From assembly GCA_028821605.1 (NCBI GenBank), contig JAPPFM010000025.1, positions 1-64,000 on the forward strand: DNA of 64,000 nucleotides. Direction: 5' to 3'. This stretch comes from Candidatus Poribacteria bacterium (GTDB lineage: Bacteria > Poribacteria > WGA-4E > WGA-3G). Below the pieces are notes generated by a model that saw only the letters and a list, made by a program, of their open reading frames with translations, was not told where the DNA came from and did not search any database. Of the stretch, positions 1 to 64,000 are shown one piece after another (the stretch's first letter is position 1; every line of letters starts with the position of its first letter). Position numbers and translations under genes: made by a program.

Positions 1-53
1 TTCCCTTTACTTTCATCGCCCCACTGTGCGCCTAAGATGACAATGTTTGACAT
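1..53 (-). CDS. purA: Adenylosuccinate synthetase, N-terminal fragment
   Basis: This enzyme joins IMP and aspartate at the expense of GTP on the way to AMP, in the cytoplasm. Only the first 17 complete codons are in the window, read from ATG at 53 on the minus strand. They give MSNIVILGAQWGDESKG, which holds the QWGDE hallmark and the GDExxKG nucleotide-binding loop of PurA. A Shine-Dalgarno GGGAGAGG lies six bases before the ATG. The gene runs off the left edge, so nothing can be said about the rest. It lies downstream of rpsI on the same strand. Confidence 0.85.
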   Translation of the reverse strand, partial: MSNIVILGAQWGDESKG

Positions 54-134
54 ACGAAACCTCTCCCTACTTACAATAACTTGCAAGCGCGGTGCTTATC
101 CACGCTTGTTTCATAGCCCACGCGTACTTTTGGT

Positions 135-140
135 ATTATA
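135..140 (-). promoter_or_regulatory. Possible -10 element for purA
   Basis: On the minus strand these six bases read TATAAT, about 80 bases before the purA start. No good -35 hexamer is found at 16-18 bases, so this is only a candidate promoter. If it is used, purA has its own start site after the rplM-rpsI operon. Confidence 0.3.
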
Positions 141-166
141 AATTGATGATTTAACAGTGCGCTGTT

Positions 167-235
167 GCTGGCGGAAAAGGAATGTGCATATAGCATTCCC
201 GAAGGGTTTCTAAAGAGGATTGAAACCCTGCCAGC
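167..235 (-). other. Three-stem inverted-repeat fold after rpsI
   Basis: A closing stem GCTGGC/GCCAGC (167-172 with 230-235) encloses two further perfect stems: GGAATG/CATTCC (179-184 with 194-199) and the 8-bp AGGGTTTC/GAAACCCT (203-210 with 222-229). It lies 54 bases past the rpsI stop, between rpsI and purA. On the minus strand the GGAATG hairpin is followed by only four T residues, so an intrinsic terminator is possible but weak. An RNA-processing or stability element is equally likely. Confidence 0.35.
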
Positions 236-288
236 GAGAGATGGAGGCTTGCGTTAAATTTTGTAAACGTGCGAAAAACACGACAATT

Positions 289-702
289 CTAACGTTTGGA
301 GAATTGAAAGCGTGCCCGTGCGCCCTTCTGCCCGTACTTCTTTCTCTCGACCATTCTCGGATCGCGCGTTAAAAATCCACCCTTTTTTAACGAAGGCTTC
401 AAGGATTCGTCTGCTTTGACAAGCGCGCGTGCAAGTCCGTGTGAGATTGCGCCAGACTGTCCAGTCTTTCCGCCACCTTTCACGTTGACATGGACAGCAT
501 ACTCGCCGACCTTCTCAACATGTTCAATAGGGCGTTGTGCTGCCTGCCAGTGGTCTGCACGATCAAAATACTCTTGAATCGGTTTTCTGTTAACGGTAAC
601 ACCGGCTTCACCACCGGGAATGATTCGAACGCGCGCGACTGAGGTTTTGCGTCTGCCGGTCCCCCAGAATTGTTCAATAGCCATACTGTTCGTACTCTCC
701 AT
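289..702 (-). CDS. rpsI: 30S ribosomal protein S9
   Basis: S9 is a small-subunit ribosomal protein whose C-terminal tail reaches the peptidyl-tRNA in the P site. The sequence has the family's GTGRRKTSVARV start block, the VKGGGKTGQSGAISHGLARAL core and the invariant FQFSKR end. From the ATG at 702 it is 137 residues. The second ATG at 684 gives MAIEQFWGTGRRK, which matches the usual spacing of S9 N-termini exactly and also has a GGAGAG ten bases ahead, so the shorter 131-residue form may be the real one. The gene follows rplM by 37 bases, the standard L13-S9 operon. Confidence 0.95.
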   Translation of the reverse strand: MESTNSMAIEQFWGTGRRKTSVARVRIIPGGEAGVTVNRKPIQEYFDRADHWQAAQRPIEHVEKVGEYAVHVNVKGGGKTGQSGAISHGLARALVKADESLKPSLKKGGFLTRDPRMVERKKYGQKGARARFQFSKR

Positions 703-739
703 AGTTGTAAGACCCCTTTGGTGGGAGTCCCCAACCTGA

Positions 740-1180
740 TTAATCGAATGTTAGGAGTTCCGGTTCCTGTGCTTGGTGCGGGTGTGTCGGTCCAGCGTAA
801 ACCTTGAGACCCTTCATCAGTTGACGACCGAGATGATTCTTCGGGAGCATCCCTCTGACAGCATTTGTGAGAATCACCTCCGGTTTCCGAGCCATCTGTT
901 CCTCGAAAGTTCGGTATTTATCACCGCTGGGATAGCCGCTATGCCTAAAATAGGTTTTCTGCTCCCGCTTATTGCCTGTGACAAGTACTTTCTCCGCATT
1001 CACAACAGCAACGCGAAAACCTAAATCGGCGTGAGGTGTATACCGCGGGTCATTTTTTCCACGCAGCACCTGTGCGATACGGGATGCTAAACGCCCGAGC
1101 ACCTGTCCCTCCGCGTCCACTACATACCATCTAATGTCTTTATCCGTTTTTGGAAAATAGGTTTTCGTTTTCAGTACCAT
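740..1180 (-). CDS. rplM: 50S ribosomal protein L13
   Basis: L13 is an early-assembly protein of the large ribosomal subunit. The 146-residue product shows the family blocks W-Y-V-V-D-A-E-G-Q-V-L-G-R-L-A near residue 18, the 'HSGYPSG' loop, the 'AVRGMLPKNHLGRQLM' motif and the C-terminal 'YAGPTHPHQAQEP'. It is the first gene of the rplM-rpsI operon, with a Shine-Dalgarno GAAGGGAT before the ATG at 1180. A consensus promoter and a leader hairpin lie directly upstream. Length is normal for bacteria. Confidence 0.96.
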   Translation of the reverse strand: MVLKTKTYFPKTDKDIRWYVVDAEGQVLGRLASRIAQVLRGKNDPRYTPHADLGFRVAVVNAEKVLVTGNKREQKTYFRHSGYPSGDKYRTFEEQMARKPEVILTNAVRGMLPKNHLGRQLMKGLKVYAGPTHPHQAQEPELLTFD

Positions 1181-1220
1181 GATTTCTTATCCCTTCGACC
1201 CAAAATGTTTGTCATTTGTT

Positions 1221-1263
1221 GTTCGCATGCCATATTAAAAAGGGTGTTTATACAAATGCGAAC
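1221..1263 (-). promoter_or_regulatory. rplM leader hairpin
   Basis: The perfect 8-bp inverted repeat GTTCGCAT/ATGCGAAC (1221-1228 with 1256-1263) closes a 27-base loop in the untranslated leader of rplM. It begins only a few bases after the predicted transcription start. GTTG/CAAC can extend the stem past a one-base bulge. Leaders of L13 operons are known autoregulatory sites in some bacteria; that role here is inference. Confidence 0.45.
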
Positions 1264-1276
1264 ACAACCGCATAAT

Positions 1277-1305
1277 ATTATATCACGAAAGAGGGCGTAT
1301 GTCAA
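1277..1305 (-). promoter_or_regulatory. Consensus sigma-70-type promoter of rplM-rpsI
   Basis: On the minus strand TTGACA (1300-1305) is separated by exactly 17 bases from TATAAT (1277-1282), and TG stands one base before the -10, making it an extended -10. Both hexamers match the consensus completely. The start site would be near 1270, giving a leader of about 90 bases. Confidence 0.85.
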
Positions 1306-1344
1306 ATTTTTTGCCATGTTCCGACGTTCTATGCAACGTCTTCC

Positions 1345-1373
1345 TTGCAAACCGTCTTCTTTTATGGTATACT
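1345..1373 (+). promoter_or_regulatory. Promoter of the ArsA-type ATPase gene
   Basis: TTGCAA (1345-1350), 17 bases, then TATACT (1368-1373) preceded by TGG, an extended -10. It is divergent from the rplM promoter 40 bases away. The block CTTTTATGGTATACT recurs exactly in the promoter at 44537-44565. Confidence 0.75.
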
Positions 1374-1416
1374 GTAAGAAGTTTACACAAACCGCAGCAG
1401 TTAGGAATTGAAAATA

Positions 1417-2610
1417 ATGCGAATTATTCTTTATACGGGTAAAGGGGGTGTCGGCAAAACAACCATTGCCGCCGCTACGGGCATCAAACTCGCTGAACTT
1501 GGTTACAAGACTATTGTCATCTCGCTTGACGTGGCGCATTCGCTCCGAGATGCTTTTGATAACCACGAGAAACTTGTCTGCCAGCACAAAGAGAAACAGA
1601 TCCGAATCAAAGACAACCTTTGGATACAAGAGATTAACGTTCAAGAAGCAATTGTTGAATACTGGGATGATGTGTACAGTTATATCCGTTCGTTGCTGAA
1701 TCGTTCCGGACTTGACAGCCTCGTTGCGGAGGAGATAGCCGTTTTTCCGGGGATGGAGGAGATTTGTGCCCTTCTCTATATCAACCAATATGTCCGTGAA
1801 AAGAGTTATGATGTAATTATCCTTGACTGCGCACCGACCGGGGAGTCGCTCCGGTTCGTTAGTATCCCGACGACACTGGAGTGGTACATGAGCCACATTT
1901 TCAAATTGGAACGCAATCTTGCAAAACTTGCAGGTCCAGTGATTGAACGCGTGAGCTCTGTTCCAATTCCGCGGGATAACTACTTTCAAAATATCCAAGA
2001 TCTATTCGATAAATTAGAAGGGATTGACGGCGTGCTGATGGATCCCGAAATCACCACAGTCCGCTTGGTAACGAATCCCGAAAAGATTGTTATCAAAGAG
2101 ACACAACGGGCGTTTATGTATTTTTGCCTTTACGGGCTTTGTATCGACGCGGTGATCATCAATCGTATCTTTCCCGATGGAATCGATGCCTCATACTTTG
2201 AAGCGTGGAAGCAGACACAGCAGCACTATATTGAAGAGGCAATGGACTATTTCTCGGACGTACCGGTCTGGAAGGTGAATCTATTCTCTGAAGAGATCGT
2301 GGGCGAACAAGGGCTACACCGGTTGGCAGATACGCTCTATTCAGAGATTAATCCAGCGGATCAGTTTTCCAAAGAACGTCCGTATCAATTCCAAAAAACA
2401 GCAGATGCGTATCAGTTGTCTATGCGTCTTCCTTTTTTGAGCAAAGAGGAAATTGAATTGACAAAACATGGCGACGAATTAATCGTCACGGTGGGTGGTT
2501 TTAAGCAACATGTTACATTACCGCGGACCCTCTCCAATAAAAAAACAACCGGTGCAAAACTAACTGGTGATCAACTCGTGATTAAGTTTGAGGGAGAAAA
2601 TCAACCGTAG
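1417..2610 (+). CDS. ArsA/Get3-family ATPase with C-terminal HSP20-like domain
   Basis: This is a cytoplasmic P-loop ATPase of the ArsA/Get3 group, a dimeric switch enzyme for anion pumping or tail-anchored protein handling. From ATG 1417 (397 residues; AGGA nine bases ahead; an in-frame TTG at 1408 is less likely) it has the deviant Walker A GKGGVGKTT at 8-16 with signature Lys9, switch I DVAHS at 38-42 (Val where Pro is usual), the 'FPGMEE' loop near 110 and switch II DCAPTG at 137-142. The last ~60 residues resemble the small HSP20-like domain found at the end of many bacterial ArsA proteins. No cysteine pair typical of arsenite pumps and no arsB neighbour is seen, so an arsenic role is unlikely. 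A membrane protein follows 18 bases downstream. Confidence 0.88.
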   Translation: MRIILYTGKGGVGKTTIAAATGIKLAELGYKTIVISLDVAHSLRDAFDNHEKLVCQHKEKQIRIKDNLWIQEINVQEAIVEYWDDVYSYIRSLLNRSGLDSLVAEEIAVFPGMEEICALLYINQYVREKSYDVIILDCAPTGESLRFVSIPTTLEWYMSHIFKLERNLAKLAGPVIERVSSVPIPRDNYFQNIQDLFDKLEGIDGVLMDPEITTVRLVTNPEKIVIKETQRAFMYFCLYGLCIDAVIINRIFPDGIDASYFEAWKQTQQHYIEEAMDYFSDVPVWKVNLFSEEIVGEQGLHRLADTLYSEINPADQFSKERPYQFQKTADAYQLSMRLPFLSKEEIELTKHGDELIVTVGGFKQHVTLPRTLSNKKTTGAKLTGDQLVIKFEGENQP

Positions 2611-2628
2611 AGATCTATTGGGAAATGT

Positions 2629-3360
2629 ATGCGAGTTAAAGTGGACACGGCGGTTTTTACTGTAACAGGGACGACACTTTTAACGTTCTTTATAGCGAGT
2701 CGCATTGGCACCATCTGGATTCTTTATCCAAACGTGTTAAGTGCAACCGTTTTATTTGTCTATTGTATTTGGCAGACTGACGAGGATGCATCGCTGCTTT
2801 CGAGAAGTTCCGTTTTTGGAATCGCAACCACGCTGACCTACGTACCGATAGATTGGTTGTTCTCACGGAAAGCTCACCTGCTTTTCTATCTTCGTTCGGA
2901 TTTTTTGGCAGGTCAAACGACACCGATTGGACTCATACTGAACTGGGTGGTCTTCGCGACGTTAGTGGCATACTGTTATCAGCGACTCGCGATGATTTTC
3001 CGAACCCGTTTTGTATCTGAGTCTGGGAGTCCAAGAATTGGGTTCATAGGAACTGCAATGTTGGCGGCAGGTATAACGAGCATTGTTGCTGTAGTTGGCA
3101 GTACCCTAATTTATGAGTTTGGCGCATCGTATTTGTGGACGTGGAATGCCACACAGGTAGATTTGATACCACACATCGCATCCGTGCCGGTTTTTATGCC
3201 GGTTTCTTTTCTTTTTACTTTTCTGTTGTGTCCTTACTTTTTCGGGGTAGACGGCAGTTTTCTGAGGGAACAACACGCAGGTGTGGCTGGGATACGGTGT
3301 GGTATCTTTATGGGAGCACTGCAGTTCTTCGGTTTCCTTCTGTTTTACGTTTGGAAATAG
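2629..3360 (+). CDS. Polytopic membrane protein of unknown function
   Basis: I do not recognise this gene. The 243 residues contain about six or seven hydrophobic segments (roughly 8-25, 30-47, 62-78, 103-121, 138-162, 188-207 and 225-242) and no soluble domain. The motif 'YVPIDWLFSRK' follows the second segment and 'YLWTWN' the fifth; spaced tryptophans of this kind occur in carotenoid-cyclase-like membrane proteins, but I would not assign that. It starts 18 bases after the ArsA-type gene with a weak TTGGGAA site, so the two are probably co-transcribed and perhaps translationally linked. Confidence 0.7.
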   Translation: MRVKVDTAVFTVTGTTLLTFFIASRIGTIWILYPNVLSATVLFVYCIWQTDEDASLLSRSSVFGIATTLTYVPIDWLFSRKAHLLFYLRSDFLAGQTTPIGLILNWVVFATLVAYCYQRLAMIFRTRFVSESGSPRIGFIGTAMLAAGITSIVAVVGSTLIYEFGASYLWTWNATQVDLIPHIASVPVFMPVSFLFTFLLCPYFFGVDGSFLREQHAGVAGIRCGIFMGALQFFGFLLFYVWK

Positions 3361-3425
3361 GAGCAGATTAAAACAATAGAACGATTCATCTGAAAACAAT
3401 AACTGCGCAAAAGGAAATCACAAGT

Positions 3426-3962
3426 ATGCGAATTCGCTCAACAACAATTTTAGCCGTTCGTCGCGACGGTGAAGTTGCTATCGGGGGTGATGGTCAAGTC
3501 ACTTTAGGCGACACAGCGATGAAGCACGGTGCACGCAAAATCCGTAAGATCCATAACGACAAGGTACTCATCGGTTTTGCGGGTTCCGCATCGGATGCAA
3601 TTACTTTATATGAAAATTTAGAGAAAAAACTGGAACAATACCGTGGAAATCTTCAGAAATCAGCGGTAGAACTCGCACGAGAGTGGCGTAGCGATAGGGT
3701 ACTAAGACAAGTGGATGCATTAATGATCGCTGCAGATGCCAGTGACAGTTATCTCATTTCGGGAAGCGGCGATGTTATTGCCCCGGATGACAATGTCTTA
3801 GCAATCGGTTCCGGTGGGTCTATTGCCCTCGCTGCGGCGAGAGCGATGCTCAAATACTCAGATTTAACCGCAAAAGAGATTGCTTCAGAGGCACTTCAAC
3901 TCACAAGTGAAATTTGTATTTACACGAATGCTAAAATTGAGGTTGACACAATTGAGATTTAA
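3426..3962 (+). CDS. hslV: HslV, proteolytic subunit of the HslUV protease
   Basis: HslV forms the double-ring peptidase core of the ATP-dependent HslUV protease, a relative of proteasome beta subunits. The 178-residue product reads MRIRSTTILAVRRDG; by comparison with HslV/ClpQ proteins from other bacteria the mature enzyme should begin at Thr6 (TTI), which is the nucleophile, so a five-residue propeptide is removed. The 'GGDGQVTLGDT', 'GFAGSASDAITL', 'EWRSDR' and 'ICIYTN' blocks are all present. AAAGGAAA precedes the ATG. hslU follows 140 bases downstream, with a perfect hairpin overlapping the hslV stop codon. Confidence 0.96.
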   Translation: MRIRSTTILAVRRDGEVAIGGDGQVTLGDTAMKHGARKIRKIHNDKVLIGFAGSASDAITLYENLEKKLEQYRGNLQKSAVELAREWRSDRVLRQVDALMIAADASDSYLISGSGDVIAPDDNVLAIGSGGSIALAAARAMLKYSDLTAKEIASEALQLTSEICIYTNAKIEVDTIEI

Positions 3963-3990
3963 TGCGATGCTATCCGAGTAGCATCGCATT
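3961..3990 (+). other. Perfect 12-bp hairpin overlapping the hslV stop
   Basis: AATGCGATGCTA and TAGCATCGCATT form a perfect 12-bp stem around the six-base loop TCCGAG. The stop codon TAA of hslV (3960-3962) is partly inside the stem. There is no T-tract on either strand, so it is not a classic terminator. A barrier that adjusts hslV against hslU expression or protects the upstream mRNA is plausible. Confidence 0.6.
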
Positions 3991-4102
3991 AAGTTGTTAA
4001 CGCCTATCTCGTAATACACGGTTGTCGGGAAAATATCGGACTTCATCCCAGCAAACGATTATGAGGTGATTGGTAGGATTGGTAATTTTGGGGAGGTTAC
4101 CC

Positions 4103-5590
4103 TTGGACAAACCGAATGCAACGCGTGACAAGAACACTTTAGCGGCTGCACTCACGCCGCGGCAGATTGTTGAGGAGTTAGATAAATATATTATCGGGCA
4201 GTTTGAGGCGAAACGTTCTGTCGCTATTGCCCTCCGCAATCGCGCGCGGCGCCAGATGTTGGCGGAAGATATGCAAGACGAAGTCTCACCGAAGAACATC
4301 ATCATGATAGGTTCAACAGGTGTAGGAAAAACTGAAATCGCACGCAGACTTGCTCGTCTTGTTGACGCACCCTTCATCAAGGTGGAAGCGTCGAAGTATA
4401 CCGAAATCGGTTACGTGGGGCGAGATGTTGAATCCATGATTCGCGATCTCACTGAAACTGCTATTAGCCGCGTCAAGGCTGAGCAAACTGAAGCGGTTCA
4501 GGAAAAAGCACTCGAATCCACTGAAGAACGACTGCTGGATTGCATCTTCCCGGTTCCGCGTTCGCTTCAGCGACGACCCCGCTTGCAAGACGAGGAACTT
4601 GAGGAACCGGAGGAAGAGGATGATGACATCATCCTTCAACTTCCGTTCGACCTCGGGTCCGACGCAGAAACCGAAGCAGAGGAAACCAAAGAGAAGGAAC
4701 GTGAACGTTATCTCAAAACTCGAGAGAAATTTAGAGATTGGCTGCGCGAAGGCAGACTTGAGGATAGACCCGTTGAAATTAATGTCAAACATCAGAGCAT
4801 GCCCTTTGTTGAAATCTTCTCGCCCGGTGGTATTGAGGAGATGGACATCAATTTTAAGGATATGTTCAGTAACATCCTACCGAATCAGACAAAGAAACGA
4901 CGCGTTCCGGTCTCTGAAGCACGTACCATCTTGATGCAAGAGGAATCTGAAAAACTCATTGATATGGATGCTGTTATCACTGAAGCCATTCAAAGGGTTG
5001 AAAACTCTGGCATCGTTTTTTTAGATGAAATCGACAAGATCGCAGGCAGGGAATCTCGGCACGGACCCGACATTTCACGTGAAGGAGTGCAGCGCGATAT
5101 CCTTCCCATCATCGAAGGCAGCACGGTAACCTCGAAATACGGAGCGGTGCGCACACATCATATTCTGTTCATTGCTGCCGGTGCATTTCATGTCTCAAGT
5201 CCATCTGACCTTATCCCAGAACTACAGGGTAGATTCCCAATACGAGTGGAGTTGAAGAGTCTAAATAAAACTGACTTTAAATCTATTCTGACGGAACCGA
5301 AGAACGCTTTGGTCAAACAGTATACTGCTCTGCTTCACACGGAAGGGATTGAGGCAACTATCACCGATGATGCGATTGACGAAATCGCTGCACTCGCCTT
5401 CCAAGTCAATGAGTCGGTCGAGGACATTGGCGCACGTCGTCTGCATACCATCATGGAAAAACTCTTTGAAAACCTCTTTTTTGACGCACCTGACCTTGAG
5501 AAAAACAGCATCATTATTGATGCTAACTATGTCAGATCCGAATTGGCTGAAATCGTTAGAGATCAGGATCTGAGCAGATACATCCTCTAA
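4103..5590 (+). CDS. hslU: HslU, ATPase subunit of the HslUV protease
   Basis: HslU is the AAA+ unfoldase that feeds substrates into HslV. I choose the TTG at 4103 because GGGGAGG lies six bases before it and it yields [11 protein letters not shown]; the upstream ATG at 4070 has no such site. In the 495-residue form Walker A GSTGVGKT is at 70-77, the pore loop GYVGRD at 103-108, and Walker B with sensor residues in [10 protein letters not shown] at 303-312. The I-domain (about 110-240) carries a strongly acidic stretch near 164-200. The C-terminus DLSRYIL is the conserved tail that docks into HslV and activates it. The following WD40 gene begins 84 bases later without an obvious promoter. Confidence 0.95.
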
Positions 5591-5674
5591 AAAAATTAAA
5601 TTGTCGCCGGTGATGTTTCCCGACTGCTCAGAAGATGTAATTCGCTCATCCGTACGCAGAAAGGGAGGCTAACT

Positions 5675-6853
5675 GTGCGACAACTTCAAATCTTTGTCCT
5701 CCTATTCATTCATGCCCTCTTCCTACCCAATAGTTTCGCACAAGGTGTGACACAATGGCACGTGTCCGAAGATGCCGAGATACCACTCGGTCCAACAGCG
5801 ATAAATGCGATAACCTTTTCCCACGATGGCACACAGATCGCCGTGGCAACTTCGGACGGTATCGCGCTGTATGATACCTACACTGGGAAAAAAATCGCAC
5901 TGCTCCCTGTATTGATAGATACCCTGACTGCGTTGGCACTTTCACCCGATCACCGAACAGTTGCGAGCGCGAGTGAAGATTCTACCATCCACCTTTGGAA
6001 TATGCACACGGGTGAAAATGTAACAAACCTTACAGGTCACGCCGATCCAGTTGTAGCATTGACATTCTCGCCAAATGGCAATACCCTTGCGAGTGGAAGT
6101 TTTAGAGAAATTCGTCTGTGGAACTTAACCTTGGAACAGGTTTCCCATACGGTAGTCCTTCACGGACACCGAGATATGGTCACCACATTGGCGTTCTCAC
6201 CAGATAGCAAAATGCTTGCCAGCACAAGTTTTTACGGCACAATCTTGTTGTGGGATGTAGAAACAGGTCAACTTCGACACAACCTTTCCGCACATACAGA
6301 TTCAGTTTTAGCACTCGCCTTCTCACCCGATAATCAAATTTTGGCAAGCGGCGGATACTGGAACACCGACGCGGAGAGCACAATTCGTTTATGGAACATA
6401 CATACCGGGCAGCTTCTTACAACTTTTGCGGGGCACACTGTCCCAGTTTTCGCTTTAGTTTTTGCACCAGATATCCACAGCGTTTATGGCGGAACTCTTG
6501 CAAGCGCGGGTTGGGATAACACAATTCGTATGTGGGATTCACGCACTGGACAATTACAAGCAATTTTTCAAGATCATACCACCCCAGTTTTTACCTTAGC
6601 ATTTCTACCAGATACCGACGGTCCCTATGAAAAGACACTTGCGAGTGCCAGTCTTGATGGCACAATCCAACTGAGATCGCTGACCACACCCGACTCACAG
6701 ATTCCGTGGGATGTCAACGCCGATGGTGTCGTAAACATCTTGGATTTGACCGTTGTTGCCTCGCGCTTCGAGGAAAACTCACCAGATCTCAACGGCGATG
6801 GCATCGTAAACATTTTGGATTTGATTATCGTTGCAAATCATATCGGAGAATGA
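5675..6853 (+). CDS. Secreted seven-bladed WD40 protein with dockerin
   Basis: This exported 392-residue protein starts at GTG 5675, seven bases after AGGGAGG. A signal peptide ending near residue 23 (PNSFAQ) is followed by seven WD40 repeats, each with the S-P-D/N-G-x-x-L-A-S turn and a final L-W-D/N, which make one complete propeller. The C-terminus (about 345-392) holds two EF-hand-like DxNxDGxVNxxDL segments, the signature of a type I dockerin that binds calcium and, in cellulosomes, a cohesin. It is the shortest of four similar genes in a row. WD40 propellers are binding platforms, so an extracellular scaffold is likely; the ligand is unknown. Confidence 0.85.
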   Translation: MRQLQIFVLLFIHALFLPNSFAQGVTQWHVSEDAEIPLGPTAINAITFSHDGTQIAVATSDGIALYDTYTGKKIALLPVLIDTLTALALSPDHRTVASASEDSTIHLWNMHTGENVTNLTGHADPVVALTFSPNGNTLASGSFREIRLWNLTLEQVSHTVVLHGHRDMVTTLAFSPDSKMLASTSFYGTILLWDVETGQLRHNLSAHTDSVLALAFSPDNQILASGGYWNTDAESTIRLWNIHTGQLLTTFAGHTVPVFALVFAPDIHSVYGGTLASAGWDNTIRMWDSRTGQLQAIFQDHTTPVFTLAFLPDTDGPYEKTLASASLDGTIQLRSLTTPDSQIPWDVNADGVVNILDLTVVASRFEENSPDLNGDGIVNILDLIIVANHIGE

Positions 6854-6912
6854 AGGCTGCATCTTTCATGACCAACAGAAATACATCGCGCCCATCACAG
6901 AAATAAAAAACA

Positions 6913-8997
6913 GTGAGATACCTTATTTTTACGCTTCTATTGATACTGACCCTACTTCTGTCAAACGGATATACCCAAGACTCGACGACATGGGGCTTAC
7001 CCGAAGGCGCGAAACGCCTCATTGGCAAGAGCGAAATAACTGGCAATATTGCCTTTTCGCCCGATGGTTCCCGACTCGCTGTCGCGAGTTCAATTGGCAC
7101 TTGGATATACGATGCCCACACGGGGCAAGAACTTGCATTGCTCACTGAACATAGGGAATCAATCCGGGCAGTTGCGTTCTCACCAGACGGCAGAATAATT
7201 GCCAGTGGAAGTGGTGATAACACTATCCGGTTGTGGGATGTGTCCACTGGACAACACCGCGCAACGCTCAGGATGCATAGAGATTCAGTTGAGACTTTAG
7301 CGTTCTCGCCGAATGGGAAAACGCTCGCCAGCGGGGGTAGAGACAAGCAAATCCTCCTGTGGGATGCAGAGACTGAGGAACATCGAAACACGCTTACAGG
7401 GCACACCGGTGGCATCAGAGTAGTGGCGTTTTCACCAGATGGTAAAAACCTTGTTAGTGCAGGTCAGGACGACACAATCCAAGTGTGGGATCCGCGTACA
7501 GGCGAGTCTCTCACCACGCTTACCGGACATACGGGACGGGTCTCTATTCTGGCATTTTCGCCGGATGGCAAAGTGCTTGCCAGCGATGGTGTCGGGCGTA
7601 TGATTCAACTATGGAATACTGACACTTGGCAGCGGCAGTTAGCCATCAGAACACACTACGATTCAATCCATACCCTTGCGTTTTCACCAGATGGAAAAAC
7701 TATAGCGAGTGGCGGCGGTTGGAACGATAACGCGCTGAGGATGTGGGATGTCTATACTGGCGAACATAAAAACGCGCTCCATGGACACACGGGTAGTATT
7801 ACCGCAATAGCGTTTTCACCAGATGAAGCAACTGTCGCAAGTGTAAGTCGGGACGATACAATTCGAGTATGGGATTTAAACATAGAACAACCTCGCTTCA
7901 TTCTCAACGGACATGTAAACGTCGGTACGGAGGTGGTGTTCTCACCAGATGGCGCGACGCTTGCCAGCGGCGGCGATTGGCCTGAAAATACAGTCCAATT
8001 GTGGAATCCAAACACCGGTGCCTTGAAGGATACCCTTGAAGGACATACCGACCGTATCAGTGCCTTGGCATTTTCCTCAGATGGCAGAACGCTTGCCAGC
8101 GGCAGCTGGGATAACACGATTCGTTTGTGGAATACACACACGGCTGAACTCAAAACTACGTTTGAAGGACAGAGGCGTGAGGTTCAGTCGTTGGCGTTCG
8201 CACCGGACGGAAAAACCCTCGCGAGCGGAAGCGGTTGGGAAGATACAATAATACGGCTGTGGGATACGGATATTGCGCAGCAAATCGGGAGGCTTGAAAC
8301 CTACACGCGTTGGGTTTATGCTTTGGCATTTTCACCGGATATCCAAGGCACATCTGGAATGTTCCTCGCCAGTGGAAGTGGTGACGGCACGATTCGAGTG
8401 TGGCATCTCGACTCAGGGAGGACACCTATAGATAGACCGCAGATGACACTGACAGCACATACAGACGACATTGTCGCTTTAGCATTCTCACCAAACAGCA
8501 CAGTTCAATATAACTGGGTTCTTGCCAGCGGCAGTCGGGACGATACACTCCGGTTGTGGAAATTAACTGTAGGAGAACCAACGCCGCGTTCTTTAGCCCT
8601 TCACGGTCATACGGCTGATGTCCAGGCAGTGGCATTCTCGCCAGATGGCGCGACGCTCGCCAGTGCAAGTAGCGACGAAACGATCCGCTTGTGGAGCGTC
8701 CATTCGGGTAAACACTATAAAACCCTTTATGGTCACACGGATGATGTCACTTCACTCGCATTTTCACCCGATGGAAAAACGCTCGCCAGTGCGAGCTCGG
8801 ATAATACAATCCTCCTATGGGAATTTGAACCCGAATTGGCACAAAACCGATGGGATCTTAACGGTGATGGACTTGTAAACATTCAGGATTTAACATTAAT
8901 CGCATCGCAGTTCGGGCAGGACACACCCGATCTCAATGGCGATGGCACCGTTAATATCCTGGATCTGGTGCTTATAGCGAACCACATCGGAAAATAG
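6913..8997 (+). CDS. Secreted 14-blade WD40 protein with dockerin
   Basis: The 694-residue protein has a signal peptide (about 1-22), then the block 'LPEGAKRLIGKSEITG' shared in form by the neighbouring WD40 proteins, then 14 WD40 repeats. Fourteen equals two closed seven-blade propellers. It ends in two dockerin-type calcium loops, DLNGDGLVNIQDL and DLNGDGTVNILDL. The GTG start at 6913 has no clear Shine-Dalgarno, so translation may be weak or coupled to the preceding gene 59 bases upstream. The region after the previous gene resembles the region after the fourth WD40 gene, which suggests the cassettes were copied with their 3' flanks. Confidence 0.84.
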   Translation: MRYLIFTLLLILTLLLSNGYTQDSTTWGLPEGAKRLIGKSEITGNIAFSPDGSRLAVASSIGTWIYDAHTGQELALLTEHRESIRAVAFSPDGRIIASGSGDNTIRLWDVSTGQHRATLRMHRDSVETLAFSPNGKTLASGGRDKQILLWDAETEEHRNTLTGHTGGIRVVAFSPDGKNLVSAGQDDTIQVWDPRTGESLTTLTGHTGRVSILAFSPDGKVLASDGVGRMIQLWNTDTWQRQLAIRTHYDSIHTLAFSPDGKTIASGGGWNDNALRMWDVYTGEHKNALHGHTGSITAIAFSPDEATVASVSRDDTIRVWDLNIEQPRFILNGHVNVGTEVVFSPDGATLASGGDWPENTVQLWNPNTGALKDTLEGHTDRISALAFSSDGRTLASGSWDNTIRLWNTHTAELKTTFEGQRREVQSLAFAPDGKTLASGSGWEDTIIRLWDTDIAQQIGRLETYTRWVYALAFSPDIQGTSGMFLASGSGDGTIRVWHLDSGRTPIDRPQMTLTAHTDDIVALAFSPNSTVQYNWVLASGSRDDTLRLWKLTVGEPTPRSLALHGHTADVQAVAFSPDGATLASASSDETIRLWSVHSGKHYKTLYGHTDDVTSLAFSPDGKTLASASSDNTILLWEFEPELAQNRWDLNGDGLVNIQDLTLIASQFGQDTPDLNGDGTVNILDLVLIANHIGK

Positions 8998-9012
8998 GTA
9001 AAATCGTGATGA

Positions 9013-9103
9013 GTTGTCGGTTGTCAGTTAAGGGTGTGGTAGTTTCAAACGTTTTCACGGTTTCCACAAACGAGTGCCTGATAACTGAAAACTCTTTTAG
9101 AGG
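9013..9103 (+). repeat. Heptad inverted repeat, copy R1
   Basis: The left arm has GTTGTCGGTTGTCAGTTAAG, the right arm GATAACTGAAAACTCTTTTA, opposite in orientation. This copy is the most decayed of seven. Its right end reaches the AGAGG that serves as ribosome binding site for the WD40 gene at 9112. Confidence 0.6.
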
Positions 9104-9111
9104 TGTTTATG

Positions 9112-11241
9112 ATGAAGAAAAAACTACCCAGTCTCCTACGCCTGATTTCCGGCACGTTTTTCTTGTTAGTGCTATTCGCGTTGCCGCCAAACGTTCATAC
9201 CCAAGACTCTCGCTACAGAGATTTGCCTGAAGGTGCTAAAGTCCGATTCGGCAAAGGTTTTATTACCGATATAGAATTCTCGCCGGATGGCACACAGTTC
9301 GCTGTGGTCAGTTCAATAGGGATTTGGCTCTATGATGCACGCACGTCCGAAGAAATCGCTTTGCTCACGGGACATACAGGTTGGGTCCGGGCAGTGGCGT
9401 TTTCACCCGATAGTAGGACGCTTGTCAGTGCCAGCGTGGACAGCACAGTTCGGATCTGGAATGCTAAAACGGGGCAACACCGTACGACGCTCTATGGACA
9501 TGAGAATTTTGTCTATAGCGTTGCGTTCTCCCCAGACGGAAAAACGATCGCGAGTGCGAGTTCAAATGAGATTCGCTTGTGGAATGCAAACACCGGTAGA
9601 CAGGAAAACGTCCTGGCAAGACGAGCAAGTTGGACATACCCCTTAGTGTTTTCACCGGATGGAAAGATCCTCGCCAGTGGAGACTGGGAGGGCGGAATTC
9701 AACTCTGGGATCCATCCACGGGTAGATTGATGAAGACGCTTGAAGAAAATAATTGGGGTTTCATCTATGCACTTGTGTTCTCACCGGACGGCACGATTTT
9801 GGCAGCGAGTGGTTCAGGCACCACCATTCTCCTGTGGGATGTTGGGACAGGTCGACAACTATCAACCCTCATGTTCGGAGAAAGCACGCGTGGCATCCCC
9901 GCGCTTGCGTTCTCGTCCGATGGTACAATATTAGCGAGTGGGCATCGGGATAACAAGGTGCGTTTGTGGGATGTCCACACTGGGGGGCTTAACGCTACGC
10001 TTGAGGGACATACTTCTGACATCCGGGCACTCGCGTTCTCACCTGATAGCGAAGACGCTTCTGGAACGACGCTTGTCAGTGCAAGTGAAGACAACATCCT
10101 TCATTTTTGGGACACGCGAACTGAGGAATTTCAGACACCCCTCACAGGATGGACGGAAGGTTTCACGACGATGGCACTTTCACCTGATGGCACCACTATT
10201 GCCAGTGGAGGTAGTTGGCAAGGGAACCTCGTTCGCTTATGGGATTCGCATACGGGTGAACTCCAATCAGTCCTTGAGGGACACACCGATACAATCACGG
10301 TTGCGGCATTCTCGCCGGATGGGAAAACCCTCGTCAGTGCAGATTGGGATGGCATGATGTACCTATGGGATACCTCCACCCGAGAACGACGTGTTACACT
10401 CTCTGGTCATACAGGAAGGATTTTTACCGCGGTTTTTTCTTATGATGGAAACAGGATTGCCAGCATCAGTTATGATAAAACAATTCGAGTATGGAATACA
10501 CACACTGGCGAACTGCAATCTACCTTTGACAGGCAGGGTGCCGACGGATTAACATTTTTCCCCGATGGCAGCCTGCGTGCCTGTGGTGGATGGAAGGGAC
10601 CAGAAACGCTTCGGGTGTGGGAGGTCTATACAGAAGAATCCGTAACTTCTGAAATCAGTACAGGATTTGATCCGGGACTCAACACCGTCGTCGCGTTCTC
10701 GCCGGATAAGAAAACGATTGCCATCGGAACCCACCGCGGGGGCATTAGTTTGTGGCGTGCAGACACAGGTGAACATCTCCTTTACTTTACCAGAGCACAT
10801 GCACACGATGTTACGACCTTAGTATTCTCGCCAGATGGCAGTCTACTCGCCAGCGGTAGTTACGACAACACCATTCGTCTCTGGGAAGCAGCGACGGGTG
10901 AACAACTCGCACTCTTAACAGGGCATACAAACGCGCTTTCAATTACAGGATCTGCTGCCATCAGCACCGTTTCATTTTCACCAAACCGAACATCCGAAAA
11001 TTTCAAAACAACTGCAGGCTGGGAGCTTGCCAGTGCAAGTCATGATGGCACAATTCTCCTATGGGACCTCGCGCCGTATCTTGCCCAAACTCCGTGGGAT
11101 GTCAACGCCGATGGTGTCGTAAACATCTTGGATCTCACCTTTGTTGCCTCACGTTTTGGGGAAAGTTCACCAGACCTCAACGGCGACGGCATCGTCAATA
11201 TTTTAGATTTAACACTCATCACGCAACAGGTTGGAAAATAG
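9112..11241 (+). CDS. Secreted 14-blade WD40 protein with dockerin
   Basis: I start at ATG 9112, six bases after GAGGTG; ATG 9109 or GTG 9103 in the same frame are possible. The 709-residue product has a lysine-rich signal peptide (MKKKLPSLL..., hydrophobic core 13-25), the 'LPEGAKVRFGKG' block and 14 WD40 repeats, again two propellers. The eleventh repeat is worn (GLTFFPDGSLRACGG). The C-terminus holds dockerin loops DVNADGVVNILDL and DLNGDGIVNILDL. It is probably exported and surface-bound or released; no lipobox or sorting domain is seen. The next WD40 gene starts 11 bases after the stop and must be co-transcribed. Confidence 0.84.
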   Translation: MKKKLPSLLRLISGTFFLLVLFALPPNVHTQDSRYRDLPEGAKVRFGKGFITDIEFSPDGTQFAVVSSIGIWLYDARTSEEIALLTGHTGWVRAVAFSPDSRTLVSASVDSTVRIWNAKTGQHRTTLYGHENFVYSVAFSPDGKTIASASSNEIRLWNANTGRQENVLARRASWTYPLVFSPDGKILASGDWEGGIQLWDPSTGRLMKTLEENNWGFIYALVFSPDGTILAASGSGTTILLWDVGTGRQLSTLMFGESTRGIPALAFSSDGTILASGHRDNKVRLWDVHTGGLNATLEGHTSDIRALAFSPDSEDASGTTLVSASEDNILHFWDTRTEEFQTPLTGWTEGFTTMALSPDGTTIASGGSWQGNLVRLWDSHTGELQSVLEGHTDTITVAAFSPDGKTLVSADWDGMMYLWDTSTRERRVTLSGHTGRIFTAVFSYDGNRIASISYDKTIRVWNTHTGELQSTFDRQGADGLTFFPDGSLRACGGWKGPETLRVWEVYTEESVTSEISTGFDPGLNTVVAFSPDKKTIAIGTHRGGISLWRADTGEHLLYFTRAHAHDVTTLVFSPDGSLLASGSYDNTIRLWEAATGEQLALLTGHTNALSITGSAAISTVSFSPNRTSENFKTTAGWELASASHDGTILLWDLAPYLAQTPWDVNADGVVNILDLTFVASRFGESSPDLNGDGIVNILDLTLITQQVGK

Positions 11242-11252
11242 GAGGTTAAGTT

Positions 11253-13382
11253 ATGAAGACTAAGCAACTATGTTTCCCTATAAGTGCACTCTCCACGCGC
11301 CTTCGTCTTTGCAGCACACTCTGGGTGCTACTTTTTAGTTTGGTGTCCCTTTTAATTTCTTTTCTATTTTTGTCAAATGCTCATGCCCAAGACTATACGC
11401 AAATGGGTTTGCCCGAAGGCGCGAAACACCGCATAGGCAAAGGGACGCTACACGGTGGTATTGCGTATTCGCCGGACGGGACCCGGATCGCTGTCGCGAG
11501 TTCGATAGGCATCTGGATATACGATGTACACACTGGTGAAGAACTTGCGTTGTTTACTGGACATGTGGAGGCAGTCTTGTCAGTGGCATTCTCGCCGGAC
11601 GGAGAAATCCTCGCAAGCGGGGCAGGTAGAAAATGGAATTGGTGGCGAGAAGACAGCGAGATTCGGTTGTGGGATGCGAATACAGGCGAACACCTCACTA
11701 CCCTGACAAGACCCCCTGAAATCGCAGAAGGGGCAGAAATAGGGCAGCTTGAAGTCTGGAAACTGGTGTTCTCACCCGATGGCAAAACACTCGCAAGTGC
11801 AAGCAGTGATGGGTCAGTACGACTCTGGAATGTAGAAACTGGACAGTATAGATCTATTCTTGAAGGAGGTCCGTTCGTTCCGTCAGTAGTGTTCTCGCCG
11901 GATGGCAAAAGCCTTATAGGTGGGAGTTGGGATAACACAATTCAACTGTGGGACATAGCCACAGGGGAGCACCGTGCGACTCTTGAAGGACACATGGATC
12001 GTGTCTCGTCAGTGGCATTCTCGCCGGATGGCAAAACACTCGTTAGTGGCGGTTGGGACAAAACGGTTCTGTTATGGAATATAGATACCCTTTCCGTGCG
12101 TGATGTTCTCACTGGACATACACCAATTGTCACATCTGTGGCGTTTTCATCGGATGGCAAAATTTTCGCAAGTGCGGGTTTTGACCAGAAAATTCGCTTA
12201 TGGGAGGCAGATACAGGAAAACTGCGCGCTACCCTTTGGAAACATACAGGTTCAATTAATACGGTCATTTTTTCACCCGATGGTGCTATCCTCGCCAGTG
12301 TAAGTGCCGATGACGAAACAATTCGTTTATGGGAAACAGATACAGGAGAACAACGGACCACTATTACGGGACATTGGCGTTTAGGACACGCGGCATTTTC
12401 ATCGGATAAGAGAACTGTCGCTATTGAGCATGAGCCTAATGAAATCTGGCTATGGGATGTCGTTACAGATCAAAAACTTGCTACACTTACTGGGCATACG
12501 AAAGGTATCACTGCTTTGGCATTTTCACCGAATGGTAGCACCCTCGCAAGCGGGAGCATAGACACAACGGTGCGGTTGTGGGATGTGGCCACTGGCAAAC
12601 TACCTGTTCCCCTTAGTGAACATTCCGACCGTGTTACAACCATCGCTTTCTCACCAGATGGTAAGACCTTGGCAAGCGGTGGCAACCGTAATACGCGAAT
12701 TTATTTGTGGGATACAGAAAATGGTACCAGACGATTAACCCTCAATGCCCATACAACTGAGACATCGCTGGCGTTTTCCCCGGATAGTCAAACACTTATG
12801 GCAGGAGGCGGTGATGGCAATATTCGGTTGTGGGATGTGAACACAGGTGAACTCCGTACCACCATTTATGAAGATGATGGCTCAATCCAAGATGTGACGT
12901 TTTCGCCTGATGGAAAAACAATCGCAAGTATAAATGGGCACGGTATTTATTTATGGAACGCGAATACCGGGCAGCACCGTACGACGCTCTGGGGGCGTAC
13001 GGGGATTTATGCTACATTAGCGTTTTCGGCAGATGGTACAACTGTTGCCGTACCGCGCATAGGGGACGGCATCCATGTATGGGATGTTCACACCCAACAA
13101 CTACACACGACCTTAGAAGGACCTACGCCTGACACCGTTGCTCTCGCGTTCTGGCCCGATAACCAGAGCCTTATCAGTGCGAATTATGGGAGCATTCTTT
13201 TGTGGGATCTCGCACCGTATCTTGCCCAAACCCCGTGGGATGTCAACACCGATGGTGTCGTAAACATCTTGGATCTCACCTTTATTGCTTCGCGTTTTGG
13301 GGAAAGTTCACCAGACCTCAATGGCGACGGTATCGTAAACATTTTAGATTTAGTCCTCGTTGCAAATCATATCGCGGACTGA
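11253..13382 (+). CDS. Secreted 14-blade WD40 protein with dockerin
   Basis: GGAGG seven bases before ATG 11253 marks the start; the 709-residue protein has an unusually long N-region and hydrophobic core, ending near 'LFLSNAHAQ' (about residue 46). Fourteen WD40 repeats follow, the eighth degenerate (no SPDG turn), then a dockerin pair almost identical to that of the gene upstream. Sequence between the last repeat and the dockerin ('DLAPYLAQTPWDVN') is shared with the third gene, which points to recent duplication or gene conversion of the 3' ends. It closes the four-gene array. Confidence 0.84.
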   Translation: MKTKQLCFPISALSTRLRLCSTLWVLLFSLVSLLISFLFLSNAHAQDYTQMGLPEGAKHRIGKGTLHGGIAYSPDGTRIAVASSIGIWIYDVHTGEELALFTGHVEAVLSVAFSPDGEILASGAGRKWNWWREDSEIRLWDANTGEHLTTLTRPPEIAEGAEIGQLEVWKLVFSPDGKTLASASSDGSVRLWNVETGQYRSILEGGPFVPSVVFSPDGKSLIGGSWDNTIQLWDIATGEHRATLEGHMDRVSSVAFSPDGKTLVSGGWDKTVLLWNIDTLSVRDVLTGHTPIVTSVAFSSDGKIFASAGFDQKIRLWEADTGKLRATLWKHTGSINTVIFSPDGAILASVSADDETIRLWETDTGEQRTTITGHWRLGHAAFSSDKRTVAIEHEPNEIWLWDVVTDQKLATLTGHTKGITALAFSPNGSTLASGSIDTTVRLWDVATGKLPVPLSEHSDRVTTIAFSPDGKTLASGGNRNTRIYLWDTENGTRRLTLNAHTTETSLAFSPDSQTLMAGGGDGNIRLWDVNTGELRTTIYEDDGSIQDVTFSPDGKTIASINGHGIYLWNANTGQHRTTLWGRTGIYATLAFSADGTTVAVPRIGDGIHVWDVHTQQLHTTLEGPTPDTVALAFWPDNQSLISANYGSILLWDLAPYLAQTPWDVNTDGVVNILDLTFIASRFGESSPDLNGDGIVNILDLVLVANHIAD

Positions 13383-13525
13383 AAGCTGCATCTTTCATGA
13401 TCAACGGAGACACATCACGTTTCCAAAAAGATGACCCACAATGAAACACTTCAACACCCTTCTTGGACAAACTCACTTTACAATAAAGCTCCCTGATTAA
13501 TAACGCTGCACAGAAGAATTACCAC

Positions 13526-13554
13526 TTGACAGGATCCCCATTTTGTGGTAGAAT
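13526..13554 (+). promoter_or_regulatory. Promoter of sppA
   Basis: TTGACA (13526-13531), 17 bases, TAGAAT (13549-13554) with TGG before it. The start site near 13561 leaves a leader of about 34 bases before the ATG at 13595. It separates sppA from the WD40 array. Confidence 0.8.
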
Positions 13555-13594
13555 AGCAATGTTAAATTTGGATACAAAAAATAAGGAGAGACAG

Positions 13595-15460
13595 ATGAAA
13601 TTGCCAAAGTTCTGCTTACAAACATACACGTTTCTGCTGGTGCTGCTTATTGCTATTTCACCAGCGTTTGCTGATGAACACGCGACAGAAGAAACGCCGC
13701 CTCCCAGAGAAAAATATGTCGAGTTCACACTAAGCGGCACCTACGCCGACATCAAAACAGTCAGCACCTTCAGCACGTCCACGACAAAAACACTCCGAGG
13801 ACTCTTTAAAAAATTAGATATACTCAAGGCGGATGATGAAATTGCTGGAATTATCTTCAAAATAGATGGTGTCAGCGTAGGGTGGGCAACCCTCCAAGAG
13901 ATCCGCACGAAACTTCACGAATTCCGAGAGGCGGGGAAAGAAACGATTGGATATTTGGAAAGCGGTGGTAATGCCGAATATCTCCTCGCCGCTACGATGG
14001 ATCGCATCGTTCTAATGCCTACGGGAAGCCTCAATTTAACCGGTTTACGTGCTGAAGTCCTTTTCTATAAAGGACTGCTGGACAAGTTAGACATCCAAGC
14101 CGATATGCTCGCTATGGGAAAATACAAATCCGGTGTTGAACCTTACATGCGCGATGGTATGTCCGATGAATTCCGTGAGTCGATGACTGCATTGCTTGAC
14201 GATTTATATGCCCGATTGTTAGAACATATCGCTGAGAGTCGAGAGGGTATGACCGTAGAAAGGGCATCGGATTTAATAAACCGCGGTCCGTTCACTGCAG
14301 AAGAAGCACATCAGGAAAAATTGGTTGACACATTACAATACTACGATGAGCTGCTTACGGATCTCAAAGAGGCATCTGAAGATGAAGAGGTTCAGATCGC
14401 TAAGCCGAACTACGAGCGCAAGCGGAAAGTGCCGGATATGAATAGTTTCGCTGGACTTATGCAGCTGCTCAGTATGTTGAATCCGCCCCAGCGAGCGCGG
14501 ACGGGTACTGCAGAGAACCAGATCGCGCTTATCTATGCCAGTGGACCGATTTTACCCGATTTTGACTCGTTCTTTTCCTCAATGTCCGTCGTTACGCCAG
14601 AAACGTTAAAAAAGGCATTTGAGAAGGCGCGCACTGACGACACCGTTCAGGCAGTTGTGTTCCGAATAGACAGCCCCGGCGGTTCCGCCCTCGCTTCGGA
14701 CCTGATTTGGCGAGAGGTCATGCTCACACAACGCGAAAAACCGGTTGTTGTTTCCATGGGTAATGTCGCTGCCTCCGGCGGCTACTATATAGCGATGGCA
14801 GCAGGGACAATCGTCGCACACCCAAGCACGATAACAGGCTCAATCGGTGTGTTCGGCGGTAAACTGAACATGAAGGGGCTTTACAACAAAATCGGTTTGA
14901 CAAAGGAAATCATCGCACACGGGCAGAACGCCACCCTCTATTCGGATTACGGCGGTTTTACGCCGACTGAACGGGAACGTGTCGAAAAGATGATGAAAAC
15001 AGTCTATGAAGATTTTGTCCGTAAGGCGGCAGCAGGCAGAAACAAATCCTTTGAGGAAATCGACGAAATCGCACAAGGGCGAGTTTGGACAGGCAAGCAG
15101 GCGAAGGCACTCGGACTTGTTGATGAATTCGGTGGATTGGATACTGCACTCTCCATCGCCAAAAAACAGGCTGGTTTTTCCGATGATGACGAAGTTAACC
15201 TTATCGTGTTGCCGAAGCAGAGACCCTTTTTTGAGCAACTCTTGGAACAGATGATCGAAGACACGGAGAGTTCGATTCAACTAAAAGGTTGGAAGATTGG
15301 AAAATTAGAAGAATGGGGATTCCAACCTGCCCTCCTTCCTGCCTTCCATTCCCTATTTGGCGCACAGTGGCAGCATGTCATCACATGGCTGAGTCTGTTT
15401 GGTTTTGAAGATGGAACACAGGTCGTAACAATTTTACCTTACGGTATTTCAATTCGGTGA
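13595..15460 (+). CDS. sppA: Signal peptide peptidase SppA, two-domain type
   Basis: SppA is a membrane-anchored serine protease that degrades cleaved signal peptides on the outer face of the inner membrane. The ATG at 13595 follows AAGGAGAG and lies after the promoter. The 621-residue protein has an N-terminal anchor or signal (about 8-26) and two tandem S49 domains. By comparison with E. coli SppA the general base is Lys178 in YKSGVEP of the first domain and the nucleophile is Ser394 in NVAASGGYY of the second; 'IDSPGGSA' and 'TITGSIGVFGG' are the usual flanking motifs. A dioxygenase gene starts four bases after the stop. Confidence 0.93.
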   Translation: MKLPKFCLQTYTFLLVLLIAISPAFADEHATEETPPPREKYVEFTLSGTYADIKTVSTFSTSTTKTLRGLFKKLDILKADDEIAGIIFKIDGVSVGWATLQEIRTKLHEFREAGKETIGYLESGGNAEYLLAATMDRIVLMPTGSLNLTGLRAEVLFYKGLLDKLDIQADMLAMGKYKSGVEPYMRDGMSDEFRESMTALLDDLYARLLEHIAESREGMTVERASDLINRGPFTAEEAHQEKLVDTLQYYDELLTDLKEASEDEEVQIAKPNYERKRKVPDMNSFAGLMQLLSMLNPPQRARTGTAENQIALIYASGPILPDFDSFFSSMSVVTPETLKKAFEKARTDDTVQAVVFRIDSPGGSALASDLIWREVMLTQREKPVVVSMGNVAASGGYYIAMAAGTIVAHPSTITGSIGVFGGKLNMKGLYNKIGLTKEIIAHGQNATLYSDYGGFTPTERERVEKMMKTVYEDFVRKAAAGRNKSFEEIDEIAQGRVWTGKQAKALGLVDEFGGLDTALSIAKKQAGFSDDDEVNLIVLPKQRPFFEQLLEQMIEDTESSIQLKGWKIGKLEEWGFQPALLPAFHSLFGAQWQHVITWLSLFGFEDGTQVVTILPYGISIR

Positions 15461-15464
15461 TTTT

Positions 15465-16265
15465 ATGAGCTCCCAAAACGAATTTCATGACCTAACTGAC
15501 GAACAGGTCGCCTTTTTTCAAGAGAACGGATACCTGAGCATTCCACGCATCACAACAGATGAAGAAATCGAATGGCTCAAAGGCATCTACGATGAACTCT
15601 TCACGGAACGGACTGGAGAGGCGGAAGGACGCTATTTCGATCTCGCCGGTCCGCGTGCGCATAGCGGGCAAGAAACATTGCCACAGGTATTAGGTCCAGA
15701 GGCACAATTTCCAGAACTCCGCGAGACTATCTATTTCCGAAATGCCCAGAGGCTCGCTGCGAAGTTGCTCAGTGTAGAAGCCGAAAAGGTTAGTGGTGGC
15801 GGGCACATGATTTTGAAACCCGCGCACTACGGCAACGAGACCCCGTGGCACCAGGACGAGGCGTACTGGAACCCCGAAGTCCTGCCGCATAGTTTGAGTG
15901 TTTGGCTCCCGCTTGACAAGGCGACGCTTGAAAGCGGGTGTCTCCAATTCATACCACAATCACACAAGGGAAAGGTGCGATGGCATCGGCACATCAACAA
16001 TGACCCACTCGTACACGGGTTAGTGACAGACGATGTTGACGTATCAGAGGCAGTGGCTTGTCCAATACCCGCGGGTGGTGCGACGTTTCATCACTGCCGA
16101 ACTTTACACTATTCCGCACCGAATAGCACAGCAGAAGCGCGTAGAGCATATATCCTTGTCTTCGGCGGACCGCCCAAAAAGTTGGATAAACCCGCGCACC
16201 GTCCGTGGCAAACGGAGGAACAGGAGGCACTCGCGAAACTGAAATCCTTAGCCGCAAATTCTTAA
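15465..16265 (+). CDS. Phytanoyl-CoA dioxygenase (PhyH) family protein
   Basis: This 266-residue protein belongs to the Fe(II)/2-oxoglutarate oxygenases of the PhyH family, which hydroxylate diverse small substrates. The iron triad can be placed at His129 and Asp131 (WHQDEAYW) and His215 (CRTLHYSAPN), with Arg226/227 as the likely 2-oxoglutarate anchor. The fold's 'SVWLPLDKATLESGCLQFIP' strand pair is well preserved. No signal peptide is seen, so it is cytoplasmic. It starts four bases after sppA without a clear ribosome site, suggesting translational coupling. The substrate cannot be told from the sequence. Confidence 0.88.
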   Translation: MSSQNEFHDLTDEQVAFFQENGYLSIPRITTDEEIEWLKGIYDELFTERTGEAEGRYFDLAGPRAHSGQETLPQVLGPEAQFPELRETIYFRNAQRLAAKLLSVEAEKVSGGGHMILKPAHYGNETPWHQDEAYWNPEVLPHSLSVWLPLDKATLESGCLQFIPQSHKGKVRWHRHINNDPLVHGLVTDDVDVSEAVACPIPAGGATFHHCRTLHYSAPNSTAEARRAYILVFGGPPKKLDKPAHRPWQTEEQEALAKLKSLAANS

Positions 16266-16326
16266 TGTTGCTTGCGCGTGCTGCAAACATACCTCGGTCG
16301 CGGGTCAATATGGATATTTCAGAAAA

Positions 16327-16419
16327 GCGCGCAGCTTGAAACGAAGTGGAAAGCGGATCTACGGAAAGGAACAGCAAACTTCCAACCCACCTCACCGAAC
16401 CGCAAGGAAAATTAAAAGT
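16327..16419 (+). repeat. LTEPQGK leader repeat, copy a (extended)
   Basis: The core at 16390-16419 contains CTCACCGAACCGCAAGGAAA, followed by an A-rich stretch and the start codon, with AAGG exactly 12 bases before the ATG at 16420. Upstream sequence back to about 16327 is also similar, column for column, to 19175-19269. The element supplies the ribosome binding site. Confidence 0.7.
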
Positions 16420-17442
16420 ATGAAGATTATTTGTACTGGCATCAGCTGCTCAGGTCGCAAAGAGTTGATGGCGAATTTTAAAATCCTTTGCATGAAAAGA
16501 AAACTGAACATCGGCTTTTTCAACGTCGGCGACGTTATGCACCGCGCCGCCGCGGAGGCTCGTGTCCATTTCACGGATAAAGTTCTCGATTCGGATCCAG
16601 CGGTTTTGTCATTAGCACGGCGCACGGCTTTCTATGAAATCGCTCGGCGCGCCGAAGACTATGAACATGCGATCATTGGATTACACGCTTGCTTTCGATG
16701 GCGTGGGAGTCTTATTGAGGGATTTTCTTTCAAAGATATTGAAATCCTGCTACCAGATCTCCTAATCAATGTCGTTGACAACATCACCGATATATCGGAA
16801 CGGATGGAAAAAACGCCGCAGTGGTCGGAGATAGGAAAAGCAGCACTCAATGTTTGGTTAGATGAAGAAGAGTTCCTAACGCGGCAACTCGCACATTTCA
16901 CAGAGAAACCGCATTACACCGTCGCAAGACAACACGATCTTGAGAATTTCTATGAACTCCTTTTCTCGCCGAAACCGAAATTTTACCTCAGCTATCCAAT
17001 TACACTTTTAAGAGATACACCGAAAGAAATCGAGAAAATCCGCGAAATCGGTGACAAACTGAGTCGTTCGTTTATTGTTTTCGACCCGCTCACAATCAAA
17101 GACATGGAACTCGTTACCCTTACGAAAGATGAGGGGAGTGAGACACCACGCGTGAGTGAAATGGGCGAAGAAGTGATTGAGCAGATTCAAACGCGGACAA
17201 TCTCACGGGATTACCAGTTCGTTCATCAGAGTGACTTCGTGGTTGTTATCTATCCGACTGACAAATTATCGCCCGGCGTTCTCAGCGAAATGAATTACGC
17301 TTCCCGTCATAACAAACCGGTATATGCAGTTTACACTGGCACGCGAAGTATCTTCTTTGAGAACCTATGTGATCGGATTTTTGATACTTTTGAGGAGTTG
17401 GCGGATTTTCTAACGACCACGTATAAAGTGGATGAAAGTTGA
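16420..17442 (+). CDS. Kinase-like domain fused to nucleoside 2-deoxyribosyltransferase-like domain
   Basis: From ATG 16420, at fixed distance from the leader repeat, the product has 340 residues. The N-terminus (MKIICTGISCSGRKEL) looks like a P-loop kinase of the adenylate-kinase type, but the loop GISCSGRK has Arg where the catalytic Lys should follow the second Gly, so it may not bind ATP normally. From about residue 195 it resembles nucleoside 2-deoxyribosyltransferases: 'FYLSYPIT', 'FIVFDPLT', 'SDFVVVIY' and 'GVLSEMNYASRHNKPVY', whose Glu is in the position of the family's nucleophile. A base-exchange or N-glycoside hydrolase activity on nucleosides or nucleotides is inferred. It overlaps the next gene by 11 bases, so the two probably act together. 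Confidence 0.65.
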   Translation: MKIICTGISCSGRKELMANFKILCMKRKLNIGFFNVGDVMHRAAAEARVHFTDKVLDSDPAVLSLARRTAFYEIARRAEDYEHAIIGLHACFRWRGSLIEGFSFKDIEILLPDLLINVVDNITDISERMEKTPQWSEIGKAALNVWLDEEEFLTRQLAHFTEKPHYTVARQHDLENFYELLFSPKPKFYLSYPITLLRDTPKEIEKIREIGDKLSRSFIVFDPLTIKDMELVTLTKDEGSETPRVSEMGEEVIEQIQTRTISRDYQFVHQSDFVVVIYPTDKLSPGVLSEMNYASRHNKPVYAVYTGTRSIFFENLCDRIFDTFEELADFLTTTYKVDES

Positions 17443-18034
17443 TACCCAATTAAGCGAAAGAACAGGAAAAAGAGAGGGACTTATAGAAAGGTTTTATCCT
17501 ATGGTTGATGCGTATTATACAACTGACGAATCTCATTATAATGAGTGTCTTGAAAAGGGAACTATTGTTCCGACGAAAGATTGGTATGGTAAAAGGTTTT
17601 ACGTTGAGGATTTTTTAGCAGGCGATCACAAGTACATTTTCATGTTTGTCAATGATCGCTATAGTATTTTTGACGAGGATGGAAAGGATAAGACTTTCGG
17701 TTTTGTCTTGGATGCCGAATTGTTGGTTACAGAGAGCAATGCCCTTGTAGGACCCGACTTACTAAACGAGTATCGCTCTCTCATCAATGAATGCGCAACG
17801 TTTTCTGTTCAACAAGACGCCGCACTGAAAAATCCGCAATTGATTGTTCGAGGCCTGCTCGCCGGAGCTGTTACCGAACCGGGGGTTACTGAGACGATGC
17901 TGCTTTTCAGGACACGTGTATCTGAGCTTCAAAACGAACGTCGTTGTCAAGGGGAAGCAGCACTGAAACGTCTGCGAGAATCAACTGAGCCGTTGGAACT
18001 GCTTGTAGGCAGGTCTTCACCGTCATCGAAATAG
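17432..18034 (+). CDS. Unknown protein paired with the deoxyribosyltransferase-like gene
   Basis: I do not recognise this 200-residue protein. It has no signal peptide or membrane segment and is mixed alpha/beta in appearance, with aromatic-rich 'YYTTDESHYNECLEKG', 'KYIFMFVNDRYSIFDEDG' and a charged helical C-terminus. The first ATG at 17432 overlaps the previous stop by 11 bases; ATG 17501 is an alternative with GAAAGG nine bases ahead. Its first half looks AT-richer than the neighbours. Its tight overlap with a nucleoside-processing-like gene suggests a regulator, partner or toxin-antitoxin-like role, but there is no direct evidence. Confidence 0.6.
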   Translation: MKVDTQLSERTGKREGLIERFYPMVDAYYTTDESHYNECLEKGTIVPTKDWYGKRFYVEDFLAGDHKYIFMFVNDRYSIFDEDGKDKTFGFVLDAELLVTESNALVGPDLLNEYRSLINECATFSVQQDAALKNPQLIVRGLLAGAVTEPGVTETMLLFRTRVSELQNERRCQGEAALKRLRESTEPLELLVGRSSPSSK

Positions 18035-18217
18035 CACAGTGCCTTGATGCCAGATTCTCTGCTTGTGTCGCTGGCGTAAAACTGAATGGCACATGGAACT
18101 TGAAAAATTCGGTTATAGCGGGAAGAGTGCTAAGCATACACCAGATGTGTGCCAATCTAAGCGAAAACCGGTTTTTGACAACGGAAAAAACTGAGCGAAA
18201 ACCTCATAATTAAAAAT

Positions 18218-19096
18218 ATGAAAATCGGTATCCTCTCCCGGGGACCCCAAAACCACTCCACACGCAGGCTCAGCGAAGCTGCCTTACACGCAGGACACAG
18301 GGCAGAAATTTTAGATCCCTTCGGTTTCTATCTCTATATCGGTGGTACTGGTAACCGTATCACTTATGAAGGAAAGCCAGCGGAAGACTTTGATGTCATC
18401 GTCCCACGGCTCAGTCGGACGACAGCACGGTATGGCGAAGAGGTCGTAGCACATTTTGAATGGATCGGCACGCCTGTAATTAATCGTGCAAAACCGATCG
18501 CGGCAGCACGACACAAATTTTACTCGCTACGCATCCTTGCGCAGCATGGATTGCCTATCCCACCAAGCCTCACCGTTGGTTCCACCACATTTTTAGAAAA
18601 CGCCGTAGCCGAGATGGGGAATTATCCGTTTATTTTGAAACCCTTTTACGGCACACACGGCAGGGGTGTAATGTTGTTAGATACACCTACGTCTCTCACC
18701 TCAGTCGTGGACGCACTCTGTGACCTCCATCAGGACTATGTGATTCAGCCTTTTATCGCGGAAGCAGATGGAATTGACATCCGTGTTCTTGTCGTAGGTA
18801 GTGAAGCGATTGCGGCAATGAAACGGAGTGCACCGCCCGGCGAATTCCGCGCGAATATTCATAAAGGCGCGTCAGGAGAAGCGATTACACTACCAGAGGA
18901 ACACACCGATCTTGCTATAAAAGCAACAGCAGCACTTGAGTTAGAAATAGCCGGTGTCGATTTACTTGAAACAAACGAAGGTCCTGTCGTTCTGGAAGTC
19001 AATCCGTCACCGGGATTTGAGGAATTGGAGTCAGTCACAGGAATCGATATCGCGGCTGAGATTATCAAATTTATAACGTCGTATGTGACACCATAA
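18218..19096 (+). CDS. rimK: RimK-family ATP-grasp ligase
   Basis: RimK-type enzymes add glutamate residues to a protein C-terminus (ribosomal protein S6 in E. coli) or to small molecules. The 292 residues align along their whole length with RimK: 'MKIGILSRGP', 'AEILDPFGFYLYI', 'VIVPRLSRT', the ATP-grasp 'FILKPFYGTHGRGVMLL', 'DIRVLVVG', 'RANIHKG' and the metal site 'VVLEVNPSPGFEELE'. It is a cytoplasmic enzyme of normal length. No rpsF neighbour is present, so the acceptor is uncertain. The leader ends in AATTAAAAATATG, like the tail of the LTEPQGK repeat, but without its Shine-Dalgarno. Confidence 0.85.
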   Translation: MKIGILSRGPQNHSTRRLSEAALHAGHRAEILDPFGFYLYIGGTGNRITYEGKPAEDFDVIVPRLSRTTARYGEEVVAHFEWIGTPVINRAKPIAAARHKFYSLRILAQHGLPIPPSLTVGSTTFLENAVAEMGNYPFILKPFYGTHGRGVMLLDTPTSLTSVVDALCDLHQDYVIQPFIAEADGIDIRVLVVGSEAIAAMKRSAPPGEFRANIHKGASGEAITLPEEHTDLAIKATAALELEIAGVDLLETNEGPVVLEVNPSPGFEELESVTGIDIAAEIIKFITSYVTP

Positions 19097-19174
19097 ATAG
19101 AAGTCTACCACACCAACACAAGGGAAAGCCTAAACTTTGATTTTTCTGATTTGTGTGATTACTGGGATCAGTCA

Positions 19175-19269
19175 AAGCGCGTAGCCCGTAATGAAATGGA
19201 GGGCGGCTCTACGGGGAGGCACGCTAATATTCAGACTCGCCTGACCGAACCGCAAGGAAAACTAAAAAT
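19175..19269 (+). repeat. LTEPQGK leader repeat, copy b1 (extended)
   Basis: The core at 19240-19269 has CTGACCGAACCGCAAGGAAA. About 65 further bases upstream match the copy at 16327 column for column. Here no start codon follows at the usual spacing; a second core copy comes 60 bases later. Confidence 0.7.
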
Positions 19270-19299
19270 ACGGAAATGGGCATCAAACCCCCAATTCAC

Positions 19300-19329
19300 C
19301 TCACCGAACCGCAAGGAAAGTTAAACATA
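19300..19329 (+). repeat. LTEPQGK leader repeat, copy b2
   Basis: The core CTCACCGAACCGCAAGGAAA is followed by GTTAAACATA and then TTG-ATG. In one frame it encodes LTEPQGKL, open back to an ATG at 19276, so automatic annotation may wrongly include it in the glycosyltransferase. Confidence 0.7.
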
Positions 19330-19332
19330 TTG

Positions 19333-20481
19333 ATGTTCAATCACGAATTTCCACCGATTGGTGGTGGCGGCGGTTGGGTCAGTCATTTCTTAGGCAAACA
19401 CTTTGCAGCAGCCGGACATGAGGTGCATCTGATTACCTCTCAGTTTCGTGATTGTCCGACAGACGAACAAGTGGAAGGTTTCCATGTGCATCGTGTGCGT
19501 GCGCTGCGAAAAAACCCTGATGTGTGTGCAGTCCACGAAATGCTGACTTACGCGGTAAGCTCAAGTCTCTATGGATTGCGGTTTGCGAAGCAGTTTCAAC
19601 CGGATATCGTCCAGGTCTTTTTTGGGATTCCTGCGGGCGGTGGTGCATATCTTCTGCAAAAGTTTCGCAAGGTGCCGTATGTCGTATTTTTAGGCGGGCG
19701 TGACGTACCAAGCCGTAATCCGGATCCGCCCTATTATCGGTGGTTGTACTTGCTACTGAAGCCGATCATCCGAGCAATTTGGAGGAACGCTTCAAGAGTT
19801 GTTGCGTGTAGTGAAGGCTTACGCGAACTTGCGCAAGAAACAGGGGCGGATGTGAAGATGGATATGATTCCTGACGGCTTGGACTTGGGGCGTTTCGAGC
19901 CGGTCAAACGCAAGGCTTATCCAGAAAAAGTCCGAATCCTCACCATTGGGAGACTCATCCCTCGCAAAGGATTCCAGTTTCTGATCCGCGCACTCCCTCA
20001 AATTGTTGAAAAGGCAGCATATAACTTTGAAATTGAAATTGTTGGTGATGGCCCCCATCATGGAGAGCTCCTGAGATTAGCAGAAAATCTTGGTGTCGTC
20101 TCACACATCCACTTTACAGGGTCGGTCCCGTATTCCGAATTACCACAAAAATATCGCGATGCCGACATTTTCATCCTACCCTCACTCGCAGAAGGGATGC
20201 CGCTCGTGGTTTTGGAGGCGATGGGAACCGGACTTCCGATCGTTGCCAGTCGCGTTCAAGGTATTGATGAACTCGTGGTGGAGGACGTTAATGGTGCATT
20301 GTTTGAGGCGGGGAATGTTGACGGACTTGCGCATGCCCTCCTCAAACTGATTAACGCAGGTGAAGGTCGTGTTGAGATGGGGAAAGCAAGTGTTGAACGT
20401 GTCAAGCCCTACGATTGGAAACACATCGCCGACGCTTATTTAAACCTCTATACTGATATTTTAGGAAAAGGAGAACAGTAG
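19333..20481 (+). CDS. Glycosyltransferase family 4 protein
   Basis: A GT-B fold retaining glycosyltransferase, probably acting on envelope or exopolysaccharide precursors from a sugar nucleotide donor. From ATG 19333 it has 382 residues. The N-terminal domain begins 'FNHEFPPIGGGGGWVSHFL', the typical glycine loop; the C-terminal domain has 'ILTIGRLIPRKGFQFLIRAL', 'VGDGPHHGELL' and the donor-binding EGMPLVVLEAMGTGLP (E-x7-E). Starts at TTG 19330 or ATG 19276 are possible; the latter would add residues encoded by the leader repeat. The next gene follows three bases after the stop. Confidence 0.9.
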   Translation: MFNHEFPPIGGGGGWVSHFLGKHFAAAGHEVHLITSQFRDCPTDEQVEGFHVHRVRALRKNPDVCAVHEMLTYAVSSSLYGLRFAKQFQPDIVQVFFGIPAGGGAYLLQKFRKVPYVVFLGGRDVPSRNPDPPYYRWLYLLLKPIIRAIWRNASRVVACSEGLRELAQETGADVKMDMIPDGLDLGRFEPVKRKAYPEKVRILTIGRLIPRKGFQFLIRALPQIVEKAAYNFEIEIVGDGPHHGELLRLAENLGVVSHIHFTGSVPYSELPQKYRDADIFILPSLAEGMPLVVLEAMGTGLPIVASRVQGIDELVVEDVNGALFEAGNVDGLAHALLKLINAGEGRVEMGKASVERVKPYDWKHIADAYLNLYTDILGKGEQ

Positions 20482-20483
20482 AT

Positions 20484-21977
20484 ATGAGACCGATTAAGAT
20501 TCTTGCTATTGGTGCGGGCGGTTTACAACGCGCCTTAACCCATGAATTTGTTCATATCCTCAACCAACGGAATCTCTATGATGGCGGTATCTTCGTCGGA
20601 CAGCCGCGTGGCACTGAGAAAGCTGATGCCTTTAATCAACAAGGTGGTGTATATCATGTTGTCACATTCGACCTAAGTGGTATCCATGACATCCGACAAG
20701 TTTCAAGCGTCGTTGGCGCGACGACACTCGCCACGGAAGCCGGTCGCGAACAGTTCTATGCACAGACCGAAAACCCATTAGATCTCCTCCTCATCGGTGT
20801 GACCGAGGCAGGAATCGCCAAGGGTGAACTCGCAATGGATGTGCTGGATAAGACCCTCTACCGCTACTTTTGTCATCACGGTGCGGATACGACACTCTGC
20901 GTCATCAATACCGATAACCTCCGAAATAACGGGGATGTGATCCGCGATATCCTCTGCAACGAGTATCCGAAACGGAGTGATGATTACGCGACCTGGTTAG
21001 AGACAAACGTCGGCTTTCTCAACGAAATGGGTGATCGACTCGTCCCACAGGTCTACGCTGTACCTGACGAGATTCAGGCAGCTGCACGTGCACAGATCAA
21101 AGGTCAAGATGAACTCATAACCTACGCAGAGGCACCACCCGCGACCTCACTTATTTTGGAAGATTTAGAGAAAATGTTGAGAGTGCCGTTCGGTGAACTT
21201 CAGGACTATGGCGTTGTTGTCAGTCAGGAGAGCATTGAACCTTATCACGACTGGAAATTGCTTTTGGTGAATTCTGTGCATGTGCCGGGGATTACACACA
21301 AAGGGGCACTCTCTGGCATCGAATATGTCAACGAAGCGACAGCACATCCTACGTTCGCGCCGCACCTCGAACGCCTGATGAACGGATACGCTGAGATTGT
21401 GGAAACGGATATCCCCATCGCTGGAAAAAGTGCTCGCGCATACTCGCTGGAATTCGTTGACCGCATCCGCCGCGTCAAAGACGACAACGCTCGGATTAAC
21501 ATTATTGAAACGGTGAAACTCCGAGAACGCGCCGCCGATATCGTCCGTTCACCGAACTACAATGCCAGCACGGAACTCTTCAAAAATGACTTCGCATACT
21601 CCTTCGCAACAGTGCTTCGATTTCTGACCCCGCACACTATATCGTCTCCTGATGACTATAGAGGTATTACCGATACCAGCACAGAATACGAAATTCGTGA
21701 CCCTGATCGGACGATTCAGGATGTTCTGAAGGGAGCGTTTGGTGCAAGCCGAACAGACGTGGAAGAACGACTCGCTACTATTTTCTCGAATGCGGCGTTA
21801 TGGTCACCTGCCGGGGCTGCGTCGCCGAGCGGTTTGGACGGGAATCACGACTTTACCGAACGGGTTGCCGGATATTATCATCGATTGGTTAACGGAGAGA
21901 CGTGTCTTGAGGTTTTGGAAAGTATCAATGCAACCGTAGGGGTTGGGTTACCCAACCCCTACAAAGCCGATTGCTAA
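20484..21977 (+). CDS. Mannitol dehydrogenase-family polyol oxidoreductase
   Basis: A long-chain NAD(P)-dependent polyol or hexuronate oxidoreductase of 497 residues. The N-terminal Rossmann loop is 'IGAGGLQRAL', the family's DN..NG motif appears as 'NTDNLRNNG' at 142-150, and the catalytic triad of mannitol 2-dehydrogenase is exact in spacing: Lys258, Asn263 and His266 in KLLLVNSVH. Candidate substrates are mannitol, mannitol-1-phosphate, fructuronate or tagaturonate; none can be singled out. The last residues VGVGLPNPYKADC come from a palindromic repeat inserted over the 3' end. Stop overlaps the convergent gene by four bases. Confidence 0.85.
   Translation: MRPIKILAIGAGGLQRALTHEFVHILNQRNLYDGGIFVGQPRGTEKADAFNQQGGVYHVVTFDLSGIHDIRQVSSVVGATTLATEAGREQFYAQTENPLDLLLIGVTEAGIAKGELAMDVLDKTLYRYFCHHGADTTLCVINTDNLRNNGDVIRDILCNEYPKRSDDYATWLETNVGFLNEMGDRLVPQVYAVPDEIQAAARAQIKGQDELITYAEAPPATSLILEDLEKMLRVPFGELQDYGVVVSQESIEPYHDWKLLLVNSVHVPGITHKGALSGIEYVNEATAHPTFAPHLERLMNGYAEIVETDIPIAGKSARAYSLEFVDRIRRVKDDNARINIIETVKLRERAADIVRSPNYNASTELFKNDFAYSFATVLRFLTPHTISSPDDYRGITDTSTEYEIRDPDRTIQDVLKGAFGASRTDVEERLATIFSNAALWSPAGAASPSGLDGNHDFTERVAGYYHRLVNGETCLEVLESINATVGVGLPNPYKADC
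21936..21962 (+). repeat. 27-bp palindrome P1
   Basis: Perfect palindrome of arms GTAGGGGTTGGGT and ACCCAACCCCTAC around a single T. It lies inside the last codons of the mannitol dehydrogenase-family gene, 13 bases before its stop codon, and between convergent genes. Confidence 0.85.
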
Positions 21978-22921
21978 AGGCTAATAACCCCTTTTTTCCG
22001 TTGAAGCACAGCATCGTAGAACCGCATCGTGCCAACACAGTCGTGGATACTCGATATCGGTTCCCGATCTTCACGAATCGAGTTGGCAAACTCGGTGAGA
22101 CTGATCCCGTCACCTGTCAGTTCACCGTTGCGCTGATCAGAAAAGTTTGAGGTAAACGTGTTCCCGGATTCGGTGAAATGTTGTGCGCCCCACAACCCAT
22201 CTAAAACGATGTATTCGTGTTGTCCGGTGATTTCGATATAGTCATAGTTGCGCTGCCAGAGCCGTTGGCTGCTCAGCTGCAAACTTCCCACCGCACCGTT
22301 GGTGTATTCTACGGCGACAGCGAATGCACCTTGTCCATCGACTTCATTGTGAAAAACGCTGAGTTCCTTCACGTCCGCACCGGCGATGTGTCTCGCCAAA
22401 TCGAAATGATGGATAGCAAAGTCAAGCAGATAACTTTTGACCGTTGGGTATTTACCGCTGCAGAACGAGCAGAAAAGCTGGGTGAGTGTGCCGAAGGATT
22501 CGGTCTGCATAATCTGCCTTGCCTCACGCACACCGAGACTGAATCTGCGCTGGAAGTTCACCATCAGTGTCTTGTTGTGCTGTTCCGCGGCTTCTGCCAA
22601 AGCAATCGTTTCCTCAAGAGAGGGGGCTGGCGGCTTTGGTGTAAATACATGATATCCCGCCGCGAGCGTTTCAAGCACAAGAGGCTGCCGCGGGTCAGGT
22701 CCCATAGAAATAATAACGGCTTCCAGGTCTTCTTTTTCAAACATTTCGTGCCGATCAGTGTAGTATCTGCCTGTGCCGAATTTGCCAGCAGCGTCTTTTG
22801 CACGATTTTCGTCGGCATCACAAACGGCTTGCAATGCGACAGGGGCGAGATGTAGTGCGGGATAAATGGTGTGCCTTGCAAAACCACCGGCACCGAGAAA
22901 TCCAATCCGAAGAGGTTCCAT
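21974..22921 (-). CDS. Gfo/Idh/MocA-family oxidoreductase
   Basis: An NAD(P)-dependent sugar or inositol dehydrogenase-type protein of 315 residues. The Rossmann motif 'IGFLGAGGFARHTIYPAL' is at the N-terminus; the usual catalytic EKP Lys appears in 'HVFTPKPPAPS' near 90 with Thr-Pro in place of Glu, and 'DFAIHHFDLARHI' carries the conserved His-x-x-Asp. AAGGAAA precedes the ATG. It converges on the mannitol-type enzyme, and the two may serve one sugar pathway, though they are on opposite strands. The replaced Glu may alter proton relay; function is inferred from family only. Confidence 0.88.
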   Translation of the reverse strand: MEPLRIGFLGAGGFARHTIYPALHLAPVALQAVCDADENRAKDAAGKFGTGRYYTDRHEMFEKEDLEAVIISMGPDPRQPLVLETLAAGYHVFTPKPPAPSLEETIALAEAAEQHNKTLMVNFQRRFSLGVREARQIMQTESFGTLTQLFCSFCSGKYPTVKSYLLDFAIHHFDLARHIAGADVKELSVFHNEVDGQGAFAVAVEYTNGAVGSLQLSSQRLWQRNYDYIEITGQHEYIVLDGLWGAQHFTESGNTFTSNFSDQRNGELTGDGISLTEFANSIREDREPISSIHDCVGTMRFYDAVLQRKKGVISL

Positions 22922-22962
22922 ATCTGTTTCCTTTTTTGGCTCTCGGCGGAGTGGCTTTCGGC

Positions 22963-23066
22963 AGTCAGTTATCGGTCATCGGTCATGGGTCACCGGTTAA
23001 GAGGTGCTCGTTTAAGGGAGGTCTCTTGCTACCGACAACTGACTACCGATAACTGATAACTATTCC
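22963..23066 (-). repeat. Heptad inverted repeat, copy R2
   Basis: Left arm GTCAGTTATCGGTCATCGGT, right arm ACCGATAACTGATAACTATT. The seven-base period (TTATCGG/TCATCGG) is plain. It lies upstream of both divergent genes, about 40 bases before the minus-strand start and 220 before the plus-strand start. Confidence 0.75.
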
Positions 23067-23238
23067 GCTGATGACTATTCTGCTGACAGCCATTAAAAAA
23101 ATAAAAGTTTGTATGGAATTTAGCACAACCAGGCGATACTGTAAAGGAAATTTCTTCGTGTCGGGTAAAGGATAAAAATTTCAATTCAACCTAATTGCGA
23201 AAATTATGTCAAAAATAAACGTAAAACTCCAGGTGAAT

Positions 23239-23270
23239 CTCACCGAACCACAAGGAAAAGTAAAAAAATA
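23239..23270 (+). repeat. LTEPQGK leader repeat, copy c
   Basis: CTCACCGAACCACAAGGAAA followed by an A-rich run. The start codon of the MFS gene is not at the usual 12 bases but at 23286, where AGAGAG could serve as ribosome site. Confidence 0.7.
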
Positions 23271-23285
23271 GAAACAAAAGAGAGA

Positions 23286-24671
23286 ATGTCTAAAGTAGGA
23301 GGGGTTTCTAACCCCGATACCAAAACGCGAAACTTCCGATTTGCGCTGCTCCAAGGCACCTTCATGCGTATCAATCTCGCGTTTGCGGATTCATCGACGG
23401 TGCTTCCTGCTTTTATCCACAAATTAAGTGGTTCCGATATTCTGGTCGGTTTGACCGGTTCAATGATGACAGCAGGGTGGATGTGGCCCCAACTGTTAAT
23501 GTCTAACCTACTGGAACACCGCCCACGCAAAATGCCGTTTTACGCGCTGGGTATGAGTGTCCGCGTTTTGGCATGGCTTGCCGTCTTTTTCTGTACCATC
23601 ACAATAGGTGAGCAAAATCCAATGTTGCTCGCCGCCTGCTTTCTCGGACTCTATTTTTTATCATCTTCCGCTATGGGTGTCTCAACGCTGCCCTACATGG
23701 ACATCGTTTCTAAAGCGATAGCACCCCAGCAGCGTGCCCGTTTCTTTAGCCTGCGACAACTCTATGGTGGCTTTTTCGCTATCTGGGTTGGATTTCTGGT
23801 TCGTGCGGTACTTGGAGACGAATCCGAATTTACGGGTATACTCGGTAGTATTACGCAAACTTTCAAAACGGGCACGATGTATTTTATCGGTTCTATCTGT
23901 CGTCTGGAGACCGACCTTGGATTTCCGTATAACTATGCTTTTCTCTTTGTCTGTTCAGTGGCCGCAGCATTCTTCTCTTTCGTGAGTTTCTTAGGCGTGC
24001 GTGAGCCTATTCGTCCTGTCCACCCGAATCGTCAGCCGATGTGGCAACACATACAGCATGGGGCATACTTCCTACGGACAGATATAAATTATCGACGTTT
24101 CATCTTCTTCCGTGTCTTTGCGCACTTTTCCGGGATGGCATCCCCTTTCTACGTGCCTTATGCGCTGAACGAACTCAAGTTTTCAGAAGCGACGATAGGA
24201 TTTTTCATTGTCTGTTCTGCACTCAGTGGTGTGATTTCAAATACATTTTGGGGATACATCGGCGAAAGATACGGCGTACGGTGGCTGCTGATTATCACAG
24301 CAGGGCTGATGGGTATTCCTCCTGCACTCGCTTTTTCTTCGGGCATACTGCCAGCTTCGTTACAGATGCCCGCCTTCTTCCTGATTTTCATCGTGGGCGG
24401 TATTTTAGCAAACGGCATGATGGTCGGTTTTATGGCATATATGCTGAATATCGCGCCGCCGCGTAACCGCCCAAGTTACATCGGTTTCATGAACACGCTC
24501 CTCATGCCTGTGAGTTTCGCGCCGTTTCTTGGTGGGATCCTTGCCCCTCACATCGGTTATCAGTGGTTATTCGCTATCTCGGTAGGTATCTGCCTCGCTG
24601 CTTTCCACATGGGAACAAAACTCCAAGAAATCATGCACGAAGATGAGATGGAAGAGCAAACTGACGACTAA
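23286..24671 (+). CDS. MFS transporter
   Basis: A 461-residue inner-membrane carrier of the major facilitator superfamily with about 12 hydrophobic helices, starting after a 17-residue cytoplasmic N-terminus. Recognisable features are the 'LGLYFLSSSAMGVSTLPYMDIVSKAI' helix-loop, a long polar loop between helices 4 and 6 (around 175-215) and 'GYIGERYGVRWLL' between helices 8 and 9, an equivalent of the MFS loop signature. The C-terminus is acidic. The substrate is unknown; nearby sugar enzymes make a sugar or uronate plausible. A palindromic repeat lies about 100 bases after the stop. Confidence 0.85.
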   Translation: MSKVGGVSNPDTKTRNFRFALLQGTFMRINLAFADSSTVLPAFIHKLSGSDILVGLTGSMMTAGWMWPQLLMSNLLEHRPRKMPFYALGMSVRVLAWLAVFFCTITIGEQNPMLLAACFLGLYFLSSSAMGVSTLPYMDIVSKAIAPQQRARFFSLRQLYGGFFAIWVGFLVRAVLGDESEFTGILGSITQTFKTGTMYFIGSICRLETDLGFPYNYAFLFVCSVAAAFFSFVSFLGVREPIRPVHPNRQPMWQHIQHGAYFLRTDINYRRFIFFRVFAHFSGMASPFYVPYALNELKFSEATIGFFIVCSALSGVISNTFWGYIGERYGVRWLLIITAGLMGIPPALAFSSGILPASLQMPAFFLIFIVGGILANGMMVGFMAYMLNIAPPRNRPSYIGFMNTLLMPVSFAPFLGGILAPHIGYQWLFAISVGICLAAFHMGTKLQEIMHEDEMEEQTDD

Positions 24672-24769
24672 AGTTTACGAAATTTGTTCTAATACCATTT
24701 CATGAATTCCCTTTCAAAATCCTGAAAATTTTCTCACTACTTCCAAATTTTAACCTAAGTTGCCAGTTT

Positions 24770-24796
24770 GTACGGGTTGGGTTACCCAACCCGTAC
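24770..24796 (+). repeat. 27-bp palindrome P2, compensated variant
   Basis: Arms GTACGGGTTGGGT and ACCCAACCCGTAC around T. Compared with P1 the fourth base pair is changed from G-C to C-G on both sides, so pairing is kept. It stands 98 bases after the MFS gene, in an otherwise empty spacer. Confidence 0.85.
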
Positions 24797-24815
24797 AGGT
24801 AATACGATTTTTCTA

Positions 24816-24844
24816 TTGGATAGCAATTTAGGTTATGATAAAAT
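24816..24844 (+). promoter_or_regulatory. Promoter of the LamG-hydrolase block
   Basis: TTGGAT (24816-24821), 17 bases, TAAAAT (24839-24844), with TGA before the -10 (extended type). It lies 107 bases before the LamG gene and probably serves the four plus-strand genes that follow. Confidence 0.65.
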
Positions 24845-24950
24845 AGCCAACGATTGATAGAAGCAAATCTCATGTCACACATTTAACTTCATCTGCCGTC
24901 ACGCATTCTCAATTCACAATCCTCTTGGAGAATAAAGGAGGTTCTGGCAA

Positions 24951-25715
24951 ATGAAAATCGTAATGCCGAATTTAATGATTTCGAGTTTAATTGTCCTGAG
25001 TCTGATATTTACGAGCATCAGCAATGCCGAATTTGATATAGAAGCCGTTGCTGGAATGTGGCTCTTTGACGAGGGCAAGGGTAATACCGCCGCGGATTCC
25101 TCCGAAAATGGGAACGATGGGACACTTGAGAACAACCCGAAATGGATAAAGAACGGTAAGTTCGGAGCAGCGTTGGAATTTGATGGAAATGAGAGTAAGG
25201 GGCATGTTCTTGTCGGAAATTTGGGTCTGTCTGGAGCGGTTACGCTGGTCCTCTGGGCAAATCCAGATGGTGCTGTCAATGATGATCGACTGATATCGAA
25301 TATCAATGGACCGACAAATCCGGCTTTCACAACTCGGTTCCAAGCTGGAGCAGTTGAAATCTGGAGCAGCGCATGGAAACCCGTTATCCCAGAATTTGAT
25401 GACAATAAATGGGGACACTATGCGTTTGTATTCGATGGCGAGGGAAATGTGACGGGCTATTACAATGGCAAAGAGGGGGACACAGTTGCTGATTCTTATA
25501 CGTTTACAGAGATCGGCATTGGTGCGAATTTTTTAGATCAGTGGGGACAATATTTTTCCGGTCAGTTTGACGAGATTGCGTTTTTCAGTGTCGCGCTCAC
25601 TGAAAATGACATTAAAACCCTCATGACAAGAGGACTCAAATCCGCGTTGGCAGTTTACCCTGCGGGTAAATTAACCACTACATGGGGCAATATAAAGCGA
25701 GCCCATAAGGATTAA
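24951..25715 (+). CDS. Secreted LamG/concanavalin-like domain protein
   Basis: AAAGGAGG lies ahead of ATG 24951. The 254-residue product has a signal peptide to about residue 26 (SISNA) and one LamG-like jelly-roll domain (about 30-235): 'AGMWLFDEGKGNTAADSSENGNDG', 'FGAALEFDG', 'TLVLWANPDG', 'WGHYAFVFDGEGNVTGYYNG' and 'GQFDEIAFFSVALTENDI'. Such domains bind glycans or other ligands. The tail 'VYPAGKLTTTWGNIK' follows the domain and may be a surface or sorting signal, which is a guess. The next gene starts five bases after the stop, so this is the first gene of an operon. Confidence 0.85.
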   Translation: MKIVMPNLMISSLIVLSLIFTSISNAEFDIEAVAGMWLFDEGKGNTAADSSENGNDGTLENNPKWIKNGKFGAALEFDGNESKGHVLVGNLGLSGAVTLVLWANPDGAVNDDRLISNINGPTNPAFTTRFQAGAVEIWSSAWKPVIPEFDDNKWGHYAFVFDGEGNVTGYYNGKEGDTVADSYTFTEIGIGANFLDQWGQYFSGQFDEIAFFSVALTENDIKTLMTRGLKSALAVYPAGKLTTTWGNIKRAHKD

Positions 25716-25720
25716 GTTAA

Positions 25721-27118
25721 GTGCGAAGCAAAATAATTTTCATCGTTATAGTGTTAGCGGTGGGCATCTCGATTTCCTATGCGGAAGACCGCGTTGCGGG
25801 GCACTGGGAGGGACATATTGAAATTCCCGGTCAGTCACTCGCTGTGAAGGTAGATCTCGCTATTAATAACAGTGATTGGAGCGGGACTATCGACATTCCG
25901 ACCCAAGGCGCGAAGGGATTAACACTGTCTGATATCCTCGTCGAGGAAAACGATGAGGGTGTGCACGTCAAGTTCTCAATTCATGGCGTACCGGGGAATC
26001 CGACCTTCGATGGAAAGCTACACGACGGTGCCATCAGCGGTAAATTCAGCCAAGGTGGTGCCCAATTTGGTTTCCGCCTTTCCCGTGAGGCAGTTCCCAG
26101 TCCCGCAAGACCGCAGGAACCGAAGCCACCTTTCCCCTACCACATTGAAGAGGTAACCTTTCAAAACGGTGCTGTTAATCTTGCTGGCACTTTGACTGTC
26201 CCGCAGGACGATGGTACCTTTTCAGCAGTGCTGCTTATCTCCGGCAGCGGTTTGCAGGATCGAGATGAGACCGTGTTTGGACACAAACCGTTCTGGGTGA
26301 TTGCCGATCACTTGAGCCACGCAGGCATCGCGGTACTTCGTGTCGATGATCCAGGTATCGGTAAATCAACGCCACATCCGAAACCACCAACGACAGCGGA
26401 CTTCGCAACGGATGTAGCAGCAGGCGTGGCGTTCCTCAAGCAGGATGATCGGATCGGTCATGTCGGGTTGATCGGTCACAGCGAAGGTGGTCTCATCGCG
26501 GTCATCGTCGCCAGTCGCAGCACTGATGTCGATTTTGTGGGGCTGATGGCAGGTCCTGGTGTGCCCGGTGCCGAGTTGCTGCGTAAACAAAATGAACGTA
26601 TTTTCGACGCAGCCGGAATCGCGGGCGAGCGCAAGCAAAGTTTACTCATGCTCGTCGATCAGCTGTTTACAACCTTGACTTCAGACATGGTAGAGGACGA
26701 ACAACGACAGGTGGTAGAGGGAATTGTCCGTAAGCAGCTTGAAATTAACGGTGTTCCACCTGCGCAACAGGACGAGACACAGGTGCAGGCACTCGTAGAA
26801 CAGTCACTTACTCCATGGATGCGCTATTTTCTAACTTTCGATCCGCGTCCTGCCCTTGAAAAAATACGTGTTCCTGTCCTCGCGCTCAACGGTGAATTGG
26901 ATGTGCAGGTTGATGCCGAGCAAAACCTGACCGCTATCGCAGCGGCACTTGACAAAGGTGGAAATCAAGATGTCACTGTACATCGCCTGCCGGAACACAA
27001 TCACCTGTTTCAACGCGCCAAAACGGGCTTAGTCAACGAGTACGGGGCCATTGAGGAGACGATCTCGCCGATGGTATTAGATTTGATTCGAGATTGGGTA
27101 TTGTCGGTAACACAGTGA
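25721..27118 (+). CDS. Exported alpha/beta hydrolase with N-terminal beta domain
   Basis: A 465-residue exported serine hydrolase starting at GTG 25721. After a signal peptide (about 1-21, SYA) comes a beta domain of about 100 residues ('VAGHWEGHIEIPGQSLAVKV'), then the hydrolase from about 140. The nucleophile is Ser254 in GHSEGG; the charge relay can be completed by Asp394 (GELD) and His428 (EHNHLF). This arrangement is typical of exported esterases or peptidases related to the YcjY/S9-like group. Location in a glycan-active block suggests a carbohydrate esterase, but this is inference. Confidence 0.85.
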   Translation: MRSKIIFIVIVLAVGISISYAEDRVAGHWEGHIEIPGQSLAVKVDLAINNSDWSGTIDIPTQGAKGLTLSDILVEENDEGVHVKFSIHGVPGNPTFDGKLHDGAISGKFSQGGAQFGFRLSREAVPSPARPQEPKPPFPYHIEEVTFQNGAVNLAGTLTVPQDDGTFSAVLLISGSGLQDRDETVFGHKPFWVIADHLSHAGIAVLRVDDPGIGKSTPHPKPPTTADFATDVAAGVAFLKQDDRIGHVGLIGHSEGGLIAVIVASRSTDVDFVGLMAGPGVPGAELLRKQNERIFDAAGIAGERKQSLLMLVDQLFTTLTSDMVEDEQRQVVEGIVRKQLEINGVPPAQQDETQVQALVEQSLTPWMRYFLTFDPRPALEKIRVPVLALNGELDVQVDAEQNLTAIAAALDKGGNQDVTVHRLPEHNHLFQRAKTGLVNEYGAIEETISPMVLDLIRDWVLSVTQ

Positions 27119-27159
27119 GAAGATGGCACTGTTATACATCAAATATATGGAGAGAACAC

Positions 27160-30100
27160 ATGGAATATCAAGTATTCGTTACTGTTTTTGTCGTCGTTGC
27201 GCTGATATTGGCAAATGAACTCAGTAGCGCGATGGCAGCTGAACCCGAAGGGCTGGTTGGTCGCTGGGATTTTGACGATGGAACAGGCACTGACCTCTCT
27301 GGAAACGGCAACCACGCTGTTCTTGGTGGCACAACAATTTATTCACTCGGTGAAGGACGTGCTTGCATCGAAGTGATGCGGAAGACAGAGCCGATGCGAA
27401 TCCCTGTGTCTGAGAATTCCCCACTTGCCATATCGCGTGGCACAATCTGCTTCTGGTTAAATGCGGGGTCGGATAGATCCAACATCCTCGGATACAACAA
27501 CGATGCAATCGAACTTAACAACTATCGTGGCTGTTTTCAAGTGCGTTTCCGAGGTGAGAAAGATTTTGAATACTGGGAAGGGATCCTTGATTACGATTGG
27601 CCCAAGTACGACCTGCGCGAATGGGCGTTCTATCCACATGTGAAAGCATCCGTCGGCGATTCCGAGTGGCATCTGTTCGCGGTCGCCTACGATGACAAAG
27701 CGAAACAAATCGTGGGATGGCGTGATGGTGAGCAGATCGCAACAATTGATTTATCTACAGTGGATATGGAGCCGCTGCGCCGAGAAGGTTTAACTGAGAT
27801 TCGGACCAGTGAAGATTTTACTGGCTATCTCGACGATCTCCGTATCTACAATAAACCGCTGACCGACGCTGAAGTGAGGCAGATTTACGACGAAACCAAG
27901 GACATCTATGCAGGAAGACGGGATACGAACCCTACCGAAAAAAAGCAGAACACTTACAAGTACCAAGAGGTGGACAGGACGCTCTATAAGGCGTGGCTAC
28001 AGTTCAATCCACCCACTACTGAACAGCCGAATCAGGATGTGTTTAAAAACATTGTTGCTGAAGGCACAAATTCGACTGTCCAGACAGCTGCTTCTGAATT
28101 GGCACAAGCGGCGGAATCCATGTTCGGTTTCAAGCCTTCTGTTTCAGAGTCTGCCACTGGACCGAAGGTTATTCTCGGAACAGCCGAAACTTCCAACTGG
28201 ATCCGCGACCGTGCTGAAGACCTCCAATTGGATCGAATTGAAGGTGATGGGTTCATCATCAAGGCGATAGAAGGAACGGTTGTTGTCGCCGGAGAAATAC
28301 CCGCAGGCGTTGTTTTTGGCGCATTCGATCTGATTCGTCGCATTCAGATCGGGCAGGATCCGCTTGAACTTGATGTGTTAGAGAATCCACAGGTACCTAT
28401 CCGTATGGTGGCACATTGGTCCTACTTCCGTGGACTCTTCGGAGACAGATGGCGGGGTGGCGGCAGAGACAATTCAATTTTCAGTTGGGAAGAGTTGCGT
28501 ACCGGTGATACCAAACGCATTCGAGATTGGGTGCGTATGCTGGCATCGTGTGGTTGGAATGCCCTCTGTCCGAGTGAAATTAACTGGCATTATCGAAACA
28601 ACTTTCTGGAACATCTTGACGAAGTCGAGAAACTTGGCGACATCTGCCGAGACTACGGCATCAAACTCTATTGGAGTCCGAATTATCTCCTTGCACTCGA
28701 CCAAAAAACCGCAGACGCACTCTATGAACGGGTACCTGACTTCGGTGGATACCTGATGAAACTCGGTTCGGAGAAACAGAACGGCGACCCGCGTCCGCCG
28801 ATGGCGAACCGAATTGCGGACACACTGAAACCGTACGGTGGAAAGGTGCTTGTGCGCGGTTTCGTTTATGGCAACCTTCGCTATACACAGGAACCGTATC
28901 GGAACCTGATTCCACATGATCTGTTCGCACACGAAGACGGCAACTTCCGGGACAACGTCATTATAGTTCCGAAAGGCAGCCCTTTGGATTGGGACCTGTG
29001 GGCACCAATCCCAGCACTTGATGGCGCAATGCAGAAAAACCTATCCGGCAGTGAACTCGTCATTGACAAGAGTTGGCCCGTCTCTTGGGTCAAAAAGTGG
29101 AAATGGTGGTTTGAACAAGATACTTATCGCAACGGACCGGGAAGTTTGAACAAATTCAGTGTCGATTGCATCATGGGTGTGTCTATGATCTCACCTGCGC
29201 CCGCATGGACAAAATCTCCATTGAATGCAGTGAACTACTACGGATTGGGGCGACTCTCTTGGAATCCAGACCTGACGGTGGATGAGATTTACATGGAATG
29301 GATTCAGCAAACATTTGGCGATGATCCAGCGGTACTCGGAACGATCAAGACCATTCTGATGATGCTTGAGGAAGTGACACGTAAGACCTACAACTATCGC
29401 GGTTACCGCGGTATATGGCTTGATTCCTCCGACCCCGGTATGGCACAAGTCAAAACTCCGTATATCGTCAATAAAGAAGGCGCAGGCGTTATCACACCGG
29501 CGTTGCGTGAGCGTGTGTTGGCACAGTACGCGCCAGGACTTCGTGAGATATATGGAGACCGGTTACGCGGAGAAGCACACCTCACTGCCTTCCACTTCAC
29601 AGAACATGATCAGCGACTCTCCATCGGCAGAACCCTCATACAAGACATCTATGCCAACATGGAAGAAGGCGTTGAAATGGCTGAACAAGCAGCCGAGTTG
29701 TGGAAAACGCTTGAAGGCAAGGTAGATCCCCACAGATATGAATACACGCTGAAAACGCTGGTGGACTATGCCGCATCCGAACGCAGCCGCACTCTTAAGA
29801 AGTGGGTGACAAACTTTGAAGCACATACAGGCAGGACACGTCTGGACACGCTTGAAGGATTGACTGCTGAGGCACTCGCTAAGGTTGGTACGTACAATGT
29901 GCGGCATTTCGGTGCTGTTGCCGATGGCAAATTGAACGATGCGGGCGCGATCAACGAGGCAATCACTGCTTGCCACGCCGCTGGCGGTGGCACAGTCTTT
30001 GTACCGTCTGGGGTCTATGCAACGGGTTCCATCCATTTGAAGAGTAATGTTACCCTCGCGGTTGATGCGGGTGCTGTTCTTCAGCTTTCCTCCACTGATG

Positions 30101-30498
30101 CAGGTCTCCTAATCGGAGAAGACTTGGAGAACGTAAATATCTACGGTCCCGGTACCCTTGATGGAACAGGCAGCACATGTATTGTCCTAAAACGCTGCAA
30201 AGACGTGGAAATCCGCAATTTGAACGTCTATAGAGGTGGTGATTCCGCTGTTCTGGCTAAGGGTTGTGATGGATTGCTTATCGACAACACTAATATCCAA
30301 ACCGATAGCGATGGGATTAATCTTTCCGAATGCCACAATGTAACGGTTGCCGTTTCCCGTATTGACACTGTGCGTCGCGAATACGGAAGACCCATAGGTG
30401 GTGGTGAGGTAATCAAAGTTGATGGTAAAGCACTTCCATCAGAGAGTATCACCGTTCAAGATTGCTTTTTCGTCAATGCAGGGGATACCCTTCAATGA
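27160..30498 (+). CDS. LamG + GH67-like glucuronidase + truncated beta-helix, secreted
   Basis: I start at ATG 27160 (GGAGAG five bases ahead), giving 1112 residues with a signal peptide ending 'AMAAEPEG'. Three parts follow. A LamG domain spans about 28-248. A region like GH67 alpha-glucuronidases runs from about 270 to 890, with 'YKAWLQF', 'WNALCPSEINWHYRN' near 466, 'DYGIKLYWSPN' near 497, 'VPDFGGYLMKLGSE' and 'KPYGGKVLVRGFVYG'; this family removes (methyl)glucuronic acid from xylan fragments. A GH28/pectate-lyase-like beta-helix starts near 912 ('VRHFGAVADGKLNDAGAINEAI'). That helix stops at 'NAGDTLQ', where GH28 enzymes carry their catalytic Asp pair, so it is cut short and probably only binds. 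The stop overlaps the next start (ATGA). Confidence 0.78.
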   Translation: MEYQVFVTVFVVVALILANELSSAMAAEPEGLVGRWDFDDGTGTDLSGNGNHAVLGGTTIYSLGEGRACIEVMRKTEPMRIPVSENSPLAISRGTICFWLNAGSDRSNILGYNNDAIELNNYRGCFQVRFRGEKDFEYWEGILDYDWPKYDLREWAFYPHVKASVGDSEWHLFAVAYDDKAKQIVGWRDGEQIATIDLSTVDMEPLRREGLTEIRTSEDFTGYLDDLRIYNKPLTDAEVRQIYDETKDIYAGRRDTNPTEKKQNTYKYQEVDRTLYKAWLQFNPPTTEQPNQDVFKNIVAEGTNSTVQTAASELAQAAESMFGFKPSVSESATGPKVILGTAETSNWIRDRAEDLQLDRIEGDGFIIKAIEGTVVVAGEIPAGVVFGAFDLIRRIQIGQDPLELDVLENPQVPIRMVAHWSYFRGLFGDRWRGGGRDNSIFSWEELRTGDTKRIRDWVRMLASCGWNALCPSEINWHYRNNFLEHLDEVEKLGDICRDYGIKLYWSPNYLLALDQKTADALYERVPDFGGYLMKLGSEKQNGDPRPPMANRIADTLKPYGGKVLVRGFVYGNLRYTQEPYRNLIPHDLFAHEDGNFRDNVIIVPKGSPLDWDLWAPIPALDGAMQKNLSGSELVIDKSWPVSWVKKWKWWFEQDTYRNGPGSLNKFSVDCIMGVSMISPAPAWTKSPLNAVNYYGLGRLSWNPDLTVDEIYMEWIQQTFGDDPAVLGTIKTILMMLEEVTRKTYNYRGYRGIWLDSSDPGMAQVKTPYIVNKEGAGVITPALRERVLAQYAPGLREIYGDRLRGEAHLTAFHFTEHDQRLSIGRTLIQDIYANMEEGVEMAEQAAELWKTLEGKVDPHRYEYTLKTLVDYAASERSRTLKKWVTNFEAHTGRTRLDTLEGLTAEALAKVGTYNVRHFGAVADGKLNDAGAINEAITACHAAGGGTVFVPSGVYATGSIHLKSNVTLAVDAGAVLQLSSTDAGLLIGEDLENVNIYGPGTLDGTGSTCIVLKRCKDVEIRNLNVYRGGDSAVLAKGCDGLLIDNTNIQTDSDGINLSECHNVTVAVSRIDTVRREYGRPIGGGEVIKVDGKALPSESITVQDCFFVNAGDTLQ

Positions 30499-31736
30499 AA
30501 ATTACAGAGATTGAGGTTCACGAGATCACTTTTGAATACGAGGATTTTCTCGCCTATCAACTCAATCACTACTACGGTCCGATCCGGCGTACCGTCTATG
30601 TCGCCCATACAGACACAGGCTTGGAAGGGTTAGGTGAGAGCGGAAGACGCGAACCGCAAGATGTGATTGACCAGTACATCAACACGAATCCGTTTGACTG
30701 GGTAGGGGACGAAACCTCACTCGGACTTGGCACGGCGATGTACGATCTGATGGGAAAGGCAGCAGGCGTACCTGTCTATAAACTCTTCGGACAAAAGTAT
30801 CGCTCATGGGTGCCTGTGGGGTGTTGGACTGTCTCGACCGCCCCGTCACGCATGGCAGACACCGTCGCTACCTATGCAGCACAAGGGTACACGTGGATGA
30901 AGTATCATCTCTCGCCCTTTGAGAATGTGCTTGACCAGACCGAGGCGATGGAAGCCGTTGCACCAGAGGGGTTCAAGATTCACTACGACTTTACGATGGG
31001 TGGTACGGATGACCATATTCCTGAGTTGGTTGACGCACTGTCTCAATACAGGATTGCTGGTTGCTTTGAAGATCCGTTACCTGGGGAGGACATACAAGGT
31101 TACATTGAACTCCGCCAACGTTCACGGCTTCCGATTGTGCTACACCATTTCCCGATGGGTGCGACTTACGAGGTGTTCATGAAACCCGCGGATATTTATA
31201 TGCTCGGTCATGCCAAGATCGGTGATGCGATCCGGCGTGCCGGGCTTTTTGCTGCGAACGAGAGTCCGTTTATGCTTCAGAATGTCGGTGGCAATATCAC
31301 ACGTGCGATGACCACCCACATGATGGCGGCGTTCCCAACGGCAACCTTTCATTTTCATTCGGATACAGAGACATGGAAGACAGATGTGGTCAACGAGAAG
31401 TTGACCCCGATTAACGGGTTTGTCCGCGTCCCCGAATCCCCCGGACTCGGTGTGACGCTGAATCATAATGAATTAGAGCGTCTGAAGTCTTTAAAGTTAC
31501 CCGAACAGAAGCGGTGGATTCTCAAGTCCCAATTCAAAAACGGCACACGTATGTATAACATCGCGGATCCCCAAAACTCGCTCTTCATGGTCCGTCCAGA
31601 TCGGAGTCGTCTGATTCCGATGCGTTATACCTCCCCTATTTCCACAACGTATTGGGATGACGACGGTACTTCCGAATACAAAGAGACCTTCGCGCGTATT
31701 GAACGGGAAGGTATAGTTTTGGAGGGTGATGTGTAA
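30495..31736 (+). CDS. Enolase-superfamily (mandelate racemase-like) enzyme
   Basis: A cytoplasmic sugar-acid dehydratase or epimerase type enzyme of 413 residues. The capping domain is N-terminal; the barrel holds the base motif K136-Y-H138 (MKYHLS) and metal ligands Asp165 (HYDFT) and Glu192 (FEDPLP). The third ligand, usually Glu or Asp, falls at 'PIVLHHFP', so His217 or His218 may take its place. The C-terminal ~60 residues are longer than usual. ATG 30495 overlaps the upstream stop, with AGGGG ten bases ahead. Coupling to a glucuronidase-like gene suggests a role in uronate breakdown. Confidence 0.8.
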   Translation: MKITEIEVHEITFEYEDFLAYQLNHYYGPIRRTVYVAHTDTGLEGLGESGRREPQDVIDQYINTNPFDWVGDETSLGLGTAMYDLMGKAAGVPVYKLFGQKYRSWVPVGCWTVSTAPSRMADTVATYAAQGYTWMKYHLSPFENVLDQTEAMEAVAPEGFKIHYDFTMGGTDDHIPELVDALSQYRIAGCFEDPLPGEDIQGYIELRQRSRLPIVLHHFPMGATYEVFMKPADIYMLGHAKIGDAIRRAGLFAANESPFMLQNVGGNITRAMTTHMMAAFPTATFHFHSDTETWKTDVVNEKLTPINGFVRVPESPGLGVTLNHNELERLKSLKLPEQKRWILKSQFKNGTRMYNIADPQNSLFMVRPDRSRLIPMRYTSPISTTYWDDDGTSEYKETFARIEREGIVLEGDV

Positions 31737-31747
31737 GAAAGGGCATG

Positions 31748-33205
31748 CTAAAACAAGTCAAGTGTTTGTCCGCCTTCTGTGTGCCAGTTAGTGAGATCCT
31801 CCAGTGGGATCGTCCGCAACCCGACCTGAGCGTTACCGGTGTAAAAAACGTAGCCAACGCCATCTTTGATGTACATACGGGGCCAGCCGACCCAGTTGCT
31901 GTCGAATTGGTCGGGACTGACACCGAGACCGGGTAAAGCAGGATTCCTCGGATAGTACTCCCAGTTAATGAGGTCTTTCGAGCGAGCGAGTCCCACCGTA
32001 TCCCACCAGCCATGATGAGACACACCCTCCGGTTTCCACGTGTTACACCCTTCATACCACAGATACCATGTATCACCGATCTTGTTCAGAGATCTCGGTC
32101 GAACATGGATCGCGTCCCAGTTATCCAACGTTCCAGGAGCGAAGACCGGGTTCCGTTCGTCAGGGTGCCAGTTCACCAGATCGTCACTATAGAGTAGATA
32201 CCCGCGGTCTCCTGCCAATCCGTGCTGAGGCTTCGGCGTAAACCCAGCGTAGAAAAGGAGATAGTGATGCGGTAGTCCCTCGGTACGAATAAGATCAAAC
32301 TCGTGTGCATGCGTGAAATGTTTATAGACGGGGTTGTTCGCATACTGAGTGAACGGACCCACCGGATGCTCCGCTGTGGCTAACATGAATCCCTGCCACT
32401 CTGGGAACTTCTGCGCAGAGAACATAATCGCGACGCGCCCGTCATCTGTGACGACAGCACCGCTGACGTATAGATTATCGTACGGTGTATCGCGGTAGGA
32501 GATGAGAGGTTCTGGATGCACCTCCCACTGCTTTAGATCCGAACTCACAGCCACGCCAATCGACCGTCTTGAAGACCCTTCCTCTTCGCCTGCCATTCCC
32601 GCCATCACATACATGTAATACAAGCCCTCGTATTCAATGATCGCGCCTGGGATAATCTGTTTTTCATAGAAGGAATCCTTGGGACCACGGGATATGATGG
32701 GTTCGGTGATTTCTTGAAGCCATGGAAGAGTTGTCACTGTCCACGATTGAAGACTGATGCCTGCTGGCGTTTCAACACCGAGAGAGTTGTCCATCGGTTC
32801 GTAAACATTCTCCCACTCCCCCAACGGACCCCGAATCCAGCCGGTTATATTATTGACCCAAAACCTAAAAAAATTCCCCTTCTTCAAAACCTTAACATTC
32901 CACGGCGGTGTGCCGATGTTATTATATGTTTTCCAAGTTTGCGTGTCGGTATTAGTTTCTCGGATAACCTTGAGCTCATCCGCGGAAATCGCAAGATACG
33001 CCCGCTTGCCTAATGCCGTGTCTCCAGAGAAGAAGACTTTTGTCTCTTCAGGGGTTGGCTCTCCGGTCAACATCAGATTCATTTCATAGTTTCCAGTAAC
33101 GCGTTTTTCTATCAATTGCTTTTGTCCTTTAAAAGGTTGCGGGTAAGAGAAGGGTAGGCATAAAACGATTAAAACAAGAACTGTGAGTCCATTAAGGTAT
33201 TTCAT
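31748..33205 (-). CDS. Exported GH43/GH32-like five-bladed propeller enzyme
   Basis: The 485-residue product has a signal peptide (about 1-22) and, after an N-terminal domain of about 150 residues, a propeller of the GH43/GH32/GH130 type: repeated 'YYMYVMAG', 'VAVSSDLKQWEVHPEPLI', 'YLLFYAGF', 'YSDDLVNWHPDERNPVF', 'WYLWYEGC', 'ARSKDLINWEYYPRNP' and 'GYVFYTGNAQ'. Such enzymes hydrolyse arabinosides, xylosides or fructosides. No Shine-Dalgarno is seen; instead palindrome P3 ends nine bases before the start codon and overlaps the end of the upstream gene. It is likely read from the MlrC-like gene's promoter. Confidence 0.78.
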   Translation of the reverse strand: MKYLNGLTVLVLIVLCLPFSYPQPFKGQKQLIEKRVTGNYEMNLMLTGEPTPEETKVFFSGDTALGKRAYLAISADELKVIRETNTDTQTWKTYNNIGTPPWNVKVLKKGNFFRFWVNNITGWIRGPLGEWENVYEPMDNSLGVETPAGISLQSWTVTTLPWLQEITEPIISRGPKDSFYEKQIIPGAIIEYEGLYYMYVMAGMAGEEEGSSRRSIGVAVSSDLKQWEVHPEPLISYRDTPYDNLYVSGAVVTDDGRVAIMFSAQKFPEWQGFMLATAEHPVGPFTQYANNPVYKHFTHAHEFDLIRTEGLPHHYLLFYAGFTPKPQHGLAGDRGYLLYSDDLVNWHPDERNPVFAPGTLDNWDAIHVRPRSLNKIGDTWYLWYEGCNTWKPEGVSHHGWWDTVGLARSKDLINWEYYPRNPALPGLGVSPDQFDSNWVGWPRMYIKDGVGYVFYTGNAQVGLRTIPLEDLTNWHTEGGQTLDLF

Positions 33206-33214
33206 TTTTCGGTT

Positions 33215-33241
33215 GTAGGGGTTGGGTCACCCAACCCTATA
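33215..33241 (-). repeat. 27-bp palindrome P3
   Basis: GTAGGGGTTGGGT, a central C, then ACCCAACCCTATA: the outer three pairs have decayed. On the minus strand it encodes the last residues YRVG and the TGA stop of the MlrC-like gene, and it sits just before the start of the next gene. Confidence 0.8.
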
Positions 33242-34708
33242 GGTGACGGTTGAATCAAGTGGATAGATTGGATGCCTTAACTTCTGGTAGTCATAACTGA
33301 ACAGGTTAGGACTGTGAACGCCGGGGGTATCCACATCCAAAATCTGATGTGCAATCGGTGTGTAATCTGCGCGAAAATGGACAGCGGATTTGAGGGCAAT
33401 AAGTTTACGTGCCTGTGGTTCAATCCCAACGCTCCGAAGCACTTCAGCGTCGTAAGGTTGAATCCGCCTTTCCGTCAAGATGATCTCAATTCTACCGACT
33501 TGGACGACAGCCGTCGTTCCCATCTGTCCGAGGGTGCCGCGTCCCATTGGACCCTTAAGGATAAATCTGCCGTCAGAGAGGGTTTTGACGTACCCTGTGA
33601 GCGGAACAGGTACCCCGTGTTGTGTGTCTGTTTTACCACCGACATTCAATTGGACGCTGTTTCCAACACCCGCCTCAACTGCTTGGGCAACCGATTCGGG
33701 GTCTGCAATCACCGCGATGACCGCGTCCTGAACGTCTGCTTCTATAAATTTCTGTAGAATCGTTGTGCCATCACAGGGACCGCCACCACCCGGATTATCC
33801 GCGCCGTCAGCGAGAACAATCGGTTTACCGTCTGTTTGATTGGCAATTTCGATTGCGGATTCGACGGTGTGCAAATTAAACGTGAATTGCTCGCGCATCT
33901 CCCAGATGTGTGATGCGAACTGGTCAGCGTAGTCTTCAGCGAGTGCCATATCTCCATTGGTCGTAACGAGTATCGAGACGCCTGCATCCGTTATATCGGC
34001 AAACGGGAAACCCATAGAGAGGGTCGCAGTCACAACACCACGCTCGGTTTCAAGGGCATGGAGTGCCTTGAGCACGTCCGTCATTGGGGTTTTCATTGTG
34101 CATTGTGCCGGAGGAGCAGTCAGTAAAGGAAGTTGACGGTATGCCATCGTTGGTTGAATCTTTCCGTCGTTCATACCGAAGAGCAATTGTCCCGCTTCAA
34201 ACCCGCGTTCATAGCAGTCTACGTGTGGATAGGTATCAAACCCGATGATAACGTCGGAGTAGCGCGCCATTTTAGCGGTGATATTCGCGTGCAAGTCAAG
34301 CGTTGTGACAATCCACGTTTCACCTACTATTTCACGGACTGCTTTAATCAGGTCCCCTTCGGCATCTTCCAGTTCATCTGTTACCATCGCACCGTGTAAA
34401 TCAAGGAGTACCCCGTCGAGTTTTCCAGCGTTCTGCAAAAGCGTTAGAAACTCCGCCTTAAGCACCTCGTAAGCGGCGTGCTCTACCATACCAGAGGGGG
34501 TCGCAAACGTCCACAACAGCGGAACGGGTTGTAAATTGAGTTGCCCGGCGACATCAAGGAAACCACCGGTAATCGTCCGAGTCTCTCGAAATGCATCAAT
34601 GATTTCGTCACCTCGGTGGTAACTCCCTTTTTTGAAGTTATCAATGGTTGTTGTGACGGGTGAAAATGTGTTGGTTTCGTGCCCGATACAACCGACTGCA
34701 ATTCGCAT
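33227..34708 (-). CDS. M81-family (MlrC-like) metallopeptidase
   Basis: A 493-residue protein of the M81 family, named after microcystinase C (MlrC), a zinc peptidase that acts on linear microcystin pieces. It starts 'RIAVGCIGHETNTFSP', with the conserved His10-Glu11 pair, and has 'VLLDLHGAMVTDELEDAEGDL', 'VTTLDLHANIT' and 'IGFDTYPHVDCYERG', all typical. The C-terminal domain begins 'PIVLADGADNPGGGGPCDGT'. There is no signal peptide. AAAGGGG lies six bases before the ATG. The physiological substrate in non-cyanotoxin degraders is unknown. Its own promoter is at 34752-34780. Confidence 0.9.
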   Translation of the reverse strand: MRIAVGCIGHETNTFSPVTTTIDNFKKGSYHRGDEIIDAFRETRTITGGFLDVAGQLNLQPVPLLWTFATPSGMVEHAAYEVLKAEFLTLLQNAGKLDGVLLDLHGAMVTDELEDAEGDLIKAVREIVGETWIVTTLDLHANITAKMARYSDVIIGFDTYPHVDCYERGFEAGQLLFGMNDGKIQPTMAYRQLPLLTAPPAQCTMKTPMTDVLKALHALETERGVVTATLSMGFPFADITDAGVSILVTTNGDMALAEDYADQFASHIWEMREQFTFNLHTVESAIEIANQTDGKPIVLADGADNPGGGGPCDGTTILQKFIEADVQDAVIAVIADPESVAQAVEAGVGNSVQLNVGGKTDTQHGVPVPLTGYVKTLSDGRFILKGPMGRGTLGQMGTTAVVQVGRIEIILTERRIQPYDAEVLRSVGIEPQARKLIALKSAVHFRADYTPIAHQILDVDTPGVHSPNLFSYDYQKLRHPIYPLDSTVTYRVG

Positions 34709-34751
34709 AGGGTGCCCCTTTCACGCTTGAATGCTCATTCAATTTAGAACA

Positions 34752-34780
34752 ACTATACCACACCATTGTCAGCCTGGCAA
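34752..34780 (-). promoter_or_regulatory. Promoter of the MlrC-like gene
   Basis: On the minus strand TTGCCA (34775-34780), 17 bases, TATAGT (34752-34757), with TGG before the -10. The leader would be about 40 bases. Confidence 0.75.
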
Positions 34781-34928
34781 GCAAAATAGGTTAATGGACC
34801 TAATTATCAAACGATTCGCAGGCAAGTCTACTTATAGTTTGTATCAAACGACCCCATGAGTTAAACTAATAGTATGCGTTAACATAACAAGGGGATGTAT
34901 TTGCATCACCGACGATCTGTTCTTTACT

Positions 34929-34959
34929 CCAGCGGAGCAATATCACACCGCTGGTGTGA
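34929..34959. other. Two mutually exclusive hairpins
   Basis: CCAGCGG (34929-34935) can pair with CCGCTGG (34948-34954), or TCACAC (34943-34948) can pair with GTGTGA (34954-34959). The two stems share bases, so only one can form at a time. No T-tract follows on either strand. Confidence 0.4.
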
Positions 34960-35061
34960 AGAGCTCTGAGCCGGTTAGCGATAATACCTCAAGCACTGCC
35001 TAAATGAGTGAAAGACTAACAGAAACTTTACACACCCGTCTGCTAATAGTTTTGCTGTCCT

Positions 35062-35145
35062 TGAGACTCATTTATCGCGAAGTGTCTCATTTCCCAATGA
35101 AGATGCCAGCGAACCCAACACAACCCACCCGGAAACCATCGCTGG
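35062..35145 (-). other. Double-hairpin 3' element, copy 1
   Basis: Stem CCAGCGA/TCGCTGG (35106-35112 with 35139-35145, 26-base loop) is followed in the direction of transcription by TGAGAC/GTCTCA (35062-35067 with 35084-35089). It begins about 50 bases after the stop of the YWTD-propeller gene. A related element with compensatory changes follows the 15-blade WD40 gene. Confidence 0.55.
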
Positions 35146-35195
35146 GAAGTCAATAAACATAGGTCTCCTTCCGGTTATCATAAGGTCATTTGATA

Positions 35196-37298
35196 CTATT
35201 TTAGGATAATCATCTTTCGCAGGAGTGAAAGGTCATCTACCTGTAGTTGATAGAAATAGATACCGCTTGCGACACGTTCACCTAAAGTGTTCCGACCATC
35301 CCAATACGCTGCACGATTTCTACTCGTATAATAGCCTGCTGGTTGATGACCGAGTTCGAGGTGCCGGACAACGGTGCCTTTTGTATCATAAATCAGAATC
35401 TGCACGTCGCTACTGTCCGTCAATTGGTAAGGTATCCACGTCTCTGGGTTGAATGGATTCGGATAATTGGCGAGCAGACGCGTCTTATTGGGACGTGTTG
35501 TTGCTAAAAGAGTTTGTAGGAAGGCTATTGCCTGTTGGTATCTAAGTGAGCCATCAGTTTGGGCAAGTAAAATGTTCAATTGGGTCTCAAGCATTGCCTT
35601 GTCCAGAGACGTTATTGTTTCTGCACTCATAGGGGCAGAGGCGTTCACTGGATCGTCCAAGTTCTCAATTACAAGTAGCAGATCTGCTGTGGTAACGGTA
35701 CCATCCGCATTGACATCTGCTCGCGGGTTGGCTGTTTCACTACCTTGAAGTGCTGTCACCACCAATAACAAGTCAGTTACGTTGATCCTTCCATCTTCAT
35801 TAATATCGGCGGGTGGACTTGCCATAGTTACCACGTCGTCCCTGGCGATTGGTGTACCCAAGACGATGCTGGCATATCCTGATCCCGTTACGACATCTTG
35901 GATGTTTGTGCCATCGAGATTCGCACGCCGGATACCTGTTTTCTCTATCCAATAGATCTTTCCCCCCGCCACATCCACTGCGATATCTTGCGGAGAATTC
36001 AAATCGACGATGAAGTTCCACTCGAAGTTGGACCCGTCAAGGTTGAACCGCTGCACTTTACCCCGAGAGTTCGTCAGATACAACTTACCATTTGAAGAAT
36101 CAACGGCAATACCGTGGGGGACGTTGTTTAACTCCTTCACCAACTCAACGTTTGAACCATCCAGATCAGCACGGCGAACCCTACCAGTATTCTCACCCGT
36201 CTGCTCTGTCCAATAGATTTTACCACCCGCTACATCCATTGCGATATCTTGCGGAGAATTCAAATCGACGATGAAGTTCCACTCGAAGTTAGATCCGTCA
36301 AGGTTGAACCGCTGCACTTTGCCCCGAGAGTTCGTCAGATACAACTTGCCATTTGAAGGGTCAACGGCAATACCGTGGGGCACGTTGTTTAACTCCTTCA
36401 CCAACTCAATGTTTGAACCATCCAGATCGGCACGTCCGATTATACCGGTGTGATCGCTCGTTTTCTGTGCTGCATAGATCTTACCGTTGGTTGCATCGAT
36501 AGCAAGACTGGTTATGTTCGGAACACCGACGTAGTTTTCCACATCGTCGCCGATGAGTTGATAAGGTGTGCCGCCAGTCTCTGTATTTATCCAATACAGT
36601 GGTGGACGCTCAGCAGCACTGACTTTCACAGTCGGGGCCGGAATATACGCAGCGTCGTTTTCAAACCCGAAAAAGCCACTCCACGCGCCCTCGAACTCGT
36701 AAACGGCAACTAACAAGATATTTTTCCCAAATTTCAGAGTAACAGGGACGGACTCTTGGTAGTCAGAAGCACTTCGGGGAACGGGGTTATTATGAACTAA
36801 CTCACCGTTGAGCCAGACCTTGACGGCATCATCGCTCCCGACATACATCGTGGTATTTTGTTCCCCAGGTGAAAGCAGTGAGATCGAACCGTAAGCAACA
36901 TGGTGATCGATATCATTGCCTGGTCCCAAGCCAATAGCGTTCACGGCTTCTGTGATGTTATTACCACCTGTGGGTGCAAGTTTGCCCGAAGTCCACACTT
37001 TGGCGCCGACTGGGTCGCCAGCAGTCGCGCCATTCATGGTGATCTGTTGTTCTGTTACGGATCCACCGCGGGCTTCTGCCAACCAATCTTTCCCTGAAGA
37101 AGCTGCTTTGCCCCAGATTTCACCGGTTGGGGCGATCATCCAAAGCCACGGTCCCTCTATTTTCGGACCCGCTGAGGTAAAAATGGGTTCCTCCATAGGT
37201 GGCTCTACCACAGCTTCCTCCTGGAGGTCCTCACCGTAACTTATTGCTGCAAATCCGAAATACATTGCAACACTTAATAGGACGCAAAATCTTTTCAT
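35196..37298 (-). CDS. Secreted YWTD-propeller protein with dockerin and sorting domain
   Basis: An exported 700-residue protein with signal peptide (about 1-22, AISYGE). Residues 40-235 form a PA14-like or carbohydrate-binding-like beta domain ('MYVGSDDAVKVWLNGELVHNNP'). Then come LDL-receptor-type YWTD repeats ('GKIYWTEQTG', 'IRRANLDGTNIQ'), two copies of an 87-residue unit being nearly identical. A dockerin pair follows (DINEDGRINVTDL, DVNADGTVTTADL), and the last ~85 residues are a FlgD-like sorting domain: 'YPNPFNPETWIPYQL', 'RAAYWDGRNTLGERVASGIYFY', 'RKMIILK'. Export to the surface by a type IX-like route is inferred from that ending. AAGGAAAAGG precedes the ATG. Confidence 0.82.
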   Translation of the reverse strand: MKRFCVLLSVAMYFGFAAISYGEDLQEEAVVEPPMEEPIFTSAGPKIEGPWLWMIAPTGEIWGKAASSGKDWLAEARGGSVTEQQITMNGATAGDPVGAKVWTSGKLAPTGGNNITEAVNAIGLGPGNDIDHHVAYGSISLLSPGEQNTTMYVGSDDAVKVWLNGELVHNNPVPRSASDYQESVPVTLKFGKNILLVAVYEFEGAWSGFFGFENDAAYIPAPTVKVSAAERPPLYWINTETGGTPYQLIGDDVENYVGVPNITSLAIDATNGKIYAAQKTSDHTGIIGRADLDGSNIELVKELNNVPHGIAVDPSNGKLYLTNSRGKVQRFNLDGSNFEWNFIVDLNSPQDIAMDVAGGKIYWTEQTGENTGRVRRADLDGSNVELVKELNNVPHGIAVDSSNGKLYLTNSRGKVQRFNLDGSNFEWNFIVDLNSPQDIAVDVAGGKIYWIEKTGIRRANLDGTNIQDVVTGSGYASIVLGTPIARDDVVTMASPPADINEDGRINVTDLLLVVTALQGSETANPRADVNADGTVTTADLLLVIENLDDPVNASAPMSAETITSLDKAMLETQLNILLAQTDGSLRYQQAIAFLQTLLATTRPNKTRLLANYPNPFNPETWIPYQLTDSSDVQILIYDTKGTVVRHLELGHQPAGYYTSRNRAAYWDGRNTLGERVASGIYFYQLQVDDLSLLRKMIILK
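35956..36440 (-). repeat. 261-bp tandem duplication inside the YWTD gene
   Basis: The segment starting near 35956 recurs 261 bases later (CGGAGAATTC at 35991 and again at 36252), with only scattered differences over about 220 bases. It encodes 87 residues of propeller and keeps frame. Confidence 0.8.
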
Positions 37299-37404
37299 AA
37301 ATTCAACCTTTTCCTTTCATTTTTGAATCAAGTAATATAGTGTGACCTAAGTTGTCACCTAAGCATAAGCAACAATGCTTATCCGATCACAAACCTCTTT
37401 AGTC

Positions 37405-37502
37405 CAGTAGAGTTTATTTACTTCAATGTTTCTACTGAGCGCATCATTTCTCAAAGAAGATGCCAGTGAACCCAACTCAACCTACTTAGAAACGATCACT
37501 GG
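37405..37502 (-). other. Double-hairpin 3' element, copy 2
   Basis: Stem CCAGTGA/TCACTGG (37463-37469 with 37496-37502) with the same 26-base loop as copy 1, then CAGTAGA/TCTACTG (37405-37411 with 37431-37437). It follows the stop of the 15-blade WD40 gene by about 50 bases. One base pair differs from copy 1 by a compensatory C-G to T-A change. Confidence 0.55.
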
Positions 37503-37549
37503 GAAGCTAATGAACATCAGTCCTCCAGCTATCCTATGGTCATTTGATA

Positions 37550-40261
37550 CTATTTCTGTATCAACATTTTACGCGTTGCGGTAAAATCGCCTGCTGTGAG
37601 TGTATAGAAATAGACACCACTTGCGACAGATTCACCGAGCGCGTTTTTACCATCCCAATATGCCGCACGATTCCGAGATTCATAGATACCGACAGGTTGA
37701 TGCCCTAATGCCAGTGTCCGCACCAACTTCCCATCTGCAGCATAGATAGATATGCTGACATCCGCAGGTGCTGCCAACTGATATGGGATCCACGTCTCGG
37801 GATTGAACGGATTTGGATAGTTCGGCAACAGTGCTGTCGCTTTCGGTGTTAAGGCTGTGAGAAGCTGTTCCAAGATGAGAATCCCACGTTGGAAAGCTGG
37901 ATCACTGAGATTCGCCTGACGCGCCTCACGTAACCATGCTTCCACATCAGACCTTGTCGGCATACTATCCAGATGGGAACTCCCTATTTCAGGTGCGGAA
38001 GCCATATTGCCAAAAGCTGCAGCGACAAGCGTCAAATCTATGATATTTACAACGCCATCGCCATTGACATCCGCAGCGTTTTGTCCGGTCTTCCCGAAGT
38101 TGGAAGCAACCAGAGTTAGGTCAATGATGTTCACAACACCATCGCTATTGATATCCGCTGTGATCCTTTCCGAGGCCACGGATGTGGGAGCGAGGTCCCA
38201 CAACAGCACCGTTCCGTCGGAACTTCCACTTGCGAGCGTGTTGCCATCTGGATTGAAGGCCACGCTCCAGACCGAACCCGTATGCCCTGTGAGGGTTCGT
38301 ATATGTCTACCTGTGTTTACATCCCATAAACGGATGGTTTTGTCATAACCTCCACTTGCAAGTGTTGTTCCATCCAGATTATACGCAATACTAAGGACAG
38401 GTGAAATGTGTCCTGTAAGAGTGATTTTAGGTTCTCCGGTGGCAGCATCCCACAAACGTACCGTACCCTTGAGCGCATCCCAATCAAACTCGTTACTCCA
38501 TGGAAAATCCTCCCGGTAGACTCCAGTACTAGTAAAGGTCGTGCCATGGGGACTATACACAATGCTAAAAACACTGATTACGTCATTGAGTACGGCTTTA
38601 AGTTGTCCGGTGGCAGCATCCCACAGATGTATTCGTGCCCACCGACTCAGTATCGAGGGATCCCCATTTCCACTTGCTAATGTAGTTCCATCTGGATTAT
38701 ATACAACCGAAGTTACACTCTCCGTATGTCCCTCAAGTACGGCTTTAAGTTGTCCGGTAGCAGCATCCCACAAACGTACGGTGTTGTCGCTACTCCCACT
38801 CGCCAGTATGGAACCATCAGGACTGAACGAGATTATGTTGACATAATCTGTATGTCCGCCCAGCGTCCGAAGGTGTCTGCCGGTGTCCGAATCCCACAGA
38901 CGAATGGTTTTGTCATCGCTTCCACTTGCCAGCGTCTGTCCATCTGGATTATATACAACCGAAGTTACACTCTCCGTATGTCCCTCAAGTACAGCTTTGA
39001 GTTGTCCGGTGTCCGAATCCCACAGACGAATGGTTTTGTCATCGCTTCCACTTGCCAGCGTCTGTCCATCTGGATTATATACAACCGAAGTTATACTCTC
39101 CGTATGTCCCTCAAGTACAGCTTTGAGTTGTCCGGTGACAGCATTCCACAAAGACACTTTGTAATCCGGACTTTTTGTAGCGAGCGTCATTCCATCCGGA
39201 CTATATGCTGCAATACCAGAGATAGATGAAATGTGTTCTATAAATGTGGTTTTGAGTTGTCTAGTAGAAGCATCCCACGAACGGATCTCGTGACCGCTCG
39301 CGCTAGCGAGCGTGGCTCCATCAGGACTAAAGGCGATACTGTCAACAGAGCTTCCATGTACAAGAATAACCTTGAGTTCTCCTGATACTGCATCCCACAG
39401 GCGCACACCGAGACGAGAAGACGACGCGCCTTCAACGTGATTGCCTGCACTTGCGATGGTGGTTCCATCTGGACTATAAACAATCGTGGAGAGATTGCCC
39501 CAGGCTCCATCACTCGTCGCTTCCAGTGTATTTTTGAGTATGCCTGTAGCAGCATCCCATAACTCTACCTTGCCAACTTCACTTCGACTTGCGATGGTGG
39601 TTCCATCTGGACTGAAAGTGACATTGACATGCCCAGCGAGGAAAGTGATGGTGTTCTTGAGTTGTCCAGTGCTAACATCCCACAAACATACTTCATTATA
39701 ACCGCCACTAGCGAGAGTTGTGCCATCAGGAGAATAGGCGATACTCCTAATAATGCTCTCATGTCCGACGAGAGTTGCTTTGTGGGTACCAGACACCGTA
39801 TCCCATAAACGCACAGTCTTATCCCAACTCCCACTGGCAAGGGTTGTGCCATTCGGGAAATACGCAAGAGAAGTGATTCTATCCTCGTGTCCGACGAGAG
39901 TTGATTTGTGTGCTCCTGACACTGCATCCCACAAACGCACTGTGTTATCCAAACTTCCACTTGCGACAGTCTGTCCGTCAAGACTGAACGCTATGCCAGT
40001 AATCGGAGCCTCATGTCCAGTAAGGAGATTAAGTTCTGTACCGGTATGTGCATCGTAGAGCCAAATACCGATAGAACTCGCAACCGCCAAGCGTCTACCA
40101 TCCGGAGAATACGCGATATCACCAGAAATCCATCCTTTACCGAGGCGGGCTTTGGCCCCTTCAGGTAGGTGCCATTGCGTGTAGTCTTGAGCAAAGGTAT
40201 TTAGTGTCAATGCAAGTATCACAAAGATAACAGTGAGAACAAATAGATATCTCGTTTTCAT
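37550..40261 (-). CDS. Secreted 15-blade WD40 protein with dockerin and sorting domain
   Basis: A 903-residue exported protein: signal peptide to about 24 (NTFAQ), the 'LPEGAKARLGKG' block shared with the WD40 array at 6913-13382, fifteen WD40 repeats, a dockerin pair (DINSDGVVNIIDL, DVNGDGVVNIIDL) and a FlgD-like C-terminal sorting domain ('NYPNPFNPETWIPYQL', 'AAYWDGKNALGESVASGVYFY', 'RKMLIQK'). Repeats 9 and 10 are encoded by a fresh 126-bp duplication, so the ancestral count was probably 14, i.e. two propellers. Unlike the array at 5675-13382, it ends in a sorting domain and so probably reaches the cell surface by a different route. AAAAGGAAA stands before the ATG. Confidence 0.85.
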   Translation of the reverse strand: MKTRYLFVLTVIFVILALTLNTFAQDYTQWHLPEGAKARLGKGWISGDIAYSPDGRRLAVASSIGIWLYDAHTGTELNLLTGHEAPITGIAFSLDGQTVASGSLDNTVRLWDAVSGAHKSTLVGHEDRITSLAYFPNGTTLASGSWDKTVRLWDTVSGTHKATLVGHESIIRSIAYSPDGTTLASGGYNEVCLWDVSTGQLKNTITFLAGHVNVTFSPDGTTIASRSEVGKVELWDAATGILKNTLEATSDGAWGNLSTIVYSPDGTTIASAGNHVEGASSSRLGVRLWDAVSGELKVILVHGSSVDSIAFSPDGATLASASGHEIRSWDASTRQLKTTFIEHISSISGIAAYSPDGMTLATKSPDYKVSLWNAVTGQLKAVLEGHTESITSVVYNPDGQTLASGSDDKTIRLWDSDTGQLKAVLEGHTESVTSVVYNPDGQTLASGSDDKTIRLWDSDTGRHLRTLGGHTDYVNIISFSPDGSILASGSSDNTVRLWDAATGQLKAVLEGHTESVTSVVYNPDGTTLASGNGDPSILSRWARIHLWDAATGQLKAVLNDVISVFSIVYSPHGTTFTSTGVYREDFPWSNEFDWDALKGTVRLWDAATGEPKITLTGHISPVLSIAYNLDGTTLASGGYDKTIRLWDVNTGRHIRTLTGHTGSVWSVAFNPDGNTLASGSSDGTVLLWDLAPTSVASERITADINSDGVVNIIDLTLVASNFGKTGQNAADVNGDGVVNIIDLTLVAAAFGNMASAPEIGSSHLDSMPTRSDVEAWLREARQANLSDPAFQRGILILEQLLTALTPKATALLPNYPNPFNPETWIPYQLAAPADVSISIYAADGKLVRTLALGHQPVGIYESRNRAAYWDGKNALGESVASGVYFYTLTAGDFTATRKMLIQK
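38881..39132 (-). repeat. 126-bp tandem duplication of one WD40 blade
   Basis: 38881-39006 and 39007-39132 differ at one base in my reading (GTTACAC against GTTATAC). Each copy encodes one full 42-residue blade. A more diverged relative covers the blade around 38690-38760. Confidence 0.88.
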
Positions 40262-40311
40262 AAGGTCGGTTTCCTTTTTCTTTTCTCATGAATCCTTTCT
40301 ATAACCTTTAT

Positions 40312-40345
40312 AAAAAATCTCTGCTGGCGGAAACCAGCAGAGATT
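40312..40345 (-). terminator. Intrinsic terminator after the second lipoprotein gene
   Basis: On the minus strand a perfect 12-bp stem AATCTCTGCTGG/CCAGCAGAGATT with loop TTTCCG is followed by a run of six T. It lies 34 bases past the stop of the lipoprotein gene (40379) and before the WD40 gene, ending the lipoprotein transcript. Confidence 0.88.
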
Positions 40346-40378
40346 CATCTGCACACACCATAAAGTATTTGAGTCTAA

Positions 40379-41233
40379 TTAATAAACTTTTCTCTTCCGC
40401 AGTTCAGCGGCTTGATTCTTCACAATTGCCATTTCCCTCGGATCCAGATAGGTATAGACCACACCGAGAGCCTCCTTATACTGTGTTTTAAGGGCGCGTC
40501 CAAGGTCAGAGTGAAGTTTGTTATCTCTTTCTAAAAAAACCCCTATCGGACAATTAGGAAAAACACGTGTGTTATACGTATCCTGGGAGATTGAATTCAG
40601 TCCTTCTACTGATATTTTCCCATATTGGGCAGCGAGCGAGGCTAAACCTGCTCCTGTGTAGAAAGGGTACAAGGAATCCATTTGTACAGTGAAGGGGTCT
40701 AAGGTAACATTCTTCGTCCACATTGGTTCATTCGTCAGACATTCAGAAAGAACAAGTTTGACATCACATATTACGCTCACAGAACCTACGAGCGCCCAGC
40801 GGTTACGAGGATAAGCCTTCCCAATTTGGATGTTCTTCGTCTCTGCTATAATATTTACCTCTGCTGTGAGAAGTAAATCACTCCCTTCCTTAACTGGATG
40901 AATTATGTCACCATACATTTTATAAGGTCCTGTTACACCATAGCCTCGAGCGTTCAGAACTTCTATGAAATCATTGGTCATAGTGTTCGCGAAGTCATCA
41001 AAAAGAGGCACCTGGACAGAAAAAAGTGCGTGTGCAGGGTTTACTTGTGCGGGCTTTGCTAACTTGGCACCAACAACGACAAATGTGACATTAGCGGAAC
41101 CTGGAGCAGCTTCCGTTTGAGGGGTATAGTCGAACGCAATAGGTTCTCGCAGTGGCATAGCCGGTAAACCACACCCTGCAAAAACAACAAGACAGATCAC
41201 AGCAGATAAGAAAAATTGACATAAATTTCGCAT
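40379..41233 (-). CDS. Lipoprotein, distantly HpaA-like
   Basis: A 284-residue lipoprotein: hydrophobic signal with lipobox VFAGC, so Cys21 should be lipidated. The mature part has 'FDYTPQTEAAPGSANVTFVVVGAKL', 'FANTMTNDFIEVLNARGYGVTGPY', 'EGSDLLLTAEVNI' and a helical C-terminus rich in Lys/Arg. The order (strand, long helix ending 'GY.V', 'K.EGxxLLL.AEV', then 'N.L...') recalls the Helicobacter HpaA adhesin family, a weak resemblance made by eye. AAGGAG precedes the ATG. It is a paralogue of the next gene upstream (41340), from which it differs by an insert of about 30 residues near 205-235. Confidence 0.72.
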   Translation of the reverse strand: MRNLCQFFLSAVICLVVFAGCGLPAMPLREPIAFDYTPQTEAAPGSANVTFVVVGAKLAKPAQVNPAHALFSVQVPLFDDFANTMTNDFIEVLNARGYGVTGPYKMYGDIIHPVKEGSDLLLTAEVNIIAETKNIQIGKAYPRNRWALVGSVSVICDVKLVLSECLTNEPMWTKNVTLDPFTVQMDSLYPFYTGAGLASLAAQYGKISVEGLNSISQDTYNTRVFPNCPIGVFLERDNKLHSDLGRALKTQYKEALGVVYTYLDPREMAIVKNQAAELRKRKVY

Positions 41234-41339
41234 TTAAATGAATCTCCTTCTGTAATTCAATTGATTAAGCTATTTGCTAAGGTTGGATTTTCCAAGGTAT
41301 CCTCCAAAATTAGCGATACAATGAACAGTTTGCAAATAT

Positions 41340-42065
41340 CTATTGTGTGATTTTCTGATTCCGCAGTTTTTTTGCGGCCTCGCCTACAATGGACATGACC
41401 TCCGGTTCAATATAGCCGTAAATCCGGTTCAAAACTTCAGTATATTGGCCCTCAAGTGCGCGACCAACATCATTGTGGAACTTGTTCTCATTTACCAGCA
41501 GCGTTGCCAAACTTGCACCGTTTGGATACACATTTCTGGAGATGAGTTCCACTGTTATAGGTGTAATCGCTATACTCTTTGTCCATAGACGATTCCTCGT
41601 TAGACTCTCATAAGCAACAAGGTTGACATGACAAGTCACTATTATTGATCCATTGAGCCTTCCAATACTGGAAGATCTGATTTGCGTTGTATCTGAACTG
41701 AACTCGACCTCAGCCGTGAGAATAAGATCGGTTCCTTCTTTATCGGTATAAGTCATAATCTCGAAATCTTGAAAAGGACCTTTGACACTAAAACCACGGG
41801 CAGTCAGTATCTCCCCAAAGTCTTTTGTCATATTGCTTGCAAAGGTTTTGAAAAGCGGAATAGGGGTTCCGCGTTTACCTCCAACTATCTCTGCGCCAAC
41901 AACAGCGAATGTAAGATTGGCTGATCCGGGCATAGTTTCTGGAGGCGAGTAGTCAAAAGTAATAATCGCGCGGGGCGGTTCAGGTTCAACATTAGTAGGG
42001 ACACAACCTACCATCATTATGCAAACTACAGCAATTGCACTAAACTGCAAGACTAAATATCTCAT
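41340..42065 (-). CDS. Lipoprotein, paralogue of the neighbour
   Basis: A 241-residue lipoprotein with lipobox MMVGC (Cys21). It shares with its neighbour 'FDYSPPETMPGSANLTFAVVGAEI', 'FASNMTKDFGEILTARGFSVKGPF', 'EGTDLILTAEVEF' and 'GRALEGQYTEVLNRIYGYIEPEVMSIV', so the pair arose by tandem duplication. AAAAAGGAG lies six bases before the ATG. Both genes follow the ECF sigma factor on the same strand and could be its targets. Function is unknown; an outer-membrane-facing role is suggested by the lipid anchor. Confidence 0.72.
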   Translation of the reverse strand: MRYLVLQFSAIAVVCIMMVGCVPTNVEPEPPRAIITFDYSPPETMPGSANLTFAVVGAEIVGGKRGTPIPLFKTFASNMTKDFGEILTARGFSVKGPFQDFEIMTYTDKEGTDLILTAEVEFSSDTTQIRSSSIGRLNGSIIVTCHVNLVAYESLTRNRLWTKSIAITPITVELISRNVYPNGASLATLLVNENKFHNDVGRALEGQYTEVLNRIYGYIEPEVMSIVGEAAKKLRNQKITQ

Positions 42066-42262
42066 CTAAATCTCCTTTTTATTTAGTATTTTTTTCATTC
42101 TTGCCATAAATTTGAGCTTCTTATGGAAATTGATGTGTGCGTTCTGCATGTGCTTCGTCTCCATAGAATATGGGTAAAATCTATATCCATTATTGTTTCA
42201 CATATGCGCACGTAAAAAAATTATCGGACGACAGGGTAAAAATCGCCATATTTGTTAGATAT

Positions 42263-43627
42263 CTATTTATTTTTCTGAACAACGAATGCAAAACGACCTC
42301 CGTGGTCACGATCCTCATTGGATGCATTAAACAGTCTGCCAGGGCGTTCCGCATCTTCGGCTTCAACGGTACCATTTGCAATCAGCCATAGACCGATACC
42401 GATTTCAGGGTGCGGGAATATATCACCCCGTACAACACTGAAAATCTTAGGGAAGCCATCAGGCGTAAGAACAAACGGTTCACTCGCGACGAAAAACTTC
42501 CCCAGCCTCCCTACGGTTGCATAGTGTTGTTGGTCGAGAAATGACAGACGCAGCTGTGCGGCAGTCTCAACCGGACAAGTTTCGAGTCCCATCTGTTTTG
42601 CGCGATCATAAATAGTATCAAGAGTGGCGAGTTCACCTGCAGCAAATCCCATCTCCAGCATAGAAACAACAACGATATCAACCGTTGTCTCCTCTGCCAC
42701 CACCGGAAAATTCGGATTTCCAAGGGCTTGCATGGACCATAGGCTGATCTGGCATTTTTCTTTGATCAGTGCCTCTAAAAGATCAACACCACTCCCATGG
42801 GTTCCGAGTGTTATGGTAAAATCAGCAGCAAAACTCTTTTCATCTTTTGTGTCTTCATCATTGTGCGCAAAGTAAATAACGGATTGGTTGCTGACACTGA
42901 GAATCAATAGGGTTGCTACAACCAAAGCAGTTCCAATAGCTACCCACGGCAAAGATGGGTTCATCTTCGGAGAAGGTGTCGGGGTCATGTCAACAATTTT
43001 TCGCATGATATTCTGCTTTATACTTGCTGATATTTGCACACTACCGAGAACTTCTTGGATCAAGAGCTCCTCTTCTTCTTCTAACCGTTTTCGGGCGCGA
43101 TGGAGTCGAGTCCATACTGTCTGCGCCGATACCCCCAAGAATTCGCCAATCTCTTCCGCTGTCATTTCGTCGAGATAATAGAGCGTCATCACTATTTGCT
43201 GACCCTCCGACAATTTTTCCAAAAGTTTTTTGACGATCTCAAAACGATGTTCCGTTGCTTCTGTTTCTCGCTGTTCCACTTCGTAACGCGCATAAGCAGA
43301 TTCCGCCACTTCTTTCATAGGTGTGTCCTCCAATGATTGCATTGATTCCTCAATTTTGGGTTTGCGTTGCTGCCAATTCTTACAAAGCCGATTCGTAATG
43401 GCACGCAACCACCCAGGAAACGAGCTCGGATTTTTCAACGTTGAAAGGTTTTGATATGCGCGAAGGAAGGTATCTTGTGTAATTTCTTCTGCATAGTGGA
43501 AATCACCAATTTTCCGCCACGCGAGGGCGTGAACACTTCTTTGGTATTTTTCAACTAAAATATCAAATGCTGAGTCGTCGCCTGATAAAACGGCATGAAT
43601 CAATTGAACATCGTCTTCTCTCTCCAC
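42263..43627 (-). CDS. ECF sigma factor fused to a membrane segment and C-terminal domain
   Basis: I choose GTG 43627 because GAGGAGG lies ahead of it at good spacing; an ATG at 43678 would add 17 residues. The 454-residue protein starts with sigma region 2 (about 10-90: 'YAEEITQDTFLRAYQNL', 'FPGWLRAITNRLCKNW') and region 4 (about 133-185: 'MTAEEIGEFLGVSAQTVWTRLHRARKRL'). A single membrane helix (about 226-246) follows, then an outward-facing domain of about 200 residues that I do not recognise ('LRLSFLDQQ', 'EPFVLTPDGFPKIFSVVRGD', 'IGLWLIANG'). The usual partner is a separate anti-sigma factor; here sensor and sigma appear joined. No anti-sigma gene is adjacent. Confidence 0.82.
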   Translation of the reverse strand: MEREDDVQLIHAVLSGDDSAFDILVEKYQRSVHALAWRKIGDFHYAEEITQDTFLRAYQNLSTLKNPSSFPGWLRAITNRLCKNWQQRKPKIEESMQSLEDTPMKEVAESAYARYEVEQRETEATEHRFEIVKKLLEKLSEGQQIVMTLYYLDEMTAEEIGEFLGVSAQTVWTRLHRARKRLEEEEELLIQEVLGSVQISASIKQNIMRKIVDMTPTPSPKMNPSLPWVAIGTALVVATLLILSVSNQSVIYFAHNDEDTKDEKSFAADFTITLGTHGSGVDLLEALIKEKCQISLWSMQALGNPNFPVVAEETTVDIVVVSMLEMGFAAGELATLDTIYDRAKQMGLETCPVETAAQLRLSFLDQQHYATVGRLGKFFVASEPFVLTPDGFPKIFSVVRGDIFPHPEIGIGLWLIANGTVEAEDAERPGRLFNASNEDRDHGGRFAFVVQKNK

Positions 43628-44037
43628 GGAGTTCCTCCTCATAAATAGATTCGGCTGCATTGACATCCACTGAAACATCTAAGTAAGCACTGAGTTTCGG
43701 ACGTTGTGCTTGCAATACAGTCCACACAATTATGTTATGACAATGTTAAAGACACATTTTTTTCCCAAAACCTTACATCACGTGAAAAAAATATTTTGTT
43801 AGGCATTTTTCAAAGATGGGGAAAATTGTAAAATTCAATTTAACTGATCCCAAAACTACTAATTGCGTTTAGTTTTATAGTTTGGAAACTTATTTTTATC
43901 AATACGCAGGTACCCCTTGTAGCATAGACTGTTAGTCTGTGCGTGTATAGGACGCAAACGAAAAGTGGACGCTACAAAAGAGAAAACTAAATAACGCTGC
44001 AGAAAAAATAGCAGAATTATCAGGGGCATTTAATTCT
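43628..44037. other. AT-rich intergenic region with a short palindrome
   Basis: This 410-base stretch upstream of the sigma factor has no gene I can support. It is AT-rich at 43740-43900 and contains the palindrome at 43922-43942. No consensus promoter for the sigma gene was found, so it may use a non-standard one, perhaps its own. Confidence 0.5.
43922..43942. repeat. Short palindrome GCATAGACT/AGTCTGTGC
   Basis: A nine-pair stem including one T-G pair, around a three-base loop GTT. It lies just after the end of the small exported protein gene (44038, minus strand) and could stop or stabilise its transcript. Confidence 0.45.
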
Positions 44038-44310
44038 TCATTTTTTACGCCTATAGCACCTAATAGACCTCTCTCGAAACTTACCACCTCGACTCTCTTC
44101 GGTTTCCTCGTAGGGGCGGTATCTATGTAGAACTGCGGATTCTCTCCTGTCCGCGTCGGGACAAGTGAGCGGTTGACACGGCGGGGGTTGTATTTCGGGG
44201 GTCGGACGACAGGGTTCATGCGCGGCACGTGTGAGGTGCAGCGCGACGCTGAGTGTCGCCACGACGAAGAAAAGCGCGATGGGGCCCCACCGCAAGAGGT
44301 GTGTTTTCAT
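44038..44310 (-). CDS. Small exported or membrane-anchored protein
   Basis: A 90-residue product from ATG 44310, eight bases after AAGGAG (GTG 44319 is an alternative). It has one N-terminal hydrophobic helix (MKTHLLRWGPIALFFVVATL), a Pro/Cys-rich stretch 'EPCRPTPEIQPPPCQPLTCP' and a basic tail 'RSIRCYRRKK'. I do not recognise it. The strong promoter and highly structured leader upstream support it as a real, regulated gene. Its GC-rich make-up differs from the AT-rich surroundings. Two to four cysteines outside the membrane could form disulfides or bind metal. Confidence 0.55.
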   Translation of the reverse strand: MKTHLLRWGPIALFFVVATLSVALHLTRAAHEPCRPTPEIQPPPCQPLTCPDADRRESAVLHRYRPYEETEESRGGKFRERSIRCYRRKK

Positions 44311-44530
44311 GTTAGGCACTCCTTTTTTAGGGGCTGGTCCCTATAAATAACACGCAACGGAAACCCGTTAGCTGCTACAATAGAAACCAGCACTGTCAAA
44401 ACCATTCCTTTTGGCAGTGTTACGCGTGGCAGGTGGTGGTAACACCTGCTGCGCACCCCGAAAACGGGGAGGCTGCCCTGACGCAATCCACGCGGTATTA
44501 GCAAATATGCTTTGGCATGAAATCAACGTC
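44311..44530 (-). promoter_or_regulatory. Long structured leader with three-way junction
   Basis: Between the predicted start site (~44530) and the small gene lie about 220 bases that fold neatly. P1 CGCGTGG/CCACGCG (44423-44429 with 44488-44494) closes a junction of two arms: CAGGTG/CACCTG (44430-44435 with 44443-44448) and TGCG/CGCA (44450-44453 with 44482-44485) capped by CCCCG-UUUU-CGGGG (44456-44469). Downstream in the RNA come an 11-pair hairpin (44391-44419) and AACGG/CCGTT (44356-44369). I do not recognise a known riboswitch class. Confidence 0.5.
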
Positions 44531-44536
44531 ACAGAA

Positions 44537-44565
44537 AGTATACCATAAAAGGTAAAAATTGCCAA
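44537..44565 (-). promoter_or_regulatory. Promoter of the small structured-leader gene
   Basis: On the minus strand TTGGCA (44560-44565), 17 bases, TATACT (44537-44542) with TGG before it. It shares CTTTTATGGTATACT exactly with the promoter at 1345-1373. Confidence 0.8.
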
Positions 44566-45020
44566 ATTTTAAATGTGAATATATAACCTTTACCGCGCGT
44601 CTGGCGAATCACTTTCCAAATCCTACCCAATTTTACCACTTTTTCAGGGGTCCCTAATGAAGTCTGCGAAAGTAAATCAGTCCTGCAGTGAAACCCAACG
44701 CTTTTCTGAGTGCTTTCTTGAAATGTAACAGAAACGCTTTGAAAACAAGTCATGCACCTCACAGAAATTGTCCAAACTATAGTATAAATGTAGGTTGGGG
44801 AATAAAATACAAATATGGACGTAGGTGTTTTGCGTATTTCTGCGGATTTCCCCAGGAAACTCCACCAGCGAAGGAGCCGAACAGGTGCATTCGTCTCTGA
44901 AAGGTTTACATATTTTCATTGAGCGAAGTGAAACCCAAGCTGCACACCGACAGCCGACAACTGACTGCTGACAACCAATAGCCAGATTTTTGTTAATCAA
45001 AAAGCAAAGATTTGATAGAA
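44566..45020. other. Gene-free region with repeat debris
   Basis: No credible gene. Degenerate repeat pieces are visible: CAGTGAAACCCAACGC near 44688, TGTAGGTTGGGG near 44790, GCGAAGTGAAACCCAAGC near 44923, and a half heptad repeat (CCGACAACTGACTGCTGACA) near 44950. They look like remnants of intergenic palindromes. Confidence 0.5.
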
Positions 45021-45175
45021 TAGTTATCGGTTACTGGTTGTCAGTTATCGGTTAAGAGGTTTCTGGTAACAATCGGTCCCACTTGGAATATTTCAAGATT
45101 GCGTGAATTGTTAAGTAGCACCTCTTTAACTCTCACCGCAAGGCACACCGAAAACCGAAGACCGATAACCACTTC
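45021..45175 (+). repeat. Heptad inverted repeat, copy R3
   Basis: Left arm in sevens: TTATCGG, TTACTGG, TTGTCAG, TTATCGG, TTAAGAG; right arm ends CCGAAGACCGATAACC. The inner part is longer than in other copies. It ends about 35 bases before the aldo/keto reductase start. Confidence 0.8.
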
Positions 45176-45209
45176 AAGAATTACCAACACACATACAGGA
45201 GCAGTTGCT

Positions 45210-46169
45210 ATGGAGTATACCTATCTCGGTCGGATTGGGCTACGGGTGAGCCGTCTCTGTCTCGGCACGGTCAATTTTGGTAGACACGTGTCCGAAGAGG
45301 ATACGTTACCGGTGTTGAGTCGGGCACTGCAAGCCGGAATCAACTTTTTCGATACCGCCAATTCCTATAACGATGGTTTAACGGAGACAATTATTGGAAA
45401 CTGGTTAGCACAGGATAAAAGTCGACGCAATCAGATCGTGCTGGCAACCAAAGTATATAGTCAGACAGGTGAGGGACCGAATGAAGGTCGTCTGTCGGCG
45501 TATCATATTCGTCGAGCATGTGAGGACAGTCTGCGCCGTTTGCAAACTGACCATATAGACCTGTACCAGATGCACCATGTTGATCGCCAAACACCGTGGG
45601 ACGAAATGTGGCAAGCGATGGAGCAATTGGTGCGCGAGGGTAAAATTTCTTATGTCGGCAGTAGCAACTTCGCGGCATGGCACATCGCACAAGCGCAAGG
45701 TATCGCTGCCCAACGCAATTTCCTTGGGCTGGTCTCAGAACAGAGCCTGTATAATCTCCGCAGCCGGAAAATTGAACTTGAAGTCCTTCCGTGTTGTCGG
45801 GAGCTCGGTTTAGCGGTAATCCCGTACAGTCCGATGGGTGGAGGATTGCTCTGCGGAGTCCTTGACAACCCAACCACTGGACGACGGGGCAGGGAATCGC
45901 TCAGACAGACGATTGAGACGCATCGAACCCAGCTACAGGCGTATGAGGCACTCTGCGCCTCAATAGGGCAACCTCCGGCTAACGTTGCTTTGGCGTGGGT
46001 ACTCAACAACCCGGACATTACAACACCAATTATCGGACCACGGACGGTTGAACAACTTGAAGAGAATTTATCCGTCTTGGAATTGAAATTGGACGATGAT
46101 ATACTCGCAAGACTCAATGAGATTTGGACGGGTCCGGGTGGTGAAGCACCAGAGGCGTACGCGTGGTAA
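45210..46169 (+). CDS. Aldo/keto reductase
   Basis: A 319-residue NADPH-dependent reductase of the AKR superfamily with the (beta/alpha)8 fold. The catalytic tetrad is Asp48, Tyr53 (FFDTANSYNDG), Lys81 (VLATKVY) and His122 (YQMHHVDR); 'YVGSSNFAAWHIAQA', 'VIPYSPMGGGLLCG' and the cofactor loop 'PIIGPRTVEQLEENL' are typical of the YghZ/Kvbeta-like group. ATG 45210 follows AGGAG by eight bases; a longer frame starting at 45099 would run through the repeat and is rejected. The substrate is not apparent. Confidence 0.92.
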   Translation: MEYTYLGRIGLRVSRLCLGTVNFGRHVSEEDTLPVLSRALQAGINFFDTANSYNDGLTETIIGNWLAQDKSRRNQIVLATKVYSQTGEGPNEGRLSAYHIRRACEDSLRRLQTDHIDLYQMHHVDRQTPWDEMWQAMEQLVREGKISYVGSSNFAAWHIAQAQGIAAQRNFLGLVSEQSLYNLRSRKIELEVLPCCRELGLAVIPYSPMGGGLLCGVLDNPTTGRRGRESLRQTIETHRTQLQAYEALCASIGQPPANVALAWVLNNPDITTPIIGPRTVEQLEENLSVLELKLDDDILARLNEIWTGPGGEAPEAYAW

Positions 46170-46222
46170 GGGACCAATGGAACACACGTCGTCACAACTG
46201 ATGCTGCACTCAGTGAAATAGT

Positions 46223-46356
46223 GGGATAATTAACTATCAACCGTCAGCAAGAGGACTCTGCTTTATGAGGAAACCTCTTTACTGATTGCTGATAGCCGAT
46301 TGCCGATAGCCCTTCTGGTTTCCGACAGCCGAAAGTTTCCGATGGCTGACAGCCAC
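46223..46356 (+). repeat. Heptad inverted repeat, copy R4
   Basis: The left arm is eroded (TAACTATCAACCGTCAGCAA); the right arm keeps sevens such as TGCTGAT, AGCCGAT, TGCCGAT, and GGAAACCTCTTTACTG in the middle. It ends just before AAGGAG of the sulfatase gene. Confidence 0.65.
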
Positions 46357-46372
46357 TAAAAAAGGAGTAAAA

Positions 46373-47833
46373 ATGTCAAGACGCCCAAATATTTTATGGT
46401 ACTGCACAGATCAACAACGTTTCGATACTATCGGAGCGTTGGGAAATTCACATATCAACACCCCAAGACTCGACGAATTTGTCCGTCAGTCAGTCACATT
46501 CACCCACGCCTATTGTCAATCTCCCATCTGCACCCCGTCCCGTGCAAGTTTTATGACCGGTATGTATCCTTCAGCCGTAAGTGTCACAGGCAACGGCAAT
46601 CCGGTTTTCCCCAAGTATTATGAAGATCGACTCATTACGCATGCGCTCACACAGGACGGTTACGACTGTGGGTTGATTGGTAAACTCCATCTCGCCAGTG
46701 CCTTTGATGCGCAAGAACACCGCGTAGATGATGGGTATCGCTACTTCCAATATAGTCATGACCACGGAAAGCCGAACGCGCTTGGACACGAATACGCAGA
46801 TTGGCAACGCGCACAAGGTGTTGACCCTGAAGCGTTGATAGCAGGGAAGGCAATCTCTCAAAAGTATCCGAACAGGACCGGACGCGTGAAAGAACCGACA
46901 CAGGATATTGACAACGTCCCGCCGCATCTCCACCAGACCTATTGGTGTACCGAGAAAACAATCGAGTTTGTTGAGAAAAATCGTCGAGAAAATCAACCGT
47001 GGATGCTCAGCATCAATCCGTTCGATCCACACCCGCCGTTTGATGCACCTTGGGAGTATTATCGGCGGTACGATCCAGAAACGCTGCCCGGTCCGTACTT
47101 TCAGGAGAGCGACATTGCCTTTCAGTCGAAGTTAACAGACGCGGGCATTGATTTTCAATCTCAGGCGAAGCCTCCTTCAGAGTGGGACGACAAGCGGATG
47201 CAAGCGTCTTATTACGCTATGATTGAACAACTCGACCATGAGTTCGGACGCATCCTTGATTATCTTGATGCCGAAGGACTCCGCGAAGACACAATCGTTA
47301 TCTTCACTTCCGACCACGGGGAGGCACTCGGAGACCATGGACTCGTCTACAAAGGGTGTCGTTTTTACGAAGGATCCGTGCGGGTTCCACTTATAATTTC
47401 GTGTCCCACACAGTTCTTGCAAGACGTTCAAAGCGAGGCACTCGTTGAACTGCTTGATATCGTTCCTACGCTGTATGATGTGTTGGGTGTAGATGTCCCT
47501 TACTATGTACAGGGCAAGTCACTCGCACCCCTATTGCGCGGTGATGCTCCTTCCAACGAGCATAGAGAAGCAGTTCGTTGTGAGTTTTTCGATGCAATCT
47601 CAATGCCTGATCAGACCCATGCCACGATGTATCGGGATCGACGCTGGAAACTCGTTGTGTACCATCAGAAAGGGATCTGCGAACTGTATGACCTGGACAA
47701 CGACCCATGGGAACACAACGACCTCTCCGAGCACGCCGATTACCAAGCCGTCAAGTGGGAACTCATGCAGAAGAGTTTCGACACGGCAGTCTATGCACAC
47801 CCGCAGATGATACCACGGGTCGCTTCGCACTAA
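46373..47833 (+). CDS. Sulfatase
   Basis: A 486-residue type I sulfatase, hydrolysing sulfate esters, probably of sulfated glycans. It starts 'RPNILWYCTDQQRFDT' with metal-site Asp13. The CxPSR signature is 'CTPSRASFMTG', with Cys53 to be converted to formylglycine by a maturase not found in this window. 'VIFTSDHGEALGDHG' carries further metal ligands. There is no signal peptide, so the enzyme is cytoplasmic unless exported otherwise. AAGGAG lies five bases before the ATG. Length is normal for this family. Confidence 0.93.
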   Translation: MSRRPNILWYCTDQQRFDTIGALGNSHINTPRLDEFVRQSVTFTHAYCQSPICTPSRASFMTGMYPSAVSVTGNGNPVFPKYYEDRLITHALTQDGYDCGLIGKLHLASAFDAQEHRVDDGYRYFQYSHDHGKPNALGHEYADWQRAQGVDPEALIAGKAISQKYPNRTGRVKEPTQDIDNVPPHLHQTYWCTEKTIEFVEKNRRENQPWMLSINPFDPHPPFDAPWEYYRRYDPETLPGPYFQESDIAFQSKLTDAGIDFQSQAKPPSEWDDKRMQASYYAMIEQLDHEFGRILDYLDAEGLREDTIVIFTSDHGEALGDHGLVYKGCRFYEGSVRVPLIISCPTQFLQDVQSEALVELLDIVPTLYDVLGVDVPYYVQGKSLAPLLRGDAPSNEHREAVRCEFFDAISMPDQTHATMYRDRRWKLVVYHQKGICELYDLDNDPWEHNDLSEHADYQAVKWELMQKSFDTAVYAHPQMIPRVASH

Positions 47834-47955
47834 CGAAACCACTTCTTTGTAAACGTAATTAACGCGAGTTCTGTTTAAGGAGTTAGCGGAAACTCTTGAA
47901 GGAAGGACGCGGTAGAGGGAGACTCAGGCACGATTTTCTCTCAGATTCTGCAACC

Positions 47956-47984
47956 TTTCCACTACCAAAGTGTGTCACTATAAT
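47956..47984 (+). promoter_or_regulatory. Candidate promoter of the CotH-like gene
   Basis: TTTCCA (47956-47961, four of six matches), 17 bases, TATAAT (47979-47984). It lies about 75 bases before the predicted start codon. Confidence 0.45.
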
Positions 47985-48064
47985 TGAGTGAACCCTATAC
48001 CGCGCTTAACCAGTGAGCAACGCTTGGCTCTCAGAATCGACTTCTAACGCGAGATTTATGGACG

Positions 48065-49438
48065 ATGTATCGCTATAAAAAAATGGTGTTTCTGGGCAGT
48101 ATCATATTATTGGTAGTTATAGGTTGTTTCACCGAACATGCAGGTCGCATTGAGGTGCACACATCGAATTTACCGATTGTTATTATTGATACGTTTGGAA
48201 GACAGATTCCGAACGAACCCAAAATTCCTGCACGCATAAAAGTTATTTACGATCAATCTGGTCGTAGAAACGCCCTGAATAGTCAGCATGTTGATTTCGA
48301 GGGAAAAATCGGCATAGAAGTTCGAGGAAAAACCTCACAGCGTTTCCCGAAGAAGCAGTACGGCGTTGAAATTCGGGATGATAATGGTAACGACAAAGAT
48401 GTGTCTCTGCTGCAATTGCCAGCCGAATCGGATTGGGTTTTAAATGGACCCTATTCGGATAAAACCCTCATGCGGAATTTCTTGGCGTACGAGTTCAGCA
48501 ATCGCATCGGTAGGTACGCAAGCAGAACAAGGTTTGTTGAAGTCTTTCTCAACGATAGAGGGGATACGGCAATCAACAAAGAACATTATGTCGGTGTCTA
48601 TCTACTGATAGAAAAGATTAAACGTGGGAAAAACCGAGTTGATATTCGATCGCTGAAGCGAGGGGCCCCATCCGTTACTGAGAAGGAACAGCAGGAGAAA
48701 CCAGCGGAAATGACTGGAGGCTATATCCTAAAAATTGACAAAATGGATCGCTATGAAACCTACTTCTACACTCGTTACGGCACACGTTTATTTCATGTAT
48801 ATCCGAAAGGGCGCGAAATCTCTAATGCTCAAAAAGCGTGGATTCAGAACTATATGGACGAATTTGAAGCGGCGTTGGCTGGAAGGGATTTTAAGCACCC
48901 AGAGCGTGGATATGCCAAATACATTGATATAGATTCTTTTATCGACCATTTCATTATCAATGAACTCTTCAAGAACACAGACGGATTCCGAAACAGTACA
49001 TACATGTATAAAGACAGAGATGGCAAATTAGAGATGGGACCGGTCTGGGATTTCAACTTATCAATGGGTAATACGGTTTTCCATAACGGTTGGGAAACAG
49101 ATAGTTGGCTTATTTATACAAATCCTGTGCCTTTCTGGTGGGATCGTCTACTAACGGACGAAGATTTCAAACAACGGCTTGTTAAGAGATGGCAGGCTCT
49201 TCGGAAGAACGAACTTGCCACTTCAAAACTCCTTAACGAGATTGATCGGACTGCTAAATACCTATCGGAAGCACAGAAACGAAATTTCGAGAGATGGCCG
49301 GTACTTGGTCGCCGTGTTTTCGGTAATCCCGGTCCTTATTTGCCTACGTATGAACAAGAGGTGCAGCAATTGAAAACATGGCTGCAGGCTCGACTGAAGT
49401 GGATGGATCAACGTATTAAATCTCCACGACAATACTAA
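48065..49438 (+). CDS. CotH-like kinase-fold lipoprotein
   Basis: A 457-residue protein of the CotH family, atypical protein kinases first known from spore coats and also common in exported bacterial proteins. A short N-terminus with hydrophobic helix and lipobox-like VVIGC (Cys21) suggests a lipoprotein. Family blocks include 'IGIEVRGKTSQRFPKKQYGVEIRD', 'DWVLNGPYSDKTLMRNFLAYEF', 'VGVYLLIEKIKRGKNRVDI', 'FIDHFIINELFKNTDGFRNSTYMYKD' and 'GPVWDFNLSMGN', where Asp is the likely metal ligand. The start is uncertain: no good ribosome site precedes 48065, and ATG 48083 would still leave the signal helix. Confidence 0.85.
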   Translation: MYRYKKMVFLGSIILLVVIGCFTEHAGRIEVHTSNLPIVIIDTFGRQIPNEPKIPARIKVIYDQSGRRNALNSQHVDFEGKIGIEVRGKTSQRFPKKQYGVEIRDDNGNDKDVSLLQLPAESDWVLNGPYSDKTLMRNFLAYEFSNRIGRYASRTRFVEVFLNDRGDTAINKEHYVGVYLLIEKIKRGKNRVDIRSLKRGAPSVTEKEQQEKPAEMTGGYILKIDKMDRYETYFYTRYGTRLFHVYPKGREISNAQKAWIQNYMDEFEAALAGRDFKHPERGYAKYIDIDSFIDHFIINELFKNTDGFRNSTYMYKDRDGKLEMGPVWDFNLSMGNTVFHNGWETDSWLIYTNPVPFWWDRLLTDEDFKQRLVKRWQALRKNELATSKLLNEIDRTAKYLSEAQKRNFERWPVLGRRVFGNPGPYLPTYEQEVQQLKTWLQARLKWMDQRIKSPRQY

Positions 49439-49466
49439 TGTCAGGAACAAACCCACCACCGCCGCT

Positions 49467-49487
49467 GGCGAGGTTTGTAACCTCGCC
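49467..49487. repeat. Palindrome GGCGAGGTT/AACCTCGCC
   Basis: A perfect nine-base-pair stem around loop TGT, 29 bases after the CotH-like stop. It resembles palindrome family P in size and placement but has a different sequence. No T-tract follows. Confidence 0.65.
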
Positions 49488-49758
49488 ATTGCACCGGTGT
49501 ATAAGTAATTATGGATTTTACTATAAGAAACAAATTTTAGGTTTTGAGGAAGGGTGAAAAACAGAAAGATTGGAAAAAACGTTGTGTTCGCTGTCTTTCC
49601 AACTTTCTAACTTCCCAACTTCCAACTCTTATTTCTCTAAAATTATGCACCTTTTTCGATGCGAAAATGCGTCAACTAATAATCGAAAGGGATCGTACCC
49701 CGTATTGGTTTGAAGAAAACATTAATGTGTGCCACTCAAATTAAGATACATTTCACAT

Positions 49759-49890
49759 TGGTTATCAGTTTTCAGTCGCCAGTTTGCCTCGCAGTGAGAG
49801 TTAAAGATGTTTGTCGTGGAACACAGTTCACTGGACTGCCACAAGAAATTAACTGATAACTGATAACTGATTACCGATAACCGATTACGA
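49759..49890 (+). repeat. Heptad inverted repeat, copy R5
   Basis: The right arm is a clean heptad series: AACTGAT three times, TACCGAT, AACCGAT. The inner arms CGTGG/CCACA and GAGTTAA/TTAACT also pair. It ends 11 bases before the MoxR start; AAAGGGAA follows directly. Confidence 0.85.
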
Positions 49891-49901
49891 AAGGGAACTT
49901 T

Positions 49902-50924
49902 ATGACAACTACTCCAAACAACGACGGAATGCATGCCGACGACGTTGCCGCAATTGACGAACTTCGCAATGTCTACGATCAATTGAAGGTCACACTCGCA
50001 AAGATTATCATCGGTCAGGAACAGGTCATCGAGCATTTAGCGATTTGTCTGTTTTCTCAAGGGCACGCACTATTGATGGGCGTTCCCGGCTTGGCAAAGA
50101 CACTATTAGTGAGCCGGTTCGCTGAGACGATGGCATTGCAGTTCAGTCGAATCCAGTTCACACCTGACCTGATGCCGATGGACATCACCGGAACCGACAT
50201 TCTTCAAGAGATTCCGGGCGGTAAGCGGGAATTTGAATTTGTGAAGGGTCCACTCTTTGCCAATCTTATTTTAGCGGACGAGATTAACCGGGCACCTTCA
50301 AAAACGCAGGCTGCCATGCTTGAAGCGATGCAGGAATACAAAATCACAGTAATTGGCAGAACATACTCTCTGGATCCCCCCTTTTTCGTGTTGGCAACAC
50401 AAAATCCAATTGAACAGGAAGGAACATATCCCTTACCGGAAGCGCAATTAGACCGATTTATGTTCAGGATCGAAGTGGATTACCCGGCACGGTTTGAAGA
50501 GATAGAGATCGCCCGCACAACGACAGGTGTGGCACTTCCCACACTTGAACACGTTCTGACGGGTGAGCGGGTACGCGCCTTTCAAGACCTCGTCCGTCGC
50601 GTTCCAGTCGCTGATCACATCTACGAATTCGCGGTTGACCTCGCGCGTAGTACGCGTCCGAAAGACGACGCAGCCCCTGACTGGCTCAAGCCACTGGTTG
50701 CTTGGGGTGCCGGTCCACGGGCTGTTCAATACTTGATTCTCGGTGCGAAGGCACGCGCCGCCCTCAGTGGAAGCTACATGGCTCGACTCGAAGATGTGAC
50801 TGCCGTAGCAGAACCCGTACTCGCGCATCGCGTCATTACCTCCTTTGCCGCGGAATCCGAAAACATCACAAGCAAGGACATTGTCAGCCGACTTGTTGAA
50901 GAATTATCTGAAGGAAATATTTGA
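49902..50924 (+). CDS. MoxR-family AAA+ ATPase
   Basis: MoxR proteins are cytoplasmic AAA+ chaperones that work with von Willebrand A-domain partners in maturing or protecting protein complexes. The 340 residues contain Walker A GVPGLAKT near 59-66, 'FSRIQFTPDLMPMDITGTDI', Walker B 'NLILADEINRAPSKTQAAMLEAMQE' and sensor 'FVLATQNPIEQEGTYPLPEAQLDRFM', all standard, plus the C-terminal lid 'PLVAWGAGPRAVQYLILGAKARA'. It heads a cluster with DUF58 and VWA proteins, the usual MoxR partners. The start follows AAAGGGAA at the end of repeat R5. Confidence 0.95.
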   Translation: MTTTPNNDGMHADDVAAIDELRNVYDQLKVTLAKIIIGQEQVIEHLAICLFSQGHALLMGVPGLAKTLLVSRFAETMALQFSRIQFTPDLMPMDITGTDILQEIPGGKREFEFVKGPLFANLILADEINRAPSKTQAAMLEAMQEYKITVIGRTYSLDPPFFVLATQNPIEQEGTYPLPEAQLDRFMFRIEVDYPARFEEIEIARTTTGVALPTLEHVLTGERVRAFQDLVRRVPVADHIYEFAVDLARSTRPKDDAAPDWLKPLVAWGAGPRAVQYLILGAKARAALSGSYMARLEDVTAVAEPVLAHRVITSFAAESENITSKDIVSRLVEELSEGNI

Positions 50925-51083
50925 TTTTCCTTGTCGTTCGTTTAGGCGGATCGCAAGAAAATTTCTGCCCGTATATCCAGTTTCCCGGCGCAATGCCTGG
51001 GCTTACACGCTCTGGCTAAAGCACTGAAAGTCGAACAACGTTCGACTTGGATTCTCTAAGGGGTTCTTATTTGCTAAACCCGG

Positions 51084-51111
51084 TTGACTGACCGCAAGGT
51101 AAATTAAAAAA
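51084..51111 (+). repeat. LTEPQGK leader repeat, copy d (short)
   Basis: A shortened copy, TTGACTGACCGCAAGGTAAA then an A-rich run; AAGG is again 12 bases before the ATG at 51112, as in copy a. Confidence 0.65.
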
Positions 51112-52014
51112 ATGCTGCAACTTAAACGAGATTATCTTGACCAGAAAGTTTTGGAACGCCTTTCGACACTGCAACTACATGCCCGATTGCCCATGATCGG
51201 AAACGTATCAGGCAAGCATCGGAGTCCAATTCGCGGCTCCAGCCTTGAGTTTGCTGAGTACCGCAAGTACGTTCCCGGCGATGACACCCGGAGGCTCGAT
51301 TGGCGGGCTTACGCACGAAATGATCGCTATTACATCAAAGAATTTGAGGCGGATACCAACCTGCGGATGTGTTTGGTGATTGATACCAGCGGTTCCATGG
51401 ATTTCGCGTATAACGGTACGAGTAAACTTGACTATGCCCGTCGCGTCGCAGGCACATTGGCGTATATAGCCGCCCAACAGGGTGATGCTGTCGGACTCTA
51501 CTGTGCAGGCACGGAATTCCACAAAGAGATTCCACCAAAACGCAGCGCAACCCATCTGAGTGCGGTCCTTGATGAATTAGGGGCAATGGAGGCATCTGGC
51601 GAGACCGGATTGGCGAACGTTCTCCACGAAACCGCTGAACGCGTCCCACAGAGAGCATTAATCGTTATTGTTTCCGATCTGTTCATCGAACCGGAAGTCG
51701 TGCGCAACTGTTTTGAACACTTGCGATTCCGTAAACATGATGTTGCCGTCTTTCATCTGTTAGACCGGATTGAGTTGGAATTGGAATTTGATCGTCCAAT
51801 ACGTTTTGTTGACATGGAGGGTGGCGAACCTGTGTTGGCAGACCCAACCGTCATCGGCGCACAGTATCAACGCGCGCTCGAAGCGTACCTCGCAGGTATG
51901 AACGAGGTCGTTCGCGACACAGAGATTGACTACCACCGTGTCTACATCAATGAGAACTATGACGACATATTGGCACGCTTCCTATTGGGACGTACACCAA
52001 AGCGGCATAAGTGA
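51112..52014 (+). CDS. DUF58 (VWA-like) protein
   Basis: A 300-residue cytoplasmic protein of the DUF58 family, a VWA-like partner of MoxR. The family signature 'EYRKYVPGDDTRRLDWRAYARND' lies near 43-65; the VWA metal site begins 'LVIDTSGSMDF' (DxSxS). 'GDAVGLYCAG' and 'ALIVIVSDLF' complete the fold. It follows MoxR by 187 bases and precedes the BatA-like gene by 11, so it belongs to the same unit. Confidence 0.92.
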   Translation: MLQLKRDYLDQKVLERLSTLQLHARLPMIGNVSGKHRSPIRGSSLEFAEYRKYVPGDDTRRLDWRAYARNDRYYIKEFEADTNLRMCLVIDTSGSMDFAYNGTSKLDYARRVAGTLAYIAAQQGDAVGLYCAGTEFHKEIPPKRSATHLSAVLDELGAMEASGETGLANVLHETAERVPQRALIVIVSDLFIEPEVVRNCFEHLRFRKHDVAVFHLLDRIELELEFDRPIRFVDMEGGEPVLADPTVIGAQYQRALEAYLAGMNEVVRDTEIDYHRVYINENYDDILARFLLGRTPKRHK

Positions 52015-52025
52015 GGATCTGAACG

Positions 52026-54038
52026 ATGAATTTTTTGCAACCGTTGGCATTAATCGCACTCCCTTTGGTGGCACTCCCAATCATCATTCATTTAATCAAT
52101 CAGCATCGGCACCGTACCATTCCTTGGGCAGCGATGATGTTTCTCATGACTGCGAAGCGCATGAGCAAAGGGATGGCACGCCTTCGGCACTTCCTCATTC
52201 TACTGATGCGTGTACTCGCAATAGCAGCACTAATTTTCGTCGTCAGTCGTCCGCTTTCCGGTGGATGGTTAGGCAGTATCGGACTCGGTAAACCCGATGC
52301 GACTTTGATTCTCCTTGATCGGTCCCCGAGTATGGAAATGCAAGATTTACAAGTAGGTCAGTCAAAGAGATCAATGGCACTGCAGAAACTCGCGGAATTA
52401 TTGGAACAAGGCGATTATGGAACACACTTGGTTCTCATTGATAGTGCCACCGGTCAGCTGCAGGAAGTAGATTCACCGAAAGCACTATTGAACTTGCCCA
52501 TGACCGAATCCACTGCCACGAGTGCGGATATTCCAGCGATGCTTGAAACCGCCTTGGCATATCTCAAGGCAAATGAATCGGGAAGAGCCGACTTATGGTT
52601 CTGCTCGGATTTAAATGAGAATGATTGGGATGTTGACAGCGGGCGTTGGAACGCGATACGCGAGGAGTTTGCGCAGTTAGAAGGCATACATCATTTCTTG
52701 CTCGCATATACGGATTCACCCTCGGGCAACTTGTCTGTAAGGGTAGAAAACGTACAACGATGGACGCGTGGGAACGATGCGGAACTCATTCTTGATGTCG
52801 TGGTTCGGGCAACAGATAACAGCGGTGGCACACGGCAGGGGGTTCCGATTGAGTTTGAAGTCAACAATGTTCGCTCTGTCGTCGAAGTAGATATTGACAG
52901 ACAGGGTGCCTCTTTGCGAGGACACCGTATCCCCATCGATGCCAAGCTCAGTTCAGGTTGGGGTTCGGTTGGGTTGCCCGGTGATGCGAATCCGTTGGAC
53001 AATCGATTTTTCTTTGTATTTTCGGAATCACCTGTCCGAAAGGCTGTTGTCGTCAGTGATAACGCGAAGATTGGCGAAGCGTTTCGTCGGGCACTTGCCA
53101 TTCCGCCTGATCCACGACTCCAACACCAGACCACTGTGATTTCGGTGGATCGCATTGCTGAAATTGACTGGGAAAATACAAGCCTATTGATTTGGCAAGC
53201 AGCACTGCCACAGGGGTTGGTAGCATCACAAATTGAACAGTTCGTCGACGCGGGGCGTGTGGTTATGTTCTTCCCGCCGAGTCAAAGTGCAAGTGAGGAA
53301 TTATTTGCTTCACGTTGGGGCAACTGGCAGACCTCTGAAGGTCAACAAGTTTCCAAAATTTCATGGTGGCGTGGGGACACAGACCTACTCGCACATGTAG
53401 AGAGTGGGGACGCTTTGCCATTGAACCAACTGCTCACTTATCGCTACCGCGCCTTTGAAAGCACCGGGACACCTTTGGCAAGGTTTCAGGACGAGGCTTC
53501 ACTACTAACCCGTGTCGCTACAGACCAGGGCGCGGTTTATTTCTGTAGCACCCTGCCTACGGCGCAATTTTCTTCTCTTGAACGTGAGGGTGTGGTCTTT
53601 TATGTAATGTTGCAGCGGGCGTTGGCTGAAGGCAGCCGTTCGTTGGCTGTTGCCTCCCAACGCAACGCGGGACCTGACGTACTCGCTGACCGCAATCAAT
53701 GGCAACCGGTCGCTCCGACAGACGACGCACCACACTTTTCACAAAGGGGGCTACATGCTGGGGTATACAAAGATGGTGAGTATTGGGCAGCCATTAACCG
53801 CAGCCAAGTTGAAGACATGGCACAGACTGTACCCGTCGCGACAGTAGACGCGCTATTTGACGGCATATCGTATCGACGGATTGATGCTGATGTCGGCGAC
53901 ACGTCTGCCTTGGCAAGTGAGTTGTGGCGAATTTTTCTTATTGCAATGGCGGTGGCTCTTGTCGCAGAAGCAGTGCTGAGTTTGCCAAATAGACGGTCAG
54001 GAAGTTTACAAGTAGGGGTTGGGTCACCCAATCCCTAA
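52026..54038 (+). CDS. BatA-type membrane protein with VWA domain
   Basis: A 670-residue inner-membrane protein. The N-terminus is the 'aerotolerance' BatA motif: 'FLQPLALIALPLVALPIIIHLIN' then basic 'RHR', followed by a second helix near 58-75. A VWA domain begins 'LILLDRSPSMEMQD' near 96 (DxSxS). A last membrane helix is near 636-655. The region 390-600 resembles the glutamine-amidotransferase-like half of such proteins. The C-terminus VGVGSPNP is supplied by palindrome P4. AGGATC precedes the ATG. Confidence 0.85.
   Translation: MNFLQPLALIALPLVALPIIIHLINQHRHRTIPWAAMMFLMTAKRMSKGMARLRHFLILLMRVLAIAALIFVVSRPLSGGWLGSIGLGKPDATLILLDRSPSMEMQDLQVGQSKRSMALQKLAELLEQGDYGTHLVLIDSATGQLQEVDSPKALLNLPMTESTATSADIPAMLETALAYLKANESGRADLWFCSDLNENDWDVDSGRWNAIREEFAQLEGIHHFLLAYTDSPSGNLSVRVENVQRWTRGNDAELILDVVVRATDNSGGTRQGVPIEFEVNNVRSVVEVDIDRQGASLRGHRIPIDAKLSSGWGSVGLPGDANPLDNRFFFVFSESPVRKAVVVSDNAKIGEAFRRALAIPPDPRLQHQTTVISVDRIAEIDWENTSLLIWQAALPQGLVASQIEQFVDAGRVVMFFPPSQSASEELFASRWGNWQTSEGQQVSKISWWRGDTDLLAHVESGDALPLNQLLTYRYRAFESTGTPLARFQDEASLLTRVATDQGAVYFCSTLPTAQFSSLEREGVVFYVMLQRALAEGSRSLAVASQRNAGPDVLADRNQWQPVAPTDDAPHFSQRGLHAGVYKDGEYWAAINRSQVEDMAQTVPVATVDALFDGISYRRIDADVGDTSALASELWRIFLIAMAVALVAEAVLSLPNRRSGSLQVGVGSPNP
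54012..54038 (+). repeat. 27-bp palindrome P4
   Basis: GTAGGGGTTGGGT, central C, ACCCAATCCCTAA: one internal and one outer mismatch. It encodes the last eight residues and the TAA stop of the BatA-type gene. Confidence 0.82.
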
Positions 54039-54155
54039 AGTTGCGAAGTTTACTAAAGTTGTTAATCACTTTACTAGGGGAAACACCCAAGCAAAAACAC
54101 TTTAGCACATTTTAGGACTTTAAAATTTTTCCGATTATGTTAGCCTGAAACGAAG

Positions 54156-54291
54156 GGGAATAGTTATCGGTTGTCAGTACGGTTTTTCTACGAAAACCTT
54201 TCGGTTATCAGTTAAAGAGGTTTGTTGTGGAGGTAACTATTACGGTAACTGCCATAAGGTTTCTTAACCGAGAACCGACAACTACTCCAAG
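54156..54291 (+). repeat. Heptad inverted repeat, copy R6
   Basis: Outer arms GGGAATAGTTATCGGTTGTC and CCGACAACTACTCC; inner arms GTTAAAGAGGTTTGTTGTGG and CCATAAGGTTTCTTAAC. It ends in CCAAGGAA, the ribosome site of the next gene. Confidence 0.85.
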
Positions 54292-54303
54292 GAACATAAA
54301 AAA

Positions 54304-56511
54304 ATGCAAGAACAACAAGGAAATCTTGAGTTTTTTTCAAGCGGATCCGTCCTGTTTTTCGGACTGATTCTTATTGCTGTGGCTGGCGCATTGTGCTGGT
54401 TGGCGTGGCATCGCAGCGGTTATAGCAAGAAGACCGGAGCACTTGAGGTGCTGCGTTTTGTGTTGATCTGCTTAGTGGTTGTAACCCTGAATCAACCGGA
54501 ATGGCTACGGACGCAATTACCAGATCAACGTTCTACGCTTGCTGTGCTTTGGGATGAATCCAACAGCATGAAAACACGGGATGTCGTTGACACGCAAAAC
54601 ATCTCTGACGAGCCCAAAAGTCGCGCCGAGACGATTCAACCGTTGATGGCTGAGGAAGTTTGGAAACCATCGGATACCAGCGATCTCAGTGTCGTTTTTG
54701 AACCGTTTTCTTCACAGTTAGATCCAGCAGAGGAAGCAACGGATCTGAACGCTGGACTCTCGCATGTTCTGGACAGTCACGAAAACCTTCGCGGGGTCGT
54801 GCTACTGTCGGACGGTGATTGGAATATCGGCAACTCTCCAATTGAGGCGGCTACGCGGTTTCGGATGAAAGGAATTCCCGTTTTCGCGGTTGGCGTGGGG
54901 AGTAAAGTGCCGTTACCTGACATTGAGTTGGTTAGCATGGATGCACCAACCTATGCAGTTGTGAACAAGCAACTTCGTATTCCATTTGTTGTTCGCAATA
55001 CTTTGGGACAGGATCGGGATGTGAGTGTCACTTTGAGTGTCAACAAAAAACCAACGGCTACCAAGCTTATTCGTGTTCCTGCTATGAGCCAAGCACAGGA
55101 GAACATGGTGTGGACACCACCAGCGACCGGTGATTATACCCTAACGATGCGCATTCCGCTGGATACACAGGAGTTAATACCAGAAAACAATGAGGTATCC
55201 GCGCCTATCTCCGTGCGCGAGGAGCAATTGAAAGTCCTTGTTGTCGAATCCTATCCACGGTGGGAGTACCGATATCTGCGCAACGCGTTGGAACGGGATG
55301 CGGGGGTCGAATTAACATGCCTTCTCTTTCATCCCAAATTACCCAAAGTGGGCGGCGGTCGCGGTTATATCAAAGTCTTTCCAACGGCGAATGAACTAAG
55401 TCGCTATGATGTGGTATTCCTCGGTGATGTCGGTATTGGAAAGGAACAATTGACGGTTGAACAAGCACGAGACCTGCGGCAGCTCGTCAGTGCCCAAGCG
55501 GCGGGTCTCGTCTTTATGCCGGGACGGACAGGGAAGCATGAATCATTGATGTTGGGTCCACTTGCGGATCTTTATCCAGTAGTTCTGGACGCTGCTACAC
55601 CTTATGGTGTTGGATCAAGCACACAAGGATATTTCTCGCTCACACAGTTGGGGCAACGGAGTTTGCTAACTCGCCTCGGAGAGAACGACGAGAGCAATCG
55701 CAGGGTGTGGCGCATGTTACCCGGCTTTTACTGGTACGCAGGTGTTAAACGAACCAAGGTTGGAACAGAGACTTTAGCAGTACACGATCAGGTTGCAACG
55801 GCTGCCGGACGGGTGCCGCTAATTGTAACCAAGACTTATGGTGCTGGTAAAGTCTTATTTATGGGGACAGACAGTGCATGGCGTTGGCGGCAGGGCGTTG
55901 AGGACAAGTACCATTACCGATTCTGGAGCCAAGTCGCACGGTGGATGGCATATCGCCGACAGATGGCACAGGGCGAGTCAATGCGGTTGTTTTACGCACC
56001 AGACCGACCGCACGTTGATGATGTAGTGATGTTGAACGCCAACGTAAATGATACCTTGGGTGCCCCATTAGATAAAGGGACGGTTATTGTACAGGCGATT
56101 TCACCTTCAGGTAAAACACAGGCGATCCGGCTTCAGCCGGGTGAAGGGGATGCCGTGGGCTTGTTCACAGGCGCATTTACACCGGAAGAATCTGGTAATT
56201 ACAGCCTTGTTGCCAGTAGCACCGAAACCGGGGCATCGGTACAAACCGATCTGTCAGTCCAAGGGTTGAACCGAGAGCAACAAGGACGCTTGGCACGTTT
56301 TGATGTCTTAGATGAAATCGCTAAGATTACCGATGGCGAATTGGTAACAGTTTCTGAGGTTGGGAGTCTGCTGGATTCTCTCGCAGCTTTGCCAGAACCT
56401 GAACCTACAGTGCATCGCACACGGATTTGGGCGCATCCGCTTTGGGCAGGACTTCTCATCTTACTTTTAGGCGTGTTCTGGGTTGCAAGAAAATTGACGG
56501 GAGCGATATAA
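54304..56511 (+). CDS. Membrane VWA/amidotransferase-like protein of the MoxR cluster
   Basis: A 735-residue membrane protein with two N-terminal helices (about 14-34 and 41-60), a VWA-like domain starting 'LAVLWDESNSMKTRD', a beta domain near 215-300 ('PTYAVVNKQLRIPFVVRNTLGQD'), and a glutamine-amidotransferase-like fold from about 305 ('KVLVVESYPRWEYRYLRNALERD', 'GLVFMPGRTGKHES', 'GAGKVLFMGTDSAWRWR'). No catalytic Cys is seen in that fold, so it is probably structural. A last helix is near 714-731. AAGGAA of repeat R6 serves the ATG. Confidence 0.82.
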   Translation: MQEQQGNLEFFSSGSVLFFGLILIAVAGALCWLAWHRSGYSKKTGALEVLRFVLICLVVVTLNQPEWLRTQLPDQRSTLAVLWDESNSMKTRDVVDTQNISDEPKSRAETIQPLMAEEVWKPSDTSDLSVVFEPFSSQLDPAEEATDLNAGLSHVLDSHENLRGVVLLSDGDWNIGNSPIEAATRFRMKGIPVFAVGVGSKVPLPDIELVSMDAPTYAVVNKQLRIPFVVRNTLGQDRDVSVTLSVNKKPTATKLIRVPAMSQAQENMVWTPPATGDYTLTMRIPLDTQELIPENNEVSAPISVREEQLKVLVVESYPRWEYRYLRNALERDAGVELTCLLFHPKLPKVGGGRGYIKVFPTANELSRYDVVFLGDVGIGKEQLTVEQARDLRQLVSAQAAGLVFMPGRTGKHESLMLGPLADLYPVVLDAATPYGVGSSTQGYFSLTQLGQRSLLTRLGENDESNRRVWRMLPGFYWYAGVKRTKVGTETLAVHDQVATAAGRVPLIVTKTYGAGKVLFMGTDSAWRWRQGVEDKYHYRFWSQVARWMAYRRQMAQGESMRLFYAPDRPHVDDVVMLNANVNDTLGAPLDKGTVIVQAISPSGKTQAIRLQPGEGDAVGLFTGAFTPEESGNYSLVASSTETGASVQTDLSVQGLNREQQGRLARFDVLDEIAKITDGELVTVSEVGSLLDSLAALPEPEPTVHRTRIWAHPLWAGLLILLLGVFWVARKLTGAI

Positions 56512-56650
56512 TAGTTTTCAGTTATCAGTACGGATTACTATGTAATCCTTTCAGTCGTCAGTTAATGCCTTGTGGCAGCAGTTGCTGTTATCTCCACAAA
56601 AACCTCTTAACTGACAACCGACAACCGATAACTAATAACCATTCCAAGGA
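56510..56650 (+). repeat. Heptad inverted repeat, copy R7
   Basis: Left arm ATAGTTTTCAGTTATCAGTA, right arm CCGACAACCGATAACTAATA, inner right arm CCACAAAAACCTCTTAACTG. It begins at the stop codon of the previous gene and ends in CCAAGGAG, the ribosome site of the next gene, so it fills the whole spacer. Confidence 0.85.
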
Positions 56651-56658
56651 GATTTTTT

Positions 56659-59600
56659 ATGGACCAGATACAAGCAAAAAAACAATCACAAAAGGGAACA
56701 GTCAACCTACCGCCACGTATGAAATCAGCACTCGAACAGTACCAAAAACGGGTATGGGTGATCAAACTATCTGAAGGTGTGCTGGCAGCGATTTTTGGTC
56801 TCCTTGTTTCATACATCGTCGTGTTTTGTCTGGATCGGGTGTTCGATACACACGCGCTCTTGCGGGCACTCATTTTGGCGATTGGTATGGTCGGGATGGT
56901 ACTTCTCTTACCCCTGAAGTACTACAATTGGGTTTGGAAACATCGACAATTAGATGGGGTCGCTCGGCTATTACAGCACAAGTTCCCACGTTTTGGAGAC
57001 CACGTCCTCGGTATCATAGAATTAGCGCGTAATAGAGAGACGCAATCGTCAGATTCCCCCGCGCTGGTTGAAGCAGCCATGCGTCAGGTGGATGCCGAGG
57101 TCGCGAGACATAATCTATCAGAGGCTGTTCCGAACCCACAACACCGCCGCTGGGGCTGGACAGTGGCACTGCCGTTGGTGCTGGTCGTAATTGGAGCCGT
57201 TGTAATCCCCGCTACGAGTCGGAACGCGCTCGTTCGGTGGTTGACTCCGTGGCGTGACACCGCGCGTTACACTTTCGCGCAATTAGAAGATACGCCGGAA
57301 CTACGTGTGGTGCCGTATGCTGAACCCTTTGATGTTGAAGCACGTCTAAAGGACGATTCACCATGGCAGCCTGAGTCAGGTGAGGCACGGTACGCAGACC
57401 AGACCCCGGTGGTTGCCGAACGGGATGGCGCGACTTACCTATTTCAAATACCCCCGCAAACAAAAGACGGATACCTCACTCTTCGAGTAGGAGATGCTCA
57501 ACATTCCATCCCAGTTGAACCCAAGTTACGTCCGGCACTGACGGAGCTTATCGCCAAAGTCCAACTGCCTGCCTATTTGCAACGCGGTGAGCCACTGGTA
57601 GAGGATGTACGCGGTGGAACACTCAGTTTACTAAAGGGGAGCACCGCTGTCTTGGAAGCCACCGCAACACGCGAACTCGCTGAAGCAACGCTGAACGGTC
57701 GTCCACAAGGTGTCACCGGCACTCGTATGACAACTGAACCAATCAGCGTAGAGACACAGACCGAGATGCAGCTGGCGTGGCGCGATCGTTTTGGGCTTGT
57801 CGCACGTGAACCACAGGTGCTACAATTAGAGGTCCAAGAGGATGAGTCCCCGACCGTTAGCTTTAACAAACTCAAGAACAATCAAGTCCTTCTTTCTACT
57901 GAAGTCCTTACCTTCGAGATTCAAGCAGGGGACGACTTTGGTGTGAAGCAAGTGGGTTTGGAGTGGGAAGGCATCGAGCATGCGATTCACAATCCAAATC
58001 CTACCAATGGCGAGAAAACAGTATCCTCTGGCACACCGACCACGGACAACATGACAGTTGCCGCCACATTTTCTGCGGAGCGTGAAGACGTACGTCCACA
58101 GAGCCTACGCCTGCGCGCCTTTGCCGAGGATTATTTGCCCGAGCGCGAGCGCGTCCGTTCACCCGCCCTTGTACTACATGTGCTTACCCCGGCAGAACAT
58201 TTCAGGTGGCTCGTGGAGCAGATGGAACTTTTCATCGGCGCGGCACAGGAGGTCCACGACAAAGAATTACAATTGTATCAAACCAATCGTGAGCTGCGTA
58301 GTCTACCACCTGAAGCACTTGACGATCCAGCGCAGCGGAAAAGAATACAAGAGCAAGCGGCTGCGGAACGTGCCAATGCAGCAAGACTTGATAGCCTGGT
58401 TCAACTTGGAACAGGGTTAGTGAAAGAAGCAACAAAAAATGATGAATTCGATCCTGACCAACTTGAGTCGTGGGCAGAAATACTACAACAACTTGAGGAA
58501 ATCGCCGGACAGAGAATGCCCTCTGTTGCGGATTTACTCGCGCAGGCAGCCGAAGCCCCCGGTCAGTCGCCGGGATCTCCTCCCACAAGTGAGCCTTCGG
58601 GTGCCACACCACAAGGAGATCAGGCAGCCCAGGGACCCACGTCCCCTTCTGCAGGTGAACCTAACAACTTGGAAAAGGTGGATAAATATGGACCCGATAG
58701 CGAGAAACCTCCTGAAGGGTTAGATGAAATTCCAGAAGATCCAAATACCCCTGGTGAGAGTGTCGTCGTGAATCGGAGCAAACAACCAGAGGGTGAACCC
58801 GGTTATACACCTGCCAACCCTACGCCGCTCGTCGTCGATGTTGAATCAGGCTTCAACGAGGCTGAAGACGCGCCAGGGCAGGCACCACAAACCGTCGGTG
58901 GTCTCGGAATTCCAAGGACGACTCTCAAAGGGAGTGGTAGAGATAGCGATGATGAAGAGGAACCACCAGCACCTCAGACAGCGGAACTCGTCCTGGAGGC
59001 GGTCAAAGAACAGCAGGAATTGTTGGATGCCTTTGGAAATCTGGCGGAAGAAATGAACAGATTGCTCACCGGTTTTGAGAACAGCACATTCGTGAAACGT
59101 TTGAAAGCCGCATCACGACGACAGATTGACATCGCAGTAGACTTGAACAATCTGGATGGGTTCGGTCTCGTAGGCAGCGCAGTAGAGGAGACGGAGAAGC
59201 AGGTCCACCGTGAGCACTTGAAATCCTCATTGCGAAGGCAGCTCGACATCGCGGCAGACGCAAGCAACAATCTGGAGGGTTTCCGTCCTGAAGACAGTAC
59301 CATGCCGGATCATCCCAATCGGGAGCGGTTAGCGGAACGGGAGACCGCTGAGGCTGAAGCCACATCTACGCTCCTGCAAGACATGGTCGCTTATACCGAC
59401 CGGCGTCCTTCTGAAAATCTTTCGCGTGTGCTGTCGGAGATGCAGGACGCTGTTGTATCGAACGAGCTGCAGGACATGGCAAAAGCGATTAGGAACAATT
59501 TTATCGGTGAATCGACGATTGAAGCGGAATTTTGGGCGGATACATTGGATCGGTGGGCGGAACAGTTGGTAGACCCTTTACCTGAAGGGGGTCCGCCTGG

Positions 59601-60189
59601 AGAGATGGAAATGCAGACGCGACCGAACCTACCACCAGAAATCGTTGTGGAAGTGATGCGCATCATTAATCGCGAGATTCAATTGCGAGAAGAGACACGG
59701 GAACTTGAGCAGGCGAAGGAAGCACTCAGTGCTGATGAATACAGTGAGCGCAGCATGGAATTATACGACACCCAAATCACGCTCACTGAGGATACCCGTG
59801 AGGTCGCAGCCCAGATTAGCTTCTTGCCGAATGCCCACGAATCCTTGATTCAGCGGCAGCTTAGGCAGGTAATGCAAGCCGCCGAGGTTATGGACGAAGT
59901 AGAAGACATCCTCGCAGAGCCAGACACCGGTCCCAGAGCGATTGCAGCGATAACAGAAGTGATTGAAATCCTACTCCAAACTGGACGGGTTCCGAATGCC
60001 CCCATGACAATAACTGCGCCACGCCCCACCGCTTCTGCCTTGATGCTCGTTGGTGTCGGTGACGACAGTAGCGGTGCCTTTATCGAAAATCGCTCACCAA
60101 GGCAGGCAACTGGCAAAGCAGGACGCGTATTGCCGGAAGAGTTCCGCCAAGGATTGGACGCTTATTTCGACACTTTGGAAGGAAGATAG
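56659..60189 (+). CDS. Large DUF4175-like membrane/coiled-coil protein
   Basis: A 1176-residue protein with three N-terminal membrane helices (about 37-57, 68-87 and 158-178), an Ig-like beta region (about 205-480), then long charged helices with coiled-coil character and a Pro/Gln/Gly-rich linker (about 630-775). Two similar blocks, 'SRRQIDIAVDLNNLDGF' and 'LRRQLDIAADASNNLEGF', lie near 815-875. The layout matches DUF4175-type proteins found after MoxR-DUF58-VWA genes; the family call is by layout, not by a clear motif. It is probably a structural envelope component. Confidence 0.75.
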   Translation: MDQIQAKKQSQKGTVNLPPRMKSALEQYQKRVWVIKLSEGVLAAIFGLLVSYIVVFCLDRVFDTHALLRALILAIGMVGMVLLLPLKYYNWVWKHRQLDGVARLLQHKFPRFGDHVLGIIELARNRETQSSDSPALVEAAMRQVDAEVARHNLSEAVPNPQHRRWGWTVALPLVLVVIGAVVIPATSRNALVRWLTPWRDTARYTFAQLEDTPELRVVPYAEPFDVEARLKDDSPWQPESGEARYADQTPVVAERDGATYLFQIPPQTKDGYLTLRVGDAQHSIPVEPKLRPALTELIAKVQLPAYLQRGEPLVEDVRGGTLSLLKGSTAVLEATATRELAEATLNGRPQGVTGTRMTTEPISVETQTEMQLAWRDRFGLVAREPQVLQLEVQEDESPTVSFNKLKNNQVLLSTEVLTFEIQAGDDFGVKQVGLEWEGIEHAIHNPNPTNGEKTVSSGTPTTDNMTVAATFSAEREDVRPQSLRLRAFAEDYLPERERVRSPALVLHVLTPAEHFRWLVEQMELFIGAAQEVHDKELQLYQTNRELRSLPPEALDDPAQRKRIQEQAAAERANAARLDSLVQLGTGLVKEATKNDEFDPDQLESWAEILQQLEEIAGQRMPSVADLLAQAAEAPGQSPGSPPTSEPSGATPQGDQAAQGPTSPSAGEPNNLEKVDKYGPDSEKPPEGLDEIPEDPNTPGESVVVNRSKQPEGEPGYTPANPTPLVVDVESGFNEAEDAPGQAPQTVGGLGIPRTTLKGSGRDSDDEEEPPAPQTAELVLEAVKEQQELLDAFGNLAEEMNRLLTGFENSTFVKRLKAASRRQIDIAVDLNNLDGFGLVGSAVEETEKQVHREHLKSSLRRQLDIAADASNNLEGFRPEDSTMPDHPNRERLAERETAEAEATSTLLQDMVAYTDRRPSENLSRVLSEMQDAVVSNELQDMAKAIRNNFIGESTIEAEFWADTLDRWAEQLVDPLPEGGPPGEMEMQTRPNLPPEIVVEVMRIINREIQLREETRELEQAKEALSADEYSERSMELYDTQITLTEDTREVAAQISFLPNAHESLIQRQLRQVMQAAEVMDEVEDILAEPDTGPRAIAAITEVIEILLQTGRVPNAPMTITAPRPTASALMLVGVGDDSSGAFIENRSPRQATGKAGRVLPEEFRQGLDAYFDTLEGR

Positions 60190-60226
60190 TAGGTACAGCA
60201 TGTGCCGTAAAGCAGAGGAGAAACCG

Positions 60227-61189
60227 ATGACCGATAAGCCAGAGGGTGCTATCCCCTTCAAGGTGTTCGCCAGTTTTAAGAGGATTGAGGTGGGCAATCC
60301 GATTATTTTCGTGCCGCCACCGCTCTGGGCGGCAGCGACCCACGCGATTATCGTTGATGAGGTGGCACACTATATCTGGTGTAAGCGGGACCTTGGTGTT
60401 CGCTGGTTGATAATGCACGCGACAGCTCCTGTTAGCAACCTAACCGACATCACGCAGGATGCCCGGAACCCTATTCTTGAACCTTCAGCGGAAGGTTTCG
60501 ATGACGCAGCCGTTGAGTATCCTTTCCCGTTCCTAAATCCTGCTGACGGCAAGTTCTACATGTACTACCGGGGTAAGGGGGAAACGACACCTGAACAGAC
60601 GGGTTTGCTTGTAAGCGATGGAGACTTGGGTGATTGGCGGCGTGTCCAACACACCCCTGTCATTCCTGCGGATACCGAACACGAACGGCACGGCTCAACG
60701 CACCCTTCAGTTGCTATAGAGGATGACACGATTCACATCGTTTATACTGGGAAGGCAACGCGTTCGTTCGGGGAGGGTTTGACGATGTGTCATGCAACCG
60801 CACCGACAAGCAATCCGGCATCCGTCACAAAGAATCCTGCCAATCCTATTTTTAAGGGGAGTGGGCAAGTGTGGGACAGTCGAGCCGTTCGGGAGACCGA
60901 GCTGTTCAAGGGACCACAATACTTCCATATTCTCTACGGTGGATTCGACGGCGAAGTCTGGCGGATCGGGCATGTGCGGACTCACGATTTCCAGACTTTC
61001 GAGCCAAACCCTTACAACCCCATATTTACGCCATCGGACGACCCTGATGCGTTTGATTGCGATGGCGTGTTGACGGGACAAATCATTGAAATTGGCGACA
61101 CCTACGCCATGCTCTATGCAGGCAAGAAAGGTCAGGAGTGGCAAACGGGTCTGGCTACAATGGGAAAAAGTAATCACAAGGAGGATTGA
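60227..61189 (+). CDS. GH43/GH32-like propeller protein, cytoplasmic form
   Basis: From ATG 60227 (AGAGGAG six bases ahead) a 320-residue protein resembling five-bladed glycosidases of the GH43/GH32/GH130 type: 'HYIWCKRDLGVRWLIMHATA', 'NPADGKFYMYYRGKG', 'IHIVYTGKATR', 'YFHILYGGFDGEVWRIGHVRTHDFQTFEPNPYNPIF' and 'YAMLYAGKKGQEWQTGLATM'. Unlike the related gene at 31748 it has no signal peptide. A frame open upstream to 60050 overlaps the DUF4175-like gene and is not used. It may be a passenger in the MoxR operon, since the spacing is only 37 bases. Substrate unknown. Confidence 0.78.
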   Translation: MTDKPEGAIPFKVFASFKRIEVGNPIIFVPPPLWAAATHAIIVDEVAHYIWCKRDLGVRWLIMHATAPVSNLTDITQDARNPILEPSAEGFDDAAVEYPFPFLNPADGKFYMYYRGKGETTPEQTGLLVSDGDLGDWRRVQHTPVIPADTEHERHGSTHPSVAIEDDTIHIVYTGKATRSFGEGLTMCHATAPTSNPASVTKNPANPIFKGSGQVWDSRAVRETELFKGPQYFHILYGGFDGEVWRIGHVRTHDFQTFEPNPYNPIFTPSDDPDAFDCDGVLTGQIIEIGDTYAMLYAGKKGQEWQTGLATMGKSNHKED

Positions 61190-61193
61190 GCAG

Positions 61194-62927
61194 ATGAATT
61201 ATTTGCGATTCGTGTTAATATTGTTTGCTTGTGTTGGTATGTCCCTTGGTGGTGTTTACGCACAAGAAGAAGCTACGAACGGAGGAACCGTTCGAGGACA
61301 GATTACTGACATAACGCCAGCGCAGAACCCGATTGAAGGTGTTGAAGTTAAAATTGTTGCCCAAGATGGCGGCAAGGAATGGACAACAAAAACAGATGCA
61401 GACGGTAATTACAAACACGCTGGACTTCACGCCGGACGTTACCTGATTAGCATATCTAAGGACGGATACGACAAGCGGATTGGGAAACCTGTTACCGTTG
61501 TTGAGGGTGGTGACCATTTTGTCCCGCTCAAAACGGCTAAAAAAGGCAACATCAAGCCGCCCTTTGAACTGCAGCCGGGAAGAATGAGTAGTGTCCTGAA
61601 ACCGCGAATTGAATCCTTGCGTCAACTTCTCAGCGAAAGTATCGGTAAGCGTTACGATTTGGACAAAGCAGCTATCAACACACTTCGTTTGTCAATTCCC
61701 GAATCTGTCGAGACCGCCCTGGAACAGGACAGCAGGAATATACTGGTCTTCGGCAAGGTAGCAGGAGGTAGTAATGTAGCGTTGATCAAAATGTTATTAT
61801 CGCATCCAGTGTGCAAGGCAGCGTTTGCTGAACACTTGAGCGAGGCGCAGCTTCAGGATTATTTGGACTTCACAGAGGCGCGGCGACAGCTCGATCAACA
61901 GGCTGTCGCTCGTTGGATAACCGTGGCATTTGACAAGGAACTTAGTTTGACGGTGGATCAACGCGGAAAAATTGTGAAGTTGCTGCATGGTGCAGCACAG
62001 AATAGGGATTTTCCGGTCTCAATGAGTGCCTTACGGATCAGTCCACAGCAAGCGGTACACTTGGTGCACTATAGATTGAAAATTTCTCTGGATGATATCT
62101 TGAGCGAAGCGCAATCCAAGGTTTGGCAAGGATTGGTTAGCACGAACGCTAACAGAGAGCATTTCGCTGTCTTCATGCCCGAAGCCGGGGCTGAGGTTGT
62201 CGTTGTGGATAAAGTAGATGTGGGTGAAATTGTGGATCCGAACAAAAAGCGTGCGTTTATCCACAAGGAAGCAATCAAGCCTGTCAAGGTAGAGAGAAAG
62301 GTTAACGTAGTGATTAATGAGGTAATAATTGACCCGCCAGGGAAACTGCAACCTTGGATTGAACTTAACCCAGCAGGCACAGCGGCATCTCCAGAGCAAA
62401 TGATGGAAATCGCCGAAGCCAAACTTGTTGCGCATACCGAGTTGTTAGGTTCTCTTGATGAACGTGCTGCTCGACGCTTGGCACTCGTCGCTAAAGGTGT
62501 GGCACAACAGTACACTGAAGCCCAAGACAAAACCCACGACGCGATGGATGAATTGTGGGGAGATGAAGGGATGAATATTGACATTACGGATCATCCGATG
62601 TACCAACAGGTAATCAAAGATGTGCTTTCTGAGGAGGCGTTTGCACAGTATAGCACGTACCAAGCGGAAAGAGAAGTTTGGCATCAACAGGTACTGCGTG
62701 ATTTGGTGGTAGCGTGCATGGATACGCAGCTGCTTTTGGGCGACACACAGCGGGAAGCGTTAGAAACGGCAGCATCGCAATTGATACCCGGTCCGCTTAA
62801 GGAGGAGAAACCAGCGGAGTTTATGTTTTTCCAACTTTTCCCACAGACGGTAAACTTTGAAATCTTGACCCTTTGGCAGCAGAATGAATTTAAACGTGTG
62901 TTCGGTCCAATGATGTGGCGGAGATGA
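61194..62927 (+). CDS. Exported protein with carboxypeptidase-regulatory-like domain
   Basis: A 577-residue exported protein: signal peptide to about 23 (GVYAQ), one carboxypeptidase-regulatory-like beta domain (about 28-110: 'GTVRGQITD', 'IEGVEVKIVAQ', 'TKTDADGNYKHAGLHAGRYLIS'), and a long helical rest that I do not recognise. That part repeats the theme 'LSEAQLQDYLDFTEARRQ..QQAVARWITVAFDKELSLTVDQRGKI', where the LTxxQ pattern recalls Spy/CpxP-type helical hairpins. AAGGAGG precedes ATG 61194, four bases after the last gene. The next gene is a paralogue. Confidence 0.78.
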   Translation: MNYLRFVLILFACVGMSLGGVYAQEEATNGGTVRGQITDITPAQNPIEGVEVKIVAQDGGKEWTTKTDADGNYKHAGLHAGRYLISISKDGYDKRIGKPVTVVEGGDHFVPLKTAKKGNIKPPFELQPGRMSSVLKPRIESLRQLLSESIGKRYDLDKAAINTLRLSIPESVETALEQDSRNILVFGKVAGGSNVALIKMLLSHPVCKAAFAEHLSEAQLQDYLDFTEARRQLDQQAVARWITVAFDKELSLTVDQRGKIVKLLHGAAQNRDFPVSMSALRISPQQAVHLVHYRLKISLDDILSEAQSKVWQGLVSTNANREHFAVFMPEAGAEVVVVDKVDVGEIVDPNKKRAFIHKEAIKPVKVERKVNVVINEVIIDPPGKLQPWIELNPAGTAASPEQMMEIAEAKLVAHTELLGSLDERAARRLALVAKGVAQQYTEAQDKTHDAMDELWGDEGMNIDITDHPMYQQVIKDVLSEEAFAQYSTYQAEREVWHQQVLRDLVVACMDTQLLLGDTQREALETAASQLIPGPLKEEKPAEFMFFQLFPQTVNFEILTLWQQNEFKRVFGPMMWRR

Positions 62928-62948
62928 TTGCAAGGAGGATCAAAACAG

Positions 62949-64000
62949 ATGATTCGCTTGTGTTTCGTGTTAATAGTAGCTGTTTGTATCAATATTACAT
63001 CCGTTGGTATTACCTTCGCGGAAGATAAACCCACGACTGGTGGAACCCTCCGCGGACAGGTTACTGATACAAGCGCAGTACAGAATCCGCTTGAAGGTGT
63101 CGAAGTCAAAATTATCGGACGCAGCGGTAAGGAATGGACAGCAAAAACGGATGTCAACGGCAATTATGAGTGCTCTGGTATTCCCACAGACCGCTACCTA
63201 ATCAGTGCATTTAAAGAAGGATATCAAGGTCCGCCTCGTAAACCTATGACAATTCTTAATGGCGGTGACTACTTTGTCCCGCTCAAGATGGCTGAAAAGG
63301 GCAACGTTGAGCAATTATTGGCAGTACGCCCAGCAGGGATAGACGCTATCATCAGGCAAGTTAGGTCCTTGATTCAGCGCGTAGCTGAAAGTGTCGGTGA
63401 GCGTTATGATCTGAACGAGGCAGGTGTCAGAGCTCTTCATCGATCAGTTCTTGATTCAGTTGAAAGGACACCGGGAAGGGTTAGTGGTCTGGGTGCCTCC
63501 CTAAAAGCATTGGGAAAAGGGAACACAGCGTTGCTTGAAGTGTTATTGTCGCATCCAGCTTGCAAGGCAGCATTGGCTAAACATCTGAGCGAGGCGCAGC
63601 TTCAAGATTATTTGGATTTCACGGCGGCGCGGTGGCAGCGAGATCAACAGGCAATCGCTCGTCGAATAACAGTTGCACTCGACAAGGCACTCAGTTTGAC
63701 AGCAGATCAACGAGAGAAGGTTGTCCAATCGCTGCTTGACACAACAGAAAACGAAGCTTTTCCAAACTCAATAGGTACTTTAGGGATCGGTTCACAGGAA
63801 GCGGCAAATCTTGTGTACCATAGGCTGAAAATCTCTCTGGACGGGGTCTTGGGTGATGCACAGTCCAAACTTTGGCAGGGATTGGTTGATAAAGTAGACG
63901 CGGAGAAAAGGCCTATGTTTATCCGCAAGAAGGCGGTCGAGATTGACAAGGTAGATGAAGAAGTCGCTGACGTGCGAAAGAGGAGCATTCGGATCGGAGA
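62949..64000 (+). CDS. Paralogue with carboxypeptidase-regulatory-like domain, cut at window end
   Basis: Reading from ATG 62949 (AAGGAGG ten bases ahead) the frame stays open to the last base, giving 350 codons. It has a signal peptide (to about 25, ITFAED), the same regulatory-like beta domain ('GTLRGQVTD', 'LEGVEVKIIG', 'TKTDVNGNYECSGIPTDRYLIS') and the helical motif 'LSEAQLQDYLDFTAARWQRDQQ' with 'LSLTADQREKVV'. It is clearly a tandem copy of the preceding gene, but it lacks about 45 residues found there before the 'KVDAEKRPMFIRKKAVEI' region. The end lies outside the window. Confidence 0.8.
   Translation, partial: MIRLCFVLIVAVCINITSVGITFAEDKPTTGGTLRGQVTDTSAVQNPLEGVEVKIIGRSGKEWTAKTDVNGNYECSGIPTDRYLISAFKEGYQGPPRKPMTILNGGDYFVPLKMAEKGNVEQLLAVRPAGIDAIIRQVRSLIQRVAESVGERYDLNEAGVRALHRSVLDSVERTPGRVSGLGASLKALGKGNTALLEVLLSHPACKAALAKHLSEAQLQDYLDFTAARWQRDQQAIARRITVALDKALSLTADQREKVVQSLLDTTENEAFPNSIGTLGIGSQEAANLVYHRLKISLDGVLGDAQSKLWQGLVDKVDAEKRPMFIRKKAVEIDKVDEEVADVRKRSIRIG

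Follow-up and report, generated by a model that had tools for sequence, protein, structure and literature searches.

There is strong support for placing the leader of a small gene in a Candidatus Poribacteria contig in a family of structured RNAs that Rfam 15 does not contain. The RNA is conserved, its helices covary, and its copies have a defined strand, follow a promoter and precede genes on the same strand. The explanation we favor, and consider likely, is that these RNAs are cis-acting 5′ leaders specific to one family of Poribacteria. They probably control the expression of the genes downstream, most of which encode exported proteins. The analysis started from a 64,000-nucleotide stretch of DNA (the window; genome G000, contig C25), in which the RNA lies on the minus strand with the following features.

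44537–44565 (−): sigma-70-like promoter TTGGCA-N17-TATACT, 10 of 12 positions matching, TG before the −10 element
around 44530 (−): predicted transcription start; the RNA runs to 44311
44480–44530 (−): P1, optional 5′ domain, GACGU... (44530–44520) with ...GCGUC (44488–44480), present in the minimum free energy (MFE) structure from the predicted start
44311–44486 (−): conserved RNA core, 174 model positions
44476–44479 (−): AGGG, 5′ strand of the probable closing helix P2, 82% of cells paired
44456–44469 (−): P3 hairpin CCCCG-UUUU-CGGGG, with CG, UA and AU alternatives and many double changes
44424–44454 (−): P4 hairpin GCGCAGCAGGUG...CACCUGCCACGC, pairs 39-57 and 44-52 above the phylogenetic null (E = 0.002 and 0.004)
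44389–44419 (−): P5 hairpin CACUGCCAAAA...UUUUGACAGUG, with an internal C-A mismatch conserved in the family
44334–44388 (−): P6 hairpin CUGGUUUCUAU...AUAGGGACCAG, two pairs above the phylogenetic null (E = 0.04 and 0.045)
44329–44332 (−): CCCU, 3′ strand of P2, which may alternatively pair with AGG of the Shine-Dalgarno sequence (P7) as a putative switch
44319–44324 (−): Shine-Dalgarno (SD) sequence AAGGAG, unpaired with a mean probability of 0.42 across the predicted ensemble
44308–44310 (−): ATG start codon
44137–44310 (−): cassette part of ORF1, a Cys-rich peptide with a hydrophobic N-terminus; the expected stop near 44137 is lost
44038–44310 (−): 90-codon ORF as read in the window, running on into unrelated DNA
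44137–44732 (−): dispersed block of about 590 bp, consisting of an upstream stretch, promoter, RNA and ORF1

Distribution and conserved fold of the RNA

DNA matches to the RNA region, centred on a 122-nt core, were found in 40 of the 98 genomes searched. A covariance model (R1) derived from an alignment of 42 copies (A1) matched 55 of 85 genomes of the Poribacteria phylum. A second model (R2), built on 84 distinct copies (A2) with a structure set by hand, detected the RNA in 56 of the 59 genomes of one Poribacteria family, spread over three genera, with a total of about 368 matches (summed from the per-genome table) and a maximum of 18 per genome; the 26 genomes from other Poribacteria families gave none. 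The relatives carrying the RNA are named Candidatus Poribacteria in public records. The window copy scores 153.6 bits with R1 and, as a member of the training set of R2, 147.1 bits (E = 2.4e-43) with the latter.

Rfam 15, searched at gathering score, had no match at the window RNA or across 19 family loci, and a permissive Rfam search of the window and the family loci yielded nothing credible at the RNA positions. The literature searched, which takes in only a minority of subscription journals, contained no paper describing such an RNA in Poribacteria. Outside this phylum, the P5 pattern gave a few matches, in Clostridia, Verrucomicrobia, Thalassotalea and a viral contig, and these reached only 10 to 25 bits, compared with 147 for the window copy. 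They have little in common beyond the motif searched for, and were treated as probable chance matches. On three clostridial contigs (L193, L220 and L241) there is a P5-like hairpin, GCACUGCCAUA-N7-UAUGACAGC, located after a U-run in two cases, and the rest of the RNA is absent.

The conserved core is composed of P3, P4, P5 and P6 and is probably closed by P2; P1, the GACGU stem that begins at the predicted transcription start, is an optional 5′ domain preceding it. For P2 to P6 in A2, 92.1% of 3087 cells are paired, versus 82.3% with shuffled partners, double changes affect 31 of 38 pairs (17.9 shuffled) and 326 cells (98 shuffled, 37 to 111 in slid structures), the covariation score is 0.312 versus 0.151 shuffled, and sliding the partners by one to three columns lowers the paired cells to 31–44%; these controls are not fully independent, because the structure was chosen partly from the same data. 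Relatedness was addressed by a G-test on 141 copies less than 95% identical, with a null model in which substitutions were replayed along the tree. Four pairs, two in P4 and two in P6, have E < 0.05 and all are complementary, with none in P3 or P5 reaching this level among the 141 copies; compensatory changes thus occur beyond what relatedness explains. The basal GCG/CGC of P4 is paired in 97–100% of these copies and the C-A mismatch of P5 is kept in 125 of them, while pairing in P6 is exemplified by GCUGGUUUCUAU/AUGGAAACCAGC, GCUAACCUAA/UUAGGUUAGC and GCUGGCUAACAUUAU/AUAAUGUUAGCCAGC.

Partner-swap tests, which correct for relatedness only in part, gave p = 8e-13 for P1 (GACGU.../...ACGUC; own partners 18.0, swapped 14.6), p = 1e-4 for P4 and p = 2e-17 for P6. 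P2 (p = 3e-4; strand variants AGGG/CCCU, GGGC/GCCC, GAGG/CCUC and GGAGG/CCUCU) and P7 (p = 9e-4), which use one common strand, are moderately supported. RNAalifold alone recovered just 19 pairs.

The 255-nt strand has a predicted folding energy of −98.5 kcal/mol, versus −73.5 for dinucleotide shuffles (z −5.4, with 0 of 200 as good); part of the RNA is palindromic, and both strands fold well. G-U cells outnumber A-C cells by 233 to 112 overall, by 154 to 7 in P6 and by 56 to 18 in P3, and the minus strand is therefore taken to be the RNA, with the ratio reversed in P4 (17:52) and P5 (6:35). At locus L149, one RNA has its P6 hairpin tandemly duplicated just before the SD. The proposal in the first-pass annotation that the leader is a new structured RNA is borne out by the homologue comparison it had called for (about 368 copies), their compensatory changes (31 of 38 pairs with double changes), the promoter position and the absence from Rfam.

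Promoter and gene context across the family

The same annotation had described a near-consensus promoter and an SD before the small gene; a promoter-like site on the minus strand at 44565–44537, an SD at 44324–44319 and an ATG at 44310–44308 are all present. Across the family, a sigma-70-type site matching at least 9 of 12 positions lies upstream of 118 of 138 copies, compared with 12 of the 131 stretches used as controls. On the same strand, an ORF of 50 codons or more with an SD of at least 5 starts within 350 nt of 86 of 134 copies (64%), versus 18 of 131 (14%) for upstream genes oriented divergently and 2 of 130 (2%) on the opposite strand. A hydrophobic N-terminus is encoded by 75 of these 86 ORFs (87%) and by 3 of the 18 control ORFs, these ORF and hydrophobicity rates coming from our own simple gene finder and cut-off and not from a signal-peptide predictor. 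The RNA thus occupies a non-random position 5′ of same-strand genes. As a pattern of gene order, the earlier idea of an RNA-regulated small exported protein holds for the family; its regulatory half we infer.

Two types of downstream gene recur, and Pfam names neither. ORF1 encodes a Cys-rich peptide of 60–90 residues with a hydrophobic N-terminus, in which C34 is invariant and C41 and C55 are nearly so (17 members). ORF2 encodes a protein anchored in the membrane and bearing an HxHxD..WH motif; H60, H62, D64 and H71 are invariant among 16 members picked partly for that motif. Pfam and solved-structure profiles gave only weak matches to the ORF2 family, with one member at E = 0.04 to Strep_his_triad. 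Genes for N6/N4 DNA methyltransferases follow 14 of 141 copies, mostly RNAs with CGUCAGGGC. In single cases the gene behind the RNA is of the type I/III methyltransferase, GajB-like helicase or DUF499/HmaC-like kind.

These data also bear on the possibility that the RNA is an independent small RNA that acts in trans, is transcribed from a promoter of its own and adjoins genes by chance. Such an RNA would account for the promoter found at most copies and for the roughly one third that have no strong-SD ORF within 350 nt, but would not readily account for the strong bias towards an SD and ORF directly downstream on the same strand, nor for the 19 copies in which the start codon lies at most 9 nt from the end of the core, so that the RNA runs directly into the SD and start codon. 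Moreover, a scan of the window located no terminator where the RNA ends, and L149 (G048:C135, 1437–2493) carries two adjacent paralogous exported-protein operons, both having a promoter and an RNA copy of their own. We therefore regard a trans-acting role as rather unlikely.

Several arrangements near individual copies were also recorded. Two same-strand copies lie about 290 nt apart before one gene at L117 (G036:C32, 1871–2039 and 2159–2329), two others on the same strand lie near each other at L043 (1906 and 3557), and a selenocysteine tRNA (RF01852, 77.7 bits) is found near one copy at L102 (419–508).

Dispersed block and apparent decay of the window copy

The block of about 590 bp containing the window copy recurs at unrelated loci with 82–89% identity. 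There are two full-length copies in G000, the second being 89% identical, together with a third partial copy, and seven full-length copies in G008. Its edges are sharp, identity falling from 0.7–0.9 to about 0.3 at 44137, and different genes follow it. Such properties would be expected of a mobile cassette of promoter and leader that recombination has spread, with a fold that benefits mRNA stability or the element and has no regulatory role. Most copies of the family, however, are divergent yet conserved in fold, and random insertion hardly explains the bias towards exported-protein genes; we thus consider this account of the family unlikely, and retain the cis-acting leader. At 12 homologous aldo/keto-reductase loci, the element is present in G000 and G008 only, and a clean empty site was not found among them because the other neighborhoods differ.

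Position 44137 is close to where ORF1 stops in other copies. Since the repeat ends there, the window ORF continues past it through about 30 codons of unrelated DNA. The 90-codon ORF and hydrophobic N-terminus described previously are therefore present, but the reading frame probably corresponds to a Cys-rich exported peptide of 61 residues that has been extended, the cassette gene having about 61 codons and its stop being lost at the repeat edge. ORF1 in the window has also lost one Cys segment, no ORF2 was seen behind it, and at the orthologous G008 locus (L035) ORF1 is altered differently. Among ten copies, pN/pS of ORF1 is 0.69, indicating weak purifying selection. The next gene, starting about 630 nt away, encodes an ECF-type sigma-factor protein; at 42263–43678, ECF-type sigma-factor regions 2 and 4 are fused to a long C-terminal extension. 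A terminator scan of the window returned two terminator-like sites, one within P6 and the other within ORF1, a number similar to that in shuffled sequences. The window copy looks like a decayed, truncated orphan and a poor one to study, and may be non-functional because its operon is lost.

Adjoining the block, at 44921–44938, is GAGCGAAGTGAAACCCAA, perhaps a short interspersed repeat, with a second copy at 62102 bearing 2 mismatches (0.03 expected).

A candidate switch and its relation to known systems

As functional fold, the three-way junction proposed previously is highly improbable: its first helix (44488–44494 with 44423–44429) has seven perfect pairs and is the MFE structure of an isolated 133-nt fragment, but it is rejected by the partner-swap test, which gives no sign of covariation (own partners 12.4, swapped 12.0, p = 0.33), and is lost when the transcript is folded from the predicted start; its 3′ strand, CCACGCG, is the 3′ strand of P4 in relatives. 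Both strands, CGCGUGG (44494–44488) and CCACGCG (44429–44423), and both arms do exist as sequence. The CAGGTG arm corresponds to upper P4 and the CCCCG/CGGGG stem to P3, and these hairpins stand; neither the pairing of the first helix nor that of the outermost part of the second arm is supported. The first-pass annotation thus appears to have joined real elements wrongly.

Under the cis-acting reading, transcription would start at the sigma-70-type promoter that borders the fold on its 5′ side, and the RNA would adopt P3-P4-P5-P6, closed by P2 and in some copies preceded by P1. The same transcript would include the downstream gene, in most cases the leading gene of an operon for exported proteins, and the RNA would act in cis on that gene's translation or transcription. 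Against this reading stand the third of copies that have no strong-SD ORF nearby and the restriction to a single family, which is unusual for a small-molecule riboswitch. The 3′ CCCU could pair with the 5′ AGGG, forming P2 and leaving the SD free, or, in copies whose gene begins immediately, with the SD, forming P7. Alternatively, the leader segments GGGCA and CCU could bind UGCC and AGG in the region of the SD. This last arrangement is the one in the predicted MFE structure of the window and is exclusive with P2; its GGGCA/UGCC (GGCAG/UUGCC) ring is conserved, lacks covariation by partner-swap (p = 0.15–0.3) and is retained as a possibility. In compact copies the SD is mostly paired by prediction, with a mean unpaired probability of 0.22–0.45. 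This predicted pairing, together with the exclusive arrangement, makes an SD-occluding switch plausible, in which a ligand or protein stabilizing one state would switch translation. In the window, the cassette would have survived and the operon behind it would not.

More tentatively, the RNA may represent a new riboswitch-like class that coordinates exported proteins (Cys-rich peptides and membrane proteins with the His motif) and, within one branch, also DNA methyltransferase and defense genes in response to a common signal. Poribacteria, an uncultured phylum, are known from marine sponges. The structured RNA family described here is well supported, occurs in them in hundreds of copies and delineates a putative regulon of exported proteins. 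If the RNA senses a ligand, that ligand would be a signal of importance to these symbionts; if protein-bound, it would point to the regulator of their exported proteins.

A resemblance to GEMM-type riboswitches, seen by eye, was dropped as no Rfam model matched. Like orphan riboswitch candidates and structured cis-regulatory leaders in general, the Poribacteria RNA is a multi-copy 5′ leader with covarying helices and conserved unpaired positions, a promoter at its 5′ end, a gene start close behind and a possible anti-SD pairing. In contrast to these candidates, it is confined to one bacterial family, its regulatory role is a putative one, and it precedes exported-protein and restriction-modification genes rather than those of one metabolic pathway. 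The short block found at unrelated sites in G000 and G008 recalls dispersed non-autonomous repeats of the MITE or REP type, but differs from these in carrying a promoter, a covarying RNA and an ORF, and in belonging to a family whose copies are mostly divergent and gene-linked.
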